A DNA stretch of 64,000 nt. It comes from Arenimonas oryziterrae DSM 21050 = YC6267. GTDB taxonomy: Bacteria > Pseudomonadota > Gammaproteobacteria > Xanthomonadales > Xanthomonadaceae. This document shows, one piece after another, positions 1-64,000 of this stretch. How positions within the stretch are numbered: the stretch's first letter is position 1; every line of letters starts with the position of its first letter. The DNA is taken from assembly GCF_000420545.1 (NCBI RefSeq), contig NZ_ATVD01000001.1:124001-188000 (forward strand). Direction: 5' to 3'. The translations under genes and the position numbers were made by a program. The notes under the pieces were generated by a model. The model saw nothing but the letters and a program-made list of their open reading frames with translations. It made no database searches and had not been told where the DNA came from.

Positions 1-498
1 GGCATCGGCATAACGTTGCAGCAGGTCGGCCAGACGCCAGGGCGAGGCTTCCGTCCATCCCGCCGCCGACAACCGCCATTCGCCGTCGTCGTCCGCGCGC
101 GTGTCCAAGGCCAGGGTGATGCGCTGCGCCCCGAAGCGCGCGATCCAGGCGAGCACGCGCTCGGGTTCGCGCACGGCAAGCGTGCCCACGACCACGCGCG
201 CCGCACCGGCCTCGAGCAGCGCTTCGACATCGGCCTCGCTGCGCACGCCGCCTCCGGTCTGGACCTGCAGATCGGCGCCGATCTCTCTGAGCAGAGGCAG
301 CAGCGTGTAGCCGCCGGCCCGGGCCGCGTCGAGGTCGACCAGATGCAGCCAGCGCGAACCCGCGGCCGCATAGTCCTGTGCCAGCGTCAGCGGCGATTCG
401 CCGTAAACGGTCTCGCGGGCATAGTCGCCCTGGTTCAAGCGCACCACGCGTCCCTGACGGACGTCGATCGCAGGCAGAACAAGGAAGTCGTCGTTCAT
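1..498 (-). CDS. hisA: HisA, ProFAR isomerase (3' end cut off by the window)
   Basis: Phosphoribosylformimino-AICAR-phosphate isomerase, the TIM-barrel step of histidine synthesis. The first 166 codons are present and stay open to the left edge; the C-terminal third lies outside. The N-terminus carries [19 protein letters not shown], with the catalytic Asp of the first beta strand, followed by a TGGGVRS phosphate-binding loop. The start ATG overlaps the hisH stop as ATGA, as at every junction downstream of hisG. hisF and hisI would be expected next, off the left edge. Confidence 0.96.
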
Positions 499-1088
499 AG
501 CGCGAGGAAATTCCGCAGCAGGCGCGCGCCGGCGCCGCTGGAGCGTTCGGGATGGAACTGCGCGCCCATGACCCGGTCCGCCGCGACGACGGCACTGAAC
601 GCCGCACCATGCGTGCAATCGGCCACGGTGGCGGCCGCCGTCGGCGCGGCATAGCTGTGCACGAAATAGACCCAGGCGGCATCCAGACCCTCGGTCAGCG
701 GATGCGTGCGCGTGGTTTGCAGCTGGTTCCAGCCCATGTGCGGCACGCGCACCCCCGGCTGCGCGCGCAGATGCGCCACGCGGCCGGGCAGCAGGCCCAG
801 GCATTCGGTGTCGCCTTCGTCGGAGGATTCGAACAGCAGCTGCATGCCCACGCAGATGCCGAGCAACGGTTGCGTCAGCGTCGGGATGAGCTTGTCCAGG
901 CCGTTCTCGCGCAATCGCGACATCGCGGCAGCTGCGGCACCGACTCCGGGCAGGATCACATGCGTCGCAGCACGGATCGTCGCCGCCGTAGAACTCACCG
1001 GCGCGTCGACGCCCAAGCGCGCAAACGCGGCCTGCACCGAACCGAGGTTGGCACCGCCCGAATCGAGCAGGACCAGACGCGGCGTCAC
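495..1088 (-). CDS. hisH: HisH, glutamine amidotransferase subunit of IGP synthase
   Basis: Class I glutamine amidotransferase (197 aa) that feeds ammonia to HisF to make imidazole-glycerol phosphate and AICAR. The catalytic triad is visible: Cys79 in LLGICVGMQ, and His179 and Glu181 in QFHPERS. The oxyanion-hole segment PGVG is near residue 48. Length is normal for HisH. It overlaps hisB upstream and hisA downstream by 4 nt each (ATGA), so translation is probably coupled. Confidence 0.96.
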
Positions 1089-2200
1089 AACACGCCCTTG
1101 GTGCTCGGCAGATCACCACCCTCGCGCCGCACCGCCTGCCGCAGCGCGCGTGCGACGACCTTGAAACAGGCTTCGACCATGTGATGCGCGTTTTCGCCGC
1201 GCACTGCAAGATGCAGATTCAGGCCGGCGGTCTCGCACAAAGAGCGGAAGAAATGCGGCACGAGTTCGGTCGGCAGTTCGCCGACGTTGTCGCGCGGAAA
1301 CCGGCCTTCGAACACGAAGTACGGACGACCGGAAAAATCCAGTACCGCACTCGCCACCGTCTCATCCATCGGCAGCGACAGGCCGAGCCGGCCCGCGCCC
1401 GGCGTCATCTGTTCGGCATCGGTGTCCGGTGCCGCGCCATAGCGACCGATGCCGCGTTTGTCGCCGAGCGCCTGGCGCAGAGCGGTGCCGATCGCGAGGC
1501 CGCAGTCCTCGACCGTGTGGTGTTCGTCGATGTGCAGATCGCCGGCGCAGCGCAACTGCAGGGCGAAACCGCCGTGCTTGCCGAGCTGTTCGAGCATGTG
1601 GTCAAAAAAACCCAGGCCGGTGGCGACAGTCGCGTCGGCCGCGCGGTCGAGGTCGATTTCAACTTCGATGCGCGTCTCTTTCGTCTGCCGTTCGCTGCGG
1701 CCGATACGCGGCGCGTCGGCCAGCGCATGGGCGATCCCGGCCCAGTCGTAGGCCCCGGGCCCGAAACGGAACCCGCGCACACCGAGATTCGTGGCGAACT
1801 GCATATCGGTCTCGCGGTCGCCGACCATCGCACTGCTCGCCAGATCGATGTTCCGATCGCGCAAATAGTGCATGACCATGCCGATGCCCGGCTTGCGGTT
1901 CGGGGAATTGTCGTTGGGAAGGTGCTCGTCGATGAGCACCTCGCGAAACACGATGCCCTGCGAGGCGAGAATCTGCAGCAGCAGCGCCTGCGGCCCCTCG
2001 AAGTCCGCGCGCGGGAAACTCGCTGTGCCCAATCCATCCTGATTGCTGACCATGACGAAGGCGAAACCGGCGTCGCGCAGTTTCAACAGCGCCGGCACGA
2101 CGCCTTCGACCAGGCGGAACTTTTCGTAGCGATCGATCTGGAAATCCGCGGGCTCCTCGATCAGGACGCCGTCGCGATCGATGAAAAGAATCCGGTTCAT
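1085..2200 (-). CDS. hisB: HisB, bifunctional histidinol-phosphatase / IGP dehydratase
   Basis: A 371-aa bifunctional enzyme of the enteric/Xanthomonas type. The N-terminal HAD phosphatase starts [12 protein letters not shown] and has the zinc-loop and MVGDRETD motifs. The C-terminal imidazoleglycerol-phosphate dehydratase has metal-binding DEHHTVED and ENAHHMVE and the normal SSKGVL-like end (PSTKGVL). The ATG at 2200 begins at the HAD motif and gives an ATGA overlap with hisC; the longer open frame upstream of it is hisC read out of frame. Oddity: about 20 extra residues ([18 protein letters not shown]) lie between GIGRYG and PMDE, where E. coli HisB has almost none. I recall similar insertions in Xanthomonas HisB but could not check. 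Confidence 0.95.
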
Positions 2201-3285
2201 GCCGCCCTCCCCGACTTCAACGTGGCGAGCGCCGCGATCAGGGCCTCGTTCTCGGCGGGACTGCCGATGCTGATGCGCAGCGCATCGGCGAGCACTGGGT
2301 TCGCGCGCATGTCGCGCACGACCACGCCGGCGGCGAGCAGGCGCTGGAAGGCCGCCTCGGCATCCTGAAATCGCAGCAGCAGATAGTTGCCGGCAGACGC
2401 ATAGACGTGCGTGACGCCCGGCGCCGAGCGCAAGGCCGTTTCGACACGACCACGCTCGGCGATCGTGGTCTGCACGCGGCTGCGCGCGGCGGCCGCCGCT
2501 TCCGGTTCGAGTGCGGCCAAGGCCAGGGCGGCCGAGGGTGCCGGCACCGGGTACGGCGCCGCGAGATTGCGCAGCACGCCGATCAGGTCCGGCGCAGCGA
2601 TGACACTGCCCACGCGCGCACCCGCCAAGGCGTAGGCCTTGGACAGCGTGCGCAGCACGACGAGATGGTCGAACTCCGCGAGCAGGCCGATCGCAGAATC
2701 GACCGGCGAGAATTCCGCATAGGCCTCGTCGATGACCAGCACGGCGCGTCCGCGCAGCGCGAGCGCCAATCGCCGGATGTCGGCGGTCGGTAGCGCCTGG
2801 CCGGTCGGGTTCGCCGGCGAGCACAGAAACACCAGCCGGATGGGCTGAGTGGCGACACGTTCGATGACCCGCTCGACGTCCAGCGACCAGCGATCGCCAT
2901 CGTCGATCAGTGCGACCTCATGCAGCGGCGCATTCTGCACACGCGCGCAGACGGCATACATGCCGAAAGTCGGCGGCGCAATCAGCACGCCATCCTGGCC
3001 GGCGCGACAGAACGCGCGCACCAGCAGGTCGATGCCTTCGTCGCTGCCGCGGGTGATCAGCAGTTGCGGCGTGGCGACGCCATACAGGCGTGCGAGTCGT
3101 TCGCGCAGCAACACCGGTTGCGGCTCGGGATAGCGGTTCAGCGCCAGTCCCGGATCGGCCGGCGACACCCAGGGCGATTCGTTGGCATTGAGCCAGATGC
3201 TGCCGCTGACGGTCGTGCGACGCGCGGACGAGTAACCGGCGAAGTCGCGCAGGTCGTCACGCACGAGATCGAGCACCGGGCTCAT
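2197..3285 (-). CDS. hisC: HisC, histidinol-phosphate aminotransferase
   Basis: PLP-dependent class I/II aminotransferase (362 aa) that converts imidazole-acetol phosphate and glutamate to histidinol phosphate. It carries the N-terminal LNANESPW substrate motif, [16 protein letters not shown], and the PLP lysine Lys216 in [14 protein letters not shown]. Its ends overlap hisD and hisB by ATGA. Length matches the family. Confidence 0.95.
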
Positions 3286-4580
3286 ACACGCTCTCCCAGC
3301 CGGATCAGCACCGCCTGCGCATGCGCTTCCAGGCCTTCAGCGCGCGCCAGGGTCACCGCGCAGGGTCCGATGGCTGCCAGACCGGCACGGCTGACTTCCT
3401 GCACGCTGATGCTGGTCTGGAAACTCGCCACGGACACGCCCGAATAGGCGCGTGCGGCGCCATTCGTCGGCAGCACGTGGTTGGTGCCCGAGCAATAGTC
3501 GCCGAGCGATTCCGGCGCATAGTCGCCGAGGAACACCGAACCGGCAGCCCGCACCTGCGACAAGCCTTCGCGCGGCCGGCGCAGGGACAGGATCAGGTGT
3601 TCGGGCGCATAGCGGTTGCTGATCGCGAACGCCGTTGCCAGCGTATCGACAACGATCAGGCGCGCATGGTCGAGCGCGCGTCGCGCGATGTCGGCACGCG
3701 GCAGCGCCGCGAGCTGCGATTCCAGGGCGTGCTGCACTGGCGCGATCAGCTCGGGCGCATCGGTGAGCAGCAGCACCTGCGAGTCCGGGCCGTGTTCGGC
3801 CTGCGACAGCAGATCGGCGGCGACATGTGCCGGCGGCGCTCCCGCATCGGCGATGACCAGCACTTCCGACGGTCCCGCCGGCATATCGATCGCCGGCCCG
3901 CCGGACACCGTCGACACCTGCCGCTTCGCTGCGGTGACGAACGCATTGCCCGGGCCGAATAGTTTGTCGCAGGCGGGAATCGACTCGGTACCGAACGCCA
4001 TCGCTGCAATTGCCTGCGCGCCGCCGCATTTGTATACGCGCGAAATGCCGCACAGGCGCGCGGCAACCAACACGGAAGGATCGGCGCGGCCATCGGCGCG
4101 CGGCGGTGTGCACAGCACGACGTCCTCGCACGCGGCGAGCGTCGCCGGCACGCCCAGCATCAGAGCCGTCGAGGGCAGCGGCGCGGAGCCGGCCGGCACA
4201 TACAGACCAACGCGCCCGATGCCGCGCAGCAGGCGCCCGCAGCGCACGCCCTCGGCCGTGTCGATCTCGAACTCGCTCGCCATGCCGGCGCGGTGCCAGG
4301 CCAGCAGGCGCTCGCGCGCTTCGGTCATCGCCTGTTTCAGCGGCGCGTCGACCTCGCGTTCGGCATCGGCGAATTCCGCGTCGGTGACGCGGAAGTCCGC
4401 GATCTCCACGCCATCGTAGCGACGCGTCAGCGCCCGCAACGCCACGTCGCCGTCGGCACGTACCTGCTCGATGATGCGCGCGACGGCGGCATCGAGTTCG
4501 GCGGACGTCGTCGACGCGGGCCGCTGCAACAATCGCGTCTGCGCGTCCGCCTCCAATTGCGACCAGATCACCGTCTTCAT
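3282..4580 (-). CDS. hisD: HisD, histidinol dehydrogenase
   Basis: NAD-dependent zinc enzyme (432 aa) for the last two oxidations, histidinol to histidine. Recognisable blocks are [17 protein letters not shown], the family signature [25 protein letters not shown] and the catalytic APEHL Glu-His pair. An in-frame opening continues about 30 codons upstream, but the ATG at 4580 ([10 protein letters not shown]) gives the family N-terminus and an ATGA overlap with hisG, so I chose it. Confidence 0.95.
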
Positions 4581-5476
4581 GCCAGCATTTGCTCCACGGG
4601 CAGGACGAGCAGGCCCGAGGCGCCGGCGCGTTTCATGTCTTCCAGCCGCTGCCAGGTCATCGCAGTGCGGCACAACGCCTGCAGCGCGACCTCCTCACTG
4701 CGGCCCTCGATCGGCATGACAGTCGGCGGTTCGGCATCGGGCAGCAGCTTCATGATTTCCGACAGCGCGCTGCGCTTGGCCTGGAACAACAACAACTTGC
4801 TGGCCTTGACGCTGAGCACGCCGTCGAGGCGGCGCAGCAACATGCTCGCGAGATCTGCGCGGACATCGGCGAAGGGTTTGGCCGGACCGGCCAGCACCGC
4901 TTCGCTCTCGAGGATCACCGCGACTTCCTTGAGCTGGTTCGCCTGCAGCGTGGCGCCCGAAGACACCAGGTCGCAGATCGATTCGGCCTTGCCCAGGCGC
5001 GGCGCGATCTCCACCGACCCCGACAGCACGACCGCCTCAGCCGCGATGCCCTGCTCGCGCAACCAGCGCGTGAGCAGGTTCGGATAGCTCGTCGCGATGC
5101 GCGTACCGTCGAGACGGGCGTTGCCCGACCACTCCCATTCGTTGGGCACCGCGACCGACAGGCGGCAGCGACCGAAGCCCAGGGAACGAACGATCTGGTA
5201 AGCCTCGTCCTGACCCGCGGCTTCGCGTTCGGCCGCCTGTTCGGCGAGCACGTTCTGTCCGACCACGCCCAGATCGCACACGCCTTCGGCGATAAGTCCG
5301 GGAATGTCGTCGTCGCGTACCAGCAACAGGTCGATCGGCAGCGACTCGCCGTAGCAGAACAGGCGATCGCGGCTCTCGCGGAAGCTCAATCCCGCCCGCG
5401 CGAGCAGGTCGCGAGCGGGATCGGACAGACGTCCGGATTTCTGGATGGCGATGCGCAAACGGTCGTGCGTCCGCAT
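4577..5476 (-). CDS. hisG: HisG, ATP phosphoribosyltransferase (long form)
   Basis: First committed enzyme of the pathway. At 299 aa it is the long, HisZ-independent form: a catalytic domain with [15 protein letters not shown] at the start and [13 protein letters not shown], and a C-terminal ACT-like domain from about residue 225 that in this family binds histidine for feedback inhibition. I chose the ATG at 5476 over an in-frame upstream start because AAGGA lies 11 nt before it and the length then equals E. coli HisG. It follows the repressor gene by 25 nt, so both probably share one promoter. Confidence 0.95.
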
Positions 5477-5501
5477 GACGCGGTGTCCTTGTACGAATGA
5501 A

Positions 5502-5843
5502 TCAGTGGGAAGAGGAGTCGTCGAGAACGCGGTCGGCGGCGATGCGGTAGCCACCGGCCCCCAGGTCCAGACAGCGGGCGATGCGCCCGATCGTCGTCAC
5601 GCTCACGCCGGTGCGGTCGTGGATCTCGCGGTACGGCACGTCCTCTAGCAACAGAGGAACGACGCGCCAGCGGTCGGCGATGGCCTCGAGTTCGGCCGGC
5701 GTGCACAGGTCTTCGAGGAAGGCCCGCAGTTCCGCCGGCGTGCGCAGCGACAGCAGCGCGTCCAGCAGGCGATCCAGTCCCTCGGGACCGCGTTCGCGGA
5801 CCGCAGGGGACAGGGGGGCATGGCCGGTATCTTTGCGTTTCAT
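5502..5843 (-). CDS. TrpR-superfamily repressor heading the his operon (YerC/HisR-like)
   Basis: A 113-aa TrpR/YerC-type protein. The middle ([20 protein letters not shown]) matches the TrpR dimer helices, and [16 protein letters not shown] is the recognition helix-turn-helix. From general knowledge, TrpR-like regulators called HisR control his genes in Xanthomonadales and Firmicutes, probably with histidine as co-repressor; that is recalled, not tested. Position supports it: it is the first gene of the his operon, directly below a palindrome inside its promoter. The ATG at 5843 has no Shine-Dalgarno and lies 6 nt from the -10 box. An upstream start at 5900 would translate through the operator and is unlikely. 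Confidence 0.85.
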
Positions 5844-5848
5844 TGTAT

Positions 5849-5878
5849 TAATGTAACAGCGCGTTATTACATTATCAA
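5849..5878 (-). promoter_or_regulatory. his operon promoter with overlapping palindromic operator
   Basis: On the minus strand there is a -35 TTGATA (5873-5878, 5/6 match), a 17-nt spacer and a -10 TACATT (5850-5855, 4/6). A 26-bp palindrome, 5849-5874, covers the whole spacer and -10: outer arms TAATGTAA and TTACATTA are perfect, and 22 of 26 positions are symmetric around GCGC. Binding there would block RNA polymerase, fitting repression by the adjacent TrpR-like protein. The expected start of transcription is at or next to the A of the repressor ATG. Confidence 0.75.
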
Positions 5879-5941
5879 GCTCGGAACCTCCCGTAGCCAA
5901 GCCACCCGGCCCCCGTTAAGGTGTGCGCAGGGGGGAATCGC

Positions 5942-7774
5942 GTGCTTTTCAGAGACTTGTTGCGGATCGCCGGCGTGATCGTCCTGGGGCTGCTGTGCTT
6001 CAGCGCCCCCGTGCGGGCGGACGATATCCCGCGGGCCGAGCTCGAGGCCGGGCTGACTCATCTGCCGCTGTCTCCCTACGTGGGCTATCGCACCGACCCC
6101 GACGGACGCGCCGACGCCACCACCTTGTTCCAGCTGGCCGCCCAGGGCGGATTCCAGCGACTGCCGAAAGGCGATGCGACCTTCGGCTTCCGCGACGAAC
6201 AAGCGTTCTGGTTCCATTCGCGCCTGTTCAACGAGAGCAATACCGAACAGCGCTGGCTGCTCGTGCTGCAGTACCCGCTGCTCGACAACATCGACGTCTA
6301 CCTGCGCTATCCCGACGGCCGAGTCGATCACCTCGCCTCGGGCGACATGCTGCCTTTCACCTCGCGCGCGATCCGTTTCCGGCAGCCCAATTTCTGGGTC
6401 GATCTGCCGCAGCGCACCGAAGTGGAATTGCTGGTGCGCGCCTCGAGCAAGAGTTCGATGCAGGCACCGCTCGCCCTGTACACGTTCAGCGCCTTCGCCG
6501 AGATGGAGCGCGATGCGCAGCTCGGCATCGGCCTTTACGACGGCATTCTGTTTGCCTTGTTCTTCTACAACCTCGTGCTGTGGATCTCGCTGCGCGACAG
6601 CAGCCACTTCTGGTACATGTGCCACATCTCGGGCTTCGGCCTGGTGCTGTTCTGCCTCAACGGCTTGGCGTTCGAATACCTGTGGCCGAACCAGCCCAAG
6701 CTGGCGAACCTCGCGATCCCGCTGTCGATGTGCTTTTCGCAGATGGCGATGCACCAGTTCGCTCGCGTGTTCCTCGAACTCAAGGAACGCTGGCCGCTCG
6801 GCGACTGGATCTCGCGTGGATTCATCTACTGCTACGCGATCGCCGCCGTCGCCTCGCTGTGGGTCGACTATCGCGTCGCCGTGCAGCCCCTGACGTACAG
6901 CGTCTTCCCGGGCGTGCTGATCGTGCTGTACCAGGCTTTCCACGCCATCCGCAACGGCTACCGCCCGGCGCGCCTGTTCCTGGTCGCCTGGGCGATGCTG
7001 CTGCTGGGCACAGCGATGTATGCGTCGGTGTCGGCCGGCCTGGTGAGCAAGGTGTTCGTCACCGAATACGGCATCCAGGTCGGCTCGGCGATGGAGATGA
7101 TCCTGCTGTCGTTCGCCCTCGCCTACCGCTACGCGAACCTGCGCACCGAAAACGAACGCGTGGTACGCGAGGCCAATGAACAGCTCGAGCGCAATGTCTC
7201 GCGGCGCACCGCGGAGCTGAGCTCGGCGCTCGAACAACTGGCCGACGCCAATGCCCGCCTGCGCGAATCCAACCGCCGCGACGTCCTGACCGGCGTGTTC
7301 AACCGCCGGCATTTCCGCGAAGTCTTCGAACACCTGTTGCACCAGGCTGCCGAGACGCGACAGCCGATGGGCGTGCTGCTGATCGATCTGGATCATTTCA
7401 AGAAGGTCAACGACACCTTCGGCCATCTCGCCGGCGACGAATGCCTGCGCGTGCTGTCGCAACGACTGCAGACCGAAGTCGCGGCCGACAACGCCGTGGT
7501 GGCGCGCTTCGGCGGCGAAGAATTCGTCGTGGTGCTGCCGTCGGCGACGGCGGCGCGCGTGCAGGAAATCGCCGAACGCCTGCGCCGGCGCATCGGCTCC
7601 GAGCCCGTGCGCTACGGGGGCAAGGAAATCGTCATCACCGCCAGCATCGGCACCTTCAGCATCCCGCTGGGCTTCAGCTTCAACCCTGACGACGCCCTGC
7701 ATCAGGCCGACGACGCGCTTTACGTGGCCAAGAACAATGGTCGCAATCGCGTGCACGCCGCCAACAAAAGCTGA
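5942..7774 (+). CDS. 7TM-DISM membrane diguanylate cyclase
   Basis: Predicted c-di-GMP synthase, 610 aa from a GTG start. I chose 5942 because a purine-rich AGGGGGGAA lies just before it and a signal peptide (cleavage near VRA-DD, residue 26) then begins the protein. The periplasmic 7TMR-DISM extracellular domain spans roughly residues 30-180, seven membrane helices roughly 190-400, a coiled coil (ENERVVREANEQLERNVSRR) follows, and the C-terminal GGDEF domain has active-site GGEEF at 524-528. The allosteric I-site RxxD expected 5 residues before GGEEF is absent (ADNA instead), so product inhibition through that site is unlikely. Divergent from the his operon; the ligand is not evident. Confidence 0.9.
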   Translation: MLFRDLLRIAGVIVLGLLCFSAPVRADDIPRAELEAGLTHLPLSPYVGYRTDPDGRADATTLFQLAAQGGFQRLPKGDATFGFRDEQAFWFHSRLFNESNTEQRWLLVLQYPLLDNIDVYLRYPDGRVDHLASGDMLPFTSRAIRFRQPNFWVDLPQRTEVELLVRASSKSSMQAPLALYTFSAFAEMERDAQLGIGLYDGILFALFFYNLVLWISLRDSSHFWYMCHISGFGLVLFCLNGLAFEYLWPNQPKLANLAIPLSMCFSQMAMHQFARVFLELKERWPLGDWISRGFIYCYAIAAVASLWVDYRVAVQPLTYSVFPGVLIVLYQAFHAIRNGYRPARLFLVAWAMLLLGTAMYASVSAGLVSKVFVTEYGIQVGSAMEMILLSFALAYRYANLRTENERVVREANEQLERNVSRRTAELSSALEQLADANARLRESNRRDVLTGVFNRRHFREVFEHLLHQAAETRQPMGVLLIDLDHFKKVNDTFGHLAGDECLRVLSQRLQTEVAADNAVVARFGGEEFVVVLPSATAARVQEIAERLRRRIGSEPVRYGGKEIVITASIGTFSIPLGFSFNPDDALHQADDALYVAKNNGRNRVHAANKS

Positions 7775-7849
7775 CCCGTCGATTGCGTAGGAGCCAGCTT
7801 GCTGGCGATCACATCCAATCGCCAGCAAGCTGGCTCCTACACCGACGGG
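7775..7849. repeat. REP-like inverted repeat, likely bidirectional terminator
   Basis: Perfect 23-bp arms (7787-7809 and 7818-7840) around an 8-nt loop, core GGAGCCAGCTTGCTGGCGAT, flanked by a second pair CCCGTCG (7775-7781) and CGACGGG (7843-7849). The core resembles the GTAGGAGCgAGCTTGCTcGCGA REP family found in pseudomonads and relatives. It starts right after the cyclase stop and ends 7 nt before the stop of the convergent ammonia-lyase gene, so it can fold in either transcript. Confidence 0.85.
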
Positions 7850-7855
7850 CGGGAA

Positions 7856-9751
7856 TCAGGTCGCCGCGCGGGCCGCGCTCAGCAGCTCACCCTGCTCGAC
7901 CAGGGACACGGCTTTCGCCACATCGCCGTCCATCGCGCGGTCGGTGCCCATGAACGCGATGTCCTGGCGCAGGCGCACCAGAGCGGCGTTGACGGCTTTC
8001 GCGGGTTGGAACTCGGGCGCCGCCGCCAGCTCGACGCGCAAGGCTTCGACTTCGGCCAACAGCACCGTGCGATCGGCACTGCCCGGCAAAGGCGCGCCCT
8101 GCACTTTCGCTGCCAGCGCTTCGGCGTCGCCGACACGGGCAAGCTCGCGCGCGGCATTGATCATATCGCGACGATAGTCGAGCGCCTGAGCGGCGGTGTA
8201 GATCTCCAGCGCGAGCACGCGCGACAGATCGGACACCATGTCGAGCACGTGACGCGCCTCGTTGGCGCCCATCGAGACGTGGTCCTCGGCATTGGCGCTG
8301 GTCGGAATCGAATACACCGACGCGGGATGCGCGCGACTGCACAGATCGTTGACGATGGCGGCCGCGGTGTACTGCACGATCATGAAACCGCTTTCGGTGC
8401 CGTCCTCGTTGCCGATCAGGAACGGCGGCAGGCCGTCATTGGTCGCCGGATCGACGAGCTTGTTGAGGCGTCGCTCCGAGATCGAGGCGAGCACCGGGAT
8501 CGCCGCCTTGAGATAGCTCATCGCCAGGGCCAGCGGCATGCCGTGGAAATGACCGGCGGAAACCACCTGGTCTTCGACGAAGCGCGCGCCCGTCATGTCG
8601 GGGAACAGCAACGGATTGTCGGTGACCGAATTGAGCTCGACATCCAGCACGCGCTGCGCCTGCGCGAGGGCATCGCGCACCGCGCCGTGCACCTGCGGCA
8701 CACAACGCAACGAATAGCTGTCCTGCGGCTGATGCTTCTTGCCGCCGCGGAAAGGTTTGAATCGCTGATAGAAACGCTCGCGGCCATGGCGCTGCGACAG
8801 CGGCACCCAATCCCAACCGATATCGAAAGCCAGCGACTGCTGTTCCGGCGTCGTCCAGCTGCCCGGCAGCCAGGAACGGAAGCGCGGCACGAGGTGGTAG
8901 GCGATGTCCGCCAGCGTCGAGCCTTGCAGCAGCTCGCGCAGATGTGCGGCGGCCGCGACCTGGCCCGGATGCGGACGCAGGGCGTGCACCTGTTCGTCGA
9001 ACGCGCGCACGCGGCCGGCGAAGGCATCGATGGTCATCGCGGCGGCGAGATCGGCGGTATCGCACAACTCCTCGAGCTTGTTCACCGCGAGCACGCCGGT
9101 GGCAAGCATCTGGGCGGTACCGTTGTTCAGTGCCAGGCCTTCCTTGTGCGACAAGGTGACCGGCTGCAGGCCGGCGCGCTTGAGCGCCTCGGCCCCCGGC
9201 ATGCGCTCGCCCAGATAAAAGGCTTCGCCGCCGCCGAGCAGCACGATCGCCAAATGCGACAGCGGCGCAAGATCGCCGCTCGCACCGACCGAACCCTTCT
9301 GCGGTACCACCGGCACGATGCCGGCATTGAGCAGGTCGGCCTGCGCCTTGAGCGTGCTCACGCGGATGCCGGAATGCCCGCGCATCAGGGTGTTGATGCG
9401 GATCACCAGCATCGCGCGCACGACCTCGGGCGCAAACGGCTCGCCCACGCAGACCGCGTGGGTGATGATCAGGTTGCGCTGCAGTTCGTCGAGCAGGCTT
9501 TCTTCGTTCGCCGTCGCGCCCGGCAGACCGTCGCGCACGCGGCGCGAGCCGAGCAGCTTGTCGGCATTGCTGCCGAAGCCGGTGGAAACGCCGTAGATCG
9601 GCTCCTGCAGACGCACCTGTTCCGCGAGGAAGTCGGCGGCGCGCTGGACTTTCAGCAGCTGCGCGGCGTCGAGTTCGACGGACGCGCCGTACGCGACCGC
9701 AACGACCTGCTCGCGCGTGAGGGAACGACCATCGAGATGGATCGGCTTCAT
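7856..9751 (-). CDS. Histidine ammonia-lyase family protein, extended form
   Basis: MIO-dependent lyase that should deaminate histidine to urocanate. The cofactor triad is Ala157-Ser158-Gly159 in GSVGASGDLAPLSHLA; Tyr53 and QDSYSLRCVPQVHGA are conserved. A Thr-His pair (LIITHAV) stands where HALs have Ser-His and TAL/PAL have His-Leu or Phe-Leu, and Glu516 (LALEIYTAAQALDYR) matches the HAL glutamate, so histidine is the likeliest substrate. At 631 aa it is about 120 longer than ordinary bacterial HutH: an insert near residues 280-342 and a longer C-terminus. It follows hisS by 1 nt; no hutU, hutI or hutG is nearby. Confidence 0.85.
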   Translation of the reverse strand: MKPIHLDGRSLTREQVVAVAYGASVELDAAQLLKVQRAADFLAEQVRLQEPIYGVSTGFGSNADKLLGSRRVRDGLPGATANEESLLDELQRNLIITHAVCVGEPFAPEVVRAMLVIRINTLMRGHSGIRVSTLKAQADLLNAGIVPVVPQKGSVGASGDLAPLSHLAIVLLGGGEAFYLGERMPGAEALKRAGLQPVTLSHKEGLALNNGTAQMLATGVLAVNKLEELCDTADLAAAMTIDAFAGRVRAFDEQVHALRPHPGQVAAAAHLRELLQGSTLADIAYHLVPRFRSWLPGSWTTPEQQSLAFDIGWDWVPLSQRHGRERFYQRFKPFRGGKKHQPQDSYSLRCVPQVHGAVRDALAQAQRVLDVELNSVTDNPLLFPDMTGARFVEDQVVSAGHFHGMPLALAMSYLKAAIPVLASISERRLNKLVDPATNDGLPPFLIGNEDGTESGFMIVQYTAAAIVNDLCSRAHPASVYSIPTSANAEDHVSMGANEARHVLDMVSDLSRVLALEIYTAAQALDYRRDMINAARELARVGDAEALAAKVQGAPLPGSADRTVLLAEVEALRVELAAAPEFQPAKAVNAALVRLRQDIAFMGTDRAMDGDVAKAVSLVEQGELLSAARAAT

Positions 9752-9752
9752 G

Positions 9753-11126
9753 TCAGCGTCCTTGCAGCGCACGCTGCTGTTCGAGTTCGACTTTCAGGGC
9801 CGCGACGAGCTCGCCGCGCGGCACCTCGAATTGTTCCTGCCGGCGCAGGTCCTTGACCGTAACCACGCCGCGTTCGGCCTCGGCCTCGCCATACAGCACC
9901 ATGAAGCGGATGCCGGCACGATCGGCGTACTGGAATTGCTTGGCGATCTTTTTCGCCTCCAGCTGCACCTCGGTGTGGATGCCGCCCGCGCGCAGCAGAC
10001 CGGCGATTTCGAGCGAATCGCCCAGGCGCGCTTCGTCCATGAGGCCGACCAGCACTTCGACCGAACTGTCGGCGGTACTCAGGATGCCCGCTTCGCGCAG
10101 CTGCCAAAACAGTCGGGTCGCACCGATCGAAATGCCGACACCGGGCAGTTTCGACTTGGTGTAGCTGCTCGCGAGATTCTCGTAGCGGCCGCCCGAGCAG
10201 ATCGAGCCGATCTGCGGGTAGTCGTCGAGGATGGTTTCGTAGACGGTGCCGGTGTAGTAATCGAGGCCGCGTGCGATGGAGAAATTCAGCGCGTAGTTTT
10301 TTTCCGGAACGCCATAGGCCTTGAGCAGCTCAAGCACGTCGCGCAGTTCGGCGATGCCTTGGGCGAGCATCTCGCTGCCCTGCCCCAAGGCCGCCAGACG
10401 CGCCAGGGCATCGGCATGCGAAGTCGAACGGACCTGCACGAAGGCCAGGATCTTGTCGGCCACCGCGTCGGCCAGCGAAAAGCCGTCGCCGACCAGGGTC
10501 GCACGCACCGCCTCGGCACCGCGCTTGTCGATCTTGTCGACCTCGCGCAGCACCAGCATCTGCTGCTCGCCTTCGGCAATGCCCAGGCCTTCGAAGAAAC
10601 CGCGCAGCAGCTTGCGGTTGTTCAGATGCACGGTGAACGGGCCGATGCCCAGTTCGGAGAACACGGCATGGATGACAGCCGGCATTTCCGCGTCGTAGCG
10701 CACGGACAGCGTGTCCTTGCCGATGACGTCGATATCGCACTGGTAGAACTCGCGAAAACGACCGCGCTGCGCACGTTCGCCGCGATAGACGCGCTGCATC
10801 TGGTAACGACGGAACGGGAACGCGAGATCGTGCTCGTGCTCGGCGACATAGCGCGCGAGCGGCACGGTGAGGTCGAAGCGCAGCGCGAGTTCGGGCGTGC
10901 CGCCCTGTTCCAGGGCACCGGTCGACTGCACGAAATACACCTGGCGCTCGGTTTCGCCGCCGGTCTTGGTCAGCAGTACGTCGGTGAGTTCGAACACGGG
11001 CGTCTCGACCGGCAGGAAGCCGAAGCGCTCGTAATTGCGGCGGATCACGTCGAGCATGCGCTGGAAGGCGATCTGGTCGCGGGGCAACAGCTCCATGACG
11101 CCGGGCGGGGTGCGGGGCTTGATCAA
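9753..11126 (-). CDS. hisS: HisS, histidyl-tRNA synthetase (TTG start)
   Basis: Class II synthetase that charges tRNA-His. Visible are [13 protein letters not shown] (motif 2 entry), [20 protein letters not shown], the histidine-specific [13 protein letters not shown] and a C-terminal anticodon-binding domain. I place the start at TTG 11126 because AGGAG lies 8 nt upstream and the protein then begins [14 protein letters not shown] as in the family (457 aa); a GTG at 11177 is the alternative. A good -10 box, TAAAAT at 11214-11219, lies upstream, but I see no clear -35. Co-transcribed with the ammonia-lyase gene. Confidence 0.92.
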
Positions 11127-11259
11127 GTCCGAAACTCCTCGAATGCGGGACGAGCCTGCCGACCGCGCCACCGGCACGGACGCCGGGCAACGCAGGAGCG
11201 GGCAAAGACGGGCATTTTAGCCACCATCGCCTCATCGTGGCGGCGATGCCCAAACCCGC

Positions 11260-11288
11260 TTGCCTGAACCGGGTCCGATCCTTACAAT
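11260..11288 (+). promoter_or_regulatory. Promoter of the tRNA-Pro gene
   Basis: -35 TTGCCT (11260-11265, 4/6) and -10 TACAAT (11283-11288, 5/6) with a 17-nt spacer. The tRNA begins 14 nt after the -10, a normal distance. Confidence 0.75.
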
Positions 11289-11301
11289 ACGCGGCTTCCC
11301 T

Positions 11302-11378
<77 letters not shown>

Positions 11379-11389
11379 ATAATTCGACA

Positions 11390-11415
11390 AAAAGCCGCCC
11401 TTGGGCGGCTTTTTT
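11390..11415. terminator. Bidirectional intrinsic terminator
   Basis: AGCCGCC/GGCGGCT stem with a CTTG loop, an A-tract on the left and a T-tract on the right. It can end the tRNA transcript on the plus strand and the arg operon on the minus strand (argH stops at 11451). Confidence 0.9.
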
Positions 11416-11450
11416 GTTGGCGCGACCCTCGCGTCCCCGACGCGCCGGAC

Positions 11451-12740
11451 CTACAGGTCGGACAGGCGCGACTTGAGCATCTCCAAACCCAACGCGGCCG
11501 CGGCACCGGGCGAGACCCGCGCGGCCAGGCTGGCTTCGGGATCGGCACCGTGCTGCGGCAACGGCTGTTCAGCCGCCTGCTTGTAGGCCTCGCGGAAGGG
11601 CAGGCCCTGCCCCGCCAGCTCGATCGCACGATCGGTCGCGTACATGCCGTCGTCGATCGCCGCGCGCATCTTGTCGGCGCGCCATTCCATGCGGGCCAGC
11701 AAGGGCGGCACCAGGGCCAACGCCGCCAGGCCGTGGCCGAACGCGTGGATCAGCGAGCCTTTGCTGTACTGCAGATCGCGGTGATAGCCCGAGGGCAGCG
11801 ACAACAGGTGTTCGATCTCGCTGCGCGCGGCGGCCACGGGCGCGTAGCTCGCACGCAGGAGCTCAACGACATCGGGATTGCGCTTGTTGGGCATCAATGA
11901 ACTGCCGGTGGTGTATTCGGCAGGCAGTCCGACGAAACCGAATTCCCCGGTCGTGAACAGGGACAGGTCCCAGGCCAGACGACGCAGGTCGAGCATCGCC
12001 GCACCGAGGGCGTCGATCGCCGCGATCTCGAACTTGCCGCGCGAGAGCTGGGCGTAGATCGGATTGAGCTGCACGCGCGCGAAACCCAGCGCCTGCGTCG
12101 TGTGTTCGCGATCGAGCGGCAGGCTCACGCCATAACCGGCGGCCGTACCCAAGGGATTGGCGTCGATCCAGTCCAGCGCCTGGCGCGCGCGCAGGGCATT
12201 GTCGATGAAGGCTTCGGCGTAACCGGCCTGCCACATCGCGGTCGAGGACACCATCGCGCGCTGCAGATGCGTGTAGCCCGGCATCGGCAGGGCCGGATCG
12301 GAATCCGCGCGAGCCAGGCACACCGCCGCGATGTCGCGGCAGATCGCGTGCACCTGCTGCAAACGATTCTTCAGCCACAGCCGCGAGGCCACCAGCACCT
12401 GGTCGTTGCGGCTGCGACCGGTGTGGATCTTGCGGCCGGTGTCGCCCAGGCGCTCGGTCAGGCGCGCTTCGATCGCAGAATGTCCGTCTTCGTAGCGGTC
12501 GTCGAGCACGAATCGGCCGTCGGCAACATCCGCCGCCAGGACATCGAGTTCGCGCAGCAGGTCGGCGGTTTCCTGCGCGGAAAGCAGCCCGATGCGTCCC
12601 AGTCCTTCGGCATGCGCCTTGCTCGCCTCGATGTCGTAAGGCAGCAGTTCGCGATCGAGCAGCACGTCGCTGCCGGCCAGGAAGGCCATGATCTGGGCGT
12701 CCACGCGCACGCCGTCCTTCTGCCAGAGCAGGTCGCTCAT
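11451..12740 (-). CDS. argH: ArgH, argininosuccinate lyase
   Basis: Last step of arginine synthesis, argininosuccinate to arginine and fumarate. 429 aa. The fumarase-superfamily signature [12 protein letters not shown] holds the catalytic Ser; [18 protein letters not shown] and the catalytic-His region are present. The ATG at 12740 overlaps the argC stop (ATGA). It is the last gene of the arg operon, ahead of a bidirectional terminator. Confidence 0.96.
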
Positions 12741-13681
12741 GGTGATATCCCCGTCAGTTCCGGCAGCCCGAAGGCCAGGTTGAGATTCTGCAGCGCCTGC
12801 GTCGCCGCGCCCTTGAGCAGATTGTCCAGCGTCGCCACCACGACCAGGCGCTGGCCGTCCTCGGACAGCGTGAACCCGCCGATGTCGACGTGATGGCGTC
12901 CCGCGATGCGGCTCACCCAGGGCGCCTCCTCGAGTACGCGCACGAGCGGTTCGGATGCATAGAACTCGCGATACCAAGCCAGGACCGTCTCGCGCGTCGT
13001 CGTCTGCGACAGATGCAGGTTCACGGTCATCGTGATGCCGCGAAAATGCGCGGCGACATGCGGCATGAATTCGACCGGATGCCGCAACTGCCGGCTGACC
13101 TCGCGCTCATGCACATGTCCGGTCAGGGCATAGGGCATGAGGTTGTCGCGCAGTTTTTCCGGATCGTTCTTGTCCGACGTGGCCGTGCCCGCGCCCGAAT
13201 AGCCGGACACGCCGAAACACTGGGCCGGCCCCGCGAGCTGCGCCAGCATCGGCGCGATCGCCAGCTGCATCGCCGTGGCATAGCAGCCGGGGTTGCTGAT
13301 GCGTCGGTGACCGGGCGCCTGCGCGCGGGTCAGTTCGGGCAAGCCGTAGTACCAGTCGTCGTCGAACCGATAGTCGGCCGACAGGTCGAGCAGCACGGTG
13401 TTCGGTGCGGCGAGCGCCGTGGCCTCGGCGAATTCGGCGGCCTTGCCGTTTGGCAGGGCGAGCACGAGGGCATCGGCATCGGCGGCCGCAGCGTCCTGCG
13501 GTCCGAACGAGACATAGCTCATATCGCCCGAATACCCGTCCTCATGCTCGGCAAGGCGCTGGCCCACGCGTTCGCGCGAAGACACGAAGGCGAGCTCGAA
13601 TTGCGGATGTGCGCCGATGAGCCGGATCAGCTCGCTGCCGACATACCCCCGCGCGCCGACAAGGCCGATGCGCAGGCTCAT
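12737..13681 (-). CDS. argC: ArgC, N-acetyl-gamma-glutamyl-phosphate reductase
   Basis: NADPH-dependent reduction of N-acetylglutamyl phosphate to the semialdehyde. 314 aa. The Rossmann start is [18 protein letters not shown], and the catalytic Cys is in [25 protein letters not shown] and HVHEREVSR match the family. The start at 13681 gives an ATGA overlap with the upstream acetyltransferase gene. Confidence 0.95.
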
Positions 13682-14292
13682 GCCGGCGTCGCCGGTTCGT
13701 CGAGCTTGTATTGCAGATGCTTGCGCACGGCCGGCCATTCCGAATCGAGGATCGAGAACACCACGGTGTCTCGGCGGGTGCCGTCGGGCATGATCATGTG
13801 ATTGCGCAGCACGCCGTCCTGTTTGGCACCGAGACGGGCGATGGCGTTGCGCGAGCGATGATTGAACCAGCTCGTGCGGAACTCCACGGCGATCGCCCCC
13901 AGCGTCTCGAACGCATGCGCGAGCAGCAGCAGTTTGGCCTCGGTATTGAGCGCCGTGCGCTGCACGCTCGCCGCGTACCAGGTCCAGCCGATCTCGACGC
14001 GACGGTTGTCGGCGTCGATATTGCCGTAGCGGGTCGAGCCGACGACCGCACCCTGCGCGTCCTTGACCACGAAGGCCATCGCCTTGCCGAGCTCGCGCTG
14101 TGCAAGCGCGGTTTCGACATAGGTCTGCGCCTTGTCGGGCGACGGCACGGCGGTGTACCAGAGCTTCCAGAGGTCGCCGTCGGTCGCCGCCACGCCAAGC
14201 GTCTCGACATGCTCGAGCGCAAGCGGCTCAAGGCGGACATGCTGACCGGCCAAGGTCACCGGCTTCACCCAGGGGGAATTGCCTGCAGTCAT
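13678..14292 (-). CDS. GNAT N-acetyltransferase in the arg operon (RimJ-like)
   Basis: A 204-aa GNAT protein of the RimJ/RimL type (COG1670-like): an N-terminal LRLEPL-type strand ([14 protein letters not shown]), a central [20 protein letters not shown] segment and [14 protein letters not shown], where CoA binds. Substrate unknown. As I recall, Xanthomonas arg operons also have an acetyltransferase between argB and argC, so it may be conserved here. It is not needed for the standard pathway, because acetylglutamate synthesis is already in the fused ArgB. Two nt separate it from argB. Confidence 0.82.
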
Positions 14293-14294
14293 CG

Positions 14295-15602
14295 TCAGCC
14301 CTTCAGCGTGGCCGGGCGCGCCCGGCAATGGTCGACAGCGAAGCGGATGTCGTCGAACGATTCCAGTCCGTACCAGAATACATTCCACTTCTCGCCTTTG
14401 TGGCAGCCATCGGCTTCATCGAAATAGAAATCGTTGATGGCATTGTCGGCGCGCGAGCGCCAGAACAGACGCTCGACCTCGTGGCGCATGACCTGCCAGG
14501 CGGCGCGACCGAGGCCTTCGCCCTGGGCATCCTCGCTGACCGCGAACTTGTCCAGGTGAGGAATACCCTCCTCCAGCGTGAGGATCAGCGCGGCGCGGTA
14601 GTGCTCGCTGTAGTAGATGCGATAGGGCTGGGTGGTCTCGAAATAGTCGAGCTTGAGCTTGCGCCCGAATCCGGACTCGACCAGGGTTTGCAGGCGATCG
14701 CGATCCACCTGCGACCAGTCCGTCGCGCACAGGATCTTCTCGCCACGACGCACGAGGGTGCCGGAGCCGCGGTGGGTAAACAATTCCTTCGCCAGCTCGT
14801 CGGGCTTGGTGATCGACACCGACGACGACGGCGGCAACGCCATCAGCAGATCGTGGATCTGTTCGATCTTCACGCGCATGCCCGAATGCAGCCAGTCCTG
14901 CTGCATCAGTTCCTCGTATTCGGTGCTGAGGTTGATCGAGTCGATGAGGCGGCCGTCGCCATCGAGCAGGCCGCCGGTACCGGTCAGGAACACGATCTTG
15001 TAGGGCTGCAGCTCCTTGACCAGGTCGTTCGCGGCCCAGTCGGCATTGATATTGAGGATCTGCCCGCTCGCGGTTTCGCCCATGGACGCGATGACCGGGA
15101 TGGACCCGTTCTTGATCGCGGCGTGGATGGCTTCGGTATGCACGGCATTGACCTTCCCGACCAGTCCGTATTTCTTGCGATTGAGAAACACCGATTCGAA
15201 CACGCCGCCGATGACCGAGGTCGCGCGCACGCCATCTTCAACGAGGGCGTCAACGAGACGACGGTTCTGCTGCTGGAATACGCGGCGCACGACCGCCAGG
15301 CCTTCGGGCGAAGTGACGCGCAGGCCGTCGGCGACCTGTTTCTCGATGCCGGCAGCCTGCATTTCCTCGTCGAGCTGCGGGCCGGCGCCGTGCACGACGA
15401 TCGGCGTCAGACCGACCTGCTGCAGGAACCCAAGCGAGGACACCAGCGCGTCGAGCTCGTCGCGCAGGATCGCGCCGCCGACCTTGACCACGGCGAAGCG
15501 CGCGGCGTCCAGCTGCGAGAAGCGCTTGAGGTATTGCTGGATCTCCTTGGCACTGGCCATGTTGGAGAGCAGCCGGACGATGGTGGTGCGGGTGTCGTTC
15601 AT
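14295..15602 (-). CDS. argB: Bifunctional N-acetylglutamate synthase/kinase (NAGS-K)
   Basis: A 435-aa fusion that makes N-acetylglutamate from acetyl-CoA and glutamate and then phosphorylates it. Residues ~25-280 are an amino-acid kinase domain ([37 protein letters not shown]). Residues ~290-435 are a GNAT domain of the vertebrate-NAGS type (YLDKFAV-like [33 protein letters not shown]). This arrangement is known from Xanthomonas and mycobacterial/animal-like NAGS. The ATG at 15602 gives the family N-terminus; it follows argE' by 4 nt. Confidence 0.93.
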
Positions 15603-15606
15603 GGCA

Positions 15607-16689
15607 TCAGCCGAAAATGCGTTGATAGGTGGCCGCCACGGCGGCGAGCTGGTCGAGCGCGACCCACTCGTCGGCGGAATGCGCTTGCGCGATGTCGCCC
15701 GGGCCATAGACAAGCGCGGTCAGGCCAGCGGCAGAAAACAGCGAAGCCTCGGTCCAGAAGTCGACGGCGTTGCCAATCGGCAGGCCAAGCGAATCGGCGA
15801 GGTCGCGGGCCTCGAGGCGACGGTTTTCCGCGTTCGCCACATCGCCCGAGGGCAAGGGCGGACCCCGGAAGGTTTCCTCGTACTCGGCCAGCGCGGCCAG
15901 GTCGGCGAAGCCGCGAAAATTCGCGTGCAGGGTTTCGAAATCCTGCGATGGCAGCGGCCGGAAGCCGAAGCGAACCTCGGCCGAGGGCGCGATCATGTTC
16001 GCCTTGATGCCGCCTTCGACGCGACCGATATTGAAACGCAGACCGGTCAGTCCGCCGAAACGCTGATGCGACAGCGCGCCGACATGATCGAGCGCCATGC
16101 CACCCCAACGCATCGCCTGATGCAGGGCGCTCAGCTCCATCGCATTCGCGTTCGATGCGTGACCGGCCTGGCCCTTGAACGCCATGCGCACGGAAACGAT
16201 GCCGCGATGGGCGAGCACCGCTTCGGCCATCGTCGGCTCGGCCACGATAACCTCACGAAAGCCATGATCGGTCTTGAGGAACCCAGGAATGCAGCGCGCG
16301 TCGTTGGCCTCTTCGTCCGTACTGAACAGGAAGGCCGCCGGACCCGTCGTCGCTTCCGCCGCGGCGAGCAGGCAGGCCGCGGCCCCTTTGATGTCGCAGG
16401 CGCCCAGGCCGATCGCACGATCGCCCGTCACCCGCAATTTCAGCGGATCCGCCGTCCACGCCGGCGAACTCGGCACGGTGTCCAGATGCACGTTGAACAG
16501 CCTCGGTGAGTCCCCCCGCACGGCCAGCAGGGACACGGCGCCGGCGCCGTAGTCGACCACGTCGATGCGGAAGCCCGGCAGGCTGGCGCGCAGATAGTCG
16601 AAAATACCGCCGGTGCCGATCGCGCGCGGCGGATTGCGGGTGTCGAATCCGACGAGGGCTTCGAGGTGCTTGAGGACAGGGTTCAACAT
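15607..16689 (-). CDS. ArgE', N-acetyl-L-citrulline deacetylase
   Basis: M20-family zinc amidohydrolase, 360 aa. It has the metal ligand segment [19 protein letters not shown] with the bridging Asp, and STDEEAND with the catalytic Glu. In Xanthomonas the homologue removes acetate from N-acetylcitrulline rather than N-acetylornithine; here it sits between argG and argB in an operon containing argF', so the same substrate is inferred. The 16689 ATG was chosen over a GTG-type extension because it begins the family N-terminus. Confidence 0.9.
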
Positions 16690-16697
16690 GACATTCC

Positions 16698-17894
16698 TTA
16701 CCGGTTGACCTCGGCCCACAAGGTGCTGCTCATGCCGTACAGGCGGATGAAACCTTCCGCCTCCGCCACGCCCCAGTCTGCCGATTGCGCATAGGTCGCG
16801 CCCTTGGCATTGAGAATATGCGGCGACGACACAGCGACGGCCTGGACGCTGCCGCCCTGCGATTCCAGCGTGACTTCGCCATTGACCTTGCGCTGGCTGG
16901 AGGCCAGGAAGGCTTCCAGATCTGACTTCAACGGATCGTGGTAGAAGCCTTCATAGACCAGCTCGACCCACTGCTTGGCGACGGCGGGCTTGAAGCGGTT
17001 CTGTGCCTTGGTCAGCACGGTTTCCTCGAGCGCGCGATGCGCCGCGAGCAGCGAGACCAGACCCGGCGCCTCGAAAATGATGCGGCCCTTGAGACCGATC
17101 GTCGTATCGCCGGTATACATGCCGCGGCCTACGCCGTAGCGGGCGAACAGCTGATTGAGTCTGGCCAGCATGAGATGACCGGGCAGGCGCTCGCCATCGA
17201 GCGATACCGCTTCGCCGTTCTCGAAACCGATCTTCACCTGCAAGGCTTGCGTCGGCCACTCGGCACGCGGCGCGCACCAGCCGCGTGCCCCCTCGCCCGG
17301 CGCCTGCCAACGATCGATCTCGCCGCCGGACATGGTCAGGCCGAGCAGGTTCTCGTTGATCGTGTAGGCCTTCTGCTTGGCGCGCACGCCGAAACCGCGT
17401 TCTTCGAGGTATTGCTGCTCGTAGGCGCGCGTCTGCGTGTGTTCCTTCTGGATTTCGCGGATCGGCGCGACGATCGTGTAGTCGCCGAGCGCCTTGACGG
17501 CGAGATCGAAGCGCACCTGGTCGTTGCCCATGCCGGTGCAGCCGTGCGCGATGAGCTTCGTTCCCAGTTCCCGGCAGCGTGCGATCGCCGCTTCGACGAT
17601 GAGATAGCGATCCGACACCAGCAAGGGATACTGCCCCTGGTAGCCCTCGCCCGCCCAGACGAAGGGCTTGACGAAACCGGCCCAGATCGCCGGCCCGCCG
17701 TCGACGGTCACGTGCGAGGCGACGCCCAGCTCTGCGGCCCGCTGCTCGATGAAAGCGCGCTCCTCGGCATCGACGCCGCCGGTGTCGGCGAACACCGTAT
17801 GCACGGCATACCCGCGTTCCTGCAGGTAAGGCACGCAGAAGCTGGTGTCGAGGCCGCCGGAGAAGGCGAGGACGATGTCTTTCTTGTCGGTCAT
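16698..17894 (-). CDS. argG: ArgG, argininosuccinate synthase
   Basis: ATP-dependent condensation of citrulline and aspartate. 398 aa. N-terminal PP-loop [29 protein letters not shown] and [12 protein letters not shown] fit the divergent Xanthomonas-type ArgG. It lies between argF' and argE' in the operon. The gap to argF' holds a REP-like hairpin. Confidence 0.95.
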
Positions 17895-17914
17895 TTCAAC
17901 ATTTCCTGAAGAGT

Positions 17915-17951
17915 CCCCTCGCCCGCCTGCGGGAGAGGGTTAGGGTGAGGG
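17915..17951. repeat. CCCTCACC/GGGAGAGGG-type repeat, copy 1
   Basis: A hairpin CCCTCGCCCGC/GCGGGAGAGGG followed by TTAGGGTGAGGG, lying between argG and argF' inside the arg operon. The same motif recurs at 25042 and, in shortened form, at 28365. It is a common intergenic repeat type in proteobacterial genomes and may stabilise mRNA. Confidence 0.75.
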
Positions 17952-17960
17952 CATGCAGCA

Positions 17961-18965
17961 CTACTGATTGGCCAATGCCGCCATGATCGCCTTCTGCACA
18001 TGCAGGCGGTTCTCCGCTTCCTCGATGGCGATACAGGCCGGCGAATCCATGACGGCGTCGGTCGCCTTGATATTCCTTCGCAGCGGCAGGCAATGGCTGA
18101 AGACGCCGCTGTTGGTGAGAGCCATCTTGGCTTCGTCGACGATGAAGTGTTTGTACTGGTCGCGGATCGGCTTTTCCTGCTCCCAGTTGCCGAAATACGG
18201 CAGCGCGCCCCAGCTCTTGGCGTAGACGACGTCGGCGCCGGCGTAGGCGCTCGCAATATCGTGGCTGACCTGCAGCGAGCCGCCGCTTTCGGCGACGTTC
18301 TGTTCCGCCCAGCCCATGTAGCGTTCGTCGAGGATGTAGTCGGGCGTCGGGCACAGCAGGGTCACGTCCATGCCCATCCGCGTGGCGATGGTCAGCGCCG
18401 AATTCGCCACGGCGGTGTTCAGGGCCTTCGGATGATAGGTCCACGTGAGCACGTATTTCTTGCCGCGCAGATCGCTCGTGCCAAATTTTTCCTGCAAGGC
18501 GAGGATGTGCGCGAGCTCCTGGCAAGGATGGGTGATGGTCTCGAGATTGATGACCGGCACCGTCGAATATTTCGCGAAACCACGCAGCACCTGGTCCTCG
18601 CGATCAAACGACCAGTCCTGGAATTTCGGAAACGCGCGCACGGCGATCAGGTCCACGTAGCGCGACAGCACCCGGGCGACCTCGGCGATATGTTCCTCGG
18701 TCTCGCCATCCATGACCGAACCGAGCTTGAACTCGATCGGCCAGGCATCCTTGCCCGGCTGCAGCACGACCGCATGGCCACCGAGCTGGAACGCGCCGAG
18801 CTCGAAACTCGTGCGCGTCCGCAGCGACGGATTGAAGAACACCAGGGCGATGCTCTTGCCCTTGAGCTGATCGCCGGCCTTGCTGCGCTTGAACGCCGCG
18901 GCCTGCGCCAGCAGCGCGTCGAGCTCGGAGCGGGACCAGTCCTGGGTGTTGAGGAAGTGCTTCAT
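17961..18965 (-). CDS. argF': ArgF', N-acetylornithine carbamoyltransferase
   Basis: Transfers the carbamoyl group to N-acetylornithine, giving N-acetylcitrulline. 334 aa. Carbamoyl-phosphate loop FFNPSLRTRTSFE, the AOTCase-specific LQPGKDAWPIEF loop in place of the ornithine enzyme's, HPCQELAHI, and HCLPLRRNIKATD with the lysine that is carboxylated in the Xanthomonas enzyme. First structural gene of the operon; preceded by a leader ORF and a terminator hairpin that end only 27 nt before its ATG. Confidence 0.95.
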   Translation of the reverse strand: MKHFLNTQDWSRSELDALLAQAAAFKRSKAGDQLKGKSIALVFFNPSLRTRTSFELGAFQLGGHAVVLQPGKDAWPIEFKLGSVMDGETEEHIAEVARVLSRYVDLIAVRAFPKFQDWSFDREDQVLRGFAKYSTVPVINLETITHPCQELAHILALQEKFGTSDLRGKKYVLTWTYHPKALNTAVANSALTIATRMGMDVTLLCPTPDYILDERYMGWAEQNVAESGGSLQVSHDIASAYAGADVVYAKSWGALPYFGNWEQEKPIRDQYKHFIVDEAKMALTNSGVFSHCLPLRRNIKATDAVMDSPACIAIEEAENRLHVQKAIMAALANQ

Positions 18966-18991
18966 TGGGAATTCCTGAGGATAGAAAGCAA

Positions 18992-19070
18992 AAAAGCCCA
19001 GCGCGAGGCTGGGCTTTTCCGGTGTACGCGTGATGACGTCCGGTTACCCAGCTGGCGTGTGGGGTTCCGG
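18992..19070 (-). promoter_or_regulatory. Putative arginine attenuator (1:2, 2:3 and 3:4 hairpins)
   Basis: Four pairing segments on the minus strand. Segments 3 (19018-19008, AAAAGCCCAGC) and 4 (19002-18992, GCTGGGCTTTT) form an 11-bp terminator with loop CTCGC followed by a T-run. Segment 2 (19052-19046, GCTGGGT, last two leader codons) repeats the sequence of segment 4 and can pair with GCCCAGC of segment 3, making an antiterminator. Segment 1 (19070-19062, CCGG..ACCC) pairs with GGGT..CCGG (19049-19040) around the leader stop. This matches the logic of ribosome-mediated attenuation. The pairing is seen in the sequence; the function is inferred. Confidence 0.6.
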
Positions 19071-19148
19071 TCGGCGAGCGCGCGAGGTCATGCCTGCCGC
19101 CATGTAGGCAGAGGTCAGGACGTCGGCGTTGGCCAGGAGGGTCTTCAT
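19044..19148 (-). CDS. Candidate arg leader peptide (34 aa)
   Basis: A short ORF starting MKTLLANADVL, with three Arg codons in four (CGC GCT CGC CGA, codons 23-26) just before the hairpin region, and ending in TAA inside segment 2 of the attenuator. No Shine-Dalgarno; the -10 box is 9 nt upstream, so it would be almost leaderless. Its first ten bases (CCCAATGAAG) match those around the argF' start, so it may alternatively be a partial duplication of that start region. Nothing of its length is in databases I can recall. Confidence 0.5.
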   Translation of the reverse strand: MKTLLANADVLTSAYMAAGMTSRARRPEPHTPAG

Positions 19149-19157
19149 TGGGGACGA

Positions 19158-19186
19158 AGTATTGCAGCCTTCGGTTAGAGCCGCAA
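19158..19186 (-). promoter_or_regulatory. Predicted arg operon promoter
   Basis: -35 TTGCGG (19181-19186, 3/6) and -10 AATACT (19158-19163, 4/6) with a 17-nt spacer. It begins inside the last codons of the upstream glycine-zipper gene. Modest matches, but spacing is ideal and the position fits the leader ORF. Confidence 0.5.
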
Positions 19187-19187
19187 C

Positions 19188-19733
19188 TCAGCGGTAACCG
19201 ATCGACGAGATTTCGGGCGTGACCGAGACCCGCACCCGCAGGCGGTTTCCGGGGTCGTAGGGCAGTCGCGACATGTATTTTTCGCCCTTGTACACGTATT
19301 CCACGTCGTAGCCGACGACGCGCCGCTCCTCCCGCTCGACCTCGACCGTGCGGCAGCGGCCGCTGCTGGCCGAGCCGTTGTTGCGGTCGATGTTGCGGCC
19401 GATCACCGCGCCGGCCACGGCGCCGGCGACCGTCGCGGCCTTGCGGCCATCGCCCTTGCCGACCTGATTGCCCAAGGCGCCGCCGACCACCGCACCGGCG
19501 ACCGTGCCGCCAGTCGGGTTGCCGCCATCGCGAACGGCTTGCCCCTCGCACCGTTGTTCCGGCGTGCGGATGCGGAAGGTCTCGAACGCCGGACGTGCGC
19601 GCAGGACCTGCGCATAGCCGTAGGTCACGTTCTCGTCGGGACCGCGGCCCTGCCCTTGCGACTGCGCCGCGGCCATACCCGACGATCCGGCCAGCAGGAC
19701 CAGGACGGCGACACGGGCAAACAAGCGTTCCAT
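19188..19733 (-). CDS. Exported glycine-zipper (2TM) protein
   Basis: 181 aa with a signal peptide (MERLFARVAVLVLLAG, cleavage near AAA-QS) and no lipobox. The middle has a glycine-zipper repeat (GGTVAGAVVGGALGNQVG, then AATVAGAVAGAVIGRNI), as in the Rickettsia 17-kDa antigen/SlyB group, which associates with the outer membrane. The C-terminal part (GYDVEYVYKGEKYMSRLPYDPG) is a region often found with it. The ATG at 19733 has a good GGAGAG site; a longer reading frame upstream lacks one. Role unknown, probably envelope integrity. Confidence 0.8.
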   Translation of the reverse strand: MERLFARVAVLVLLAGSSGMAAAQSQGQGRGPDENVTYGYAQVLRARPAFETFRIRTPEQRCEGQAVRDGGNPTGGTVAGAVVGGALGNQVGKGDGRKAATVAGAVAGAVIGRNIDRNNGSASSGRCRTVEVEREERRVVGYDVEYVYKGEKYMSRLPYDPGNRLRVRVSVTPEISSIGYR

Positions 19734-19877
19734 GGATTTCTCTCCTGAATCTGGGGCCGGGCAAATGTGATCAGGTTCCAGGGCCCATCGGCGGTGCGTC
19801 CCGTTTCCCTTCGGGTAGCGCAGCGGCATGCACTGGATTCAAGCACCCCCTCACTGAACCCGAACCCAAGATTTCCG

Positions 19878-19905
19878 TTAAGGGCAAGGCAAGCCTTGCT
19901 AAACT
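19878..19905 (+). promoter_or_regulatory. Predicted cysS promoter, leaderless type
   Basis: -10 TAAACT (19900-19905) ends 6 nt before the cysS ATG, with a weak -35 TTAAGG (19878-19883) 16 nt upstream. There is no Shine-Dalgarno, so the transcript would start at or very near the ATG. Confidence 0.45.
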
Positions 19906-19911
19906 GCCGAC

Positions 19912-21282
19912 ATGGAACTGCGCCTCTACAACAATCTTCATCGCCGCCTGCAAACCTTCGAACCGCTCGATCCCGAGCGCGTGACGATGTACCTGTGCGG
20001 GCCCACCGTCTACAACTACGTGCACGTGGGCAATGCCCGCGGACCGGTCGTGTTCGACGTGCTGGCCAAGATGCTGCGTCGTCGTCATCCCAAGCTGGTC
20101 TTCGCCCGCAACATTACCGACGTCGACGACAAGATCAATACCGCGGCGCAGGAACTGGGCGTGCCGATCGCCACGATCACCGACAAGTTCACCGCGATCT
20201 ATCGCGAGGACATGGCGAAGCTGGGCATCGTGCCGCCGGATGTGGAGCCGCACGCGACCGCGCACATCGGTCAGATCATCGCGATGATCGAGCAGCTCAT
20301 CGCGCGCGGCCACGCCTACGTCGCCGAAGGTCATGTGCTGTTTTCGGTGGGAAGTTTCGCGGCCTATGGCGAGCTTTCTCGTCGTTCGACCGAAGACATG
20401 CTCGCCGGCGCGCGCGTCGAAGTGGCGCCGTACAAGAAGGACGCCGGCGATTTCGTGCTCTGGAAGCCGTCCACGCCCGATTTGCCGGGCTGGGATTCGC
20501 CCTGGGGCGTCGGCCGACCGGGCTGGCACATCGAGTGCTCGGCGATGGCAGCGGCCCACCTGGGCGAGACCATCGACATTCATGCCGGCGGCGTCGACCT
20601 GCAGTTCCCGCATCACGAGAACGAAGTCGCGCAAAGCACCTGCGCCCATGGCGGCAAGGTGTTCGCACGCTTCTGGGTGCACAACGGCATGCTCAATTTC
20701 GGCGGCGCGAAGATGTCCAAGTCGCTGGGCAATGTCAGCGTCCTGCACGAGCTGCTGGCGCAACAACCCGCGGAAGCCGTACGTCTGGCCCTGCTCTCCG
20801 CGCATTACCGGCAGCCGCTGGACTGGTCCGATGCCACGCTCGAGCAGGCGATCCGCACGCTCGATCGCCTGTACGGCACCTTGCGCGACCTGGCTTCGGT
20901 GACGGCCGACACGGTCGCCCTGCCCGCCAGCGTCGAAGAAGCCCTGTGCGACGACCTCAACACACCGGCGGCGCTGGCCGAAATTTCCCGGATCGCCGGC
21001 GAAGCCCGCAAGGCCGACACGCGCGAGGCGCAGCGACGGCTGAAAGGCGAGCTTCTGGCTGCCGGTGAAATCCTCGGCTTGCTGCAGCAGGATCCCGCCG
21101 CATGGTTCTCGCGCGGCAGCGCCGAGGGTGACGAAGCGCGCATCCAGGCCCTGGTCGACGAGCGCAATCTCGCCAAGCAATCGCGCGACTTCGCGCGTGC
21201 GGACGCCATCCGCAAACAGCTGGCCGACGAAGGCGTGCTGATCGAGGACACCGCCGCGGGCGTCCGTTGGCGCCGCGCGTGA
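19912..21282 (+). CDS. cysS: CysS, cysteinyl-tRNA synthetase
   Basis: Class I synthetase, 456 aa. The HIGH-type motif is YVHVGNARG after zinc ligand Cys29 ([11 protein letters not shown]); the second zinc region holds HIECSAMA and [16 protein letters not shown] is at residues 267-271. The C-terminal helical domain is complete. The start has no Shine-Dalgarno but the protein begins MELRLYNNL as in homologues. Confidence 0.96.
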
Positions 21283-21304
21283 TGTCGTTGCGCCGACGCA
21301 GCCC

Positions 21305-21748
21305 ATGATGTCCAGCCCCTTCCCCACCGAAGCCACCGCGGCCGAGGCGCAGCGCGCCATCGCGGAGGAGTTCGCGTTCTTCGGCGACTGGTCCGAGCGC
21401 TACCAGTACCTGATCGACCTGGGCAAACGCTTGCCCGCACTGCCCGACGAATGGAAGATCGAAGCCAATCGCCTGCTCGGTTGCCAGTCGATGGTCTGGA
21501 TCGTGCCCGAAGGCGATGCCGGCAAGCTCGTTTTCCACGCGATCAGCGATTCGACGATCGTCTCGGGACTGATCTACCTTGCCCTGCGCGTGTATTCCGG
21601 ACGCAGCGCCGCGGAAATCCTCGCGACGACGCCCGACTACATCGCCGACATCGGCCTGGCCAAACATCTTTCGCCCACCCGCAGCAACGGCCTGGCATCC
21701 TTGCTGCAATTCATCCAGCACACCGCGCGGCAGCACCTGCCCGCCTGA
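21305..21748 (+). CDS. SufE-family Fe-S cluster assembly protein
   Basis: 147 aa. SufE/CsdE-type sulfur acceptor that takes persulfide from a cysteine desulfurase; the acceptor is Cys60 in RLLGCQSMVWI. FGDWSERYQYLIDLGKRLP is the typical N-terminal helix. It follows cysS by 22 nt, so it is probably co-transcribed; no suf operon is in the window. Confidence 0.9.
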   Translation: MMSSPFPTEATAAEAQRAIAEEFAFFGDWSERYQYLIDLGKRLPALPDEWKIEANRLLGCQSMVWIVPEGDAGKLVFHAISDSTIVSGLIYLALRVYSGRSAAEILATTPDYIADIGLAKHLSPTRSNGLASLLQFIQHTARQHLPA

Positions 21749-21758
21749 CCGGAGTTCC

Positions 21759-23510
21759 ATGATGCGCCTTGCTCCCCGTCTGTTGACGTTTTGCCTGGGA
21801 GCGGCGCTTGCCGGTCCGATCGCCGCCGCCGACAACCCGATCGCCGTGCCCTCCCTCGCCGCGATGCCGGTCAATGCGCAGCGACTGGCACCGGTGTTGC
21901 TGCGCTTCGAAGCCGACCTCGCCAGTGTCGAGCACACGCACGACGTCACCGCGGGCCCGCAACGGGAAGCCGCATTGCGCTCGTTTTATCAGGGCTGGCA
22001 GCTTCGCCTGCGCGAATTCGACTATGCGACGCTGGCGCTCGAGGACCAGATCGACTTCGCCCTGCTCCAGCGCGAATTGAACTACCGCTTGCAGCAACTG
22101 GATTTCGAACGCCGCCGCTACGACCAGGCGGCCCCGCTGCTGCCCAAGGTGGACACGCTGATCGCGCTTGCCGAGGCGCGCCGCGCCCTGCAGTACGCCG
22201 ACGCCCGGCACAGCGCGGCCACCCTGGATGCCGCACGCAAGACCTTGGCCGACCTGCAGTCGCGCATCGACCATGATGCCAAGTCCGCGCCCGTGCAGAG
22301 CCCGATCGTCGCGTACCGTGCCGCGCGCCTGCTCGACGGCGTGCGCGAAGATCTCAAGGATTGGTACACGTTCTACAACGGCTACGATCCGGAATTCAGC
22401 TGGTGGAACAAGCAACCTTACGAGGCCCTCGACCGGCAGATGGAAAGCTACGCCAAACTGCTGCGCGACAAGCTCGCAGGCGCGTCCGATCCCGAGACCA
22501 TCATCGGCGACCCGATCGGCCGCGATGCGCTGGAAGCGGGATTGCAACACGAGATGATCCCGTACACGCCCGAGCAGATCATCACGCTCGCCGAACGCGA
22601 ACTCGCCTGGTGCCAGGGTGAGATGAGCAAGGCGGCCAAGGACATGGGCTACAGCGACTGGCATCAGGCGCTGGAGAAGATCAAGCTCGACAGCCCGCCA
22701 CTGGGCGAGCAGCCGAAACTGGTCGTGCAACTCGCCGACGAGGCGATCGACTATGTGACGCGCAACGATCTGGTCACCGTGCCCGAGTTGGCCAAACGCG
22801 ACTGGCGCATGACCATGCTCACGCCCGAGTACCAGTTGCAGGCGCCGTTTTTTCTCGGCGGCGAAGATGTCTGGGTCGCGTATCCGACCGACTCGATGCC
22901 GCAGGACAAGCGGCTGATGACGATGCGCGGCAACAACCGTTATTTCTCGCGCGCGGTCGTGCATCACGAGCTCATCCCCGGTCACCACCTGCAGTATTTC
23001 TACAACCAGCGCTACCAGCCGCAGCGCCAGCTGTTCGATACGCCGTTCTGGACCGAGGGTTGGGCCCTGTACTGGGAGTTCCAGCTATACGATCGCGGCT
23101 TCGCCAAGTCGCCCGAAGAAAAGCTCGGCATGCTGTTCTGGCGCAGCCATCGCGCCGCACGCATCCTGTTCTCGCTGTCGTTCCACATGGGCAAGATGAC
23201 GCCGCAGCAGGCGGTCGATCTGCTGGTGACGCGCGTGGGCCACGAACGCGAGAACGCGGCCGCAGAAGTGCGGCGCAGCTTTGCCGGCGACTACGGTCCG
23301 CTGTATCAGGCGGCGTACATGCTCGGCGGTCTGCAGTTCCGCGCCCTGCATCGTGAACTGGTCGAGTCCGGAAAGATGAGCGACCGGCAGTTCCACGACG
23401 CCATCCTCATGGGCGGTCCGATGCCGGTGTCGGTGGTGCGCTCGCGACTGCGCGGCGAAGCGCCAAAAGCCGACCTGCCGGCGGAGTGGAAGTTCTACGA
23501 AAACCTCTAG
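21759..23510 (+). CDS. DUF885-family periplasmic metallopeptidase
   Basis: 583 aa with a signal peptide (MMRLAPRLLTFCLGAALA, cleavage near AAA-DN). The DUF885 zinc motif HELIPGHH is at residues 403-410, followed by FWTEGWALYWE with the third ligand Glu. The start was chosen at 21759, with GGAG 4 nt upstream, rather than an in-frame start inside sufE. It is 10 nt after sufE. Substrate unknown; carboxypeptidase-like activity is inferred from the family. Confidence 0.85.
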   Translation: MMRLAPRLLTFCLGAALAGPIAAADNPIAVPSLAAMPVNAQRLAPVLLRFEADLASVEHTHDVTAGPQREAALRSFYQGWQLRLREFDYATLALEDQIDFALLQRELNYRLQQLDFERRRYDQAAPLLPKVDTLIALAEARRALQYADARHSAATLDAARKTLADLQSRIDHDAKSAPVQSPIVAYRAARLLDGVREDLKDWYTFYNGYDPEFSWWNKQPYEALDRQMESYAKLLRDKLAGASDPETIIGDPIGRDALEAGLQHEMIPYTPEQIITLAERELAWCQGEMSKAAKDMGYSDWHQALEKIKLDSPPLGEQPKLVVQLADEAIDYVTRNDLVTVPELAKRDWRMTMLTPEYQLQAPFFLGGEDVWVAYPTDSMPQDKRLMTMRGNNRYFSRAVVHHELIPGHHLQYFYNQRYQPQRQLFDTPFWTEGWALYWEFQLYDRGFAKSPEEKLGMLFWRSHRAARILFSLSFHMGKMTPQQAVDLLVTRVGHERENAAAEVRRSFAGDYGPLYQAAYMLGGLQFRALHRELVESGKMSDRQFHDAILMGGPMPVSVVRSRLRGEAPKADLPAEWKFYENL

Positions 23511-25009
23511 GGCTTGAGGTTGATCCAGGTCGACTTGAGCTCGGTGTATTTGTCGAAGGCGTGCAGGGATTTGTCACGCCCGTTGCCTGATTGCTTGTAG
23601 CCGCCGAACGGCGCGGTCATGTCGCCGCCGTCCCAATAGTTGACCCAGACGCTGCCCGCACGCAGTTTGCGCGCGACGCGGTGCGCGCGCGACAGATCGT
23701 TGGTCCAGACGCCCGCGGCCAGCCCGTAAGGCGAATCGTTGGCGATGCGCAGGGCCTCGTCTTCGCTGTCGAAACTGATTGCTGCCAGCACCGGCCCGAA
23801 GATCTCCTCCCGCGAGATCGTCATCTCGTGCGCGACCTCGTCGAAGATCGTCGGCTCGATGTAGTAGCCGCCGCTTTCCTGCAGCACGCGACGGCCACCC
23901 AGGGCCAGCCTGGCGCCTTCGGCCTGACCTTTGTCGATGTAGCCGAGCACGCGCTTCATCTGGCCTTCGTCGACCATGGCGCCCATAGGCGCACCCGGTT
24001 CGAAAGGATGCTTGGGCTGCATGCGCTTGCCCGCTTCCACGACCATGGCCAGGAATTCGTCCTTGATCGAACGCTCCACCAGCAATCGCGACGCCGCCGT
24101 GCACACCTCGCCCTGGTTATAGAAAATGCCGCTCGCCGCCGCGACGGCCGCGGACTTCAGGTCAGGCGCGTCGGCGAATACGATGTTCGGGCTCTTGCCG
24201 CCGCATTCCATGTACGCCCGCTTCATGTTCGAGCGACCGGCGCATTCGAGCAGGAACTTGCCGACCGCCGTCGAGCCCGTAAAAACCAGGCCGTCGACAT
24301 CCATGTGCAGCGCCAGCGGCTCGCCGGCACCCTTGCCGAAGCCAGGCACGACGTTGAACACGCCCGGTGGAATACCCGCCTCCATCGCCAGCTCAGCCAG
24401 TCGGATCGCGGTCAGCGGGGATTTTTCCGACGGCTTGAGTACGACCGAATTGCCCATCGCCAACGCCGGCGCGATCTTCCATGCCGCCATGAGCATCGGG
24501 AAATTCCACGGCACGATCGCGCCGATCACTCCCAACGGCTCGCGCGTGACCAGACCGAGCTCGTCGCGGCCGGTCGGCGCGATTTCATCGTAGACCTTGT
24601 CGATTGCTTCGCCGGTCCAGTTCATGCAGCGCACGGTCGCGGCGACGTCGACCTGGAGCGCGTCGCTGACCGGCTTGCCCATGTCCAGCGATTCGAGCAG
24701 GGCGAGTTCTTCGCCGTGCGCTTCGATCAGCTGGGCGAACTTGATGAGGGTGCGCTTGCGATGCACGGGCGAGCTTGCCGACCACAGGCCCTTGTCGAAT
24801 GCGCGGCGCCCGGCTTCGACGGCGCGATTGATGTCCTCGGACTCGCATTCGGCGACCGCCACGATCACGCGTCCGTCGATCGGGCTGATGCAATCGAAGG
24901 TCTTGCCCGAGGCCGCGTCGGCATAGCCGCCGTCGATGAAGGCCTGGCTGCGGATTTCCAGCGCGTTGGCGCGGGCCTGCCATTCTTCGCGGGATTGGGG
25001 CTTGCTCAT
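23507..25009 (-). CDS. Aldehyde dehydrogenase, PuuC-like
   Basis: 500-aa NAD(P)-dependent ALDH. Catalytic Cys in NQGEVCTAASRL, general-base Glu in YMECGGKSPN, cofactor loop FTGSTAVGK. Overall closest by memory to gamma-glutamyl-gamma-aminobutyraldehyde dehydrogenase (PuuC). It lies directly downstream of the PuuR-like regulator, so polyamine-derived aldehydes are the likely substrate. The ATG at 25009 begins the mature family N-terminus; the frame remains open far upstream across the regulator gene but that part is not coding. Its stop overlaps the convergent DUF885 stop by 4 nt. Confidence 0.88.
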   Translation of the reverse strand: MSKPQSREEWQARANALEIRSQAFIDGGYADAASGKTFDCISPIDGRVIVAVAECESEDINRAVEAGRRAFDKGLWSASSPVHRKRTLIKFAQLIEAHGEELALLESLDMGKPVSDALQVDVAATVRCMNWTGEAIDKVYDEIAPTGRDELGLVTREPLGVIGAIVPWNFPMLMAAWKIAPALAMGNSVVLKPSEKSPLTAIRLAELAMEAGIPPGVFNVVPGFGKGAGEPLALHMDVDGLVFTGSTAVGKFLLECAGRSNMKRAYMECGGKSPNIVFADAPDLKSAAVAAASGIFYNQGEVCTAASRLLVERSIKDEFLAMVVEAGKRMQPKHPFEPGAPMGAMVDEGQMKRVLGYIDKGQAEGARLALGGRRVLQESGGYYIEPTIFDEVAHEMTISREEIFGPVLAAISFDSEDEALRIANDSPYGLAAGVWTNDLSRAHRVARKLRAGSVWVNYWDGGDMTAPFGGYKQSGNGRDKSLHAFDKYTELKSTWINLKP

Positions 25010-25041
25010 GGCGGACTCCGGGGATGGTTGCGATGGGGCGG

Positions 25042-25075
25042 CCCTCACCCCGGCCCTCTCCCGGCGGGAGAAGGA
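25042..25075. repeat. CCCTCACC/GGGAGAGGG-type repeat, copy 2
   Basis: CCCTCACCCCGGCCCTCTCC followed by CGGCGGGAGAAGGAG, in the opposite orientation to copy 1 and lying between the regulator and the ALDH gene. Confidence 0.75.
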
Positions 25076-25083
25076 GAACAGCG

Positions 25084-25632
25084 TTAGAAGGTGGGCGGCG
25101 TGCTGGCGCTGACCAGGATCGCGGGTTCGCTGCCGACATTGCGAAAACGATGCGGCGTGCGGCTTTCGAAATAGTAGGCTTCGCCCGGACCCAGCACGCG
25201 GATGCGGTCGCCGACGGTGATTTCCACCTGTCCTTGCACGATCACGCCGCCTTCCTCGCCATCGTGCGCGAGCATGGTTTCGCCTGTGTCGCTGCCCGGT
25301 GGCATGACTTCGCGGAGGATGCACATCTGGCGCGCACCGCGGCGCTTGCCGACCAGGAAGTAGTGGATATCGTTGTTGCCCAGGTCCGGCAGATCGTCGG
25401 CCGAATAGAAGGGGCCGTCCTGGCTGTCGTTGTCCATGTCCAAGGTGAAGAAGTCGGCCAGCGAGATCGGAATGCCGTCCAGCACCTTCTTCAGTGAACT
25501 TACCGACGGACTGACCTTGTTCTGCTCGATCAGGGAGATCGTGCTGTTGGTGACACCCACACGTTTGGCGAGCTCGCGCTGGCTCAATCCCTTGCCAGTA
25601 CGTACCGATTGCAGACGCGAGCCGATGTCCAT
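25084..25632 (-). CDS. XRE-cupin transcriptional regulator, PuuR-like
   Basis: 182 aa. N-terminal XRE helix-turn-helix (LSQRELAKRVGVTNSTISLIE) and a C-terminal cupin (PGSDTGETMLAHDGEEGGV ... EAYYFESRTPHRF) typical of PuuR, the putrescine-utilisation repressor. Divergent from the transaminase gene, whose shared promoter region has three repeats suited to it. Effector not visible; putrescine or a related amine inferred. Confidence 0.88.
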   Translation of the reverse strand: MDIGSRLQSVRTGKGLSQRELAKRVGVTNSTISLIEQNKVSPSVSSLKKVLDGIPISLADFFTLDMDNDSQDGPFYSADDLPDLGNNDIHYFLVGKRRGARQMCILREVMPPGSDTGETMLAHDGEEGGVIVQGQVEITVGDRIRVLGPGEAYYFESRTPHRFRNVGSEPAILVSASTPPTF

Positions 25633-25659
25633 GGAAAGCCTGATTTTTGTGATGCGGAA

Positions 25660-25739
25660 TATTTAACACCCGGGGCCCGCATGGTCAATTATTCAACAGA
25701 ACGCATCGTGTTGTAAATTTTATTCAACACTGATAGCTT
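25660..25739. promoter_or_regulatory. Divergent puuR/aminotransferase control region with three repeats
   Basis: Direct repeats TATTTAACA (25660), TATTCAACA (25690) and TATTCAACA (25721) are 30 and 31 bp apart, so they lie on the same helix face. The minus-strand promoter (-35 TTGACC 25688-25683, -10 TTAAAT 25666-25661, 16-nt spacer) is bracketed by the first two repeats; the third lies in the spacer of a plus-strand promoter (-35 TTGTAA 25711, -10 TAGCTT 25734, 17 nt). The layout fits coordinated repression of both directions. Confidence 0.65.
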
Positions 25740-25767
25740 GCCCCAAAACACGCGCCGAGCCCGTCCG

Positions 25768-27153
25768 ATGAGCATGAATTCCGCCGATTCCCCGTCCGCG
25801 CACGCCGCCCTGGGAGACGCCTACGAGGCGCAGGCCCGGAGCGCGCCGGAACGACTGGACGCCTTCTGGATGCCGTTCACGGCAAACCGGCAGTTCAAGC
25901 AGCATTCGCGCCTGCTCGCCAGCGCCAGGGACATGCATTACACGACCGTGGACGGGCGCCAGGTGCTCGACGGCGTTGCCGGCCTTTGGTGCTGCAATGC
26001 CGGCCACGGCCGGACACGGATCATCGAGGCCGTCAGCCGGCAGATCGCAACCCTGGATTTCGCGCCGACTTTCCAGATGGGCCATCCCCTGCCCTTCGTC
26101 CTCGCCGAACGCCTGGCCGCCATCGCGCCCGATCCGCTCAAGCATGTCTTTTTCACCAATTCGGGCTCCGAATCGGTCGATACCGCCCTGAAAATCGCAC
26201 TCGCCTATCACCGCGCGCGCGGCGAGGGTCAGCGCACCCGCCTCATCGGTCGCGAAAAGGGTTACCACGGCGTCGGTTTCGGCGGCATGTCGGTCGGCGG
26301 CATGGTCAACAACCGCAAGTTCTTCGGGCCCATGCTGCCCGGCGTGGACCATCTGCGGCATACGCTCGACATTTCGCGCAATGCGTTTTCGCGTGGTCTG
26401 CCCAAGCACGGCGCGGAATTGGCCGATGACCTCGAACGTCTCGTGCAACTGCACGACGCCAGCACGATCGCGGCCGTCATCGTCGAGCCCGTGTCCGGCT
26501 CCGCGGGCGTGGTTTTGCCGCCCGAGGGCTACCTCAAGCGTCTGCGCGAGATCTGCGACAAACACGGCATCCTGCTGATCTTCGACGAAGTGATCACTGG
26601 CTATGGCCGCGTCGGCAATGCGTTTGCCGCGCAGCGTTTCGGCGTCACCCCGGACATGATCACCACCGCGAAAGGGCTCACCAACGGCAGCGTGCCCATG
26701 GGCGCGGTGTTCGTGTCGAACGCGATCCACGACGCCTTCATGCAGGGCCCAGAGGGCGTCATCGACCTGTTCCATGGCTACACCTATTCGGGCCATCCGC
26801 TTGCCTGTGCCGCCGCCCTGGCTACGCTCGACACCTATGCCGAAGAGAAACTATTCGACAAGGCGCTCGACATCGGAGCGTTCTGGGAAGAATCCATCCA
26901 CGCGCTGAGGGACCTGCCCCACGTCATCGACATCCGCAATTTTGGCCTGATCGGCGCGATCGAACTGGCGCCGCGCGAGGGCAAACCGGGTTCGCGCGCG
27001 TTCGATGTGTTCACCAAGTGCTTCCACGACAAGGACTTGCTGATCCGTACGACGGGGGATGTTGTCGCGTTGTCGCCGCCGCTGATCCTGGATAAATCGC
27101 ATATCGGACAGATTTTCGGCCGCCTCGCCGAAGCGATCCGCGAAACGGCTTAG
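25768..27153 (+). CDS. Omega-amino acid:pyruvate aminotransferase
   Basis: Class III PLP aminotransferase, 461 aa. PLP lysine in ITTAKGLTNGSVPMGAV, cofactor Asp in LIFDEVITGYGRVG, and the GFGGMSVGGMVNNRKFFG signature of beta-alanine/omega-amino acid:pyruvate transaminase. It moves the terminal amino group of beta-alanine, GABA or amines to pyruvate, giving alanine. The start ATG at 25768 (or 25774) follows the divergent promoter; an ATG-type start at 25738 lies inside the promoter and is unlikely. The product alanine would be recycled by the next gene. Confidence 0.88.
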   Translation: MSMNSADSPSAHAALGDAYEAQARSAPERLDAFWMPFTANRQFKQHSRLLASARDMHYTTVDGRQVLDGVAGLWCCNAGHGRTRIIEAVSRQIATLDFAPTFQMGHPLPFVLAERLAAIAPDPLKHVFFTNSGSESVDTALKIALAYHRARGEGQRTRLIGREKGYHGVGFGGMSVGGMVNNRKFFGPMLPGVDHLRHTLDISRNAFSRGLPKHGAELADDLERLVQLHDASTIAAVIVEPVSGSAGVVLPPEGYLKRLREICDKHGILLIFDEVITGYGRVGNAFAAQRFGVTPDMITTAKGLTNGSVPMGAVFVSNAIHDAFMQGPEGVIDLFHGYTYSGHPLACAAALATLDTYAEEKLFDKALDIGAFWEESIHALRDLPHVIDIRNFGLIGAIELAPREGKPGSRAFDVFTKCFHDKDLLIRTTGDVVALSPPLILDKSHIGQIFGRLAEAIRETA

Positions 27154-27166
27154 TACAATGGGCGGC

Positions 27167-27198
27167 CCGGTCCTGCGGCAGGCTGGAACCTGGACCGG
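27167..27198 (+). promoter_or_regulatory. Structured 5' leader of ald
   Basis: CCGGTCC (27167-27173) pairs with GGACCGG (27192-27198), enclosing a smaller AGG/CCT stem. It lies between a -10-like TACAAT (27154-27159) and the ald start. No T-run follows, so it is not an intrinsic terminator, and I recognise no known riboswitch. Confidence 0.35.
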
Positions 27199-27240
27199 CG
27201 AAAACGAACAACAACGCTTCGTGCCCCGGGAGGGCAAATC

Positions 27241-28356
27241 ATGCTTATCGGCGTCCCCAAGGAAATCAAGAACCACGAGTACCGCATCGGCCTGACGCCT
27301 TCGGGCGCGCGCGAGCTGATCGCGAACGGCCACAAGGTCATCGTGCAGCGCGACGGCGGCAAGGCCATTGGCCTGACCAATGAGCTGTACGCCAAAGCCG
27401 GTGCCGAGATCGTGGACACGGCGGAAGAAATCTTCCGGCGCGCGGACATGATCATCAAGGTCAAGGAACCGCAGCCGAACGAATGCAAGATGCTGCGCCC
27501 GGGCCAGGTGCTCTATACCTATCTGCATCTCGCGCCGGATCCGGAACAGACCAAGGCGCTGGTCGCCTCGGGCGCGACCTGCATCGCGTACGAAACCGTC
27601 ACCGATCGCAAGGGCGGCCTGCCGCTGCTCGCGCCGATGAGCGAAGTCGCCGGTCGCATGTCGATCCAGGCCGGCGCGCATGCGCTGGAGAAAGCGCAGG
27701 GCGGTTCCGGCGTGCTGCTGGGCGGCGTGCCGGGTGTGAAGCCGGCGGAAGTGCTGGTCATCGGCGGCGGCGTGGTCGGCATCAATGCCGCGCGCATGGC
27801 GATGGGCCTGAACGCGCACGTGACCATCCTCGATCGTTCGCTCGATCGCCTGAAGTATCTCGACGAGGTCTATGGTGACCGGCTCACCACGATCTATTCG
27901 ACGCACGATGCGATCGAAGAGCGCCTGCCCGATACCGATCTGGTCATCGGTGCGGTGCTGATTCCGGGCGCGGCTGCACCCAAGCTCGTTTCGCGCGATC
28001 AGCTCAAGCTGATGCGTCCGGGTTCGGTGCTCGTCGACGTCGCGATCGATCAGGGTGGCTGCTTCGAGACCAGCAAGGCGACGACGCACCAGAATCCGAC
28101 CTACGAAGTGGACGGCATCATCCACTACTGCGTCGCGAACATGCCCGGCGGCGTTGCGCGCACGTCTACGTTCGCTCTGACCAATGCCACCCTGCCCTTC
28201 GCCGTGCAGCTGGCCAACAAGGGCGCGAAAACGGCCATGCTCGCCGACGAGCATCTGCTCAACGGCCTCAACGTGCATGCTGGCAAGCTGACCTACGAAG
28301 CCGTGGCCAAGGATCTGGGCTACGAATACGTGCCGGCGGCAAAAGCGCTGGCGTAA
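27241..28356 (+). CDS. ald: Ald, alanine dehydrogenase
   Basis: NAD-dependent interconversion of L-alanine with pyruvate and ammonia. 371 aa; starts [20 protein letters not shown], substrate loop VKEPQPNE, catalytic His in YTYLHLAPD, Rossmann [20 protein letters not shown] strong GGGAGGG site precedes the ATG. Between the transaminase and mmsA it would regenerate the pyruvate used by the transaminase. Confidence 0.95.
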
Positions 28357-28364
28357 CCGACAAC

Positions 28365-28392
28365 TTCCCTCTCCCGTCAGCGGGAGAGGGAA
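28365..28392. repeat. CCCTCTCCC/GGGAGAGGG hairpin, copy 3
   Basis: Perfect 12-bp stem TTCCCTCTCCCG/CGGGAGAGGGAA with a TCAG loop, between ald and mmsA. It is the core of the repeat family at 17915 and 25042. No T-run, so not an obvious terminator. Confidence 0.75.
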
Positions 28393-28433
28393 TCGATGTT
28401 TCGTTCAATGTTGCTTCCGGAAGACCCATCGCC

Positions 28434-29942
28434 ATGACTGAAACCCCCGCCACCCTTGCGCACTTCATCCACGGAAAGGAAGTCGCGGGAACCAGCGGGC
28501 GTTTCGGCGACGTTTTCGATCCAGCAACGGGGCGGATCACCGGGCGCTTGCCGCTCGCCTCGAAAGCCGAAGTGGAAGAAGCGATTTCGATAGCATCGGC
28601 CGCGTTTCCCGCCTGGGCCGCGACCACGCCGCTCAACCGCGCACGCGTGCTGTTCCGGTTCAAAGCCTTGCTAGAGCAGCATGCGGACGAAATTGCGTTG
28701 GCGATCACGCGCGAGCACGGCAAGGTTCTGTCCGACGCGCGCGGGGAACTGACCCGCGGCATCGAAGTCGTCGAATTCGCCTGCGGCATTCCGCAATTGC
28801 TCAAGGGCGAGCACTCGATGAACGTCGGCAGCGGCGTCGACAGCTACAGTGAATATTCTCCGCTCGGCGTCGTCGCCGGCATCACCCCGTTCAATTTTCC
28901 CTGCATGGTGCCGATGTGGATGTTTCCCATCGCGATCGCCTGTGGCAACACCTTCATCCTCAAACCATCCGAGCGCGATCCGACGCCGACGATGATCCTG
29001 GCCCGGCTGCTCAGTCAAGCCGGCCTGCCCGACGGCGTGTTCAACGTCTTACACGGCGACAAGGAAGCCGTCGACACCCTGCTCGACGATCCGCGCGTGC
29101 AGGCGGTGAGCTTCGTGGGCTCGACGCCGATCGCCGAATATCTGTATGCCCGCGGCAGCGCCGCCGGCAAACGCGTGCAGGCACTGGGCGGCGCCAAGAA
29201 CCACATGGTCGTGATGCCCGATGCCGACATGGATCAGGCCGCGAATGCACTGCTGGGCGCGGGCTATGGCTCGGCAGGTGAACGCTGCATGGCGATTTCC
29301 GTCGCGGTCTGCGTGGGAGACGCCACGGCGGACGCACTGGTGTCGCGTCTCAAACCGATGGTCGAAGGATTGCGTGTCGGTCCGGGCTGCCAGGGCGATC
29401 CCGACATGGGCCCGCTGGTCACTGGCGCACATCGGGACAAGGTACGGGGCTACGTCGATCTGGGTGTCAGCGAAGGCGCCGAGCTGATCGTGGATGGCCG
29501 GGCACTGAAAGTCGCTGGTCACGAGGCCGGTTTCTACCTGGGCGGCTGCCTGTTCGACCGGGTCACGCCGGAGATGCGCATCTATCGCGAAGAAATATTC
29601 GGACCGGTGTTGTGCATCGTCCGCGTCCCCGATTTCAACCGCGCGGTGGCCCTGGTCAACGAACACGAGTACGGCAACGGCACGGCGATCTTCACGCGCG
29701 ACGGCGATGCCGCACGCCAGTTCGCCCATGGCATCCAAGTCGGTATGGTCGGCATCAATGTCCCGATTCCGGTGCCGATGGCCTTCCACAGTTTCGGCGG
29801 CTGGAAGCGTTCCCTATTCGGGCCCCTGCACATGCATGGTCCGGACGGCGTGCGTTTCTACACGCGGCTCAAGACGATTACCGCACGCTGGCCGACCGGC
29901 ATTCGCGCCGGCGCCGAGTTCAGCATGCCGACAATGAAGTAG
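28434..29942 (+). CDS. mmsA: MmsA, CoA-acylating methylmalonate/malonate-semialdehyde dehydrogenase
   Basis: 502-aa ALDH of the CoA-dependent type. [29 protein letters not shown] and [17 protein letters not shown] are MmsA signatures; catalytic Cys in [12 protein letters not shown]-terminal [18 protein letters not shown]. It converts (methyl)malonate semialdehyde to acetyl-/propionyl-CoA and CO2. Beside the omega-transaminase, malonate semialdehyde from beta-alanine is the likely substrate. Confidence 0.93.
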
Positions 29943-30027
29943 CACGCTTCGAAAGACCGGTGACGCTCGTCCCGGCGACTGCGCTCTGCAGGGAACGACG
30001 AGTGGACTGCTTGCTCCGGAGCCCACC

Positions 30028-31002
30028 ATGTCCACGAACGAAAAATCCTCCGCCACTGCCAGCCATGTCGACTTGGCATTCACCCGCGAATCGCCGTACG
30101 GAACCCGAGCCGAACCGACCTATTCGGGTGCACTGAGCTTTCTGCGTCGGCGCTACAGCAAGGAACTCGCGGGAGTCGATGTCGCCGTCGTCGGTGTGCC
30201 TTTCGACCTGGCGACCACCAATCGTCCTGGAACACGCCTGGGTCCGCGCGCGATCCGCGCGGCATCGGCCTCGTTGGCCTGGTGTCCTCCCTATGCCTGG
30301 GACTTCGACCCGTTCGATCGTTTGCAGGTCGTCGACTGGGGCGATGTCTTTTTCGATCCCGGCGAGCCGCACAAGGCGCCGGAGGCAATCGCGGCGGCCT
30401 ATCGGCATTTCGTGGCGAGCGGCGTCGTGCCGTTGACCCTGGGCGGCGATCATTTCATCAGCTTTCCGATTCTGCAGGTGCTGCACGAACGCCACGGCCC
30501 GCTTGCCTTGATTCATTTCGACGCCCATTCCGATACCTGGCGTGATCGCGAAGGCCGTATCGACCACGGCACCATGTTTTTTCATGCGGCTCGCCTGGGT
30601 CTGGTCGATCCGGCCCGTTCGATCCAGTTGGGCATGCGCACGCACAACGACGAGACGCATGGCTACGAGGTGCGCGATGCGCGTTGGCTGCATGCGCAGG
30701 GCATGGACGCGGCGATTGCCGCCATTCGCGCGCGCGTCGGAAAAGCGAAGTGCTACGTCAGTTTCGACGTCGACTTCCTCGATCCTTCCTTTGCCCCCGG
30801 CACCGGCACGCCTGTCGTCGGTGGATTCAGCACGCAGGACGCGCTCCGGCTGATTCGCGGTCTTGCCGGCCTGGATATCGTCGGTATGGATGTCGTGGAA
30901 GTGTCGCCACCGTACGATATGAGCGAGTTGACGGCACTCGCGGCCGCGTCGATCGCCCAGGAATTGCTGGCGGCGCACGCCAGCCGGTTCCCATCGCGCT
31001 GA
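30028..31002 (+). CDS. Agmatinase/guanidino-acid ureohydrolase
   Basis: Arginase-family Mn enzyme, 324 aa. Metal-binding GGDHFISFP, IHFDAHSDTW and SFDVDFLDPSFAPGTGTP are all intact. The substrate cannot be fixed from sequence: agmatine (to putrescine) or guanidinobutyrate/guanidinopropionate (to GABA or beta-alanine) both suit the cluster. CCGGAG precedes the start. Last gene of the catabolic cluster. Confidence 0.88.
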   Translation: MSTNEKSSATASHVDLAFTRESPYGTRAEPTYSGALSFLRRRYSKELAGVDVAVVGVPFDLATTNRPGTRLGPRAIRAASASLAWCPPYAWDFDPFDRLQVVDWGDVFFDPGEPHKAPEAIAAAYRHFVASGVVPLTLGGDHFISFPILQVLHERHGPLALIHFDAHSDTWRDREGRIDHGTMFFHAARLGLVDPARSIQLGMRTHNDETHGYEVRDARWLHAQGMDAAIAAIRARVGKAKCYVSFDVDFLDPSFAPGTGTPVVGGFSTQDALRLIRGLAGLDIVGMDVVEVSPPYDMSELTALAAASIAQELLAAHASRFPSR

Positions 31003-31060
31003 GGATTCGGCCGGGCACCCGGACGCGGTATCCTGTACGACCCGCGATACCGAAATCCGC

Positions 31061-32407
31061 ATGTCCTCCCTGATTCGCGAACGCGCCATCCTCAAGCCCG
31101 CCCAGCTCAATGCGCTGGCGCGCGACTTGCTGGAAGGCAGTTTTGCGCAGGTCTGGGTCGAGGGAGAAATCAGCAACTTCTCCCGGCCCGCCTCCGGCCA
31201 CCTGTACTTCACGCTCAAGGACGAACGGGCGCAGGTACGTTGCGCATTATTCAAACAGAAGGCCATGTATCTGCGCTTCGTGCCGCGCGACGGCGCCCAG
31301 GTGCTGGTGCGTGGCCGGCTGACGCTGTACGAGGCGCGTGGCGACTACCAGCTCGTGCTCGAGCACATGGAGGAAGCCGGCGAAGGCGCTCTGCGCCGGG
31401 CTTTCGAGGAGTTGAAGGCCAAGCTCGCGGCCGAGGGCCTGTTCGCGCCTGAACGCAAGCGGCCGGTGCCGACCTTCGTGCGCCGCCTCGGCGTCATCAC
31501 CTCGCCGCGCGGCGCCGCCGTTCGCGACGTGTTGAGCGTGCTGGCGCGACGTTTTCCGCTGCTGGATGTGGAAATCCTGCCTGTTCCCGTGCAGGGCGAC
31601 GGCGCTGCCGTCGAGATCCGCGCGATGTTGTCCCGGGCATTGCATTCGCGACGCTACGACGCCTTGCTGCTGACCCGCGGCGGTGGCTCGCTGGAAGATC
31701 TGTGGAGCTTCAACGACGAGGCGCTGGCTCGCATGATCGCTGAGGCGGATATCCCGATCGTCTCCGCCGTCGGTCACGAGGTCGATTTTACCCTCGCGGA
31801 TTTCGCTGCCGATCTGCGCGCCCCGACGCCGTCGGCGGCGGCCGAACTGCTCGTGCCCGACCGCGGCGAATTGCTGACGCGCCTGGCGAATGCCCGTCGT
31901 CGACTGGAGACGGCGCTCGCGCGCCGGCTCACCGCGGCCGCACAGCGCAACGACCAGGCCTGGCTCCGCCTGCAGGCATTGCGGCCGCAAATTCGCGTGG
32001 AGCGCGGCGCCCATCGCCTGGCCAACTTGCGCGCCCGACTCGATGCCGCCACCACGAAAGGCCTGGTTGCCCGCGTGGACCGTCTGCGACAACTTGCGCA
32101 ACGGCTTCAACATCGGCATCCGCGCGAAAATCTCCTGTTGCAGCGCCATCGCCTCGACCTGCTCGGCCACCAACTGCACACCCAGATGCGTCTGCGCGTG
32201 GAGCGACAGTCCACGCGTCTGCAGGGACTCGCACGAGCGCTGCACTCGGTAAGCCCATTCGCGACGTTGGCGCGCGGTTACGCGATCGTGCGGCGCGAGG
32301 ACGGCAGCGTGCTGCGAAGCGCGGTCGATGCTCGCGACGGCGAGCCTGTCCGGACGCAGTTGGCGGAAGGCGTCCTGGCGATGATCGTGAAAAAGCCGGC
32401 CGATTGA
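31061..32407 (+). CDS. xseA: XseA, exodeoxyribonuclease VII large subunit
   Basis: 448 aa. N-terminal OB-fold (WVEGEISNFSRPASGHLYFTLKD), catalytic domain with VITSPRGAAVRDVLSVLARR and LTRGGGSLEDLWSFNDE, then a long coiled coil that binds XseB, and a C-terminal GYAIVRREDG segment. Degrades single-stranded DNA. The partner xseB is not in the window. Confidence 0.95.
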   Translation: MSSLIRERAILKPAQLNALARDLLEGSFAQVWVEGEISNFSRPASGHLYFTLKDERAQVRCALFKQKAMYLRFVPRDGAQVLVRGRLTLYEARGDYQLVLEHMEEAGEGALRRAFEELKAKLAAEGLFAPERKRPVPTFVRRLGVITSPRGAAVRDVLSVLARRFPLLDVEILPVPVQGDGAAVEIRAMLSRALHSRRYDALLLTRGGGSLEDLWSFNDEALARMIAEADIPIVSAVGHEVDFTLADFAADLRAPTPSAAAELLVPDRGELLTRLANARRRLETALARRLTAAAQRNDQAWLRLQALRPQIRVERGAHRLANLRARLDAATTKGLVARVDRLRQLAQRLQHRHPRENLLLQRHRLDLLGHQLHTQMRLRVERQSTRLQGLARALHSVSPFATLARGYAIVRREDGSVLRSAVDARDGEPVRTQLAEGVLAMIVKKPAD

Positions 32408-32416
32408 CCGACGCGA

Positions 32417-33841
32417 TCAGCGAGATTCGCCCGATTCCGCAATCGCCAATTCCACACCATGCCCCTGACCTTCGCCGCGCTTGGCCCGATACATGGCCGT
32501 GTCGGCCTCGCGCAACAAAGCGGCCGCATCCTGTCCGTGCTTTGGATAAGCCGCTACTCCGATGCTCGCACCGACGTACAGCTCCTGTCCCTGGATGCGG
32601 ATCGGATTGGCCAACGCCGCACGGATGCGCTGTGCGTACGCAAGAAGGCGTTCGTCGCTGATCGCATCAGCGTCGTTGACCAGCAACAAGAACTCGTCTC
32701 CGCCCATACGCGCAATGGTGTCGCTGCCGCGCACGGCCTGCTTGAGGCGAAACCCAACCGCGGCCAGCACTTCGTCTCCCGCCGCATGGCCCAGGGTGTC
32801 GTTGATCGGCTTGAATCCGTCCAGGTCGATGCACAGCAAGGCGAACACCCGCTGATTGCGTTGTCCTCGCCCGATCAACTGATTGAGTCGGTGCAGGGCC
32901 GCCATGCGGTTGGGCAATTGCGTCAGCGGGTCGACGCCGGCCATCGTGCGGATGCGCAGACGATCGCGCAGGATCCGAAAGACCGCCAGAACCGTCATGG
33001 CGGTGACGAACAATCCGATCAGACCCGCTTGCGTGAGGAACCAGACAGGCTCGCTCCAACCCGCATTGGGCATCGCCGAAATCAGCCAGCTGCCGCCGGG
33101 AACGAACGCCGGGACGCGCACGGCAAGCTTGTCCATGCGACTGTCGTCGCCGTAAATACTTGCACCCGCCGGCCCCATCGCATCGCGTCCACGAATTTCC
33201 ACGCGCAGCTCGCTCTCCAACGCAGGCATGCCGGCGTCCTCGAGTAGGGCCTCGAAATCCAGATGCAGTGTCGTCGCTCCCCAAAGCCTCGGTACGCCTT
33301 CGCGCGACACCCACACCGGCAGGACGCAGGTGAGCGCCTTTTTGCCGCCGGGAGCCGGCCACGGTCCGGCCACGACAGCATTGTCGAGTTGAATGGCATT
33401 GAGCATCGCGGGCTTGTAGGCATCGGCCGCCATCAGGTCGGTGCCGAGCAGATATTCGTTGTCGCGCTGCGGATAGATCGTACTAATGCGATAGCCGGGC
33501 GCCAGCGTGAGCGCCAGCATGTACGGATCGCTGATCTTGAGTTCTTCGGCGATACGCTGGAAATCGTCTTCGCTCATGCCCTCGCGAATGACCAGGTCGG
33601 CCGTCAGTCCGCGCAATTGGGCGACGCTGGAATAGATGCGGGTTTCCAGGCGTGCACGGAAATCCGACAACTGCATCTGGATCTTGGACTGTTGCTCCGT
33701 CAAACCGCGCTGTTGCGACAAGCGACCCGCCTGCCAACTGAGCAGCAGGCCCAGCAGCAGGACAGCGAGCGTCGTCAGCCACACCAGCCGCATGCGATGC
33801 GGCGGCAGCTTGGGCAGCGGGTGGCGATCGAAATCGGCCAT
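32417..33841 (-). CDS. CHASE-GGDEF diguanylate cyclase
   Basis: 474 aa. Membrane helix at about residues 18-40, a periplasmic CHASE-like sensor (ISTIYPQRDNEYLLGTDL is the typical core), a second helix near 270-290, then GGDEF with MGGDEF and an I-site RGSD five residues before it. So, unlike the cyclase at 5942, this one should be product-inhibited. Convergent with xseA (9 nt between stops). Confidence 0.9.
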   Translation of the reverse strand: MADFDRHPLPKLPPHRMRLVWLTTLAVLLLGLLLSWQAGRLSQQRGLTEQQSKIQMQLSDFRARLETRIYSSVAQLRGLTADLVIREGMSEDDFQRIAEELKISDPYMLALTLAPGYRISTIYPQRDNEYLLGTDLMAADAYKPAMLNAIQLDNAVVAGPWPAPGGKKALTCVLPVWVSREGVPRLWGATTLHLDFEALLEDAGMPALESELRVEIRGRDAMGPAGASIYGDDSRMDKLAVRVPAFVPGGSWLISAMPNAGWSEPVWFLTQAGLIGLFVTAMTVLAVFRILRDRLRIRTMAGVDPLTQLPNRMAALHRLNQLIGRGQRNQRVFALLCIDLDGFKPINDTLGHAAGDEVLAAVGFRLKQAVRGSDTIARMGGDEFLLLVNDADAISDERLLAYAQRIRAALANPIRIQGQELYVGASIGVAAYPKHGQDAAALLREADTAMYRAKRGEGQGHGVELAIAESGESR

Positions 33842-33940
33842 GACCTGACGGGTTGAGAGCGACCTCGCCAGTATCCCACCTAACCCCGTGAATCCGGCCT
33901 ATCCGTTCCGGAATACGCCCACCCACCACGGAGTTCCGCC

Positions 33941-35716
33941 ATGCGCCCGTCCGCCCTCGCTTTCGCCATTTCCCTGGCCTTGCTGGCCGCCTGCAGCCAG
34001 ACCCGCCCCAACACCGCGGCAGACACGACGAAAGCCGAAGAGGCGCCTCGGGATCGAGTGGCGCAGCTTGCCGTCGCTCCCCAACCTGTCTCCACGCCCG
34101 AAACCGGCGCCATCGCCGCCAGTACGGCCGATCCCCGCCGGGCCGAAAGCGATGCGATTGTCTACGAGGCAACGGATCAGGCCGCTGCCGTGAGCAAGGT
34201 CGCCGGCAACATCGCCAGCCCGATGTCGATGCCTCCGCCGCCGCCGGGCATTGGGGGCATCGTCGGCTATGCCGCGCCAGCCAATACCGAGCACTACGCG
34301 GAGCACCAGGACAATCCGACGCAACTCGTCGCCGAGAATTCGGTCAGCACGTTTTCGATCGACGTCGATACCGGCAGCTACAGCAACGTGCGCCGCATGC
34401 TCATGTCGGGCCAGCGTCCGCCGGCCGACGCCGTGCGCGCGGAGGAGATGATCAACTACTTCGACTACGGCTATGCCGGTCCCGCCTCGCGCACGACGCC
34501 GTTCCGGGTCAGCACCGAAATCGCACCGGCTCCCTGGAATGCGAAACACCAGTTGCTGCAGATCGGCATCCAGGGCTACGACGTCGACCGGGCCGAGATC
34601 CCGGCGTCCAATCTGGTCTTCCTGATCGACACCTCCGGTTCGATGCAGAGCGAAGACAAGCTGCCCTTGCTCAAGCAGAGCTTCGCCGAGTTGGTCAAGC
34701 AACTGCGCCCGCAGGATCGGGTGTCGATCGTCGTCTATGCCGGCAGCGCCGGTCTGATCCTCCCCCCGACGACGGGCGACCAGAAACAGACGATTCTCGC
34801 CGCGCTCGATCGCCTCGAAGCAGGCGGCTCCACCAATGGCGGCGAAGGTCTGCAATTGGCTTATGCGATGGCCAAACAAGGCTTCATGCGCAATGGCGTG
34901 AATCGCGTGATCCTCGCTACCGACGGCGACTTCAACGTGGGCACCGTCGACCAGAAGGCACTGGAGACGATGATCTCCGATCAGCGCGCCAGCGGCGTGG
35001 CCCTGACCACCCTGGGCTTCGGAACGGGCAACTACAACGACGCCATGGCCGAGCAATTGGCGGATCTGGGCAACGGCAATCACGCCTACATCGACACCCT
35101 CAACGAGGGCAAGAAAGTACTGGTCGAGGAAATGTCGTCGACGATGCTCACCATCGCACAGGATGTGAAAATCCAGGTGGAATTCAATCCGGCGGTGGTC
35201 GCCGAATACCGGCTGATCGGTTACGAAAATCGCGCCCTTCGCCGCGAGGACTTCAACAATGACAAGGTCGATGCAGGCGAGATCGGTGCTGGCCACGACG
35301 TGACAGCGCTCTACGAGATCACCCTCGTCGGAAGTGGCGGCGACAGCGTCGACCCCTTGCGCTATGGCCGCAACACCGCTGCGGCCGCCGGCAAGGCGGA
35401 CGAGATCGCCCTGCTCCGTCTGCGCTACAAGCAGCCCGGCGCGGACAGCAGCCGACTCATTGAGACGCCCCTGTCGAAACGTCAGATCCAGACCCAGGCC
35501 AGCGCCCGCCTGCGTTGGGCAGCGGCCGTTGCCGCCTATGCCGACCTGCTGCGCGGCGGGAAGAACGTGGGTCGATTCGGTTGGAACCAGGTCCATGCGC
35601 TGGCCGCCTCGGTGCCGGGCGACGATCGCTGGGGCTACCACGCCGAATTCCTCCAGCTCATCGACCGCGCTCGCGGGGTGACCCAGGGCGATGCCCCGGT
35701 GGCCGTCAGCGAATGA
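33941..35716 (+). CDS. VWA-domain lipoprotein (YfbK-like)
   Basis: 591 aa. Lipobox LLAAC with Cys near residue 18, a disordered Pro-rich stretch (PPPPPG), a YfbK N-terminal domain (STFSIDVDTGSYSNVRRML), a von Willebrand A domain with intact MIDAS (DTSGSM, then T and ATDGDFN), and a DUF3520 C-terminus. Good GGAG site. 48 nt upstream of the ECF sigma gene in the same direction, suggesting one unit. Function in this family is not well known; adhesion or envelope signalling is a guess. Confidence 0.88.
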   Translation: MRPSALAFAISLALLAACSQTRPNTAADTTKAEEAPRDRVAQLAVAPQPVSTPETGAIAASTADPRRAESDAIVYEATDQAAAVSKVAGNIASPMSMPPPPPGIGGIVGYAAPANTEHYAEHQDNPTQLVAENSVSTFSIDVDTGSYSNVRRMLMSGQRPPADAVRAEEMINYFDYGYAGPASRTTPFRVSTEIAPAPWNAKHQLLQIGIQGYDVDRAEIPASNLVFLIDTSGSMQSEDKLPLLKQSFAELVKQLRPQDRVSIVVYAGSAGLILPPTTGDQKQTILAALDRLEAGGSTNGGEGLQLAYAMAKQGFMRNGVNRVILATDGDFNVGTVDQKALETMISDQRASGVALTTLGFGTGNYNDAMAEQLADLGNGNHAYIDTLNEGKKVLVEEMSSTMLTIAQDVKIQVEFNPAVVAEYRLIGYENRALRREDFNNDKVDAGEIGAGHDVTALYEITLVGSGGDSVDPLRYGRNTAAAAGKADEIALLRLRYKQPGADSSRLIETPLSKRQIQTQASARLRWAAAVAAYADLLRGGKNVGRFGWNQVHALAASVPGDDRWGYHAEFLQLIDRARGVTQGDAPVAVSE

Positions 35717-35764
35717 CCGCCATGTGTCTAGGCGAAATCATGAAAACTACGTACGCTCCGCCTC

Positions 35765-36313
35765 ATGCAGGCGGAGCAACCCGACGAAGAACTCATGCTG
35801 GCCTACGGGGCCGGCAACGCGTCGGCTTTCGAAGTGCTTTACTCCCGCCATCGCGGTCCGCTGTTCCGTTTCATGATGCGCCAGGTTCGTGAACACGGCA
35901 CGGCGGAAGAGCTCTACCAGGATGTCTGGCAACGGGTTATCACCGCCCGGGAGCGTTATCGGCCCGAGGCCAAGTTCACCACCTGGCTCTATCAGATCGC
36001 GCACAATCGGCTTACCGATCATTGGCGAGCGCAGTCGCACCGCCCGCCTGCACCGGAGGACGCCGTCGAACGCGCCGAACGCGAGCCCGATCCGCACACT
36101 CCCGAACGACAGCTGTCTGCATTCGAGGAACGCCGGCGCCTGCAATTGGCTTTGGAGGAATTGCCCGCAGAACAGAGGGAAGCGGTGATGCTTCGCCTGG
36201 AACAGGAATTGTCCCTGGAAGAAATCGGTGAAATCACCGGCGTCGGCAGGGAGACGGTCAAGTCGCGATTGCGCTATGCCCTCGACAAGCTTCGGCAACG
36301 ATTGAACACATGA
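35765..36313 (+). CDS. ECF-type RNA polymerase sigma factor
   Basis: 182 aa. Region 2 is FEVLYSRHRGPLFRFMMRQVR ... TWLYQIAHNRLTDHWRA; region 4 is LPAEQREAVMLRLEQELSLEEIGEITGVGRETVKSRLRYA. Distinct from rpoE at 58929. The stop overlaps the start of the next gene by 4 nt (ATGA), the usual sigma/anti-sigma arrangement. Target promoters not identified. Confidence 0.92.
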   Translation: MQAEQPDEELMLAYGAGNASAFEVLYSRHRGPLFRFMMRQVREHGTAEELYQDVWQRVITARERYRPEAKFTTWLYQIAHNRLTDHWRAQSHRPPAPEDAVERAEREPDPHTPERQLSAFEERRRLQLALEELPAEQREAVMLRLEQELSLEEIGEITGVGRETVKSRLRYALDKLRQRLNT

Positions 36314-37215
36314 ATACTCACGAGCCAACCCGGGAACCGCTGGACGAGAACGAACGCGAGTTTGCGCGCGTCGTCCGGGCGTTGCCGGGCGGCGAGCCCT
36401 CCGCCAGCCTGGACGCCCGCATCCTCAAGGCAGCCCAGGATGCCGTCGCTGCCGCCCCGTCGCGACGGGCGCGCAGTTGGGCCGCGGGCGGCGCGTTGTG
36501 GGGTATCGGCTCGGCCGCTGCCGCTGTGCTGGCCATTGGCGTCGGCTGGCAAGTGCTGGCCCCGCCGTCGTCGACCTTGCCGGTGCCGGCAACCCGTACC
36601 AGCAGTGCGCCCGCGGCGATGGAAGAAAGCGGCACGACCGTCGAGTTCAAGGACGAAGCGCCGCGCGCGTTCGACAACTCGCCGCCGCCGCCTCCAGAAG
36701 CCGCCGCTGCACAACCGCGTCCCGCACGCGCTCCGATGCCGCCACCACCGCCTCCGGCGGCGCCGCCGCCAACCGCGATGGAAGCGCCCTCGCCCTTCAT
36801 CGACGAGCACGTTGCCGCCAACAGCGCCGCTGCCGCCAGCGATGCAGTCGCCAGCGCAGAATCGGACGCCGCGGCGACCGCTGCCGAACCGGCACTAGCC
36901 GCTCGGAGCAGCGGGTTGGTCGGGAAAGCCGCAGAAACCGAAAGCCGTCGCGAACGCGCGATGGATCAGGCCGTCGTAGGTGCCGCCGCCCCGACCGCCG
37001 TAGCTGCGCCGGCACCGGCTGCAACGCGCCCTGCATCTCAAGCCGCGGCGGCAAAAGCCGACTACCGCGGCAAGCCCGCCAACTGGCTCGCCCACATCCG
37101 GCAGCTGCGTGATGCGGAGGACCTGGCGGGCGCTCGCGAAAGCCTGCGGAATTTCAAGAAACGCTATCCCGACTACGTCATTCCGACCGATCTCGCGCCG
37201 CTGTTGCGCGAGTGA
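36310..37215 (+). CDS. Probable anti-sigma factor, Pro/Ala-rich membrane protein
   Basis: 301 aa, no recognised zinc-finger. A cytoplasmic N-terminus of about 56 residues, one membrane helix (~57-84, ALWGIGSAAAAVLAIGVGWQ), then a long Pro/Ala-rich periplasmic region and a short C-terminal helical segment (WLAHIRQLRDAEDLAGAR ... KKRYPDYVIP). The assignment rests on the ATGA overlap with the sigma gene and on this topology. The periplasmic part could be what the upstream VWA protein signals through. Confidence 0.72.
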   Translation: MNTHEPTREPLDENEREFARVVRALPGGEPSASLDARILKAAQDAVAAAPSRRARSWAAGGALWGIGSAAAAVLAIGVGWQVLAPPSSTLPVPATRTSSAPAAMEESGTTVEFKDEAPRAFDNSPPPPPEAAAAQPRPARAPMPPPPPPAAPPPTAMEAPSPFIDEHVAANSAAAASDAVASAESDAAATAAEPALAARSSGLVGKAAETESRRERAMDQAVVGAAAPTAVAAPAPAATRPASQAAAAKADYRGKPANWLAHIRQLRDAEDLAGARESLRNFKKRYPDYVIPTDLAPLLRE

Positions 37216-37222
37216 GCCTCTG

Positions 37223-37825
37223 ATGAGCCTGCACACGCTGGCGGCGCCGGCGAGGTTCACTCTGGAGGTCAAGAAGAGCCGCTTTCTCGCCCAGGCGGCT
37301 CCTGCGGAAACGCCCGAGGCGGCTCTCGCCTGGCTCCGGCAAGTCTCGGATGGGGACGCCACGCACAATTGCTGGGCCTACCGCATCGGACCGGCCTATC
37401 GCTATTCCGATGACGGCGAACCTGGCGGCACTGCCGGGCGCCCGATCCTTGCGGCTATCGAAGGCCAGGCACTGGACGGCGTCATCGTCGTGGTCACGCG
37501 TTGGTATGGGGGCATCAATCTCGGCGCAGGTGGACTGGTACGCGCGTACGGTGGCTCAGCGGCCGAATGCCTGCGAACCGCACCGCGACAGGCCCTCATC
37601 GCCTGGGTCGAAGCCCGTCTGGCCTGCGACTTCAGCCTGGCTTCGAACGTGCATGCGCTGATGGTCGCCGTGGGTGCAGAAAAGCTGGGGGAGAGCTTCG
37701 ACGAAACCGGCCTGCGCTTGCATTTGCGTCTGCCGGCACCCATGTTCGACCGGTTCGCCCTACGCCTTCGCGATGTCAGTCGCGGCGCGGCCCACCTGCT
37801 CCGGATCGAGACCGACATCGAATGA
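37223..37825 (+). CDS. YigZ/IMPACT-family protein
   Basis: 200 aa. UPF0029 core VKKSRFLAQAAP ... DGEPGGTAGRPIL ... VVVTRWYGGINLGAGGLVRAYG and a C-terminal ferredoxin-like domain. Function in bacteria unclear. Start 37223 is 7 nt after the anti-sigma stop; its own stop overlaps the ABC gene by ATGA, so it is probably in the same transcript. Confidence 0.9.
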   Translation: MSLHTLAAPARFTLEVKKSRFLAQAAPAETPEAALAWLRQVSDGDATHNCWAYRIGPAYRYSDDGEPGGTAGRPILAAIEGQALDGVIVVVTRWYGGINLGAGGLVRAYGGSAAECLRTAPRQALIAWVEARLACDFSLASNVHALMVAVGAEKLGESFDETGLRLHLRLPAPMFDRFALRLRDVSRGAAHLLRIETDIE

Positions 37826-39579
37826 ACACGCCCGCCGAGTCGCCACGACAGCGTCTGGTCTCGCTCAAGGGAATCCTCCCTTTCCTGTCGCCGCATCGCC
37901 GACTGTTGATGTACTGGCTGGTCGCACTCGCGATCTCTTCCACGGCCACCCTGTTCTTCCCGGTCGCCATCAAGGAACTGATCGATCAAGGTTTCCGCCA
38001 GGGAGGCGAAGTCGATTCGCGCTTTCTCCTGCTGTTCGGCGTCGCCGTCGTACTCGCGATGGCGACCGCAGCGCGCTTCTATTTCGTTTCCCTGCTCGGC
38101 GAGCGGGTAATCGCCGATCTGCGCACGAAACTCTATGCGCATTTGCTCGGACTCGACCAAAGCTTCTTCGAACGTACCCGTAGCGGCGAACTTTTGTCGC
38201 GGCTGTCCGCCGACGCCGAATTGTTGCGCAGTGTCGTCGGTTCGAGCATGTCGATCGCTTTGCGCAGCGGCATCACCGTCATTGGCAGCGCGGTGATGCT
38301 GTTCATCACCAGTCCGCGTCTGGGCGGCATGGCCTTGATCGGCATTCCGCTGATCGTCATGCCGATCGCCCTGTCGGGCCGGCGCGTACGCGGTGCCGCT
38401 AAGGACAGCCAGGACCGCGTCGCCGACGCGAATGCCCGGGCCGGCGAGACGTTCAATGCCATGCATACCGTGCAGAGCTACGCCCGCGAGCTGTTCGAAC
38501 GCGATCGGTTCGCTGAAGCCGTCATGCGCTCGCTTGGCGCAGCACGCAAGCGCATCCGCATGCAGTCCCTGCTGACGGCCTGCGTGATCGTGCTCGTGTT
38601 CGGCGGCATCACCGCCATCCTGTGGACCGGCGCCCGCGATGTCATGGCCGGAACCTTGACGCCCGGAACGCTGCTGCAGTTCCTGCTTTACGCGATGATC
38701 GGTGCCGGCTCGGTCGGCGCGCTCACGGAAGTCTGGAGCGAGGTGCAGCGCGCGGGGGGCGGCATGGAACGCATCAACGAGCTGCTCGGCGAAACGTCGA
38801 CGCTGCCCATTCCTGCACAACCCGCCGTGCTGCCTCGCCCATTGCGAGGCGAGGTGCGACTGGACCACGTACGTTTCCACTATCCAAGCCGACCGGATGC
38901 CGCCGCGCTGGAGGACTTCAGTCTGCAGGTGGCACCGGGCGAGACCGTGGCCCTTGTCGGCCCGTCGGGCGCAGGCAAGAGCACGGTGTTCCAGTTGCTG
39001 CTGCGCTTCCACGATCCCGAATCCGGTGTCGTCTCCGTCGACGGCCTGGACCTGAAGACATTGGATCCGTCAGCCTTGCGTGAGGCGATCGCCCTGGTGC
39101 CGCAGGACCCGGTGATCTTCGGTACGACCGCGCGCGAAAACCTGCGCTACGGCAAACTCGACGCCAGCCCTGACCAGATCGAAGCCGCCGCACGCAGCGC
39201 GGAAGCCCACGAATTCCTGCTGGCCCTGCCCCAGGGCTACGACAGTGAACTGGGCGAGCGCGGTGCGCGTCTGTCGGGTGGGCAGCAACAGCGCTTGGCG
39301 ATCGCTCGCGCCCTGCTCAAGGACGCTCCCATCCTGCTGCTCGATGAAGCAACCTCGGCACTGGACGCGCAAAGCGAGCGCGCGGTGCAACAAGCCCTCG
39401 AACGGTTGATGGAAGGCAGGACGACCCTGGTGATCGCGCATCGTCTCGCGACGGTTCTCAAGGCCGACCGCATCATCGTCATGGACCACGGCCGGGTCGT
39501 TGCCCAGGGAACGCATGCCGAGCTGGTCGCACAGGGGGGGCTCTACGCCGAACTCGCCCGACTGCAGTTCGATCACTGA
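37822..39579 (+). CDS. MsbA-like ABC exporter (permease-ATPase)
   Basis: 585 aa half-transporter: six membrane helices in residues ~25-310, then an ATPase with Walker A GPSGAGKST (near 380), Q-loop, signature LSGGQQQRLAIARALL, Walker B ILLLDEATSALD and H-loop IAHRLAT. Probably a homodimer. Cargo unknown; LptB/MsbA lipid-type exporters are similar. The frame is open upstream to 37501, but the ATG at 37822 gives the ATGA overlap with yigZ. Confidence 0.9.
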   Translation: MNTPAESPRQRLVSLKGILPFLSPHRRLLMYWLVALAISSTATLFFPVAIKELIDQGFRQGGEVDSRFLLLFGVAVVLAMATAARFYFVSLLGERVIADLRTKLYAHLLGLDQSFFERTRSGELLSRLSADAELLRSVVGSSMSIALRSGITVIGSAVMLFITSPRLGGMALIGIPLIVMPIALSGRRVRGAAKDSQDRVADANARAGETFNAMHTVQSYARELFERDRFAEAVMRSLGAARKRIRMQSLLTACVIVLVFGGITAILWTGARDVMAGTLTPGTLLQFLLYAMIGAGSVGALTEVWSEVQRAGGGMERINELLGETSTLPIPAQPAVLPRPLRGEVRLDHVRFHYPSRPDAAALEDFSLQVAPGETVALVGPSGAGKSTVFQLLLRFHDPESGVVSVDGLDLKTLDPSALREAIALVPQDPVIFGTTARENLRYGKLDASPDQIEAAARSAEAHEFLLALPQGYDSELGERGARLSGGQQQRLAIARALLKDAPILLLDEATSALDAQSERAVQQALERLMEGRTTLVIAHRLATVLKADRIIVMDHGRVVAQGTHAELVAQGGLYAELARLQFDH

Positions 39580-39626
39580 CGAACAGGCCCGATCGCCGAA
39601 AGCCACGCTTCGTCCACGTCTTCCAA

Positions 39627-39654
39627 GAAAAAACCCCGCCGAGGCGGGGTTTTT
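39627..39654. terminator. Bidirectional intrinsic terminator
   Basis: AAAACCCCGC, loop CGAG, GCGGGGTTTT, with A- and T-runs on either side. Ends the ABC exporter transcript on the plus strand and cspA on the minus strand. Confidence 0.9.
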
Positions 39655-39675
39655 CCTGAGCAGGGATCGGAGTTG

Positions 39676-39879
39676 TCAGGCAGGCGCGACGTTGGCCGCT
39701 TGCTTGCCCTTCGGGCCCTGGACCACCTCGAAACTCACGCGCTGGCCTTCCTTCAGCGAGCGGAAGCCGGTGGAGGCGATCGCGGAGAAATGGACGAAGA
39801 TGTCCTCACTGCCGTCTTCCGGCGCGATGAAACCGAAGCCTTTCGCGTCGTTGAACCACTTTACGGTGCCGAAACTCAT
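39676..39879 (-). CDS. Cold-shock protein (CspA family)
   Basis: 67 aa, one CSD domain with RNP1 KGFGFIAP and RNP2 DIFVHFSAI. Binds single-stranded RNA/DNA and melts RNA structure. The start has GGTAG upstream. The predicted 5' UTR is about 80 nt, long for its size, as in many csp genes. Paralogue number cannot be told. Confidence 0.95.
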
Positions 39880-39965
39880 GTTCTACCTCGGATGCTGATC
39901 TGGACGGAATGCCACGGCCCCGTTTGGAAGCGTTTCCACCACACAACCGGCGCGTGCGCGGCCCG

Positions 39966-39994
39966 AGTATGAACAAGCCCTAAAGGCTTGACAA
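39966..39994 (-). promoter_or_regulatory. cspA promoter
   Basis: -35 TTGTCA (39989-39994, 5/6), 17-nt spacer, -10 CATACT (39966-39971, 4/6). CAAGCC/GGCTTG (39974-39990) is an inverted repeat in the spacer, 7 nt after the upstream mtnP-like stop (39997); it may end that transcript or fold in it. Confidence 0.65.
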
Positions 39995-39996
39995 CA

Positions 39997-40743
39997 TCAC
40001 CGAAGCATCGCTTCCAGCAGGTTCGGCAAGGGCGCCGTCGCCGCTTCGACGTTCGCCAGCACTTCTTCGAGGGTGATCTCGCCGGCGTCTCCACAACCGG
40101 CCGCCCAATTCGCGACCAGGGCCAGGCAGGCGTAGTCCAGACCCAGCTCTCGCGCCAGGCCGGCTTCGGGCATGCCGGTCATGCCGACCAGATCACAACC
40201 GTCGCGACGCATGCGCGCGATCTCCGCGCGAGTCTCCAGGCGCGGCCCCTGGGTTGCGCCGTAACAACCGCCATCAACCATCGCTATCCCGGTGAGCGAC
40301 GCTGCCGCCAACACGTCGCGGCGCAGACTGGCGGTGTAGGGCTCGGTGAAGTCGACGTGCAAGACCTCGGTGCCGGGTTCTTCGCACAGCGTGCTGATCC
40401 GACCCCAGGTGTAGTCTATGATCTGGTCGGGGCAACCGATGACGCGTGGACCGTAGTGGTCGGTGATGCCGCCGACGGCATTGATCGCCAGCACCCGGGT
40501 GGCACCGATGTCCTTGAGCCTACGTAGGTTGGCGCGATAGTTGATCTTGTGCGGCGGCAGGGAATGACCTTCGCCATGACGCGCGAGAAAGGCGACACGC
40601 TTGCCGGCGATGCGGCCGATGCGCAGCGGCCCGGACGGCTTGCCGTAGATCGTTTCGCCCTCGAGCGCGTGCGCGCCCTCGAGAGCGGCCAATTTGTACA
40701 GTCCAGTGCCGCCGATGACGGCGAGCGCGATGGGATCGGTCAT
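39997..40743 (-). CDS. S-methyl-5'-thioinosine/thioadenosine phosphorylase
   Basis: 248 aa, PNP/MTAP family. IGGTGLY phosphate loop, LARHGEGHSLPPHKINYRAN, MVDGGCYGATQGPRLETRAE, MTGMPEAGLARE. It resembles the Pseudomonas PA3004 type, which prefers methylthioinosine; MTA is the alternative. Cleaves the nucleoside to base and sugar phosphate. It overlaps hpt by 1 nt (TAATG), which would salvage the hypoxanthine released. Confidence 0.85.
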   Translation of the reverse strand: MTDPIALAVIGGTGLYKLAALEGAHALEGETIYGKPSGPLRIGRIAGKRVAFLARHGEGHSLPPHKINYRANLRRLKDIGATRVLAINAVGGITDHYGPRVIGCPDQIIDYTWGRISTLCEEPGTEVLHVDFTEPYTASLRRDVLAAASLTGIAMVDGGCYGATQGPRLETRAEIARMRRDGCDLVGMTGMPEAGLARELGLDYACLALVANWAAGCGDAGEITLEEVLANVEAATAPLPNLLEAMLR

Positions 40744-41291
40744 TATTTCAATGCATACAAGGCTGGCAGGTTGCGACCCTGCTCGTGGTAGTCCATGCCG
40801 TAACCGTAGACATAGCGATCGGGCACTTCCAGCGCGACATAGTCGGCGGCGATGCCTTCGACGCAACGGTCGTGTTTTTTCACCGCCATGACAGCGATGC
40901 GCACGTCCAGCGCGCCCTGGTCTTCGCACCAGTTGCGCACGGCCTTGAGCGTGTGGCCCTCGTCGAGAATATCGTCGGCAAGCAGCACGCGACGACCTTC
41001 CAGCGGTGTCGCCGGACGATGCAGCCAAGCCAGACCCGATCCGGTCGTCGCGCCGCGATAGCGCGTGGCGTGCAAATAGTCGAATTCCAGATCGATGCCG
41101 ACCGACAGCGACAGCTGCGAGGCAAAGAGCATGCCGCCGTGCATGACCGTCAGATAGACCGGCTTGGCGCCCGCGTAGTCGTTGCGGATATCGACGGCGA
41201 TGCGCGCGATGGCGCGATCGATCTCGACGCGCTCGAAGAGGCATTCGGAGTTCTGCAAGGCGACAGCGAGATTGTTCGGCATGGCAGTCAC
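40743..41291 (-). CDS. hpt: Hypoxanthine-guanine phosphoribosyltransferase
   Basis: 182 aa. PRPP-binding RRVLLADDILDEGHTL, MHGGMLFAS, and a C-terminal VPDRYVYGYGMDYHEQGRNL. Starts at GTG 41291, overlapping the nagZ stop (GTGA); ATG at 41282 is also possible and no site decides it. Confidence 0.9.
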   Translation of the reverse strand: MTAMPNNLAVALQNSECLFERVEIDRAIARIAVDIRNDYAGAKPVYLTVMHGGMLFASQLSLSVGIDLEFDYLHATRYRGATTGSGLAWLHRPATPLEGRRVLLADDILDEGHTLKAVRNWCEDQGALDVRIAVMAVKKHDRCVEGIAADYVALEVPDRYVYGYGMDYHEQGRNLPALYALK

Positions 41292-42292
41292 GCGAGTTCC
41301 GGGCCGGACAGACGGGTCCGGGCGCCATCGTAGCGCGCCTGGGCCAGCAAACCGCGCCAGCCGTCGCCACCCCGCCCCATGAGGGCCGACAACGAGGCGG
41401 TGTTGCCCGCCGGGCGTCGATCCATGGCGGCCAGCGAATCGGCGACCAGCGTCGGCGGACAGACCAGGACAACGTCGCAGCCCGCGTCGAGATGCGCGTC
41501 GATGCGTGCGGCAACGCCGCCGGCAGATTCTGCGGCGGCCATGCCGATATCGTCGCTGAAGATCACGCCGCGGAAACCCATCTCGTCGCGCAGAATCTCG
41601 TTCATCCAGCGCGGCGCATAGCCGGCCGGTTCCGGCGCGACGGCCGGGTAAACGACATGCGCCATCATCACCGCATCGGCGCCGGCGTCGATGCCTGCCA
41701 CGAAGGGCATGAGGTCTTCCGAACGCAGGACCTCCAGCGAACGCGGGTCGATGGCGTCGTCGAAATGGGTGTCTTCGAGCACCGAACCATGCCCGGGAAA
41801 ATGCTTGAGCGTCGCCGCCATGCCGGCCGCGTGCATGCCGCGCACGTAAGCACGGGTGAATTCAGCGACGATCGCCGGCTCGGCATGGAAAGCCCGGTTG
41901 CCGATCGCGCGATTGCCGCGTCCGAGATCGACGACCGGCGCAAAACTCAGGTCGACGCCGGTGGCCCGGATTTCGCTGGCCATGAGCCAGGCATGTTCTT
42001 CGGCGAGCGCCAGCGCACCCGCGGGATCGGCTGCGTAACGCGCGCCAAACACCTCCAGCGGCGGCAGTTCGACGTAGCCCTCACGGAATCGCTGCACTCG
42101 CCCACCTTCCTGGTCCACGCAAATCAGTTGCGGGCGAGGCGCGGCGTCGCGGATGGCCTGGGTCAGCTCCGCCACCTGGTCGCGCGAGGCGAAGTTGCGG
42201 CTGAACAGGATGACGCCCGCACAGGCGGGGTTTTGCAGCCAGTCGCGCTCTTCGGCCGTCAGCGTCTTGCCGGAAATACCGATCACCAACAT
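41288..42292 (-). CDS. nagZ: NagZ, beta-N-acetylhexosaminidase
   Basis: 334 aa, GH3 family. Cleaves GlcNAc from anhydromuropeptides in cell-wall recycling. KHFPGHG with the His-Asp dyad and SDDIGM carry the catalytic residues; ICVDQEGGRVQR is a family block. The start ATG at 42292 gives a TGATG overlap with the CYTH gene. Confidence 0.94.
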   Translation of the reverse strand: MLVIGISGKTLTAEERDWLQNPACAGVILFSRNFASRDQVAELTQAIRDAAPRPQLICVDQEGGRVQRFREGYVELPPLEVFGARYAADPAGALALAEEHAWLMASEIRATGVDLSFAPVVDLGRGNRAIGNRAFHAEPAIVAEFTRAYVRGMHAAGMAATLKHFPGHGSVLEDTHFDDAIDPRSLEVLRSEDLMPFVAGIDAGADAVMMAHVVYPAVAPEPAGYAPRWMNEILRDEMGFRGVIFSDDIGMAAAESAGGVAARIDAHLDAGCDVVLVCPPTLVADSLAAMDRRPAGNTASLSALMGRGGDGWRGLLAQARYDGARTRLSGPELA

Positions 42293-42795
42293 CAACGTTT
42301 CTCCTCGTCCGCCCACTGCGCATAGGGCCGTTCGGCCAGGGCCAGATTGTAATAGCGCAATTCATCCGTGACTTCACGACCCGCCCAATCGGGCCGCGCG
42401 AACTCGGTGTCGGCCGAAGGCAATTCGATCTCGGCGACCGTCAAACCGGCGTTTTCACCCTCAAACACGTCTATTTCCCAAAGAAAGCCGGCGTGGCGTA
42501 CGTAATGGCGCGTCTTGTCGATCAACCCGCCGACGCACAGACGCAGCAAGGCCTCGGCATCGTGCACAGGAATCGGATAGTCGAATTCCTGGCGAGTGTG
42601 GCCGAGTTCGCGCGACTTCATGTTCAGGAATGCCATGTCGCCGGCGATGCGCACGCGCACCGACGCTTTCTGCGTTCCGTCGCGCAGGGCGGCCATGTCG
42701 TTCAAATAGCCCTGGGCCATGCGCACGGAATTTTCCACCTCGCTGCGCCAGCGATCGTCGACCACGGTAAACTTTCTTTCTATCTCGATTCCCAT
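42292..42795 (-). CDS. CYTH-domain triphosphatase-like protein
   Basis: 167 aa. Begins with the EIERKF signature (MGIEIERKFTVVDDRW), which binds triphosphate, and has VRVRIAGDMAFLNMKSR. CYTH proteins are inorganic or thiamine triphosphatases. Start 42795 has GGAAG upstream. Similar in size to other small CYTH proteins. Confidence 0.9.
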   Translation of the reverse strand: MGIEIERKFTVVDDRWRSEVENSVRMAQGYLNDMAALRDGTQKASVRVRIAGDMAFLNMKSRELGHTRQEFDYPIPVHDAEALLRLCVGGLIDKTRHYVRHAGFLWEIDVFEGENAGLTVAEIELPSADTEFARPDWAGREVTDELRYYNLALAERPYAQWADEEKR

Positions 42796-42838
42796 CGCTT
42801 CTTCCGTAGGCGCAGCCCGAGCCGCGGCAAGCCGCCGA

Positions 42839-44158
42839 TCATTTTTCGAACAGCGCAATCGACTCGACATGCGCAGTGTGCGGAAACATGTCCATCGCGC
42901 CCGCCGCCTTCAGCGTATAGCCGCGCTCGCGCACGAGAAAACCTGCGTCTCGCGCCAAAGAAGCGGGATGGCAAGACACGTAAACGATGCGGCGAATGCC
43001 CTTCAGCGGCAACTGCGCGAGCACTTCGGCCGCTCCCGCACGCGGCGGATCCAGCAGGAGCTTGTCGACGCCCTGCTTCATCCACGCCTCGCCGGAAAGA
43101 TCCTTGGCCAGATCGGCCGCGTGGAACTCGACGTTGGTCAAGCCATTGCGCTGGGCATTTTCCCGCGCACGCGCCACCAGCCCCGCCTCGCCTTCCACGC
43201 CGATCACCTGCCCCGCCCGACGCGCGAGCGGCAAGGTGAAGTTACCCAGACCGCAGAAAAGGTCCAACACGCGATCGGTCGGCTGCGGATCGAGCAGGTC
43301 GAGCGCACTGGCGATCATTTTCTGGTTGAGGCCGTCGTTGACCTGGATGAAGTCGAGCGGGCGAAACGCCAACGACAAATCGAAGGCCGGAATCGTGAAC
43401 GCCAAGTCGACCGATTCCGGCCACAGCGCGCGCACGGTATCGATGCCGCCAGGTTGCAGGAATATCGCGAAGCCGCTGGCCTTGGCGAAATCGACCAGGC
43501 GCTGGCGATCCGACTCGCCAAGAGGCTCCAGGTGCCGGAACACCAGGGCGATCGGGCCGCCGCCGGTAATGAACTCAATCTGCGGAATCGTGCGTTTGCC
43601 ATCCAGCGCATCGACCAGGGCGGCGATGTCCGGAATCTTTTCGCCCAGGGCCGGAATCAGCGTATGGCAATGCGCGAGCTCAGCGACGAAACGCGGATTC
43701 GTTTCGCGAAAACCGACGACCGTTCGTTCCTTCTTCTCGACGAAACGTACTGAAAATCGGCCCTTGCGGCGGTAGCCCCAGGCCGCATCGCTCAGCGGCG
43801 CCAGCACGCGCGAGGGTTCGACGTGACCGATGCGCGTGAGATTGTCCATCAACACCCGTTGCTTGGCCTCGATCTGTTTTGGCTCGGCCAGATGCTGCAG
43901 CACACAGCCGGCACAGACACCAAAATGCGCGCAGCGCGGCGCGACGCGATCGGGCGACGCGACCAGCACTTCCAGCGTTTCGGCTTCGTCGAAATGGCGG
44001 TTGCGGCCGGTCTGTTTGACGCGCACGGTCTCGCCGGGCAGGGCGCCCGTGATGAACACGGCCTTGCCTTCCTGACGACCGACGCCGCGCCCGTCATGAC
44101 TGAGGCCGTCGACTTCGATCTCGAATTCGCGGTGGAGTTTGGTACGGGATCGGGCCAC
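42839..44158 (-). CDS. rlmD: RlmD, 23S rRNA m5U1939 methyltransferase
   Basis: 439 aa. TRAM domain, Fe-S cluster cysteines CAHFGVCAGC plus AELAHCH, SAM motif VLDLFCGLGNFTLPLA, catalytic-Cys loop YVSCHPASLARD. I chose GTG 44158, which gives MARSRTKLHREF as in relatives; a TTG at 44197 lies inside a terminator and is unlikely. No clear Shine-Dalgarno is present. Confidence 0.92.
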   Translation of the reverse strand: MARSRTKLHREFEIEVDGLSHDGRGVGRQEGKAVFITGALPGETVRVKQTGRNRHFDEAETLEVLVASPDRVAPRCAHFGVCAGCVLQHLAEPKQIEAKQRVLMDNLTRIGHVEPSRVLAPLSDAAWGYRRKGRFSVRFVEKKERTVVGFRETNPRFVAELAHCHTLIPALGEKIPDIAALVDALDGKRTIPQIEFITGGGPIALVFRHLEPLGESDRQRLVDFAKASGFAIFLQPGGIDTVRALWPESVDLAFTIPAFDLSLAFRPLDFIQVNDGLNQKMIASALDLLDPQPTDRVLDLFCGLGNFTLPLARRAGQVIGVEGEAGLVARARENAQRNGLTNVEFHAADLAKDLSGEAWMKQGVDKLLLDPPRAGAAEVLAQLPLKGIRRIVYVSCHPASLARDAGFLVRERGYTLKAAGAMDMFPHTAHVESIALFEK

Positions 44159-44170
44159 GGGCGGGAACAC

Positions 44171-44208
44171 AAAAGAAAGGGCCGCGGATTGTCGCAAATC
44201 CGCGGCCC
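44171..44208 (-). terminator. Intrinsic terminator after the YdbL-like gene
   Basis: 12-bp stem GGGCCGCGGATT/AATCCGCGGCCC with a 6-nt loop, followed on the minus strand by TTTCTTTT. It ends the 44260-46918 unit and lies just before the rlmD start. Confidence 0.88.
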
Positions 44209-44259
44209 CAAGGCTCGTTTTCTACCGTCCCGACGCAGGCCGGATACCGTCAGGTCGAG

Positions 44260-44883
44260 TTATTTCTGCTTCCAGACACCGTCCGAGGACTGGTACCACC
44301 AGCCGCGGTGAGCGCTGGACACCCACTGCTTGGCGAACGTCTGGCGAATCTGGTCTTCCCACTCGGGATGGCCGTTGGCGACGGCGATCTCGCGATAGAC
44401 CGCCTTGCGGTCGCGATTGTCGTCGGCGACGAACTGATTCACCGACACGCGGTCCTTGAGCGCGATCTTGCTGGCATCGCGCACGACGACCAGACCGTCT
44501 TTGCCGAAGCCCAGCGCACCGGAGTCGAACTGTGTCTCCAGCGAGCTCTGGAAGCGCTCAGCCATGCGGTCCTGGATCGCCTGGATCGCTGGCGTGCGGA
44601 TCGTGATATCGACCGTATCGGCTGCCTGCGCGCTGCTGATGAACAGCGACATCGGATCGAAGCGCGGACGCTGCCAAGCCGAGGGGTTGCTGCCTTCGGG
44701 CTTCGGTGGCGGCTGCTGGGCGGGCGCACCCTCGTCGCCGATGACCTTGTCGACGAATTCCTTCGCCGCTTCCTGCGCCTCGGCGGCCGGGAAGTAGACA
44801 TTGATGGTCACGCAGGAAGCCAGAATCAGCGCGCCGGCAACCAGGCAGGGACCGGCCAACAACCGGGACATCGACTTGCGCAT
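44260..44883 (-). CDS. DUF1318 lipoprotein, probable YnbE-YdbL fusion
   Basis: 207 aa. Lipobox LILASC (Cys ~24) followed by VTINVYFP, as in the small lipoprotein YnbE, then a low-complexity linker and a C-terminal DUF1318/YdbL domain (AVYREIAVANGHPEW, WWYQSSDGVWKQ). In E. coli, YnbE and YdbL are separate partners of YdbH, an AsmA-like lipid-transport protein. Here the next gene upstream is YdbH-like, 10 nt away. Fusion is inferred from motifs only. Confidence 0.75.
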   Translation of the reverse strand: MRKSMSRLLAGPCLVAGALILASCVTINVYFPAAEAQEAAKEFVDKVIGDEGAPAQQPPPKPEGSNPSAWQRPRFDPMSLFISSAQAADTVDITIRTPAIQAIQDRMAERFQSSLETQFDSGALGFGKDGLVVVRDASKIALKDRVSVNQFVADDNRDRKAVYREIAVANGHPEWEDQIRQTFAKQWVSSAHRGWWYQSSDGVWKQK

Positions 44884-44893
44884 ACCACTCTCC

Positions 44894-46918
44894 TTATTGA
44901 ATGACCGGGGTCTGGCCTTCCGTCGCCGCTTCCAGGCGCGAAACCAACGTCGGCCAATCGACCCGACGACGAAAGCCTACCACCTGAATTCGCGGCAGGC
45001 CCGACCCTGCGACGATGATATAGCCGTCGCCGGCTGAACCCAGGCCTGTCATCTGGCAGACGTTGTCCTTGAGCTTGCAGCCGATACCCAGCCGCTCGTA
45101 GCCAAAGTCGTCGAATATCTGCAGCACCTGCGCCTGCAAACCTGCCACCAGGCCGCCACCGCCGACATTGGTGATGTCCTTGACCGCGCGCTGGCTCAAA
45201 CGGCGCTTGCCCTTGAACGAGCGGTCGGTTTCGAAATACGCGTCGAAGGCGACCGGCGACCAGTCGACCAGGCGCAACTGGTTGATGTGCCCGTCCAGTC
45301 GACCCGTCATGGAACCGAAATCGAAGGCCTTGGTCATCGGCTCCAGGTCCATGTCCTGCAGTTCCACGTCCGCCGACAGCGTCGGCGCGATGCCCAAAGG
45401 CCGTTCCATGACCAGATCGGCCAGCGTCACGCTGCCGCCGAACACGTCCATGCGCAAACCGCCGTCGAGCGTGAGGATGCTATCGGCATAGCGCGCCGAT
45501 GGAATCTTGCCGCCGATGGTACCGGTGAACGGCGGCCAGCCCAGGCGCTGCGACAGACTGCCCAGATCCAATTGCTGCATGCCGAGACCGAACTGGAAGC
45601 GCGCGCCGATTTCGCCTTTCGGAGCCTGCCAGCGCATGTGATCGAGCGTGATCCTGCCTTCGAGCATTTCCATCGCCACGGGCGAATCGAGGCGCAATTC
45701 GCCGTCCTTGCTGGTGAAAGCGAACTTCGCCTGCCCCAGACCGATGCCGTAGAGCGCACCGCTGCTCCACCCGAATCGGCTTTGCACCGGCGAGGCACCG
45801 CCATTCCAGCGCAATTCGCCGTCGACGCCGGCGATGGTGAAACGCGCCTTGTCGTCGATCGCATTGACGCCGGAAAAGTTCGCCTGCATCGCGTCGAGTT
45901 CGCCGCCGCGCAATTGCAGTCCGGCGACCACTTTTCCGGTCAGCAGCAGCTCGGGAAAACCGGCGGGCGCCAGAAATCCGCTCAGATACCGGTCGCGCGC
46001 GATCGTGAGGTTGCCCATGTCCAGCGCGAGATCGAGATCCGAAATCGAGGCGTCCTTGGCGAGCGTCGCTTTGCCGCTGGCTTCGAACACGCCGGGGTCC
46101 TGCCAACTGAGCACCGGCAGACGCCATGGCGCGGTGCCCTGGTGTTCAGCCAGCACGCGAATGTCGACGGGCGTCGACGGTAGCTGGGCATAGAAGTTCT
46201 GCGCGAGGAACTCGCCGCCGCGCAGGGTCAGTCGCGTGTCGACCGACTGCTTTCCGGCAAGATCCCGATAGTCGACCAGCAACCGCCCTTTCAGGCCCGC
46301 TGCCGCCAGCCAACCGGTCGGTGTTTCCAGGCCGAGCGCGTCGACGGTCAGGTCCGTACGCACCTCGAAGGGGCCGGCCTTGGGCGTAAGCACATCCACC
46401 TGCCCGCTCAAGCTTCCCTGGGTCCAGCGACCCTCCGCCCACAGGCTGGCCAGGTAGGCCTTGAGCCAATCGACGGGAATCTTTTCCACCAAGACCCGCG
46501 AACGATCCGGCGCGGCCGCCAGCGCCTGGTACTGGATCCGGCTCTTGCCTATGCGCAAGTCGGCCAGCGTGGCGCCCGCGGAAATATCGAGCGCCAAGGG
46601 AAAGCCGCCGGAGCCGTTGGCCCGCACCGGGCCGACGCACCGCCACCCGCCGGCCGCCGTGCGCGCCAGCGGACACTGCCAGTCGACATTGCGCGCGCGA
46701 TAGGAAAGCGTCGGAAAATCCAGGCTCTGCGCGCGCAAGCGCATCGTGCCGGTAGTGCCGCCATCGGGCCAGTCCAGAGACAACTGCACGCCCTGCAGCG
46801 ATCCGGCGCCCGTGCTCAATTTCGCAATACGCGCTTCGAGTTCCTTCGCCTGCGCGCCGGCGGCCGCGCACAGGGCGGAGAGCCAGAGCAGCTTGATGAT
46901 CCAGTGCGTTGTCCGCAT
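44894..46918 (-). CDS. YdbH-like AsmA-family envelope protein
   Basis: 674 aa, shorter than E. coli YdbH (about 880). N-terminal hydrophobic segment (WIIKLLWLSALCAAAGAQA), then a long beta-rich region typical of the AsmA/DUF748-type bridge proteins, with C-terminal block KGKRRLSQRAVKDITNVGGG typical of YdbH. In E. coli the family moves phospholipids between membranes. Start 46918 was chosen for the signal-anchor; GTG at 46948 is possible. Confidence 0.72.
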   Translation of the reverse strand: MRTTHWIIKLLWLSALCAAAGAQAKELEARIAKLSTGAGSLQGVQLSLDWPDGGTTGTMRLRAQSLDFPTLSYRARNVDWQCPLARTAAGGWRCVGPVRANGSGGFPLALDISAGATLADLRIGKSRIQYQALAAAPDRSRVLVEKIPVDWLKAYLASLWAEGRWTQGSLSGQVDVLTPKAGPFEVRTDLTVDALGLETPTGWLAAAGLKGRLLVDYRDLAGKQSVDTRLTLRGGEFLAQNFYAQLPSTPVDIRVLAEHQGTAPWRLPVLSWQDPGVFEASGKATLAKDASISDLDLALDMGNLTIARDRYLSGFLAPAGFPELLLTGKVVAGLQLRGGELDAMQANFSGVNAIDDKARFTIAGVDGELRWNGGASPVQSRFGWSSGALYGIGLGQAKFAFTSKDGELRLDSPVAMEMLEGRITLDHMRWQAPKGEIGARFQFGLGMQQLDLGSLSQRLGWPPFTGTIGGKIPSARYADSILTLDGGLRMDVFGGSVTLADLVMERPLGIAPTLSADVELQDMDLEPMTKAFDFGSMTGRLDGHINQLRLVDWSPVAFDAYFETDRSFKGKRRLSQRAVKDITNVGGGGLVAGLQAQVLQIFDDFGYERLGIGCKLKDNVCQMTGLGSAGDGYIIVAGSGLPRIQVVGFRRRVDWPTLVSRLEAATEGQTPVIQ

Positions 46919-46956
46919 GCTCGAAGGATAGTCGGTTTGGCTGGCCACCGTGAGGC

Positions 46957-47700
46957 ATGCATCAGACGATGGAACCCATGAACCTGCGCTTGCTACTACT
47001 CGAAGACGATGCCGTAAGCCGCGCCTTTCTGACCGATGCGCTGGCGGCCTTGCCCGCGCGCGTCGATGCCGCCGAGACCATCGCGAGGGCTAGCGATCTC
47101 GTCCTCGACCGGCCCCATGACCTGTGGCTGATTGATGCGCATCTTCCCGATGGTGACGGCGTTGACGCCCTGACGGCGCTGCAGCATCTCTCCCCCGGCG
47201 TTCCCGCGCTTGCGATCACGGCCGAACTGCACCGCGACGGCTTCGACCAGCTATGTGCCGCAGGCTTTCTGGAGGTCCTGCAAAAGCCCATCGCCATCGC
47301 CGCCTTGCATGCGGCAGTGCAGCGCGCACTGACGGGGACGACGGCGTTCCCGGCAACACCCGCCACAGGAAAATTGCCGGTTTGGGACGAGCAGCGCGCA
47401 CTCGCCGCGCTGGGCGGTCGTCGGGAATCCCTGCAGGCGCTGCGCGCGCTGTTTCTCGACGAACTGCCGCACCAGAGCGAAGAGGTGCTGGCCGCCTGCG
47501 CGGCCAACGACGCCGATGCCGCGCGGGCCGTTCTGCATCAGCTCAAGGCCGGCTGCGGCTTCGTGGGTGCGACGCGCCTGCTTGCCGCCGTCGAAGCCCT
47601 GTCGCGATCGCCGCTCGACGGCGCGCAACGGCGACTGTTCGAGTTCGCGGTCGCCGATCAGCTGGCGACCATCGAGGTTACGGGCGATCGCGAGGCTTGA
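46957..47700 (+). CDS. Response-regulator receiver fused to Hpt domain
   Basis: 247 aa. Receiver with acidic pair EDD (16-18), phosphoacceptor Asp60 (LIDAHLPDGDG), Thr88 and Lys110 (LQKP). A linker is followed by an Hpt domain with His194 in LHQLKAGCGFVGA. No output domain, so it is a phosphorelay middle piece; the kinase is not nearby. Several ATGs (46957, 46969, 46978) are possible. Its 3' end overlaps recO by 23 bp on the other strand. Confidence 0.88.
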   Translation: MHQTMEPMNLRLLLLEDDAVSRAFLTDALAALPARVDAAETIARASDLVLDRPHDLWLIDAHLPDGDGVDALTALQHLSPGVPALAITAELHRDGFDQLCAAGFLEVLQKPIAIAALHAAVQRALTGTTAFPATPATGKLPVWDEQRALAALGGRRESLQALRALFLDELPHQSEEVLAACAANDADAARAVLHQLKAGCGFVGATRLLAAVEALSRSPLDGAQRRLFEFAVADQLATIEVTGDREA

Positions 47701-48400
47701 TGCGCGCCAACTCGCCGAGCAGACCCCAGGAACGCAAGCCCTGTGGACCGAGATGCGAGGCGAGCACGTCGCGCAGCGCCTGACGCAGTTCCGGCAACAG
47801 ATCGTTGCCCGGGAACCGGTCCTCGGCCAGGGCCAGCAAAGCCGCCCCAGTGACACTGTCGATGCCGCGACGCGGGTCGCGGATCGGACCATGCTCCGGA
47901 TCGAGCCGGTAGCGCGCCGACGGATCCAGAGCTTCGCCGTCGGCCGTCGTGCCCCAGGGCAGTCCGTAGCCCAGGACATCGAGCAGGTCGCGCTCGAAGC
48001 GCCGCAGCGTCCAGCCCAGCGAATCGTGAAGGCGCAGTTCGTCGCGCACGCGCGCGTAGAGCTCGTAGACGGTCGTGAGCGGATCGTTTCGCGGCGTCAG
48101 CTTGAGCAGGAGCTCATTGATGTAGAACGCCGCCATCAAGGTGTCGCCGGTGAGCAACGGCGCGGCGTCGCTCGCTTCGGCATGCAGAAGGCGGGCGAGT
48201 TCGCCGCGAGGCATGTAGTCGATGCGGATCGATTGCAGAGGCTGCAGGCAGGCACGCAGCGGGTGGCGCTTGGCGTGCGTCAGTCCGCGTGCCACGACAC
48301 CGACGCGGCCGTGATCGCGCGTGAGCAGTTCGACCAGCAAGCTGGTTTCGCGCCAGGCACGCGCATGCAGGACGAAGGCCGGTTGGGCGTCGACGCGCAC
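47678..48400 (-). CDS. recO: RecO, DNA repair protein
   Basis: 240 aa. N-terminal OB-fold (AFVLHARAWRETSLLVELLT) and a helical C-terminus. Loads RecA with RecR. Ends the rnc-era-recO run; 42 nt after era. No zinc-finger, as in Gammaproteobacteria. Confidence 0.93.
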   Translation of the reverse strand: MRVDAQPAFVLHARAWRETSLLVELLTRDHGRVGVVARGLTHAKRHPLRACLQPLQSIRIDYMPRGELARLLHAEASDAAPLLTGDTLMAAFYINELLLKLTPRNDPLTTVYELYARVRDELRLHDSLGWTLRRFERDLLDVLGYGLPWGTTADGEALDPSARYRLDPEHGPIRDPRRGIDSVTGAALLALAEDRFPGNDLLPELRQALRDVLASHLGPQGLRSWGLLGELARIKPRDRP

Positions 48401-48442
48401 GGAAGCTAGTTTCGGGGGTCGACGGCTGGACCGGGACGCATC

Positions 48443-49336
48443 TCAGTCCGTGTAGCCGAACCGGCTCAACGCAGCCTCGTCGTCCGACCAGCCCTCGCGA
48501 ACGCGGCACCAGGTTTCCAGGAACACCTTGCGATCGAACAATCTCTCCATGCCCATGCGGGCACCGGTCGAAATCGCTTTCATGCGCTCGCCGCCCTTGC
48601 CGATGACGATGGGCTTCTGGCTTTCGCGTTCGACCCAGATCACGGCCGCGATACGCAGCATCTCGCCGTCGACTTCGAATTTCTCGATTTCCACCGTCGC
48701 CGCATAAGGCAGCTCCTCGCCCAGACGCAGCATCAGCTGCTCGCGGACCAGCTCGCCGGCGAGAAAGCGCTCGCTCTTGTCGGTGATCTCATCATCGGCA
48801 TAGTGCGGCTCGGACTCGGGCATCATTCCGATCAGGGTCTTGACCAATGCGTCGGTGCCTTTGCGCTTGGACGCCGAAATCGGATGGACGGCGGCAAATT
48901 CGCGCTCGCGGGTGACCTCGGCGATGAAAGGCAGCAGGCTGCCCTTGTCGACGATCTTGTCGACCTTGTTCACGACCAGCACGCAAGGCACGCCCGATTC
49001 CTTGAGCGCGGCATAGGCCAGCGCATCATCGTCGAACCAGCGCCCGGCCTCGACGACGAGCACGGCCGCATCGACGTCCGACACAGCGCCGCGGGCAGCA
49101 CGGTTCATATAGCGATTCATGGCGTTCTTCTGCTTGCCATGGATGCCCGGCGTATCGACCAGCATCAACTGGCCTTCCGGGAACGTGGCGATGCCGAGCA
49201 GACGATGGCGCGTGGTCTGCGGTCGCGGCGACACGATGCTGACCTTGGCGCCGACCAGGCCGTTGATCAGGGTCGACTTGCCGACATTAGGACGACCGAC
49301 GACCGCGATGGTGCCGGCACGGTAGGGAGTGTTCAT
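48443..49336 (-). CDS. era: Era GTPase
   Basis: 297 aa. G1 [10 protein letters not shown]3 DTPG, G4 NKVDK, and C-terminal KH domain ([13 protein letters not shown]). Needed for 30S ribosome maturation. The stop of rnc overlaps its start (ATGA). Confidence 0.97.
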
Positions 49337-49992
49337 TTGTTCGTCTCGAGTTGGCCCAACACCAGTTCCGCGGCAGCCTGTTCGGCCGCGCGAAGCGAGC
49401 TGCCTTCCGCTTCGGCCGACAGCGCCGGTTCGGCAACGGTGCAGCGGACACGGAACACACGCTCGTGTTCCTGACCGAGGGTCTCGATCAGGGAATAATT
49501 CGGTCGCTCACGCTGGCGCGCCTGCAGCCATTCCTGCAAACGGGTCTTCGGGTCCTTGTCCACCTTGCCCGCCGGCAATTCGGCCAGCATGGCATCGAAC
49601 CAGGGCAGGACGACTTTCCTGCAGGTTTCGAAGCCGGCGTCGAGATGGATGGCGCCGACCAGCGCTTCCAGGGCGTCTGCGAGAATGGAGTCGCGCCGGT
49701 GACCGCCGGTCTTCATCTCGCCCATGCCGAGCTCGATCTGTTCGCCCAAGCCATGGGCCCGGGCGATGCTGGCCAGCGCGGATTCGCGCACCAGACTGGC
49801 GCGGGCGCGGGTCAGCGCCCCTTCGTCGGCCTTGGGCCAGCGCGCGTGCAGCGCTTCGGCGACGATCAGGTTGACCAGCGCATCGCCGAGGAACTCGAGG
49901 CGTTCGTTGTTGGGAACTCCGGCGCTGCGATGACGCAGCGCCTGGCGCAGCAACTCGGGCTTCAGGAATTGATGGCCGAATTCTGCTGGCAC
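49333..49992 (-). CDS. rnc: RNase III
   Basis: 219 aa. [12 protein letters not shown] (28-39) and a second metal-binding region ([16 protein letters not shown]), then a dsRNA-binding domain. Follows the DUF4845 gene by 4 nt. Confidence 0.97.
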
Positions 49993-49996
49993 CGAA

Positions 49997-50353
49997 TCAA
50001 AGTTCTACGCTGTAATCGAACTTGACCACGAAGTCGACGTTGTAGACGAACGGCGTGCGCACTTCGTAGTTCATGTTCAGCTTCTTGGTGCCGGCGCCCG
50101 GCGCGAAACGCAGCTGCTTGGCATTGATCGAAGTGACGTAGTCGATGTCGAAACGACGCTGCAGCATCACCTGGATATCGCCGATGTCCTTGTTGCCGAC
50201 GCCTTCCTTCGCGACGCTGTTCATCGCGGACTTCACGCTCATGTACTCGCTGTAGATGGGCACCAGCTTCATGCCGACCGCGGCGAAAACGCAGACCACG
50301 AGCAGGACCATGATGAAGCCGATCAGCGTCATACCCTGTTGTTTCTTGTCCAT
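49997..50353 (-). CDS. DUF4845 membrane protein
   Basis: 118 aa. Starts [13 protein letters not shown] with a pilin-like N-terminus and one membrane helix ([21 protein letters not shown]). Commonly found between lepB and rnc in Gammaproteobacteria. Function unknown. Confidence 0.9.
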
Positions 50354-50386
50354 GACCTATCCCCTGGGTGGATGTGGAAGTGCCGG

Positions 50387-51205
50387 TTACCGGATGGTAT
50401 CGCCAATCCGCGTGTAATCGAAACCATCGCCGCAGAGCGAGCCGGGGCTGTCGCAATTGAGCCAGATGACCATCGCCCGCCCGACCAGGTTGGCCTCGGG
50501 GACCAGGCCCCAGTCGCGGCTGTCGGCGCTGTGGTCGCGGTTGTCGCCCATGACGAAGTAGTGGCCGGGCTCGACAGTCCACTCCCCCGGGGGGAAGGGG
50601 CTGCCGGGCTGGTCGAGGATGACGTGCTCGCGACCGGGCAGGAGTTCCTTGTTGATCGGCGACCCGGTCATTTCCATGGATGCGCCAGTCCCCACGAAGA
50701 CGCCCTCGGGGGCGTATGCCACGGCCTGGCCGTTGATGGTGACCTGGTCGTCGTTGACCGAGATCGTGTCGCCGGGCAGGCCGATCACGCGCTTGATGTA
50801 GTCCACGCCCTTCTCCGGATCGGTCTCGGAGCGGCCGGGATAGCGGAAGACGATGACGTCGCCGCGCTTGGGCTCGCCCAGCGGGACAACCTTGGTGTTG
50901 AGCACGGGCAGGCGCAGGCCGTAGCTGAACTTGTTCACCAGGATGAAATCGCCCTGCAGCAGGGTCGGCATCATGGAGCCGGACGGGATCCGGAACGGCT
51001 CGGCGATGAACGAGCGCAGCACCAGCACGAAGAACAGCACCGGGAACAGCGATCGCGCGTAGTCGACGATGACCGGTTCGATCATGTCTTCGCCTTCCTT
51101 CACCATCAGGTTGCGGCTCTTGGCGAAGAACAGGCGGTCCACCAGCCAGATCACGCCGGTCACGGCGGACAGCACGGTCAGGATCAGGGCGAAATCAAAT
51201 TTCAC
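50387..51205 (-). CDS. lepB: LepB, signal peptidase I
   Basis: 272 aa. Two N-terminal membrane helices, catalytic Ser77 in PSGSMMP, Lys138 in YIKRVIGLPGD, and the GDNRDHSADSR block. Cleaves Sec and Tat signal peptides, so it processes neighbours such as DegP. Confidence 0.96.
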   Translation of the reverse strand: MKFDFALILTVLSAVTGVIWLVDRLFFAKSRNLMVKEGEDMIEPVIVDYARSLFPVLFFVLVLRSFIAEPFRIPSGSMMPTLLQGDFILVNKFSYGLRLPVLNTKVVPLGEPKRGDVIVFRYPGRSETDPEKGVDYIKRVIGLPGDTISVNDDQVTINGQAVAYAPEGVFVGTGASMEMTGSPINKELLPGREHVILDQPGSPFPPGEWTVEPGHYFVMGDNRDHSADSRDWGLVPEANLVGRAMVIWLNCDSPGSLCGDGFDYTRIGDTIR

Positions 51206-51235
51206 GGGGTACGGTCCTTGCAGGGATCGGTCGGG

Positions 51236-53029
51236 TTATTTGTTGTCTTGCTGCAGCACGGCAAGGAAAGCTTCCTGGGGAATCTCGACCTTGCCGAACT
51301 GTTTCATGCGCTTCTTGCCTTCTTTCTGCTTCTCGAGGAGCTTCTTCTTTCGAGTCGCATCACCGCCGTAGCACTTGGCCAGCACGTTCTTGCGCATGGC
51401 CTTGACGGTCGAACGGGAAATGATCTGCGCACCGACCGCCGCCTGGATGGCGACGTCGAACATCTGGCGCGGAATCAGGTCCTTCATCTTTTCGCACAGA
51501 TCACGACCGCGACGGTCGGCGTGCGCGCGATGCAGGATCATCGACATCGCGTCCACGCGGTCGCCGTTGATCAGCACGTCCACGCGCACGAACGGACCGG
51601 CGTCGAAGCGCAGGAAGTGGTAGTCGAGCGAGGCGTAGCCGCGTGAGACAGACTTGAGGCGGTCGAAGAAATCCAGCACGACTTCCGCCATCGGCAGCTC
51701 GTAGCTGATCTGAACCTGGCTGCCCATGTAGTTGATGCCCTGCTGCGCGCCGCGCTTTTCCTCGCACAGGGTGATGATGTTGCCGACGTATTCGGGCGGC
51801 GTGAGGATGGTGGCGAGGATGATCGGCTCGCGAATTTCCTGGATCTTGTTCACCGGCGGCAATTTCGCCGGATTATCCAGCGGCAGGACCGCGCCGTCCG
51901 TCGTCAGCACCTCATAGATCACCGTCGGCGCCGTAGTGATCAGGTTGAGGTTGTACTCGCGCTCCAGACGCTCCTGCACGATTTCCATGTGCAGCATGCC
52001 CAGGAAGCCGCAGCGGAAGCCGAAGCCCATCGCCTCGGAGCTTTCCGGCTCGAAGTTCAGCGCGGCGTCGTTGAGCTTGAGCTTTTCCAGAGCCTCGCGC
52101 AGCGCCGGATAGTCCTCGGCATCGACCGGGAACAGGCCCGCGAACACGCGCGACTGCATTTTCTGGAAACCGGGCAAGGGTTCGCTGGCCGGATTGGCCA
52201 GCAGGGTCAGGGTGTCGCCGACCGGCGCGCCGTGCACGTCCTTGATCGAGGCATTGATCCAGCCCACTTCGCCGGCACCGAGCTTGGCCAGGGACTTGCG
52301 TTTGGGCGTGAACACGCCGACGTCGTCCACGAGGTGCCAGCGACCGGTCGACATGACCAGGATTTTGTCGCCGGGCTTGATCTCGCCCTGCATCACGCGC
52401 ACCAGCGAGACCACGCCGAGATAATTGTCGAACCAGGAGTCGATGATCAGCGCCTGCAACTGGTCGCTGCCGCGCGGCGTCGGCGGCGGAATGCGCTTGA
52501 CGATCGCTTCGAGCACTTCGATGACGTTCAGACCGGTCTTGGCACTGATCGCCACGGCATCGTCGGCATGGATGCCGATGACCGCTTCGATCTCGGCTTT
52601 GACTTTCTCGATGTCCGCGGTCGGCAGATCGATCTTGTTGAGGACCGGAACCACTTCCAGGCCCTGCTCCACCGCCGTGTAGCAATTGGCCACCGACTGC
52701 GCCTCGACGCCCTGCGCGGCGTCCACGACCAGCAAGGCGCCTTCGCAGGCTGCCAGCGAGCGCGAGACTTCGTAGCTGAAGTCGACGTGTCCGGGGGTAT
52801 CGATGAAATTCAACTGATAGGTCTTGCCGTCGCGCGCGGTGTACGGCAACGACACGGACTGGGCCTTGATGGTGATGCCGCGCTCGCGCTCGATGGGATT
52901 GGAGTCAAGCACCTGGGCTTCCATCTCGCGCGCCTCGAGGCCGCCGCAAAGCTGGATGATGCGATCGGCCAGCGTGGACTTGCCGTGATCGACGTGGGCG
53001 ATGATGGAAAAATTGCGAATGAGCTGCAT
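51236..53029 (-). CDS. lepA: LepA, elongation factor 4
   Basis: 597 aa. GTPase ([23 protein letters not shown]), with the LepA-specific C-terminal domain ending [17 protein letters not shown] ribosome-associated factor. Length as in E. coli. No good Shine-Dalgarno is seen. Confidence 0.97.
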
Positions 53030-53138
53030 GGGGGCGGCGCGGGGCCGTCTTGATATGTAAACGCGCCATTATCGCACAGCGTCCCGGGGCGCGACCCGCC
53101 CTGAACAGGCCGGCCCGGGACGCTGACGACTAGACGCC

Positions 53139-54677
53139 TTAAGGCACGACTACCGTCGCCAAGCCGGTGCTTTCGGCATTGCGGACAAGCAGACGTACGC
53201 GATCTCCGGTCTTCGCCCCTTTCAGGGCCGCATCGAAATCGGACGGACTGCCGACCGGGGTCTTGCCGACCTGCAGGATCACGTCTCCGGGGCTCAGGCC
53301 CGCCTGCCGCGCCGCCAGACTGGCCACGCGACCGATCTTCACACCTTCGCCCGCCCCCAGACCCAGCTTGCCGCGTGTCGGCGCATCGACCGGGCCGACC
53401 ACGAGGCCCAGCGCATTGACGTCCGGGCCGCTGCCGCCAGGCATCTGCGGTTTCTCCGGACCGGCGACCGCCGCATCCAGGGCCGTCAACACGACCACCA
53501 GATCCACGGGCTTGCCGTCGCGGATCAGTTTGACGCTGGCTCGGCTGCCGGGGGCCATCGCGCCGACGAGCGGAGGCAGCTCGGACGCGTTGCCGATTTC
53601 CTTACCGTTGAAAGCGATGATCACGTCGCCCGGACGGATGCCCGCGCGCGCGGCCGCACTGTTGTTCGCGACCGAACCGACATAGGCGCCGCCCGTGCGG
53701 CTCAGGCCCAACTCGGACAGCTGCTCGCGGCCGACATCGCCGATTCCCACGCCGAGCTGGCCGCGTGTGACCTTGCCGCTGGCCTTGAGTTGCTGCACCG
53801 CATTCATCGCAACTTCGATCGGAATGGCGAAGCTCACGCCCATGTAGCCGCCGGAATTGCTGAAGATCTGCGAGTTGATGCCGACGACTTCGCCGCGCGT
53901 GTTGAGCAGCGGACCGCCGGAATTGCCGCGGTTGATCGCGACGTCGGTCTGGATGAAGGGAACGTACTGCTGGCTGCCGTCGATGCTGGGACGACCCAGA
54001 CCGCTGACGACGCCTGCAGTGACCGAGTGGTCAAAGCCGAAAGGCGACCCGATCGCGAGCACCCATTGACCGGGCTTGAGATTGCGCGAGTCGCTGATGT
54101 GCAGCACCGGCAGGCCGCTGGCCTCGACCTTGAGCAGGGCCACGTCGGACATCGGATCGCTGCCGACGATGCGCGCTTTCAGTTCGCGCCGATCAACCAG
54201 GTGCACGATGACTTCGCTAGCACCGTCGACGACGTGGTGGTTGGTCAGCACGTAGCCGTCGGCAGAAATGATGAAGCCGCTGCCGAACGAGGTGCCGCGT
54301 CGCGGCGAGTCCGGTGCGGGTCCCGGCATGCCGGGACCGCCGGGCTGGCCGAAGAAGCGCTTGAAGAATTCGGGCATGTCTTCCGGATTGGCGGGCGCCT
54401 CCTCGTTTTCATCGGGCGCCGTGGCGGCGGCGCGACGGCCGCCACCCACGAGGGCTTCGATGTTCACGACGGCAGGACCGGCTTGCTCGACAAGACGGGA
54501 GAAGTCCGGGAGGTTGACCAGCGGGGCATCCGTGCTCGCGGCCAGGGCCTGCATGGCCGGGGCAGTCGGTTTCGATGCGAGGGCCGTGGCCTGAGCGGGG
54601 CCCTGGAACTCGGCAAAAACGAGACCGGCCAAGGCGAAGGTGGGAATCAGGAGGGCAAATCGGGACAGGGATTTCAT
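53139..54677 (-). CDS. DegP/MucD-type periplasmic serine protease
   Basis: 512 aa. Signal peptide, protease domain with His148 (TNHHVV), Asp178 (SDVALLK) and Ser253 (GNSGGPL), then two PDZ domains. It degrades or refolds misfolded envelope proteins. The start at 54677 lies below its own sigma-E promoter, so it is not only read from rpoE. The order matches mucD in Pseudomonas. Confidence 0.94.
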   Translation of the reverse strand: MKSLSRFALLIPTFALAGLVFAEFQGPAQATALASKPTAPAMQALAASTDAPLVNLPDFSRLVEQAGPAVVNIEALVGGGRRAAATAPDENEEAPANPEDMPEFFKRFFGQPGGPGMPGPAPDSPRRGTSFGSGFIISADGYVLTNHHVVDGASEVIVHLVDRRELKARIVGSDPMSDVALLKVEASGLPVLHISDSRNLKPGQWVLAIGSPFGFDHSVTAGVVSGLGRPSIDGSQQYVPFIQTDVAINRGNSGGPLLNTRGEVVGINSQIFSNSGGYMGVSFAIPIEVAMNAVQQLKASGKVTRGQLGVGIGDVGREQLSELGLSRTGGAYVGSVANNSAAARAGIRPGDVIIAFNGKEIGNASELPPLVGAMAPGSRASVKLIRDGKPVDLVVVLTALDAAVAGPEKPQMPGGSGPDVNALGLVVGPVDAPTRGKLGLGAGEGVKIGRVASLAARQAGLSPGDVILQVGKTPVGSPSDFDAALKGAKTGDRVRLLVRNAESTGLATVVVP

Positions 54678-54743
54678 GGCGTCGTTCGTTCGCAGTCCGA
54701 TGGAATTTGAGGGTAGCAGCCAGCCCCAGGGGCGAGCTCGTCC

Positions 54744-54771
54744 TTCGACTAGGTGTTGTGCGCTAAGTTCC
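54744..54771 (-). promoter_or_regulatory. Sigma-E promoter of the degP-like gene
   Basis: GGAACTT (54771-54765), a 16-nt spacer and TCGAA (54748-54744). It is an excellent match to the E. coli/AlgU consensus GGAACTT-N16-TCnAA, and 67 nt upstream of the degP ATG. Confidence 0.85.
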
Positions 54772-54820
54772 CGCCCGTCGCGCCGGCCCAGGGCCGGCGA
54801 GTCCCGGACGCCGGGCAAAA

Positions 54821-54844
54821 AAAGGGGCGGATCGCTCCGCCCCT
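54821..54844 (-). terminator. Terminator after OMP 1
   Basis: AGGGGCGGA/TCCGCCCCT stem with a GCGA loop followed by a T-run on the minus strand. Ends the 54870-55838 gene and separates it from the degP promoter. Confidence 0.9.
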
Positions 54845-54869
54845 CGTTTCGTCACTGATGCGAATCGGA

Positions 54870-55838
54870 TCAGTTGTTGATGCCGAAGCTGAGCATGAAG
54901 CCCTGCGTGGTCACCGACTCGTTGCGCACGCCACGGTTGCCGCCGAACGAGGCGGCCATCGACGGCGCGATGGTGTCGATGCGGGTGTCGTAGCCGTTGC
55001 CGCGCTGAACCTGGTAGCTCAGGTTGATCGTCGCCGGCTGGCCGCCGAACACGAAGCGGTGGCCGATGCCGAAGCTCAGCGCTTGCTGGCGGACGCTGAT
55101 GTCCTCGGTGATGCCGTGATCCACCGCGATCAGGGTCGCGCCGGTGTTGTCGACCAGGGCCGAGTGGTAGCCGCGGACGCGATCACCGCTCGCCTGGGCG
55201 TGCTGCAGGTCGCCGGTCAGGTAGAACGACTTGAATTCCTGGTCGTAGCGAACGCCGATGAGGAAACCGTATTCATTGAAGGACGAGATGTCGACGCCCC
55301 GGTCGGTGAACGGTGCGCCCAGCGGCACATTGTTGATCTTGCGCTCGTCCTGCAGCTTCATGCGGCGCACGCCGGCATACGGGCTGAAAGTCACGGTCTC
55401 GGTCGCCTTGAAACCCCAACCGGCAACGAGGTCGACGTTGTTGTGGTCGACGCGGGTAGCCAAGCTGGCGCTGGCCAGGCAGTACGGGATCGCGGCTTCG
55501 AACGGCACGCCGCAGGGCGGCGCCGGAATGGCGCGCGTATCGGTCTGGACGGTCGTGTTGGTCAGCGAGTCACGCGACACGCTCAGCTCGATGAAGAGCG
55601 GATTGTCGAAACGATAGCCCAGGGTCAGGCCCACGTTGCGGCCCGAACCGTAGTCCGTGGTGCGCGTGCGCAGCGACGGGTAGTCCATCGAGAACGGGAT
55701 CGCGGAGTCGTCCGCGTTCTGCACGCCGGCTTCGAGGCTGCCGTAGAAGTGCGAATTGGCGGCGGATGCCGACGAAGCGGCGAGGCTCAGGCCAAGAGCA
55801 GCGAAAACGCTAAGGGTCAGTTTCTTATGGTTGATCAT
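54870..55838 (-). CDS. Predicted outer-membrane beta-barrel 1
   Basis: 322 aa. Signal peptide MINHKKLTLSVFAALGLSLA (cleavage near ASA-AN), then alternating amphipathic strands. Shares SPYAGVRRMK, FGIGHRFVFGG and a FGINN C-terminus with the next gene, so they are paralogues. Has a Cys pair in a predicted loop. It ends in Asn, not the usual aromatic residue. No family is certain; Lpg1974-like barrels are similar in style. Confidence 0.75.
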   Translation of the reverse strand: MINHKKLTLSVFAALGLSLAASSASAANSHFYGSLEAGVQNADDSAIPFSMDYPSLRTRTTDYGSGRNVGLTLGYRFDNPLFIELSVSRDSLTNTTVQTDTRAIPAPPCGVPFEAAIPYCLASASLATRVDHNNVDLVAGWGFKATETVTFSPYAGVRRMKLQDERKINNVPLGAPFTDRGVDISSFNEYGFLIGVRYDQEFKSFYLTGDLQHAQASGDRVRGYHSALVDNTGATLIAVDHGITEDISVRQQALSFGIGHRFVFGGQPATINLSYQVQRGNGYDTRIDTIAPSMAASFGGNRGVRNESVTTQGFMLSFGINN

Positions 55839-55880
55839 CGGAGCAAATATCCTTGGTTTCGTATTTTTTGGATCATTCAA

Positions 55881-55906
55881 GAAAAAGGGCGGATGTCTCC
55901 GCCCTT
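55881..55906 (-). terminator. Terminator after OMP 2
   Basis: AAGGGCGGA/TCCGCCCTT with a GACA loop followed by TTTTTC on the minus strand. Nearly the same as the terminator of OMP 1, so the duplication may include it. OMP 1 may thus need readthrough or its own weak promoter. Confidence 0.88.
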
Positions 55907-55930
55907 CCTCCCCCTGGTCGGCGCCAGAAA

Positions 55931-56908
55931 TTAGTTGTTGATGCCGAAGTTCACGAAGATGCCACGCGCCTTGGCGGAAGCATTGTTGCTGCCCAAAGCA
56001 TTGGGGGCATAGTCATTGTTGTTGGTGATACGCGTATCCAGGCCATTGGCATAGGCTTCCTGGTAACCCAAAGTCACCTTGGCCTGCTGGCCGCCGAACA
56101 GGAAGCGCTTGCCGATGCCGAGGCGGAACATACGGTTGTTCACGCCGCGGCGCTCGGTGATGAAAACCTCGGCGTCATCGACGGTGGCGCCGTCATTCAT
56201 GTGGAAGCGGTGATCGCGGATGCCGCGGGTGCGATCGTCGCTCGCGTGTGCGTACTGCAGCTCGCCCGAGATGAAGAAGTGGGTGAAGTTCTGCTCGTAG
56301 CGGGCACCGGCGACCCAGCCGATGTCGCTGAAAGACGTGAAGTCGGTGACGCTGTCGTTGAAACCGGGAATGTAGCGGTATTCGACGAGACGGCGCTCGT
56401 TGTACTTCATGCGGCGCATGCCAGCGTACGGGCTGAGCTTGATGGCCGGCGTCAGGTCGAAATTCCAGCCGGCGATCAGATCCTGATTGCGCGAGGTATA
56501 GCGACGCGTGATTTCCGCGCGGTTGAAGCAATCGTTGAACAAGCCGAGCGTCGGGGAGATATCGCAGGGGCCGGCGGTGTTGGCGACGCCAGGGCCAGAG
56601 ATCGCGCTCTGGTCGAGGTGGGAATTGGTCTGGCTGAATTCAATGAACAGCGGCGAGCTCAACTGGAAGCCGAGTTTCAGGTTACGGATATTGCCGTCGC
56701 CCAGATCGGTACGGGACACCGGGAAGCTCGGCTGACCGTTGTCGTAAGAAAAAACGACATCGCCGCCCGAGTTCGAGCTCAAGCGTCCGAACTCGACGCT
56801 ACCGTAGAACTTCGGACCGGCCATCGCCGTGGAAGCGAGAAGGGACAAGCCGACCGCGCTGGCAAGCTGGAGGCGACGGATGGCGTTTTTCTGGGTAGCA
56901 GTCTTCAT
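55931..56908 (-). CDS. Predicted outer-membrane beta-barrel 2
   Basis: 325 aa. Signal peptide ending AMA-GP, strands as in OMP 1, shared SPYAGMRRMKYNER, GIGKRFLFGGQ and FGINN end. A Cys pair (C-DISPTLGLFND-C) in the same loop position as OMP 1. AGGAT upstream of the ATG. The 255 nt upstream to the rseB stop hold AT-rich stretches but no promoter I trust. Confidence 0.75.
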   Translation of the reverse strand: MKTATQKNAIRRLQLASAVGLSLLASTAMAGPKFYGSVEFGRLSSNSGGDVVFSYDNGQPSFPVSRTDLGDGNIRNLKLGFQLSSPLFIEFSQTNSHLDQSAISGPGVANTAGPCDISPTLGLFNDCFNRAEITRRYTSRNQDLIAGWNFDLTPAIKLSPYAGMRRMKYNERRLVEYRYIPGFNDSVTDFTSFSDIGWVAGARYEQNFTHFFISGELQYAHASDDRTRGIRDHRFHMNDGATVDDAEVFITERRGVNNRMFRLGIGKRFLFGGQQAKVTLGYQEAYANGLDTRITNNNDYAPNALGSNNASAKARGIFVNFGINN

Positions 56909-57163
56909 CTTGGCAAATCCTCTGGATCGTCGAACGAAGTAACGCCCCTCGTACGGGGGCACCGTGGCGAATTAACGGAATATTTGCGAATGACAGGACA
57001 TTAACGCGGCCGGGACCAAATTCCTACTGGTTCAGCGCAGATTTAGCCCAATTTTGCACAAAACCGCCCGTCCCGAGGGGTCCAACCCGGGTGCGACGGT
57101 CGAAAACCATTGAATTGACTAGGAAATGACCAGCACGGCCGAAGGCCGGCGCCGGCGAGAGGC

Positions 57164-58168
57164 TCAGCCGCCGGTCTTGATGCCGGGGGCCGCCTGGACG
57201 TTGCGGGCAAAGTATTCCGCGGTCTGGGCCGGGACTTTGCCGATGGCCACCACGCGGCGACCGCCCTGCCAGACCGAATGGGCGTTCACGGCGCCGCGCC
57301 GCATCGCCGACTGACCGGCCTGATTGGCGGGCATGGGCTCGATGTAGACCGACACACTGGCGAGCCCGTCGCTGTAAAGAAGCTGGACCGAATCGCCGAG
57401 CCGGCGACCGGCTCGCAGGGCGAAGCCCGGGGGCGGAGCAACAACGCGCCAGCCCGGATCCGAGTCCTTGCCTGGGCTCAGAGTCTGGATACGACGCAGG
57501 CCCTGCTCGGTCGAGGGGCGCAGGTCGATCGGATCGGGAACGACCCCCAATTGCAGGTCGGTGAAGACCATCTGCTCCAGCGGCTGGCCGTTTTCGCCCA
57601 TCAGCGCCATGCGCAGTGGCAAGGCGGTTTCCTTGTCCAGCCAGAGCCGGTGTCCGTAACGCCAGTTGTCGCGAGCCTGGATATCGATGATCTGCGCATC
57701 GCGATTGGCGACACGCCCCACCGAGCCGAGCTTGGCCCGGTAGCCGTCGAGACTGGCCGCCATGGCGAATTGCTCGGCGGGATTCCAGCGACCGCCAGTA
57801 TCGGCGTCGTAGCCCACCGGCCCCAAGCCCGTGCCGATGCACATCACGAGCTTGTCATCCTGGATCACTTCCCGTCGCGGGCCGGTCAGCGCGACCAGGC
57901 GCATGCGCTCGATGCCGCCCTCGAAGGCGTGGAAGATTCCGAGGGTTTCCATGTGCGCGCCGGACACCATGACCAGGGTGCCCTGGTAATTCTGTTCGGT
58001 CAGGGCCGGTCCGATGCGCTGCAACCAGTCTTCGGCCCCCTTGCCCCACAGGCCGGTGACCCAGGACTTCGCGTCCTGATACCAGCGCGCCGGCGCCGAG
58101 GGTTCGTCCGCCCAGGCGGGCTGAGTCAGACTTGCGGCCATCAAGAGGGCGAGCAGGCGGGGCTTCAC
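57164..58168 (-). CDS. RseB/MucB, sigma-E regulatory protein
   Basis: 334 aa. Signal peptide (cleavage near WA-DE), a MucB/RseB lipoprotein-like beta domain (WLQRIGPALTEQNYQGTLVMVSG), and a C-terminal domain (VVAPPPGFAL). Binds RseA and protects it from proteolysis until misfolded envelope signals arrive. Overlaps rseA by ATGA. Confidence 0.93.
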   Translation of the reverse strand: MKPRLLALLMAASLTQPAWADEPSAPARWYQDAKSWVTGLWGKGAEDWLQRIGPALTEQNYQGTLVMVSGAHMETLGIFHAFEGGIERMRLVALTGPRREVIQDDKLVMCIGTGLGPVGYDADTGGRWNPAEQFAMAASLDGYRAKLGSVGRVANRDAQIIDIQARDNWRYGHRLWLDKETALPLRMALMGENGQPLEQMVFTDLQLGVVPDPIDLRPSTEQGLRRIQTLSPGKDSDPGWRVVAPPPGFALRAGRRLGDSVQLLYSDGLASVSVYIEPMPANQAGQSAMRRGAVNAHSVWQGGRRVVAIGKVPAQTAEYFARNVQAAPGIKTGG

Positions 58169-58932
58169 TGCTTCGCGTCTCCGTTGTCATCCTGATTGGC
58201 GGCGTTGGGATCGTTAGCGACCACATCGACGTAAGGGACGAATCCGCTGAGGCCGTCATCGCTCATCATCTGGTTGTGGCGGACGAGATAGGCCTCGAGC
58301 GCGGGATCATTGCTCGCGCCGGACAACGGCGAGCGCGGCCAGGCCTTGCTGCCGGCCGCTTCGACCAACGGGAAGTCCGCAGGCGACTGTCCGCCCGTGC
58401 TCGCAACCACTGGGGCCGACGAGGTCGGCGGCGCCGGGGTGCCGCGATCGGTTGCAACCGGAACCTCGACGGTGGCGCCCGACGAGGTCGCGTCAGTGCT
58501 ATCGACCGCGACCAGATCCGCAGACGCAGGCGTGGCATTGACGGGCAGCGCCGGCACGACCGGCACTTGGACATCGGCGACCGGCACGGTCGCCGGCGTT
58601 GCGGGCGCTCCCAGCCATTGCGGCACAAGGGCAAGCGCGAGCAATCCGACCGAGGCCGCCACCGCCCATGCGATGAGCGGTCGCCAGGCCCGACGCGACG
58701 GCGCCGCTTCGACGGCGAGCGCAGCCGCGATGTCGTCCGGCAAGGTTGCGCGCATCGGTCGCAGTGGCTGCCCTTTCAGGCAGGAAGACGCGACCTGCAT
58801 GCGCTCCCAGAGCGCGCGCAAGGGCGGCTCGTTCGCCAGGCGCCGCTCGAGGAAACGGGCCTCGTCGGCTGTCAGCTCGCCATCCATGTAGGCACTGAGC
58901 TGTTCGCGGAGTGTTTGGTCGAGGGTTGTCAT
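58165..58932 (-). CDS. RseA/MucA, anti-sigma-E factor
   Basis: 255 aa. N-terminal sigma-binding domain (EQLSAYMDGELTADEARFLERRL), a membrane helix at ~85-105 (LIAWAVAASVGLLALALVP), and a long periplasmic tail. Overlaps rpoE (ATGA) and rseB (ATGA). Confidence 0.92.
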   Translation of the reverse strand: MTTLDQTLREQLSAYMDGELTADEARFLERRLANEPPLRALWERMQVASSCLKGQPLRPMRATLPDDIAAALAVEAAPSRRAWRPLIAWAVAASVGLLALALVPQWLGAPATPATVPVADVQVPVVPALPVNATPASADLVAVDSTDATSSGATVEVPVATDRGTPAPPTSSAPVVASTGGQSPADFPLVEAAGSKAWPRSPLSGASNDPALEAYLVRHNQMMSDDGLSGFVPYVDVVANDPNAANQDDNGDAKQ

Positions 58933-59522
58933 GGGCGTACTCGTTCGCTGTCCATCAAGGGGCGCAAGCGGGCGTCAATCGCCTCGCGGGCGCGGAAAAT
59001 TCGCGAGCGCACGGTGCCGATGGGGCAATCCATCGTCTCGGCGATCTCTTCGTAACTCAGGCCATCCATTTCGCGCAGGGTGATCGCCTGGCGAAGTTCT
59101 TCGGGAAGTTCGGCGACGGTGTCGCTGACTTCGCGGGCGATTTCCTGGCGAAGCATTTCGTGCTCCGGCGTGTCGTGGTCGTGCAGGCGCTGGGCACCGG
59201 TGAAGTGTTCGGCCTCGTCCGCCTCGATATCCGAGGTGGGGGGGCGGCGTTTCATGGCGACGAGGTGGTTCTTGGCGGTATTCACGGCAATCCTGTAGAG
59301 CCAGGTGTAGAACTGGCTGTCGCCGCGGAAATTGCCGATCGCGCGATAGGCGCGGATGAAACTTTCCTGCGCGATGTCCTGGCTCTCGGCATAGTCGGGC
59401 ACGAAGCGACCGATGACGGCGCCGATCCGGTGCTGGTACTTGCGCACCAGCAGATCGAAAGCCGACTTCTCGCCACGCTGTACACGCTTGACCAGTTCCA
59501 GGTCCAGTTCGTTCTCGCCCAT
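58929..59522 (-). CDS. rpoE: RpoE/AlgU sigma factor
   Basis: 197 aa ECF sigma factor. Region 2 (DLLVRKYQHRIGAVIGRFV, FYTWLYRIAVNTAKN) and region 4 (LPEELRQAITLREMDGLSYEEIAETM). The start MGENELDLELVKRVQRGEKS at 59522 was chosen over upstream frames. It is autoregulated by the promoter just upstream and directs envelope-stress genes. Confidence 0.95.
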   Translation of the reverse strand: MGENELDLELVKRVQRGEKSAFDLLVRKYQHRIGAVIGRFVPDYAESQDIAQESFIRAYRAIGNFRGDSQFYTWLYRIAVNTAKNHLVAMKRRPPTSDIEADEAEHFTGAQRLHDHDTPEHEMLRQEIAREVSDTVAELPEELRQAITLREMDGLSYEEIAETMDCPIGTVRSRIFRAREAIDARLRPLMDSERVRP

Positions 59523-59559
59523 CAGGGCCGCTACTCCATGCAGCCGACGGGGCCGCTCG

Positions 59560-59586
59560 AAAGACCGTGGTCTCGGGAAAAAGTTC
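59560..59586 (-). promoter_or_regulatory. Sigma-E-type promoter of rpoE
   Basis: GAACTT (59586-59581), 16-nt spacer, TCTTT (59564-59560). The -35 is perfect and the -10 fits partly. About 38 nt before the rpoE ATG. Confidence 0.7.
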
Positions 59587-59605
59587 AGGGGCTCGTGCAA
59601 ACTCG

Positions 59606-59634
59606 TTGACCGCGCCACACCCTGCCCCGATGAT
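59606..59634 (+). promoter_or_regulatory. Predicted sigma-70 promoter of the fadB-like gene
   Basis: -35 TTGACC (59606-59611), 17-nt spacer, -10 GATGAT (59629-59634). Divergent from rpoE. No FadR-type site noticed. Confidence 0.5.
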
Positions 59635-59671
59635 ACGGCCATCCCACCCTACCCTGACGTATGGAACCGCC

Positions 59672-61702
59672 ATGTTCGACGGTCTTCGCCTTGCCCACTG
59701 GAAACCCGAGCGCCGCCCCGACGGGTTTCTGATCCTCACGCTCGATCGCGCCGACGAAAACGTGAATGCGCTCTCGCGCAGCGTCATCGACGAGCTCGAT
59801 TCGATGCTCGAACGCATCGCCCTGGATCTGCCGAAGGGCGTCGTGATCCGTTCGGGCAAGGCCGCGGGCTTCATTCCCGGCGCCGACATCAAGGGCTTCG
59901 AAGCGATCGCCGCGAAAGGCCAGACCGAAGACTGGATCCGCCGCGGCCAGCTGATTTTCCAGCGCCTCGCGGAGTTGCGCTGCCCCACCGTCGCCGCGAT
60001 CCACGGCCATTGCATGGGCGGCGGTACCGAAATCGCGCTGGCCTGCCGCTATCGCGTCGCCAGCAATGACGAGAAAACGCGCATCGGCCTGCCCGAAATC
60101 AAACTGGGCATCTATCCGGGCTGGGGCGGCAGCGTGCGCCTGCCGCGTCTGATCGGTGCGCCTGCGGCGTTCGACCTGATGCTCACGGGCCGCGCCCTGT
60201 CGGCAACGTCGGCGCGCGCCATGGGCCTGGTCGACAAGGTCGTCGAACCCTCGATGTTGCTGGAAACCGCGCTCGGTCTCCTGCAGCGCGGTGCAAAACG
60301 CCCGCTCAAACAGCGCTTCCTGGCCTGGGCGACGAACACCTGGCTGGCGCGCCAGATTCTCGCGCCGCAGATCACCAAGGCAACGGCCCGCAAAGCCCGC
60401 AAGGAGCACTACCCCGCTCCCTACGCCCTGATCACGACCTGGCAACGCACGGGCGGCCAGCCGATCCATGCCGCGCTGAAGGCGGAAGCGAAATCGGTGG
60501 TGAAGCTGTCGCAGACGCCGACCGCGCACAACCTCGTGCGCATTTTCTTCCTGATGGACCGCCTCAAGGGTCTGGGCGGAAAGGAACACGGCATCACGCA
60601 CGTGCACGTCATCGGCGCCGGCGTGATGGGCGGCGACATCGCGGCCTGGTGCGCCCTGCGTGGTTTCGACGTGACCTTGCAGGACCGGGAGATGCAGTAC
60701 GTGCAGCCGGCGATGGACCGCGCCGAGAAGCTGTTTGAGAAGAAGGTCAAGAACGAGGCCAAGCGCGCGGCAACGGCGGCGCGTCTGGTCGCCGACGTCG
60801 AGGGCACCGGCGTGGCCAAGGCCGACCTGGTCATTGAAGCGATCTTCGAGAATCTCGACGCCAAACGCGCGCTCTACGCCAAGCTCGAAGAAGAGATGAA
60901 GCCCGATGCGCTGCTGGTCTCCAACACCAGCTCGATCCCGCTGACCGACCTGCGCGCGAACCTGAAGAAACAATCGCAGTTCGCCGGCCTGCACTATTTC
61001 AATCCGGTCGCACTGATGCCGCTGGTGGAAATCGTCAAGCACGATTTCATGGCGCCGGAAGTCGAGCGTCGCCTCGCCGCCTTCTGCCGCGCGATCGATA
61101 AGTTGCCGGTGCCGGTCGCCGGTACGCCGGGTTTCCTGGTCAACCGCATCCTCGCGCCGTACATGCAGGAAGCGATCATCGCGTTCAGCGAAGGCATTCC
61201 CGGCGCCGTCATCGACAAGGCGGCGCTGAAGTTCGGCATGCCGATGGGTCCGATCGAACTGGTCGACACCGTCGGTCTGGACGTCGCCGCCAGCGTCGGC
61301 CGCATCATGGCCGACTTCCATGGCCAGACACTGCCCGATGCATTCAAGGTCGAGCCGGGCAAGCGCGGCAAGAAAGACGGCCAGGGCCTGTACAAATGGG
61401 AGAACGGCCGCGCGGTGAAACCCGAGGTTCCGGCCGGCTACCAGGCTCCTTCCGATCTCGAAGAGCGCCTGATCCTGCCGCTGATCAACGAAGCCGTGTC
61501 CTGTCTGCATGACGGCGTCGTCGCCGATGCGGACCTGCTCGATGCCGGCGTGATTTTCGGCACCGGTTTCGCGCCTTTCCGTGGCGGCCCGATCGCGTAC
61601 GTGAAATCCGTCGGTGCCGCGAAGCTCAAGTCGCGACTCGAAGAACTGAGCGTGCGCTACGGCGATCGCTTCAAGCCACGCCAGGGCTGGGACGCGCTGT
61701 AG
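59672..61702 (+). CDS. FadB/FadJ-like enoyl-CoA hydratase / 3-hydroxyacyl-CoA dehydrogenase
   Basis: 676 aa. N-terminal crotonase domain (GADIKGFE, GHCMGGGTEIALACRYR with a catalytic Glu) and a C-terminal NAD-binding VIGAGVMGGDIA and 3HCDH domain. Fatty-acid beta-oxidation. The FadA thiolase is not seen next to it. Shorter than E. coli FadB (729). Start 59672 gives the family N-terminus. Confidence 0.92.
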   Translation: MFDGLRLAHWKPERRPDGFLILTLDRADENVNALSRSVIDELDSMLERIALDLPKGVVIRSGKAAGFIPGADIKGFEAIAAKGQTEDWIRRGQLIFQRLAELRCPTVAAIHGHCMGGGTEIALACRYRVASNDEKTRIGLPEIKLGIYPGWGGSVRLPRLIGAPAAFDLMLTGRALSATSARAMGLVDKVVEPSMLLETALGLLQRGAKRPLKQRFLAWATNTWLARQILAPQITKATARKARKEHYPAPYALITTWQRTGGQPIHAALKAEAKSVVKLSQTPTAHNLVRIFFLMDRLKGLGGKEHGITHVHVIGAGVMGGDIAAWCALRGFDVTLQDREMQYVQPAMDRAEKLFEKKVKNEAKRAATAARLVADVEGTGVAKADLVIEAIFENLDAKRALYAKLEEEMKPDALLVSNTSSIPLTDLRANLKKQSQFAGLHYFNPVALMPLVEIVKHDFMAPEVERRLAAFCRAIDKLPVPVAGTPGFLVNRILAPYMQEAIIAFSEGIPGAVIDKAALKFGMPMGPIELVDTVGLDVAASVGRIMADFHGQTLPDAFKVEPGKRGKKDGQGLYKWENGRAVKPEVPAGYQAPSDLEERLILPLINEAVSCLHDGVVADADLLDAGVIFGTGFAPFRGGPIAYVKSVGAAKLKSRLEELSVRYGDRFKPRQGWDAL

Positions 61703-61721
61703 TCAGGCGCATCGCCGACGT

Positions 61722-62531
61722 CTAGTCGGCGAGAAATGCTTCCAGAGCCGACGAATAGTCGGCCTGGGCCGAGATGTCGTTGTGCCCGGCTTCGGGCACC
61801 ACGACGACCTCGGGCCGCTGCGTGAAACTGGCGACCAGCGCATCGGAATTTCCGCGCGGAATCACCCGATCCTTCGCTGCGATCAGGACGAGGGTCGGCA
61901 TCGCCAGGGCGGGCGCCCGCCGCCAGGATTCGTACTTGTCCTTCAGCAACAGTCCGATCGGAAACAGCGGGTACTTGCCCTGCGCGACCTTGGCGATGCT
62001 GTCGTAAGGCGTGACCAGCACCAGGCGATGAACCGGACGATGCGCCGCGACATACGTCGCCACGCCTGAGCCCAGACTCCGGCCCATGACCACGACCTGG
62101 GCATGATCGACGCGAATCCGGTCGAACTCGATCAGCGCATCGGCGTACAAATCCTTTTCCGTCGGCATGCCCGGGTTGCCGCTATAGCCCCGATACGGAA
62201 TCAAATACACGGTGATCTCCGGCAGCGTGCTGCGGAAAAAATCCGCATTGCGCTCCACCGCTTCGCCGTTGCCGCCGAAATACAGCAGGGCGCGTGGCTT
62301 TCCCGGATTGACGGCCCAGCCGTGCAGGGTCAGGCCATTCGACGTCACCGAGAACGAGGGCGCTTCGACGGCAGCGGCGCGCGTCGGGAAATACAGCAGC
62401 GAACGCTGCTTCGAGTACAGCAACCCCGCCAACGCCAGGTACAGCAGCACCGCGATCACCAGCACGATGATCAGCAAGCGGCGCAGCAGCATCCACACGA
62501 CCGAACGCGTGGTCACCTCGGCTTCGCTCAT
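61722..62531 (-). CDS. Membrane-anchored alpha/beta hydrolase (BEM46/ABHD13-like)
   Basis: 269 aa. One N-terminal membrane helix, nucleophile Ser in GRSLGSG, Asp in AAKDRVIP, His in GHNDIS. Substrate unknown. It ends 19 nt after the convergent fadB-like stop. It starts 28 nt after the transglycosylase stop, so the two may be one unit. Confidence 0.88.
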   Translation of the reverse strand: MSEAEVTTRSVVWMLLRRLLIIVLVIAVLLYLALAGLLYSKQRSLLYFPTRAAAVEAPSFSVTSNGLTLHGWAVNPGKPRALLYFGGNGEAVERNADFFRSTLPEITVYLIPYRGYSGNPGMPTEKDLYADALIEFDRIRVDHAQVVVMGRSLGSGVATYVAAHRPVHRLVLVTPYDSIAKVAQGKYPLFPIGLLLKDKYESWRRAPALAMPTLVLIAAKDRVIPRGNSDALVASFTQRPEVVVVPEAGHNDISAQADYSSALEAFLAD

Positions 62532-62559
62532 CGGATGCGATTCCGGCCGTGCGCCGGGC

Positions 62560-64000
62560 TCATTCCTCGCAGCTCTTCAGCTTCAGGCGCTGCCCCGGTC
62601 GCAGGGCGTAGTCCGGCCCCTTGATGCGGTTCTCGCGGGCGAGCGCGGCGAGATTGCAGCTGTGCTCGCGTGCGATCGCCATCAGGCTGTCGCCGCGACG
62701 CACGCGATAGTCGCGTGGCTTCTTGCGGGACGTCGCCGACTGTCGCGCCACGGACGCCTGCGCGCCGGCCAGCGGTGCGCTGGCATCGACCGGATTGTTC
62801 GGGCTCGCCGCGTACGCGGGAACGATGTACTTGTTCGCGCGCATCAGCGTCGACGCCAGTTCGGCGCGCGGACCCTGTGTGCAGTTGTTCTTGTACAGGG
62901 CCGTCACGCGTTTGGGCGCTCGCAATACCGTGCCGGCGAAAATCGTCGCACCCGGCTCATAGCGCGGATTGAGATTGCGCAGCACGCGGAACCAGCCGTC
63001 GCGGCTGCCCCCGTTGCCCAGGCAGATCGTCAGTTCGTTGATCGAGGTGTCGCGGGCGAGCGTGAACTGGTCCGGCGTCGTGTCGATCTTCGGGAATTCC
63101 AGACCGTATTGCTTCGGATGCAGGAACAGCCACGCCGCTGCGATCACCATCGGCACGTAGTCGCGCGTTTCCGGCGGCAGCTGGCCATAGGCCTCGGGCG
63201 ACCAGAAACTCTGCCCGCCCGACGCGGCATACAGACGCGCGGCACGGCCTTCGCCGCCGTTGTAGGCCGCGACGGTGTATTCGAGGTTGCGGTTGAGCTC
63301 GCGGAAACGCTCGTTGATGTAGGCGGCATTCGCGCGCGCCGCGTATTGCGGATCGAAACGCGTGTCGAAGCCGCTGCTGTCCTTGCCCAATCCGAAACGC
63401 ATGCCGGTGCCGTACATGAACTGCAGCGGTCCGCTGGCGCCAGCACGGGAAACGGCATGCACCTTGCCACCCGATTCCTTCGCCATGATGCCGAACAGCA
63501 GCGCTTCCGGCAGCCCAGCCTTCTCGTACTCGGGGTACATGAGGTAGCGCATGTACTGGTAGTTTTCCCAGGCATCGATGAGGAACGCGCGCTGCGTGGT
63601 CAGCCACTCGCGGATGCCAGCCTGGACCGGCTCATTCATCTGCACCATCTGGTCGAACGCATGGTCGTTGCGCAACAACTGCATCGTGCGCGCCGCTTCC
63701 GGGGAGTTGGCAACGACCGGCGAAATCATGTGATCGGGATCGGCCCCGGTCTCGCCCTGTGCGGTCACCTCGGGCGCCATGCCCTGCTCCTTGAGCAGGA
63801 TTTCGTAGGTGGTGATGACGCGCGTGGGTTCGCAGCCCTTCTGCTTGAGGCACTGCTGGGCGAGGTCCTCGATATCCTCGAGCGCCTTGCTCATGCGCGC
63901 CATCGCGGTGTCGTCGCCGTTCTGCAGTTGCACCTGCGCCTCGCGATAGCGCTGGCTGGCGGCATCCATCTGCTGGTAGAGCGGCTGGAACTTGTCGGTG
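62560..64000 (-). CDS. MltD-like lytic transglycosylase with LysM (5' end cut off)
   Basis: At least 480 codons; the start lies beyond 64000. SLT domain with catalytic Glu in GIMAKESGGKVHAVSRAGASGPLQFM, TVAAYNGGEGRA, and a C-terminal LysM (YRVRRGDSLMAIAREHSCNLAALARENR). Cuts peptidoglycan glycan strands. The N-terminal part is Gln-rich and helical. Confidence 0.9.
   Translation of the reverse strand, partial: TDKFQPLYQQMDAASQRYREAQVQLQNGDDTAMARMSKALEDIEDLAQQCLKQKGCEPTRVITTYEILLKEQGMAPEVTAQGETGADPDHMISPVVANSPEAARTMQLLRNDHAFDQMVQMNEPVQAGIREWLTTQRAFLIDAWENYQYMRYLMYPEYEKAGLPEALLFGIMAKESGGKVHAVSRAGASGPLQFMYGTGMRFGLGKDSSGFDTRFDPQYAARANAAYINERFRELNRNLEYTVAAYNGGEGRAARLYAASGGQSFWSPEAYGQLPPETRDYVPMVIAAAWLFLHPKQYGLEFPKIDTTPDQFTLARDTSINELTICLGNGGSRDGWFRVLRNLNPRYEPGATIFAGTVLRAPKRVTALYKNNCTQGPRAELASTLMRANKYIVPAYAASPNNPVDASAPLAGAQASVARQSATSRKKPRDYRVRRGDSLMAIAREHSCNLAALARENRIKGPDYALRPGQRLKLKSCEE

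Follow-up and report, generated by a model that had tools for sequence, protein, structure and literature searches.

The window (i.e., the whole stretch of 64,000 nucleotides that was analysed) carries on its minus strand an arginine biosynthetic operon, argF'GE'B-GNAT-CH. The argF', argG, argE' and argB genes were assigned by NCBIfam models; they are followed by a GNAT-like ORF and by two further ORFs that we take to be argC and argH. The leader region lies between argF' and the next ORF upstream (Table 1). On inspection by eye, no Arg leader was seen upstream of carA in the genome of the window.

Table 1. Features of the leader region and of the downstream operon (coordinates of the window).
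Feature	Coordinates	Strand	Basis
Leader region	between ORF 19745-19188 and argF' 18965-17961	-	sequence
-35-like element TTGCGG	19181..19186	-	sequence; position of TTGC kept in relatives
-10-like element AATACT	19158..19163	-	sequence; 17-nt spacer to TTGCGG
Putative transcription start	about 19150	-	2 nt before AUG; position 1 of the Xoo5 model aligns there
Match to Rfam RF02242 (Xoo5)	19033..19150	-	43.9 bits, E 1.4e-6; gathering score 50
Leader peptide ORF, 34 codons, near-leaderless	ATG 19148 to TAA 19044	-	sequence and frame test
Arg codons 23, 25, 26 (CGC GCT CGC CGA)	19071..19082 (23 CGC, 19082-19080; 25 CGC, 19076-19074; 26 CGA, 19073-19071)	-	Arg in 103/103 distinct loci
Segment 1, CCGGAACCC	19062..19070	-	adjoins last Arg codon; 1:2 in local folds
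Leader stop codon TAA	19046-19044	-	sequence
Segment 2, GCTGGGTAACCGG	19040..19052	-	spans stop codon; pairing tests, folds
CCGG pairing with the CCGG of segment 2 within the antiterminator	19019..19022	-	fold of the window's leader
Segment 3, terminator 5' arm AAAAGCCCAGC	19008..19018	-	pairing tests; terminator prediction
Segment 4, terminator 3' arm GCTGGGCTTTT and T-run	18990..19002 (arm 19002-18992)	-	terminator prediction
argF', N-acetylornithine carbamoyltransferase	17961..18965	-	NF003384, 629.6 bits (cut-off 288)
argG, argininosuccinate synthase	16698..17894	-	NF003385, 777.3 bits (cut-off 603)
argE', acetylornithine deacetylase family	15607..16665	-	NF006439, 578 bits (cut-off 345)
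argB, acetylglutamate kinase, 437 aa, long form	14295..15608	-	NF003386, 714.4 bits (cut-off 417)
GNAT-like ORF and two further ORFs	11451..14295	-	ORF list; GNAT-like match of 48.7 bits, below the cut-off

The translated sequence of the leader ORF is MKTLLANADVLTSAYMAAGMTSRARRPEPHTPAG. Its codons 33-34 contain GCTGGG (19052-19047), which repeats the 3' arm of the terminator, and a hairpin around its stop is formed by CCGGAACCC (19070-19062) and GGGTAACCGG (19049-19040). The terminator reads AAAAGCCCAGC-CTCGC-GCTGGGCTTTT (19018-18992), i.e., a stem of 11 bp with a T-run reaching 18990; the terminator program scores it with 14 pairs, 7 GC. Three pairings are to be considered: (i) 1:2, CCGG and ACCC against GGGT and CCGG; (ii) 2:3, GCTGGGT against GCCCAGC, with an inner closure of CCGG by the CCGG at 19022-19019; (iii) 3:4, i.e., the terminator, which competes with 2:3 for segment 3. 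The 34-codon ORF with three Arg codons among codons 23-26, the repeated 3' arm and the hairpin around the stop had already been proposed in a first-pass annotation and are all confirmed. Its T-tailed 11-bp stem is found as well, at 26 nt and not 27 nt from the ATG of argF' (18965). Its promoter stands in part: TTGCGG-17-AATACT is not called by a sigma-70 consensus scanner (0 found), whereas in 96 of 102 related loci a TTGC lies upstream of the chosen in-frame ATG, with its first base at a distance of 36-39 nt (L090, with no ATG in range, being excluded).

These relatives belong to a set of 107 argF' loci, made of 80 loci fetched with the argF' protein (579 stretches confirmed, the best 80 kept, the leader playing no part in the choice) and of 27 loci obtained with the Xoo5 model (not independent of the leader). 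The latter come from an Rfam search of 61 genomes: among its 29 loci, argF' is present in 27, that of the window being one of them. L028 and L029, each a second Xoo5 match in its genome, have no argF' and were taken as chance; the ORFs beside them are presumably lepA/lepB and prmC/dxs.

The conservation in relatives on which the first-pass annotation had staked its reading is observed: the leader is present in all 80 loci fetched by the argF' protein alone (best 80 of 579 stretches), and the core T-S-R-(A/T)-R-R is found upstream, in some frame, in 107/107 loci. The 103 distinct loci have Arg at all three positions, the changes there being synonymous, and M, A, G, M, T, S and P near the Arg codons are nearly fixed too. 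Degenerate third bases in the core vary freely with few exceptions, e.g., GCC in 100/103 loci at one Ala. CGA serves as the last Arg codon in 102/103 loci, whereas it accounts for 24 of the 1842 Arg codons of argF' in the same loci. When codons -4 to +5 were compared in 2000 random pairs of loci, the synonymous share of codon differences was 81.9% in the leader frame vs. 4.1% and 1.8% in the other two, which suggests that the ORF is under coding selection and putatively translated. In 103/103 loci, segment 2 follows the last Arg codon at a distance of 17-20 nt; in 12 of them the ORF stops right at the edge of segment 2, which is noncoding there, yet kept. One locus (L030) stands on a contig labelled Rhizobium sp. 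(MAG), with the same leader and an argF' 90% identical to the window's; it is probably a mislabelled or mixed bin.

The pairing segments are kept in the same loci. Standard pairs are found in 717 of 721 cells for 2:3 (only 22.6-57.1% when the segments are slid by 1-3) and in 721 of 721 cells for 3:4; across loci, 2 cells in 2:3 and 34 in 3:4 are doubly changed. The compensation that the first-pass annotation expected between segments 2, 3 and 4 is present in these matched changes, and the mutually exclusive pairings 2:3 and 3:4 are kept by selection. As for 1:2, pairs are found in 83.3% of 384 cells (48 sequences). Its doubly changed cells (6) and its covariation score are each equalled in 1 of 500 shuffles, its pairs with a double change in 115 of 500 and its further pair types in 59 of 500. 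Segment 1 is divergent in 13 loci; in 6 of these, 1:2 is more stable with the locus's own segments than in either swapped combination.

In folds of local domains, 1:2 and 2:3 are each formed in 103/103 loci; the control by shuffling of segment 3 is of little power, 2:3 still being formed in 460 of 1030 such folds. Minimum-energy folds of the whole leader were computed for the 103 loci with the ribosome at several positions, without or with segment 4. Up to segment 3, the pairing 2:3 is found in 59/103 loci when the A site holds the last Arg codon, in 56/103 with the ribosome at the Arg before last, in 42/103 at the first Arg and in 44/103 without ribosome (1:2 being found in 26/103 in this last case). 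With the ribosome at the stop it is found in 0/103, by construction, segment 2 being masked. The ribosome-free fold of the window's own leader contains 2:3 and lacks 1:2. When segment 4 is included, the terminator forms in 94 to 102 of the 103 loci at all ribosome positions tried, and is retained in 94/103 despite a stalled ribosome. The alternative folds that the first-pass annotation had called for are obtained locally, whereas those of the whole leader are mixed (2:3 in 59 loci with the ribosome vs. 44 without) and seem to back the switch only partly; the switch would hence have to be kinetic, i.e., governed by the order of synthesis. Energy folding by itself is judged too weak to carry the case for an attenuator.

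Leaders with other peptides were looked for in 46 genomes of families f3 to f10 having argF' and no strong match to the model R1; 45 loci were kept after L200 (contig edge) was dropped. An ORF with an Arg cluster precedes argF' in 40 of them (39 clear by eye, L229 doubtful; in L218, where the script had taken another ORF, the leader was read by eye). L189 alone has the MTSRARR core, and the others carry different peptides, e.g., RRRDRRP, RRRSRRP, RRPQRP, RRARRTRRP, RRRRR and RRNRRR. The script counts 5 or more Arg within 8 codons in 21/45 loci vs. 54/1800 shuffles, and 4 or more in 31/45 vs. 285/1800. A terminator is present in 41/45 loci, including all 40 with a leader. In 22 of these 41 loci vs. 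28 of 820 shuffles, a segment is able to pair with the terminator 5' arm through 5 or more GC pairs; no such complementary run was found in 11 of the 41. In L203, L217 and L223, segment 2 is GCC(A/G)GGTT and segment 3 AACCTGG(T/C), i.e., a matched change; several loci read segment 2 in another frame (GGC TGG GTN, with peptides ending in GWV). In L204, the partner of CTCTTTGG is, by eye, CCAAAGAG; this stretch, from the loop and 3' arm of the terminator, takes the place of the 5' arm. Three further loci (L222, L230, L231) have a C-terminus and a terminator like those of L204 and seem to use the same antiterminator variant. No Arg-cluster leader was found before argF' in 5/45 loci, namely L192 (f5), L202, L224, L227 and L228 (genus g19), and four of these five are also without terminator by script. 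Since other g19 loci (L201, L219) have a leader, it would have been lost or moved in the g19 loci concerned.

At the scale of the order, the model R1 matches 173 of 299 genomes at E 1e-3; nine of these matches (E 1e-4 to 1e-3; f4, f7, f9, f11; counted by eye) are probably due to chance, and 164/299 genomes are left. By comparison, argF' is found at 1e-80 in 259/299. Over 369 genomes of the class, R1 gives 6 matches at 1e-4, i.e., five strong ones, all from this order, and a weak one; the model being blind to leaders with an unrelated peptide, absence outside the order concerns this core only. In 20 genomes searched again with R1, 16/16 strong matches precede argF' (13 by the fetched locus; L117, L120 and L124 by coordinates). 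The same search gave 21 weak matches (25-31 bits), which were rejected; 14 of them were examined as loci and none has argF'. In family f12, the core is present in 20/20 loci fetched (chosen by R1).

The usage of Arg codons in the leaders differs from that of argF'. In the core of the 103 loci, 308/309 are CGU, CGC or CGA vs. 1581/1842 in argF' (p 1e-17). In the clusters of the other families (44 of the 45 loci, including those without a true leader), these codons make up 174/186 vs. 541/827 in argF' of the same genomes (p 7e-17), CGA amounting to 54/186 vs. 66/827 (p 4e-13); all these p-values assume independent codons, which those of related genomes are not. The genome of the window has one tRNA-Arg gene each for ACG, CCG, TCT and CCT, among 47 tRNA matches, and the tRNA-Arg with anticodon ACG (read as ICG) decodes CGU, CGC and CGA. 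The leader Arg codons being nearly all read by this one tRNA, tRNA charging is pointed to as the signal. It is to be noted that CGC also represents 76.7% of the Arg codons in argF', and that the tRNA reading it comes from a single gene. The arginine repressor ArgR (Arg_repressor, PF01316) was not found in the genome of the window and was found in 2 of the 61 genomes. The only ArgR-like matches are those of G046 and G055, both without argF' match at 1e-80; ArgR and the leader may be control systems that exclude each other (n=2).

Coding frame, Arg codons, spacing, 2:3 and 3:4 pairing and terminator are all conserved in sequence, and on this ground the leader is in all likelihood a ribosome-mediated transcription attenuator, which would sense charged tRNA-Arg(ACG) and control the argF'GE'B-GNAT-CH operon. 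What we infer beyond this conservation is that the ribosome stalls at low Arg-tRNA, that RNA polymerase reads through, that 1:2 takes part and that there is a response to arginine. Transcription would start about 2 nt before the leader AUG (a start mapped by others in Xanthomonas oryzae) and the ribosome would translate the leader peptide ORF. If charged Arg-tRNA were short, the ribosome would halt at codons 25-26 with its front edge covering segment 1; segment 2 would then pair with segment 3 before segment 4 exists, and RNA polymerase would continue into argF'. If charged Arg-tRNA were plentiful, the ribosome would reach the stop and cover segment 2, so that the 3:4 terminator would form; once the ribosome is released, segment 2 would be held in the 1:2 hairpin. 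A ribosome with a codon in the A site covers about 13 nt ahead. With codon 26 in the A site, just segment 1 would be covered, which would explain the 17-20 nt spacing found in 103/103 loci. The trp/his-type logic put forward in the first-pass annotation is supported, a stall that frees segment 2 for segment 3 being in agreement with the local folds (103/103 loci).

The conserved non-Arg residues of the main lineage are unusual for a pure codon sensor and count against an attenuator. They would be expected if the nascent peptide M-A-x-G-M-T-S-R-A-R-R-P arrested the ribosome in the exit tunnel, arginine or a precursor modulating the arrest and the same RNA switch being moved. Arrest inside the exit tunnel that is changed by arginine or a precursor is the mode of action of SpeFL and of the fungal arginine attenuator peptide. 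In families f1, f2, f3 and f12, the non-Arg core residues are indeed kept while third positions are free. However, the peptides of f4 and f6-f10 differ and the Arg cluster stays; codon identity is kept as well (one tRNA box; CGA), which is not to be expected of a sensor acting through the peptide alone; and a stall upon arginine excess would presumably turn synthesis on at this leader, i.e., the wrong sign. Such an arrest peptide is thus rather improbable as an explanation of the leader. A combination of both is conceivable, and we propose it tentatively, as an outside guess of somewhat better standing, for the lineage with the fixed core (f1, f2, f3, f12; Xanthomonas, Stenotrophomonas, Lysobacter and kin). 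The leader of this lineage might be a hybrid evolved from a codon-only attenuator, in which the nascent M-A-x-G-M-T-S-R-A-R-R-P would help to hold the ribosome at the rare CGA or the following CCG, three Arg codons would replace a longer run, and the leader would serve as the arginine sensor of the operon in place of ArgR.

The attenuator has also to be reconciled with what is reported on Xoo5. The cut-off of the family (50 bits) is reached in 12 of 61 genomes and the window's 43.9 bits fall short of it; judged by place, gene and core, the leader of the window is homologous to Xoo5, with a score below family membership. In X. vasicola (L044), the match amounts to 146.9 bits and position 1 of the model lies 2 nt before the AUG. 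According to Liang et al. 2011 (PMC3039613), the 5' end of the Xoo5 RNA was mapped by RACE in Xanthomonas oryzae, and Xoo5 sits between PXO_00354 and PXO_00353, the latter, downstream, being listed as N-acetylornithine carbamoyltransferase. The RNA is given as 124 nt; Northern blots display bands of ~130 and ~100, both early in growth and later the short one alone (PMC3039613). Because both lengths equal 124, position 1 of the model is taken as the RACE end (PMC3039613, Table 2). The terminated RNA predicted in X. vasicola L044 (4231-4389) has 159 nt; the reported 3' end of Xoo5 falls short of the predicted terminator, which counts against the attenuator. Processing might account for the species observed, or else the true end might differ from the cloned one. 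In the same article, Xoo5 is described as a non-coding sRNA, and the main text contains none of the words arginine, argF and leader. The RNA itself is already known (sRNA-Xoo5, RF02242), and the attenuator explanation is absent from that text (PMC3039613). As a separate observation, its Table 4 lists the argF' (1.7-fold) and argG (3.25-fold) proteins as lowered in the X. oryzae sRNA-Xoo1 deletion, a response of two operon genes to another sRNA. Two other Rfam matches in the window were set aside: SorX over the terminator (18989-19065; 22.3 bits for a cut-off of 46.6), taken as chance, and mir-73, rejected.

Xoo5 could be considered as a trans-acting small RNA whose promoter and terminator merely precede argF', being stable on Northern blots (PMC3039613) and filed as sRNA in Rfam; moreover, attenuator RNAs are able to act in trans, as reported for rnTrpL of S. 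meliloti (PMC7298713). But the ORF is coding by the frame test, 16/16 strong matches of R1 lie before argF', and the reported RNA stops before the terminator that it would need; this explanation is very improbable. A fixed, unregulated terminator lowering the expression of the operon, the ORF being there by chance, would fit the strong terminator and its presence in the full-length folds at every ribosome position tried (94-102 of 103 loci) and is next to untenable given the conserved frame, Arg codons and 2:3 complementarity.

An attenuator would explain how arginine synthesis can be controlled in a group of which 59 of the 61 sampled genomes yielded no ArgR. The leader very probably lets the cell raise this synthesis when charged arginine tRNA runs short. 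It would re-explain a catalogued small RNA, Xoo5, as a coding attenuator. Across the order, the Arg codons and the RNA pairing are kept while the peptide changes. Finally, the codons being nearly confined to one tRNA, the selective charging theory, which bears on codon choice in attenuators (PMC1183508), becomes testable for arginine.

No arginine attenuator before this or any other arginine biosynthetic operon was found in the literature searched, subscription journals being mostly outside its coverage. Arginine and argF have 0 occurrences in the main text of PMC2965389; PMC1262725 gives no RNA element upstream of the arginine operons of Actinobacteria and cites arginine T-boxes elsewhere. 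To the first-pass annotation, no such device was known for arginine synthesis in this lineage; the RNA itself is catalogued as Xoo5.

The trp and his operons are controlled by ribosome-mediated transcription attenuation. The leader studied here resembles their attenuators by (i) a leader ORF with codons for the end product, (ii) alternative hairpins, (iii) a U-tailed terminator and (iv) the control of a biosynthetic operon. It differs from them by the amino acid (arginine), by its near-leaderless ORF and, in the main lineage, by only three Arg codons together with a conserved peptide core. With Xoo5 of Xanthomonas oryzae it shares the place, the core and the downstream N-acetylornithine carbamoyltransferase gene, whereas Xoo5 is described as a non-coding sRNA and the leader of the window scores below the family cut-off. 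Another likeness comes from an alphaproteobacterium, Sinorhizobium meliloti. In its rnTrpL/peTrpL the leader ORF is leaderless and the attenuated RNA is stable, but it is tryptophan synthesis that is controlled (PMC7298713). The nearest described system found is the speF leader of Salmonella, whose upstream ORF of 34 codons (orf34) has consecutive Arg codons, at which pausing senses arginine (PMC6386406). That leader has a different peptide and acts on polyamine synthesis via Rho, RNA structure and RNase G decay (PMC6386406), whereas the device of the window has an intrinsic terminator before arginine synthesis genes.
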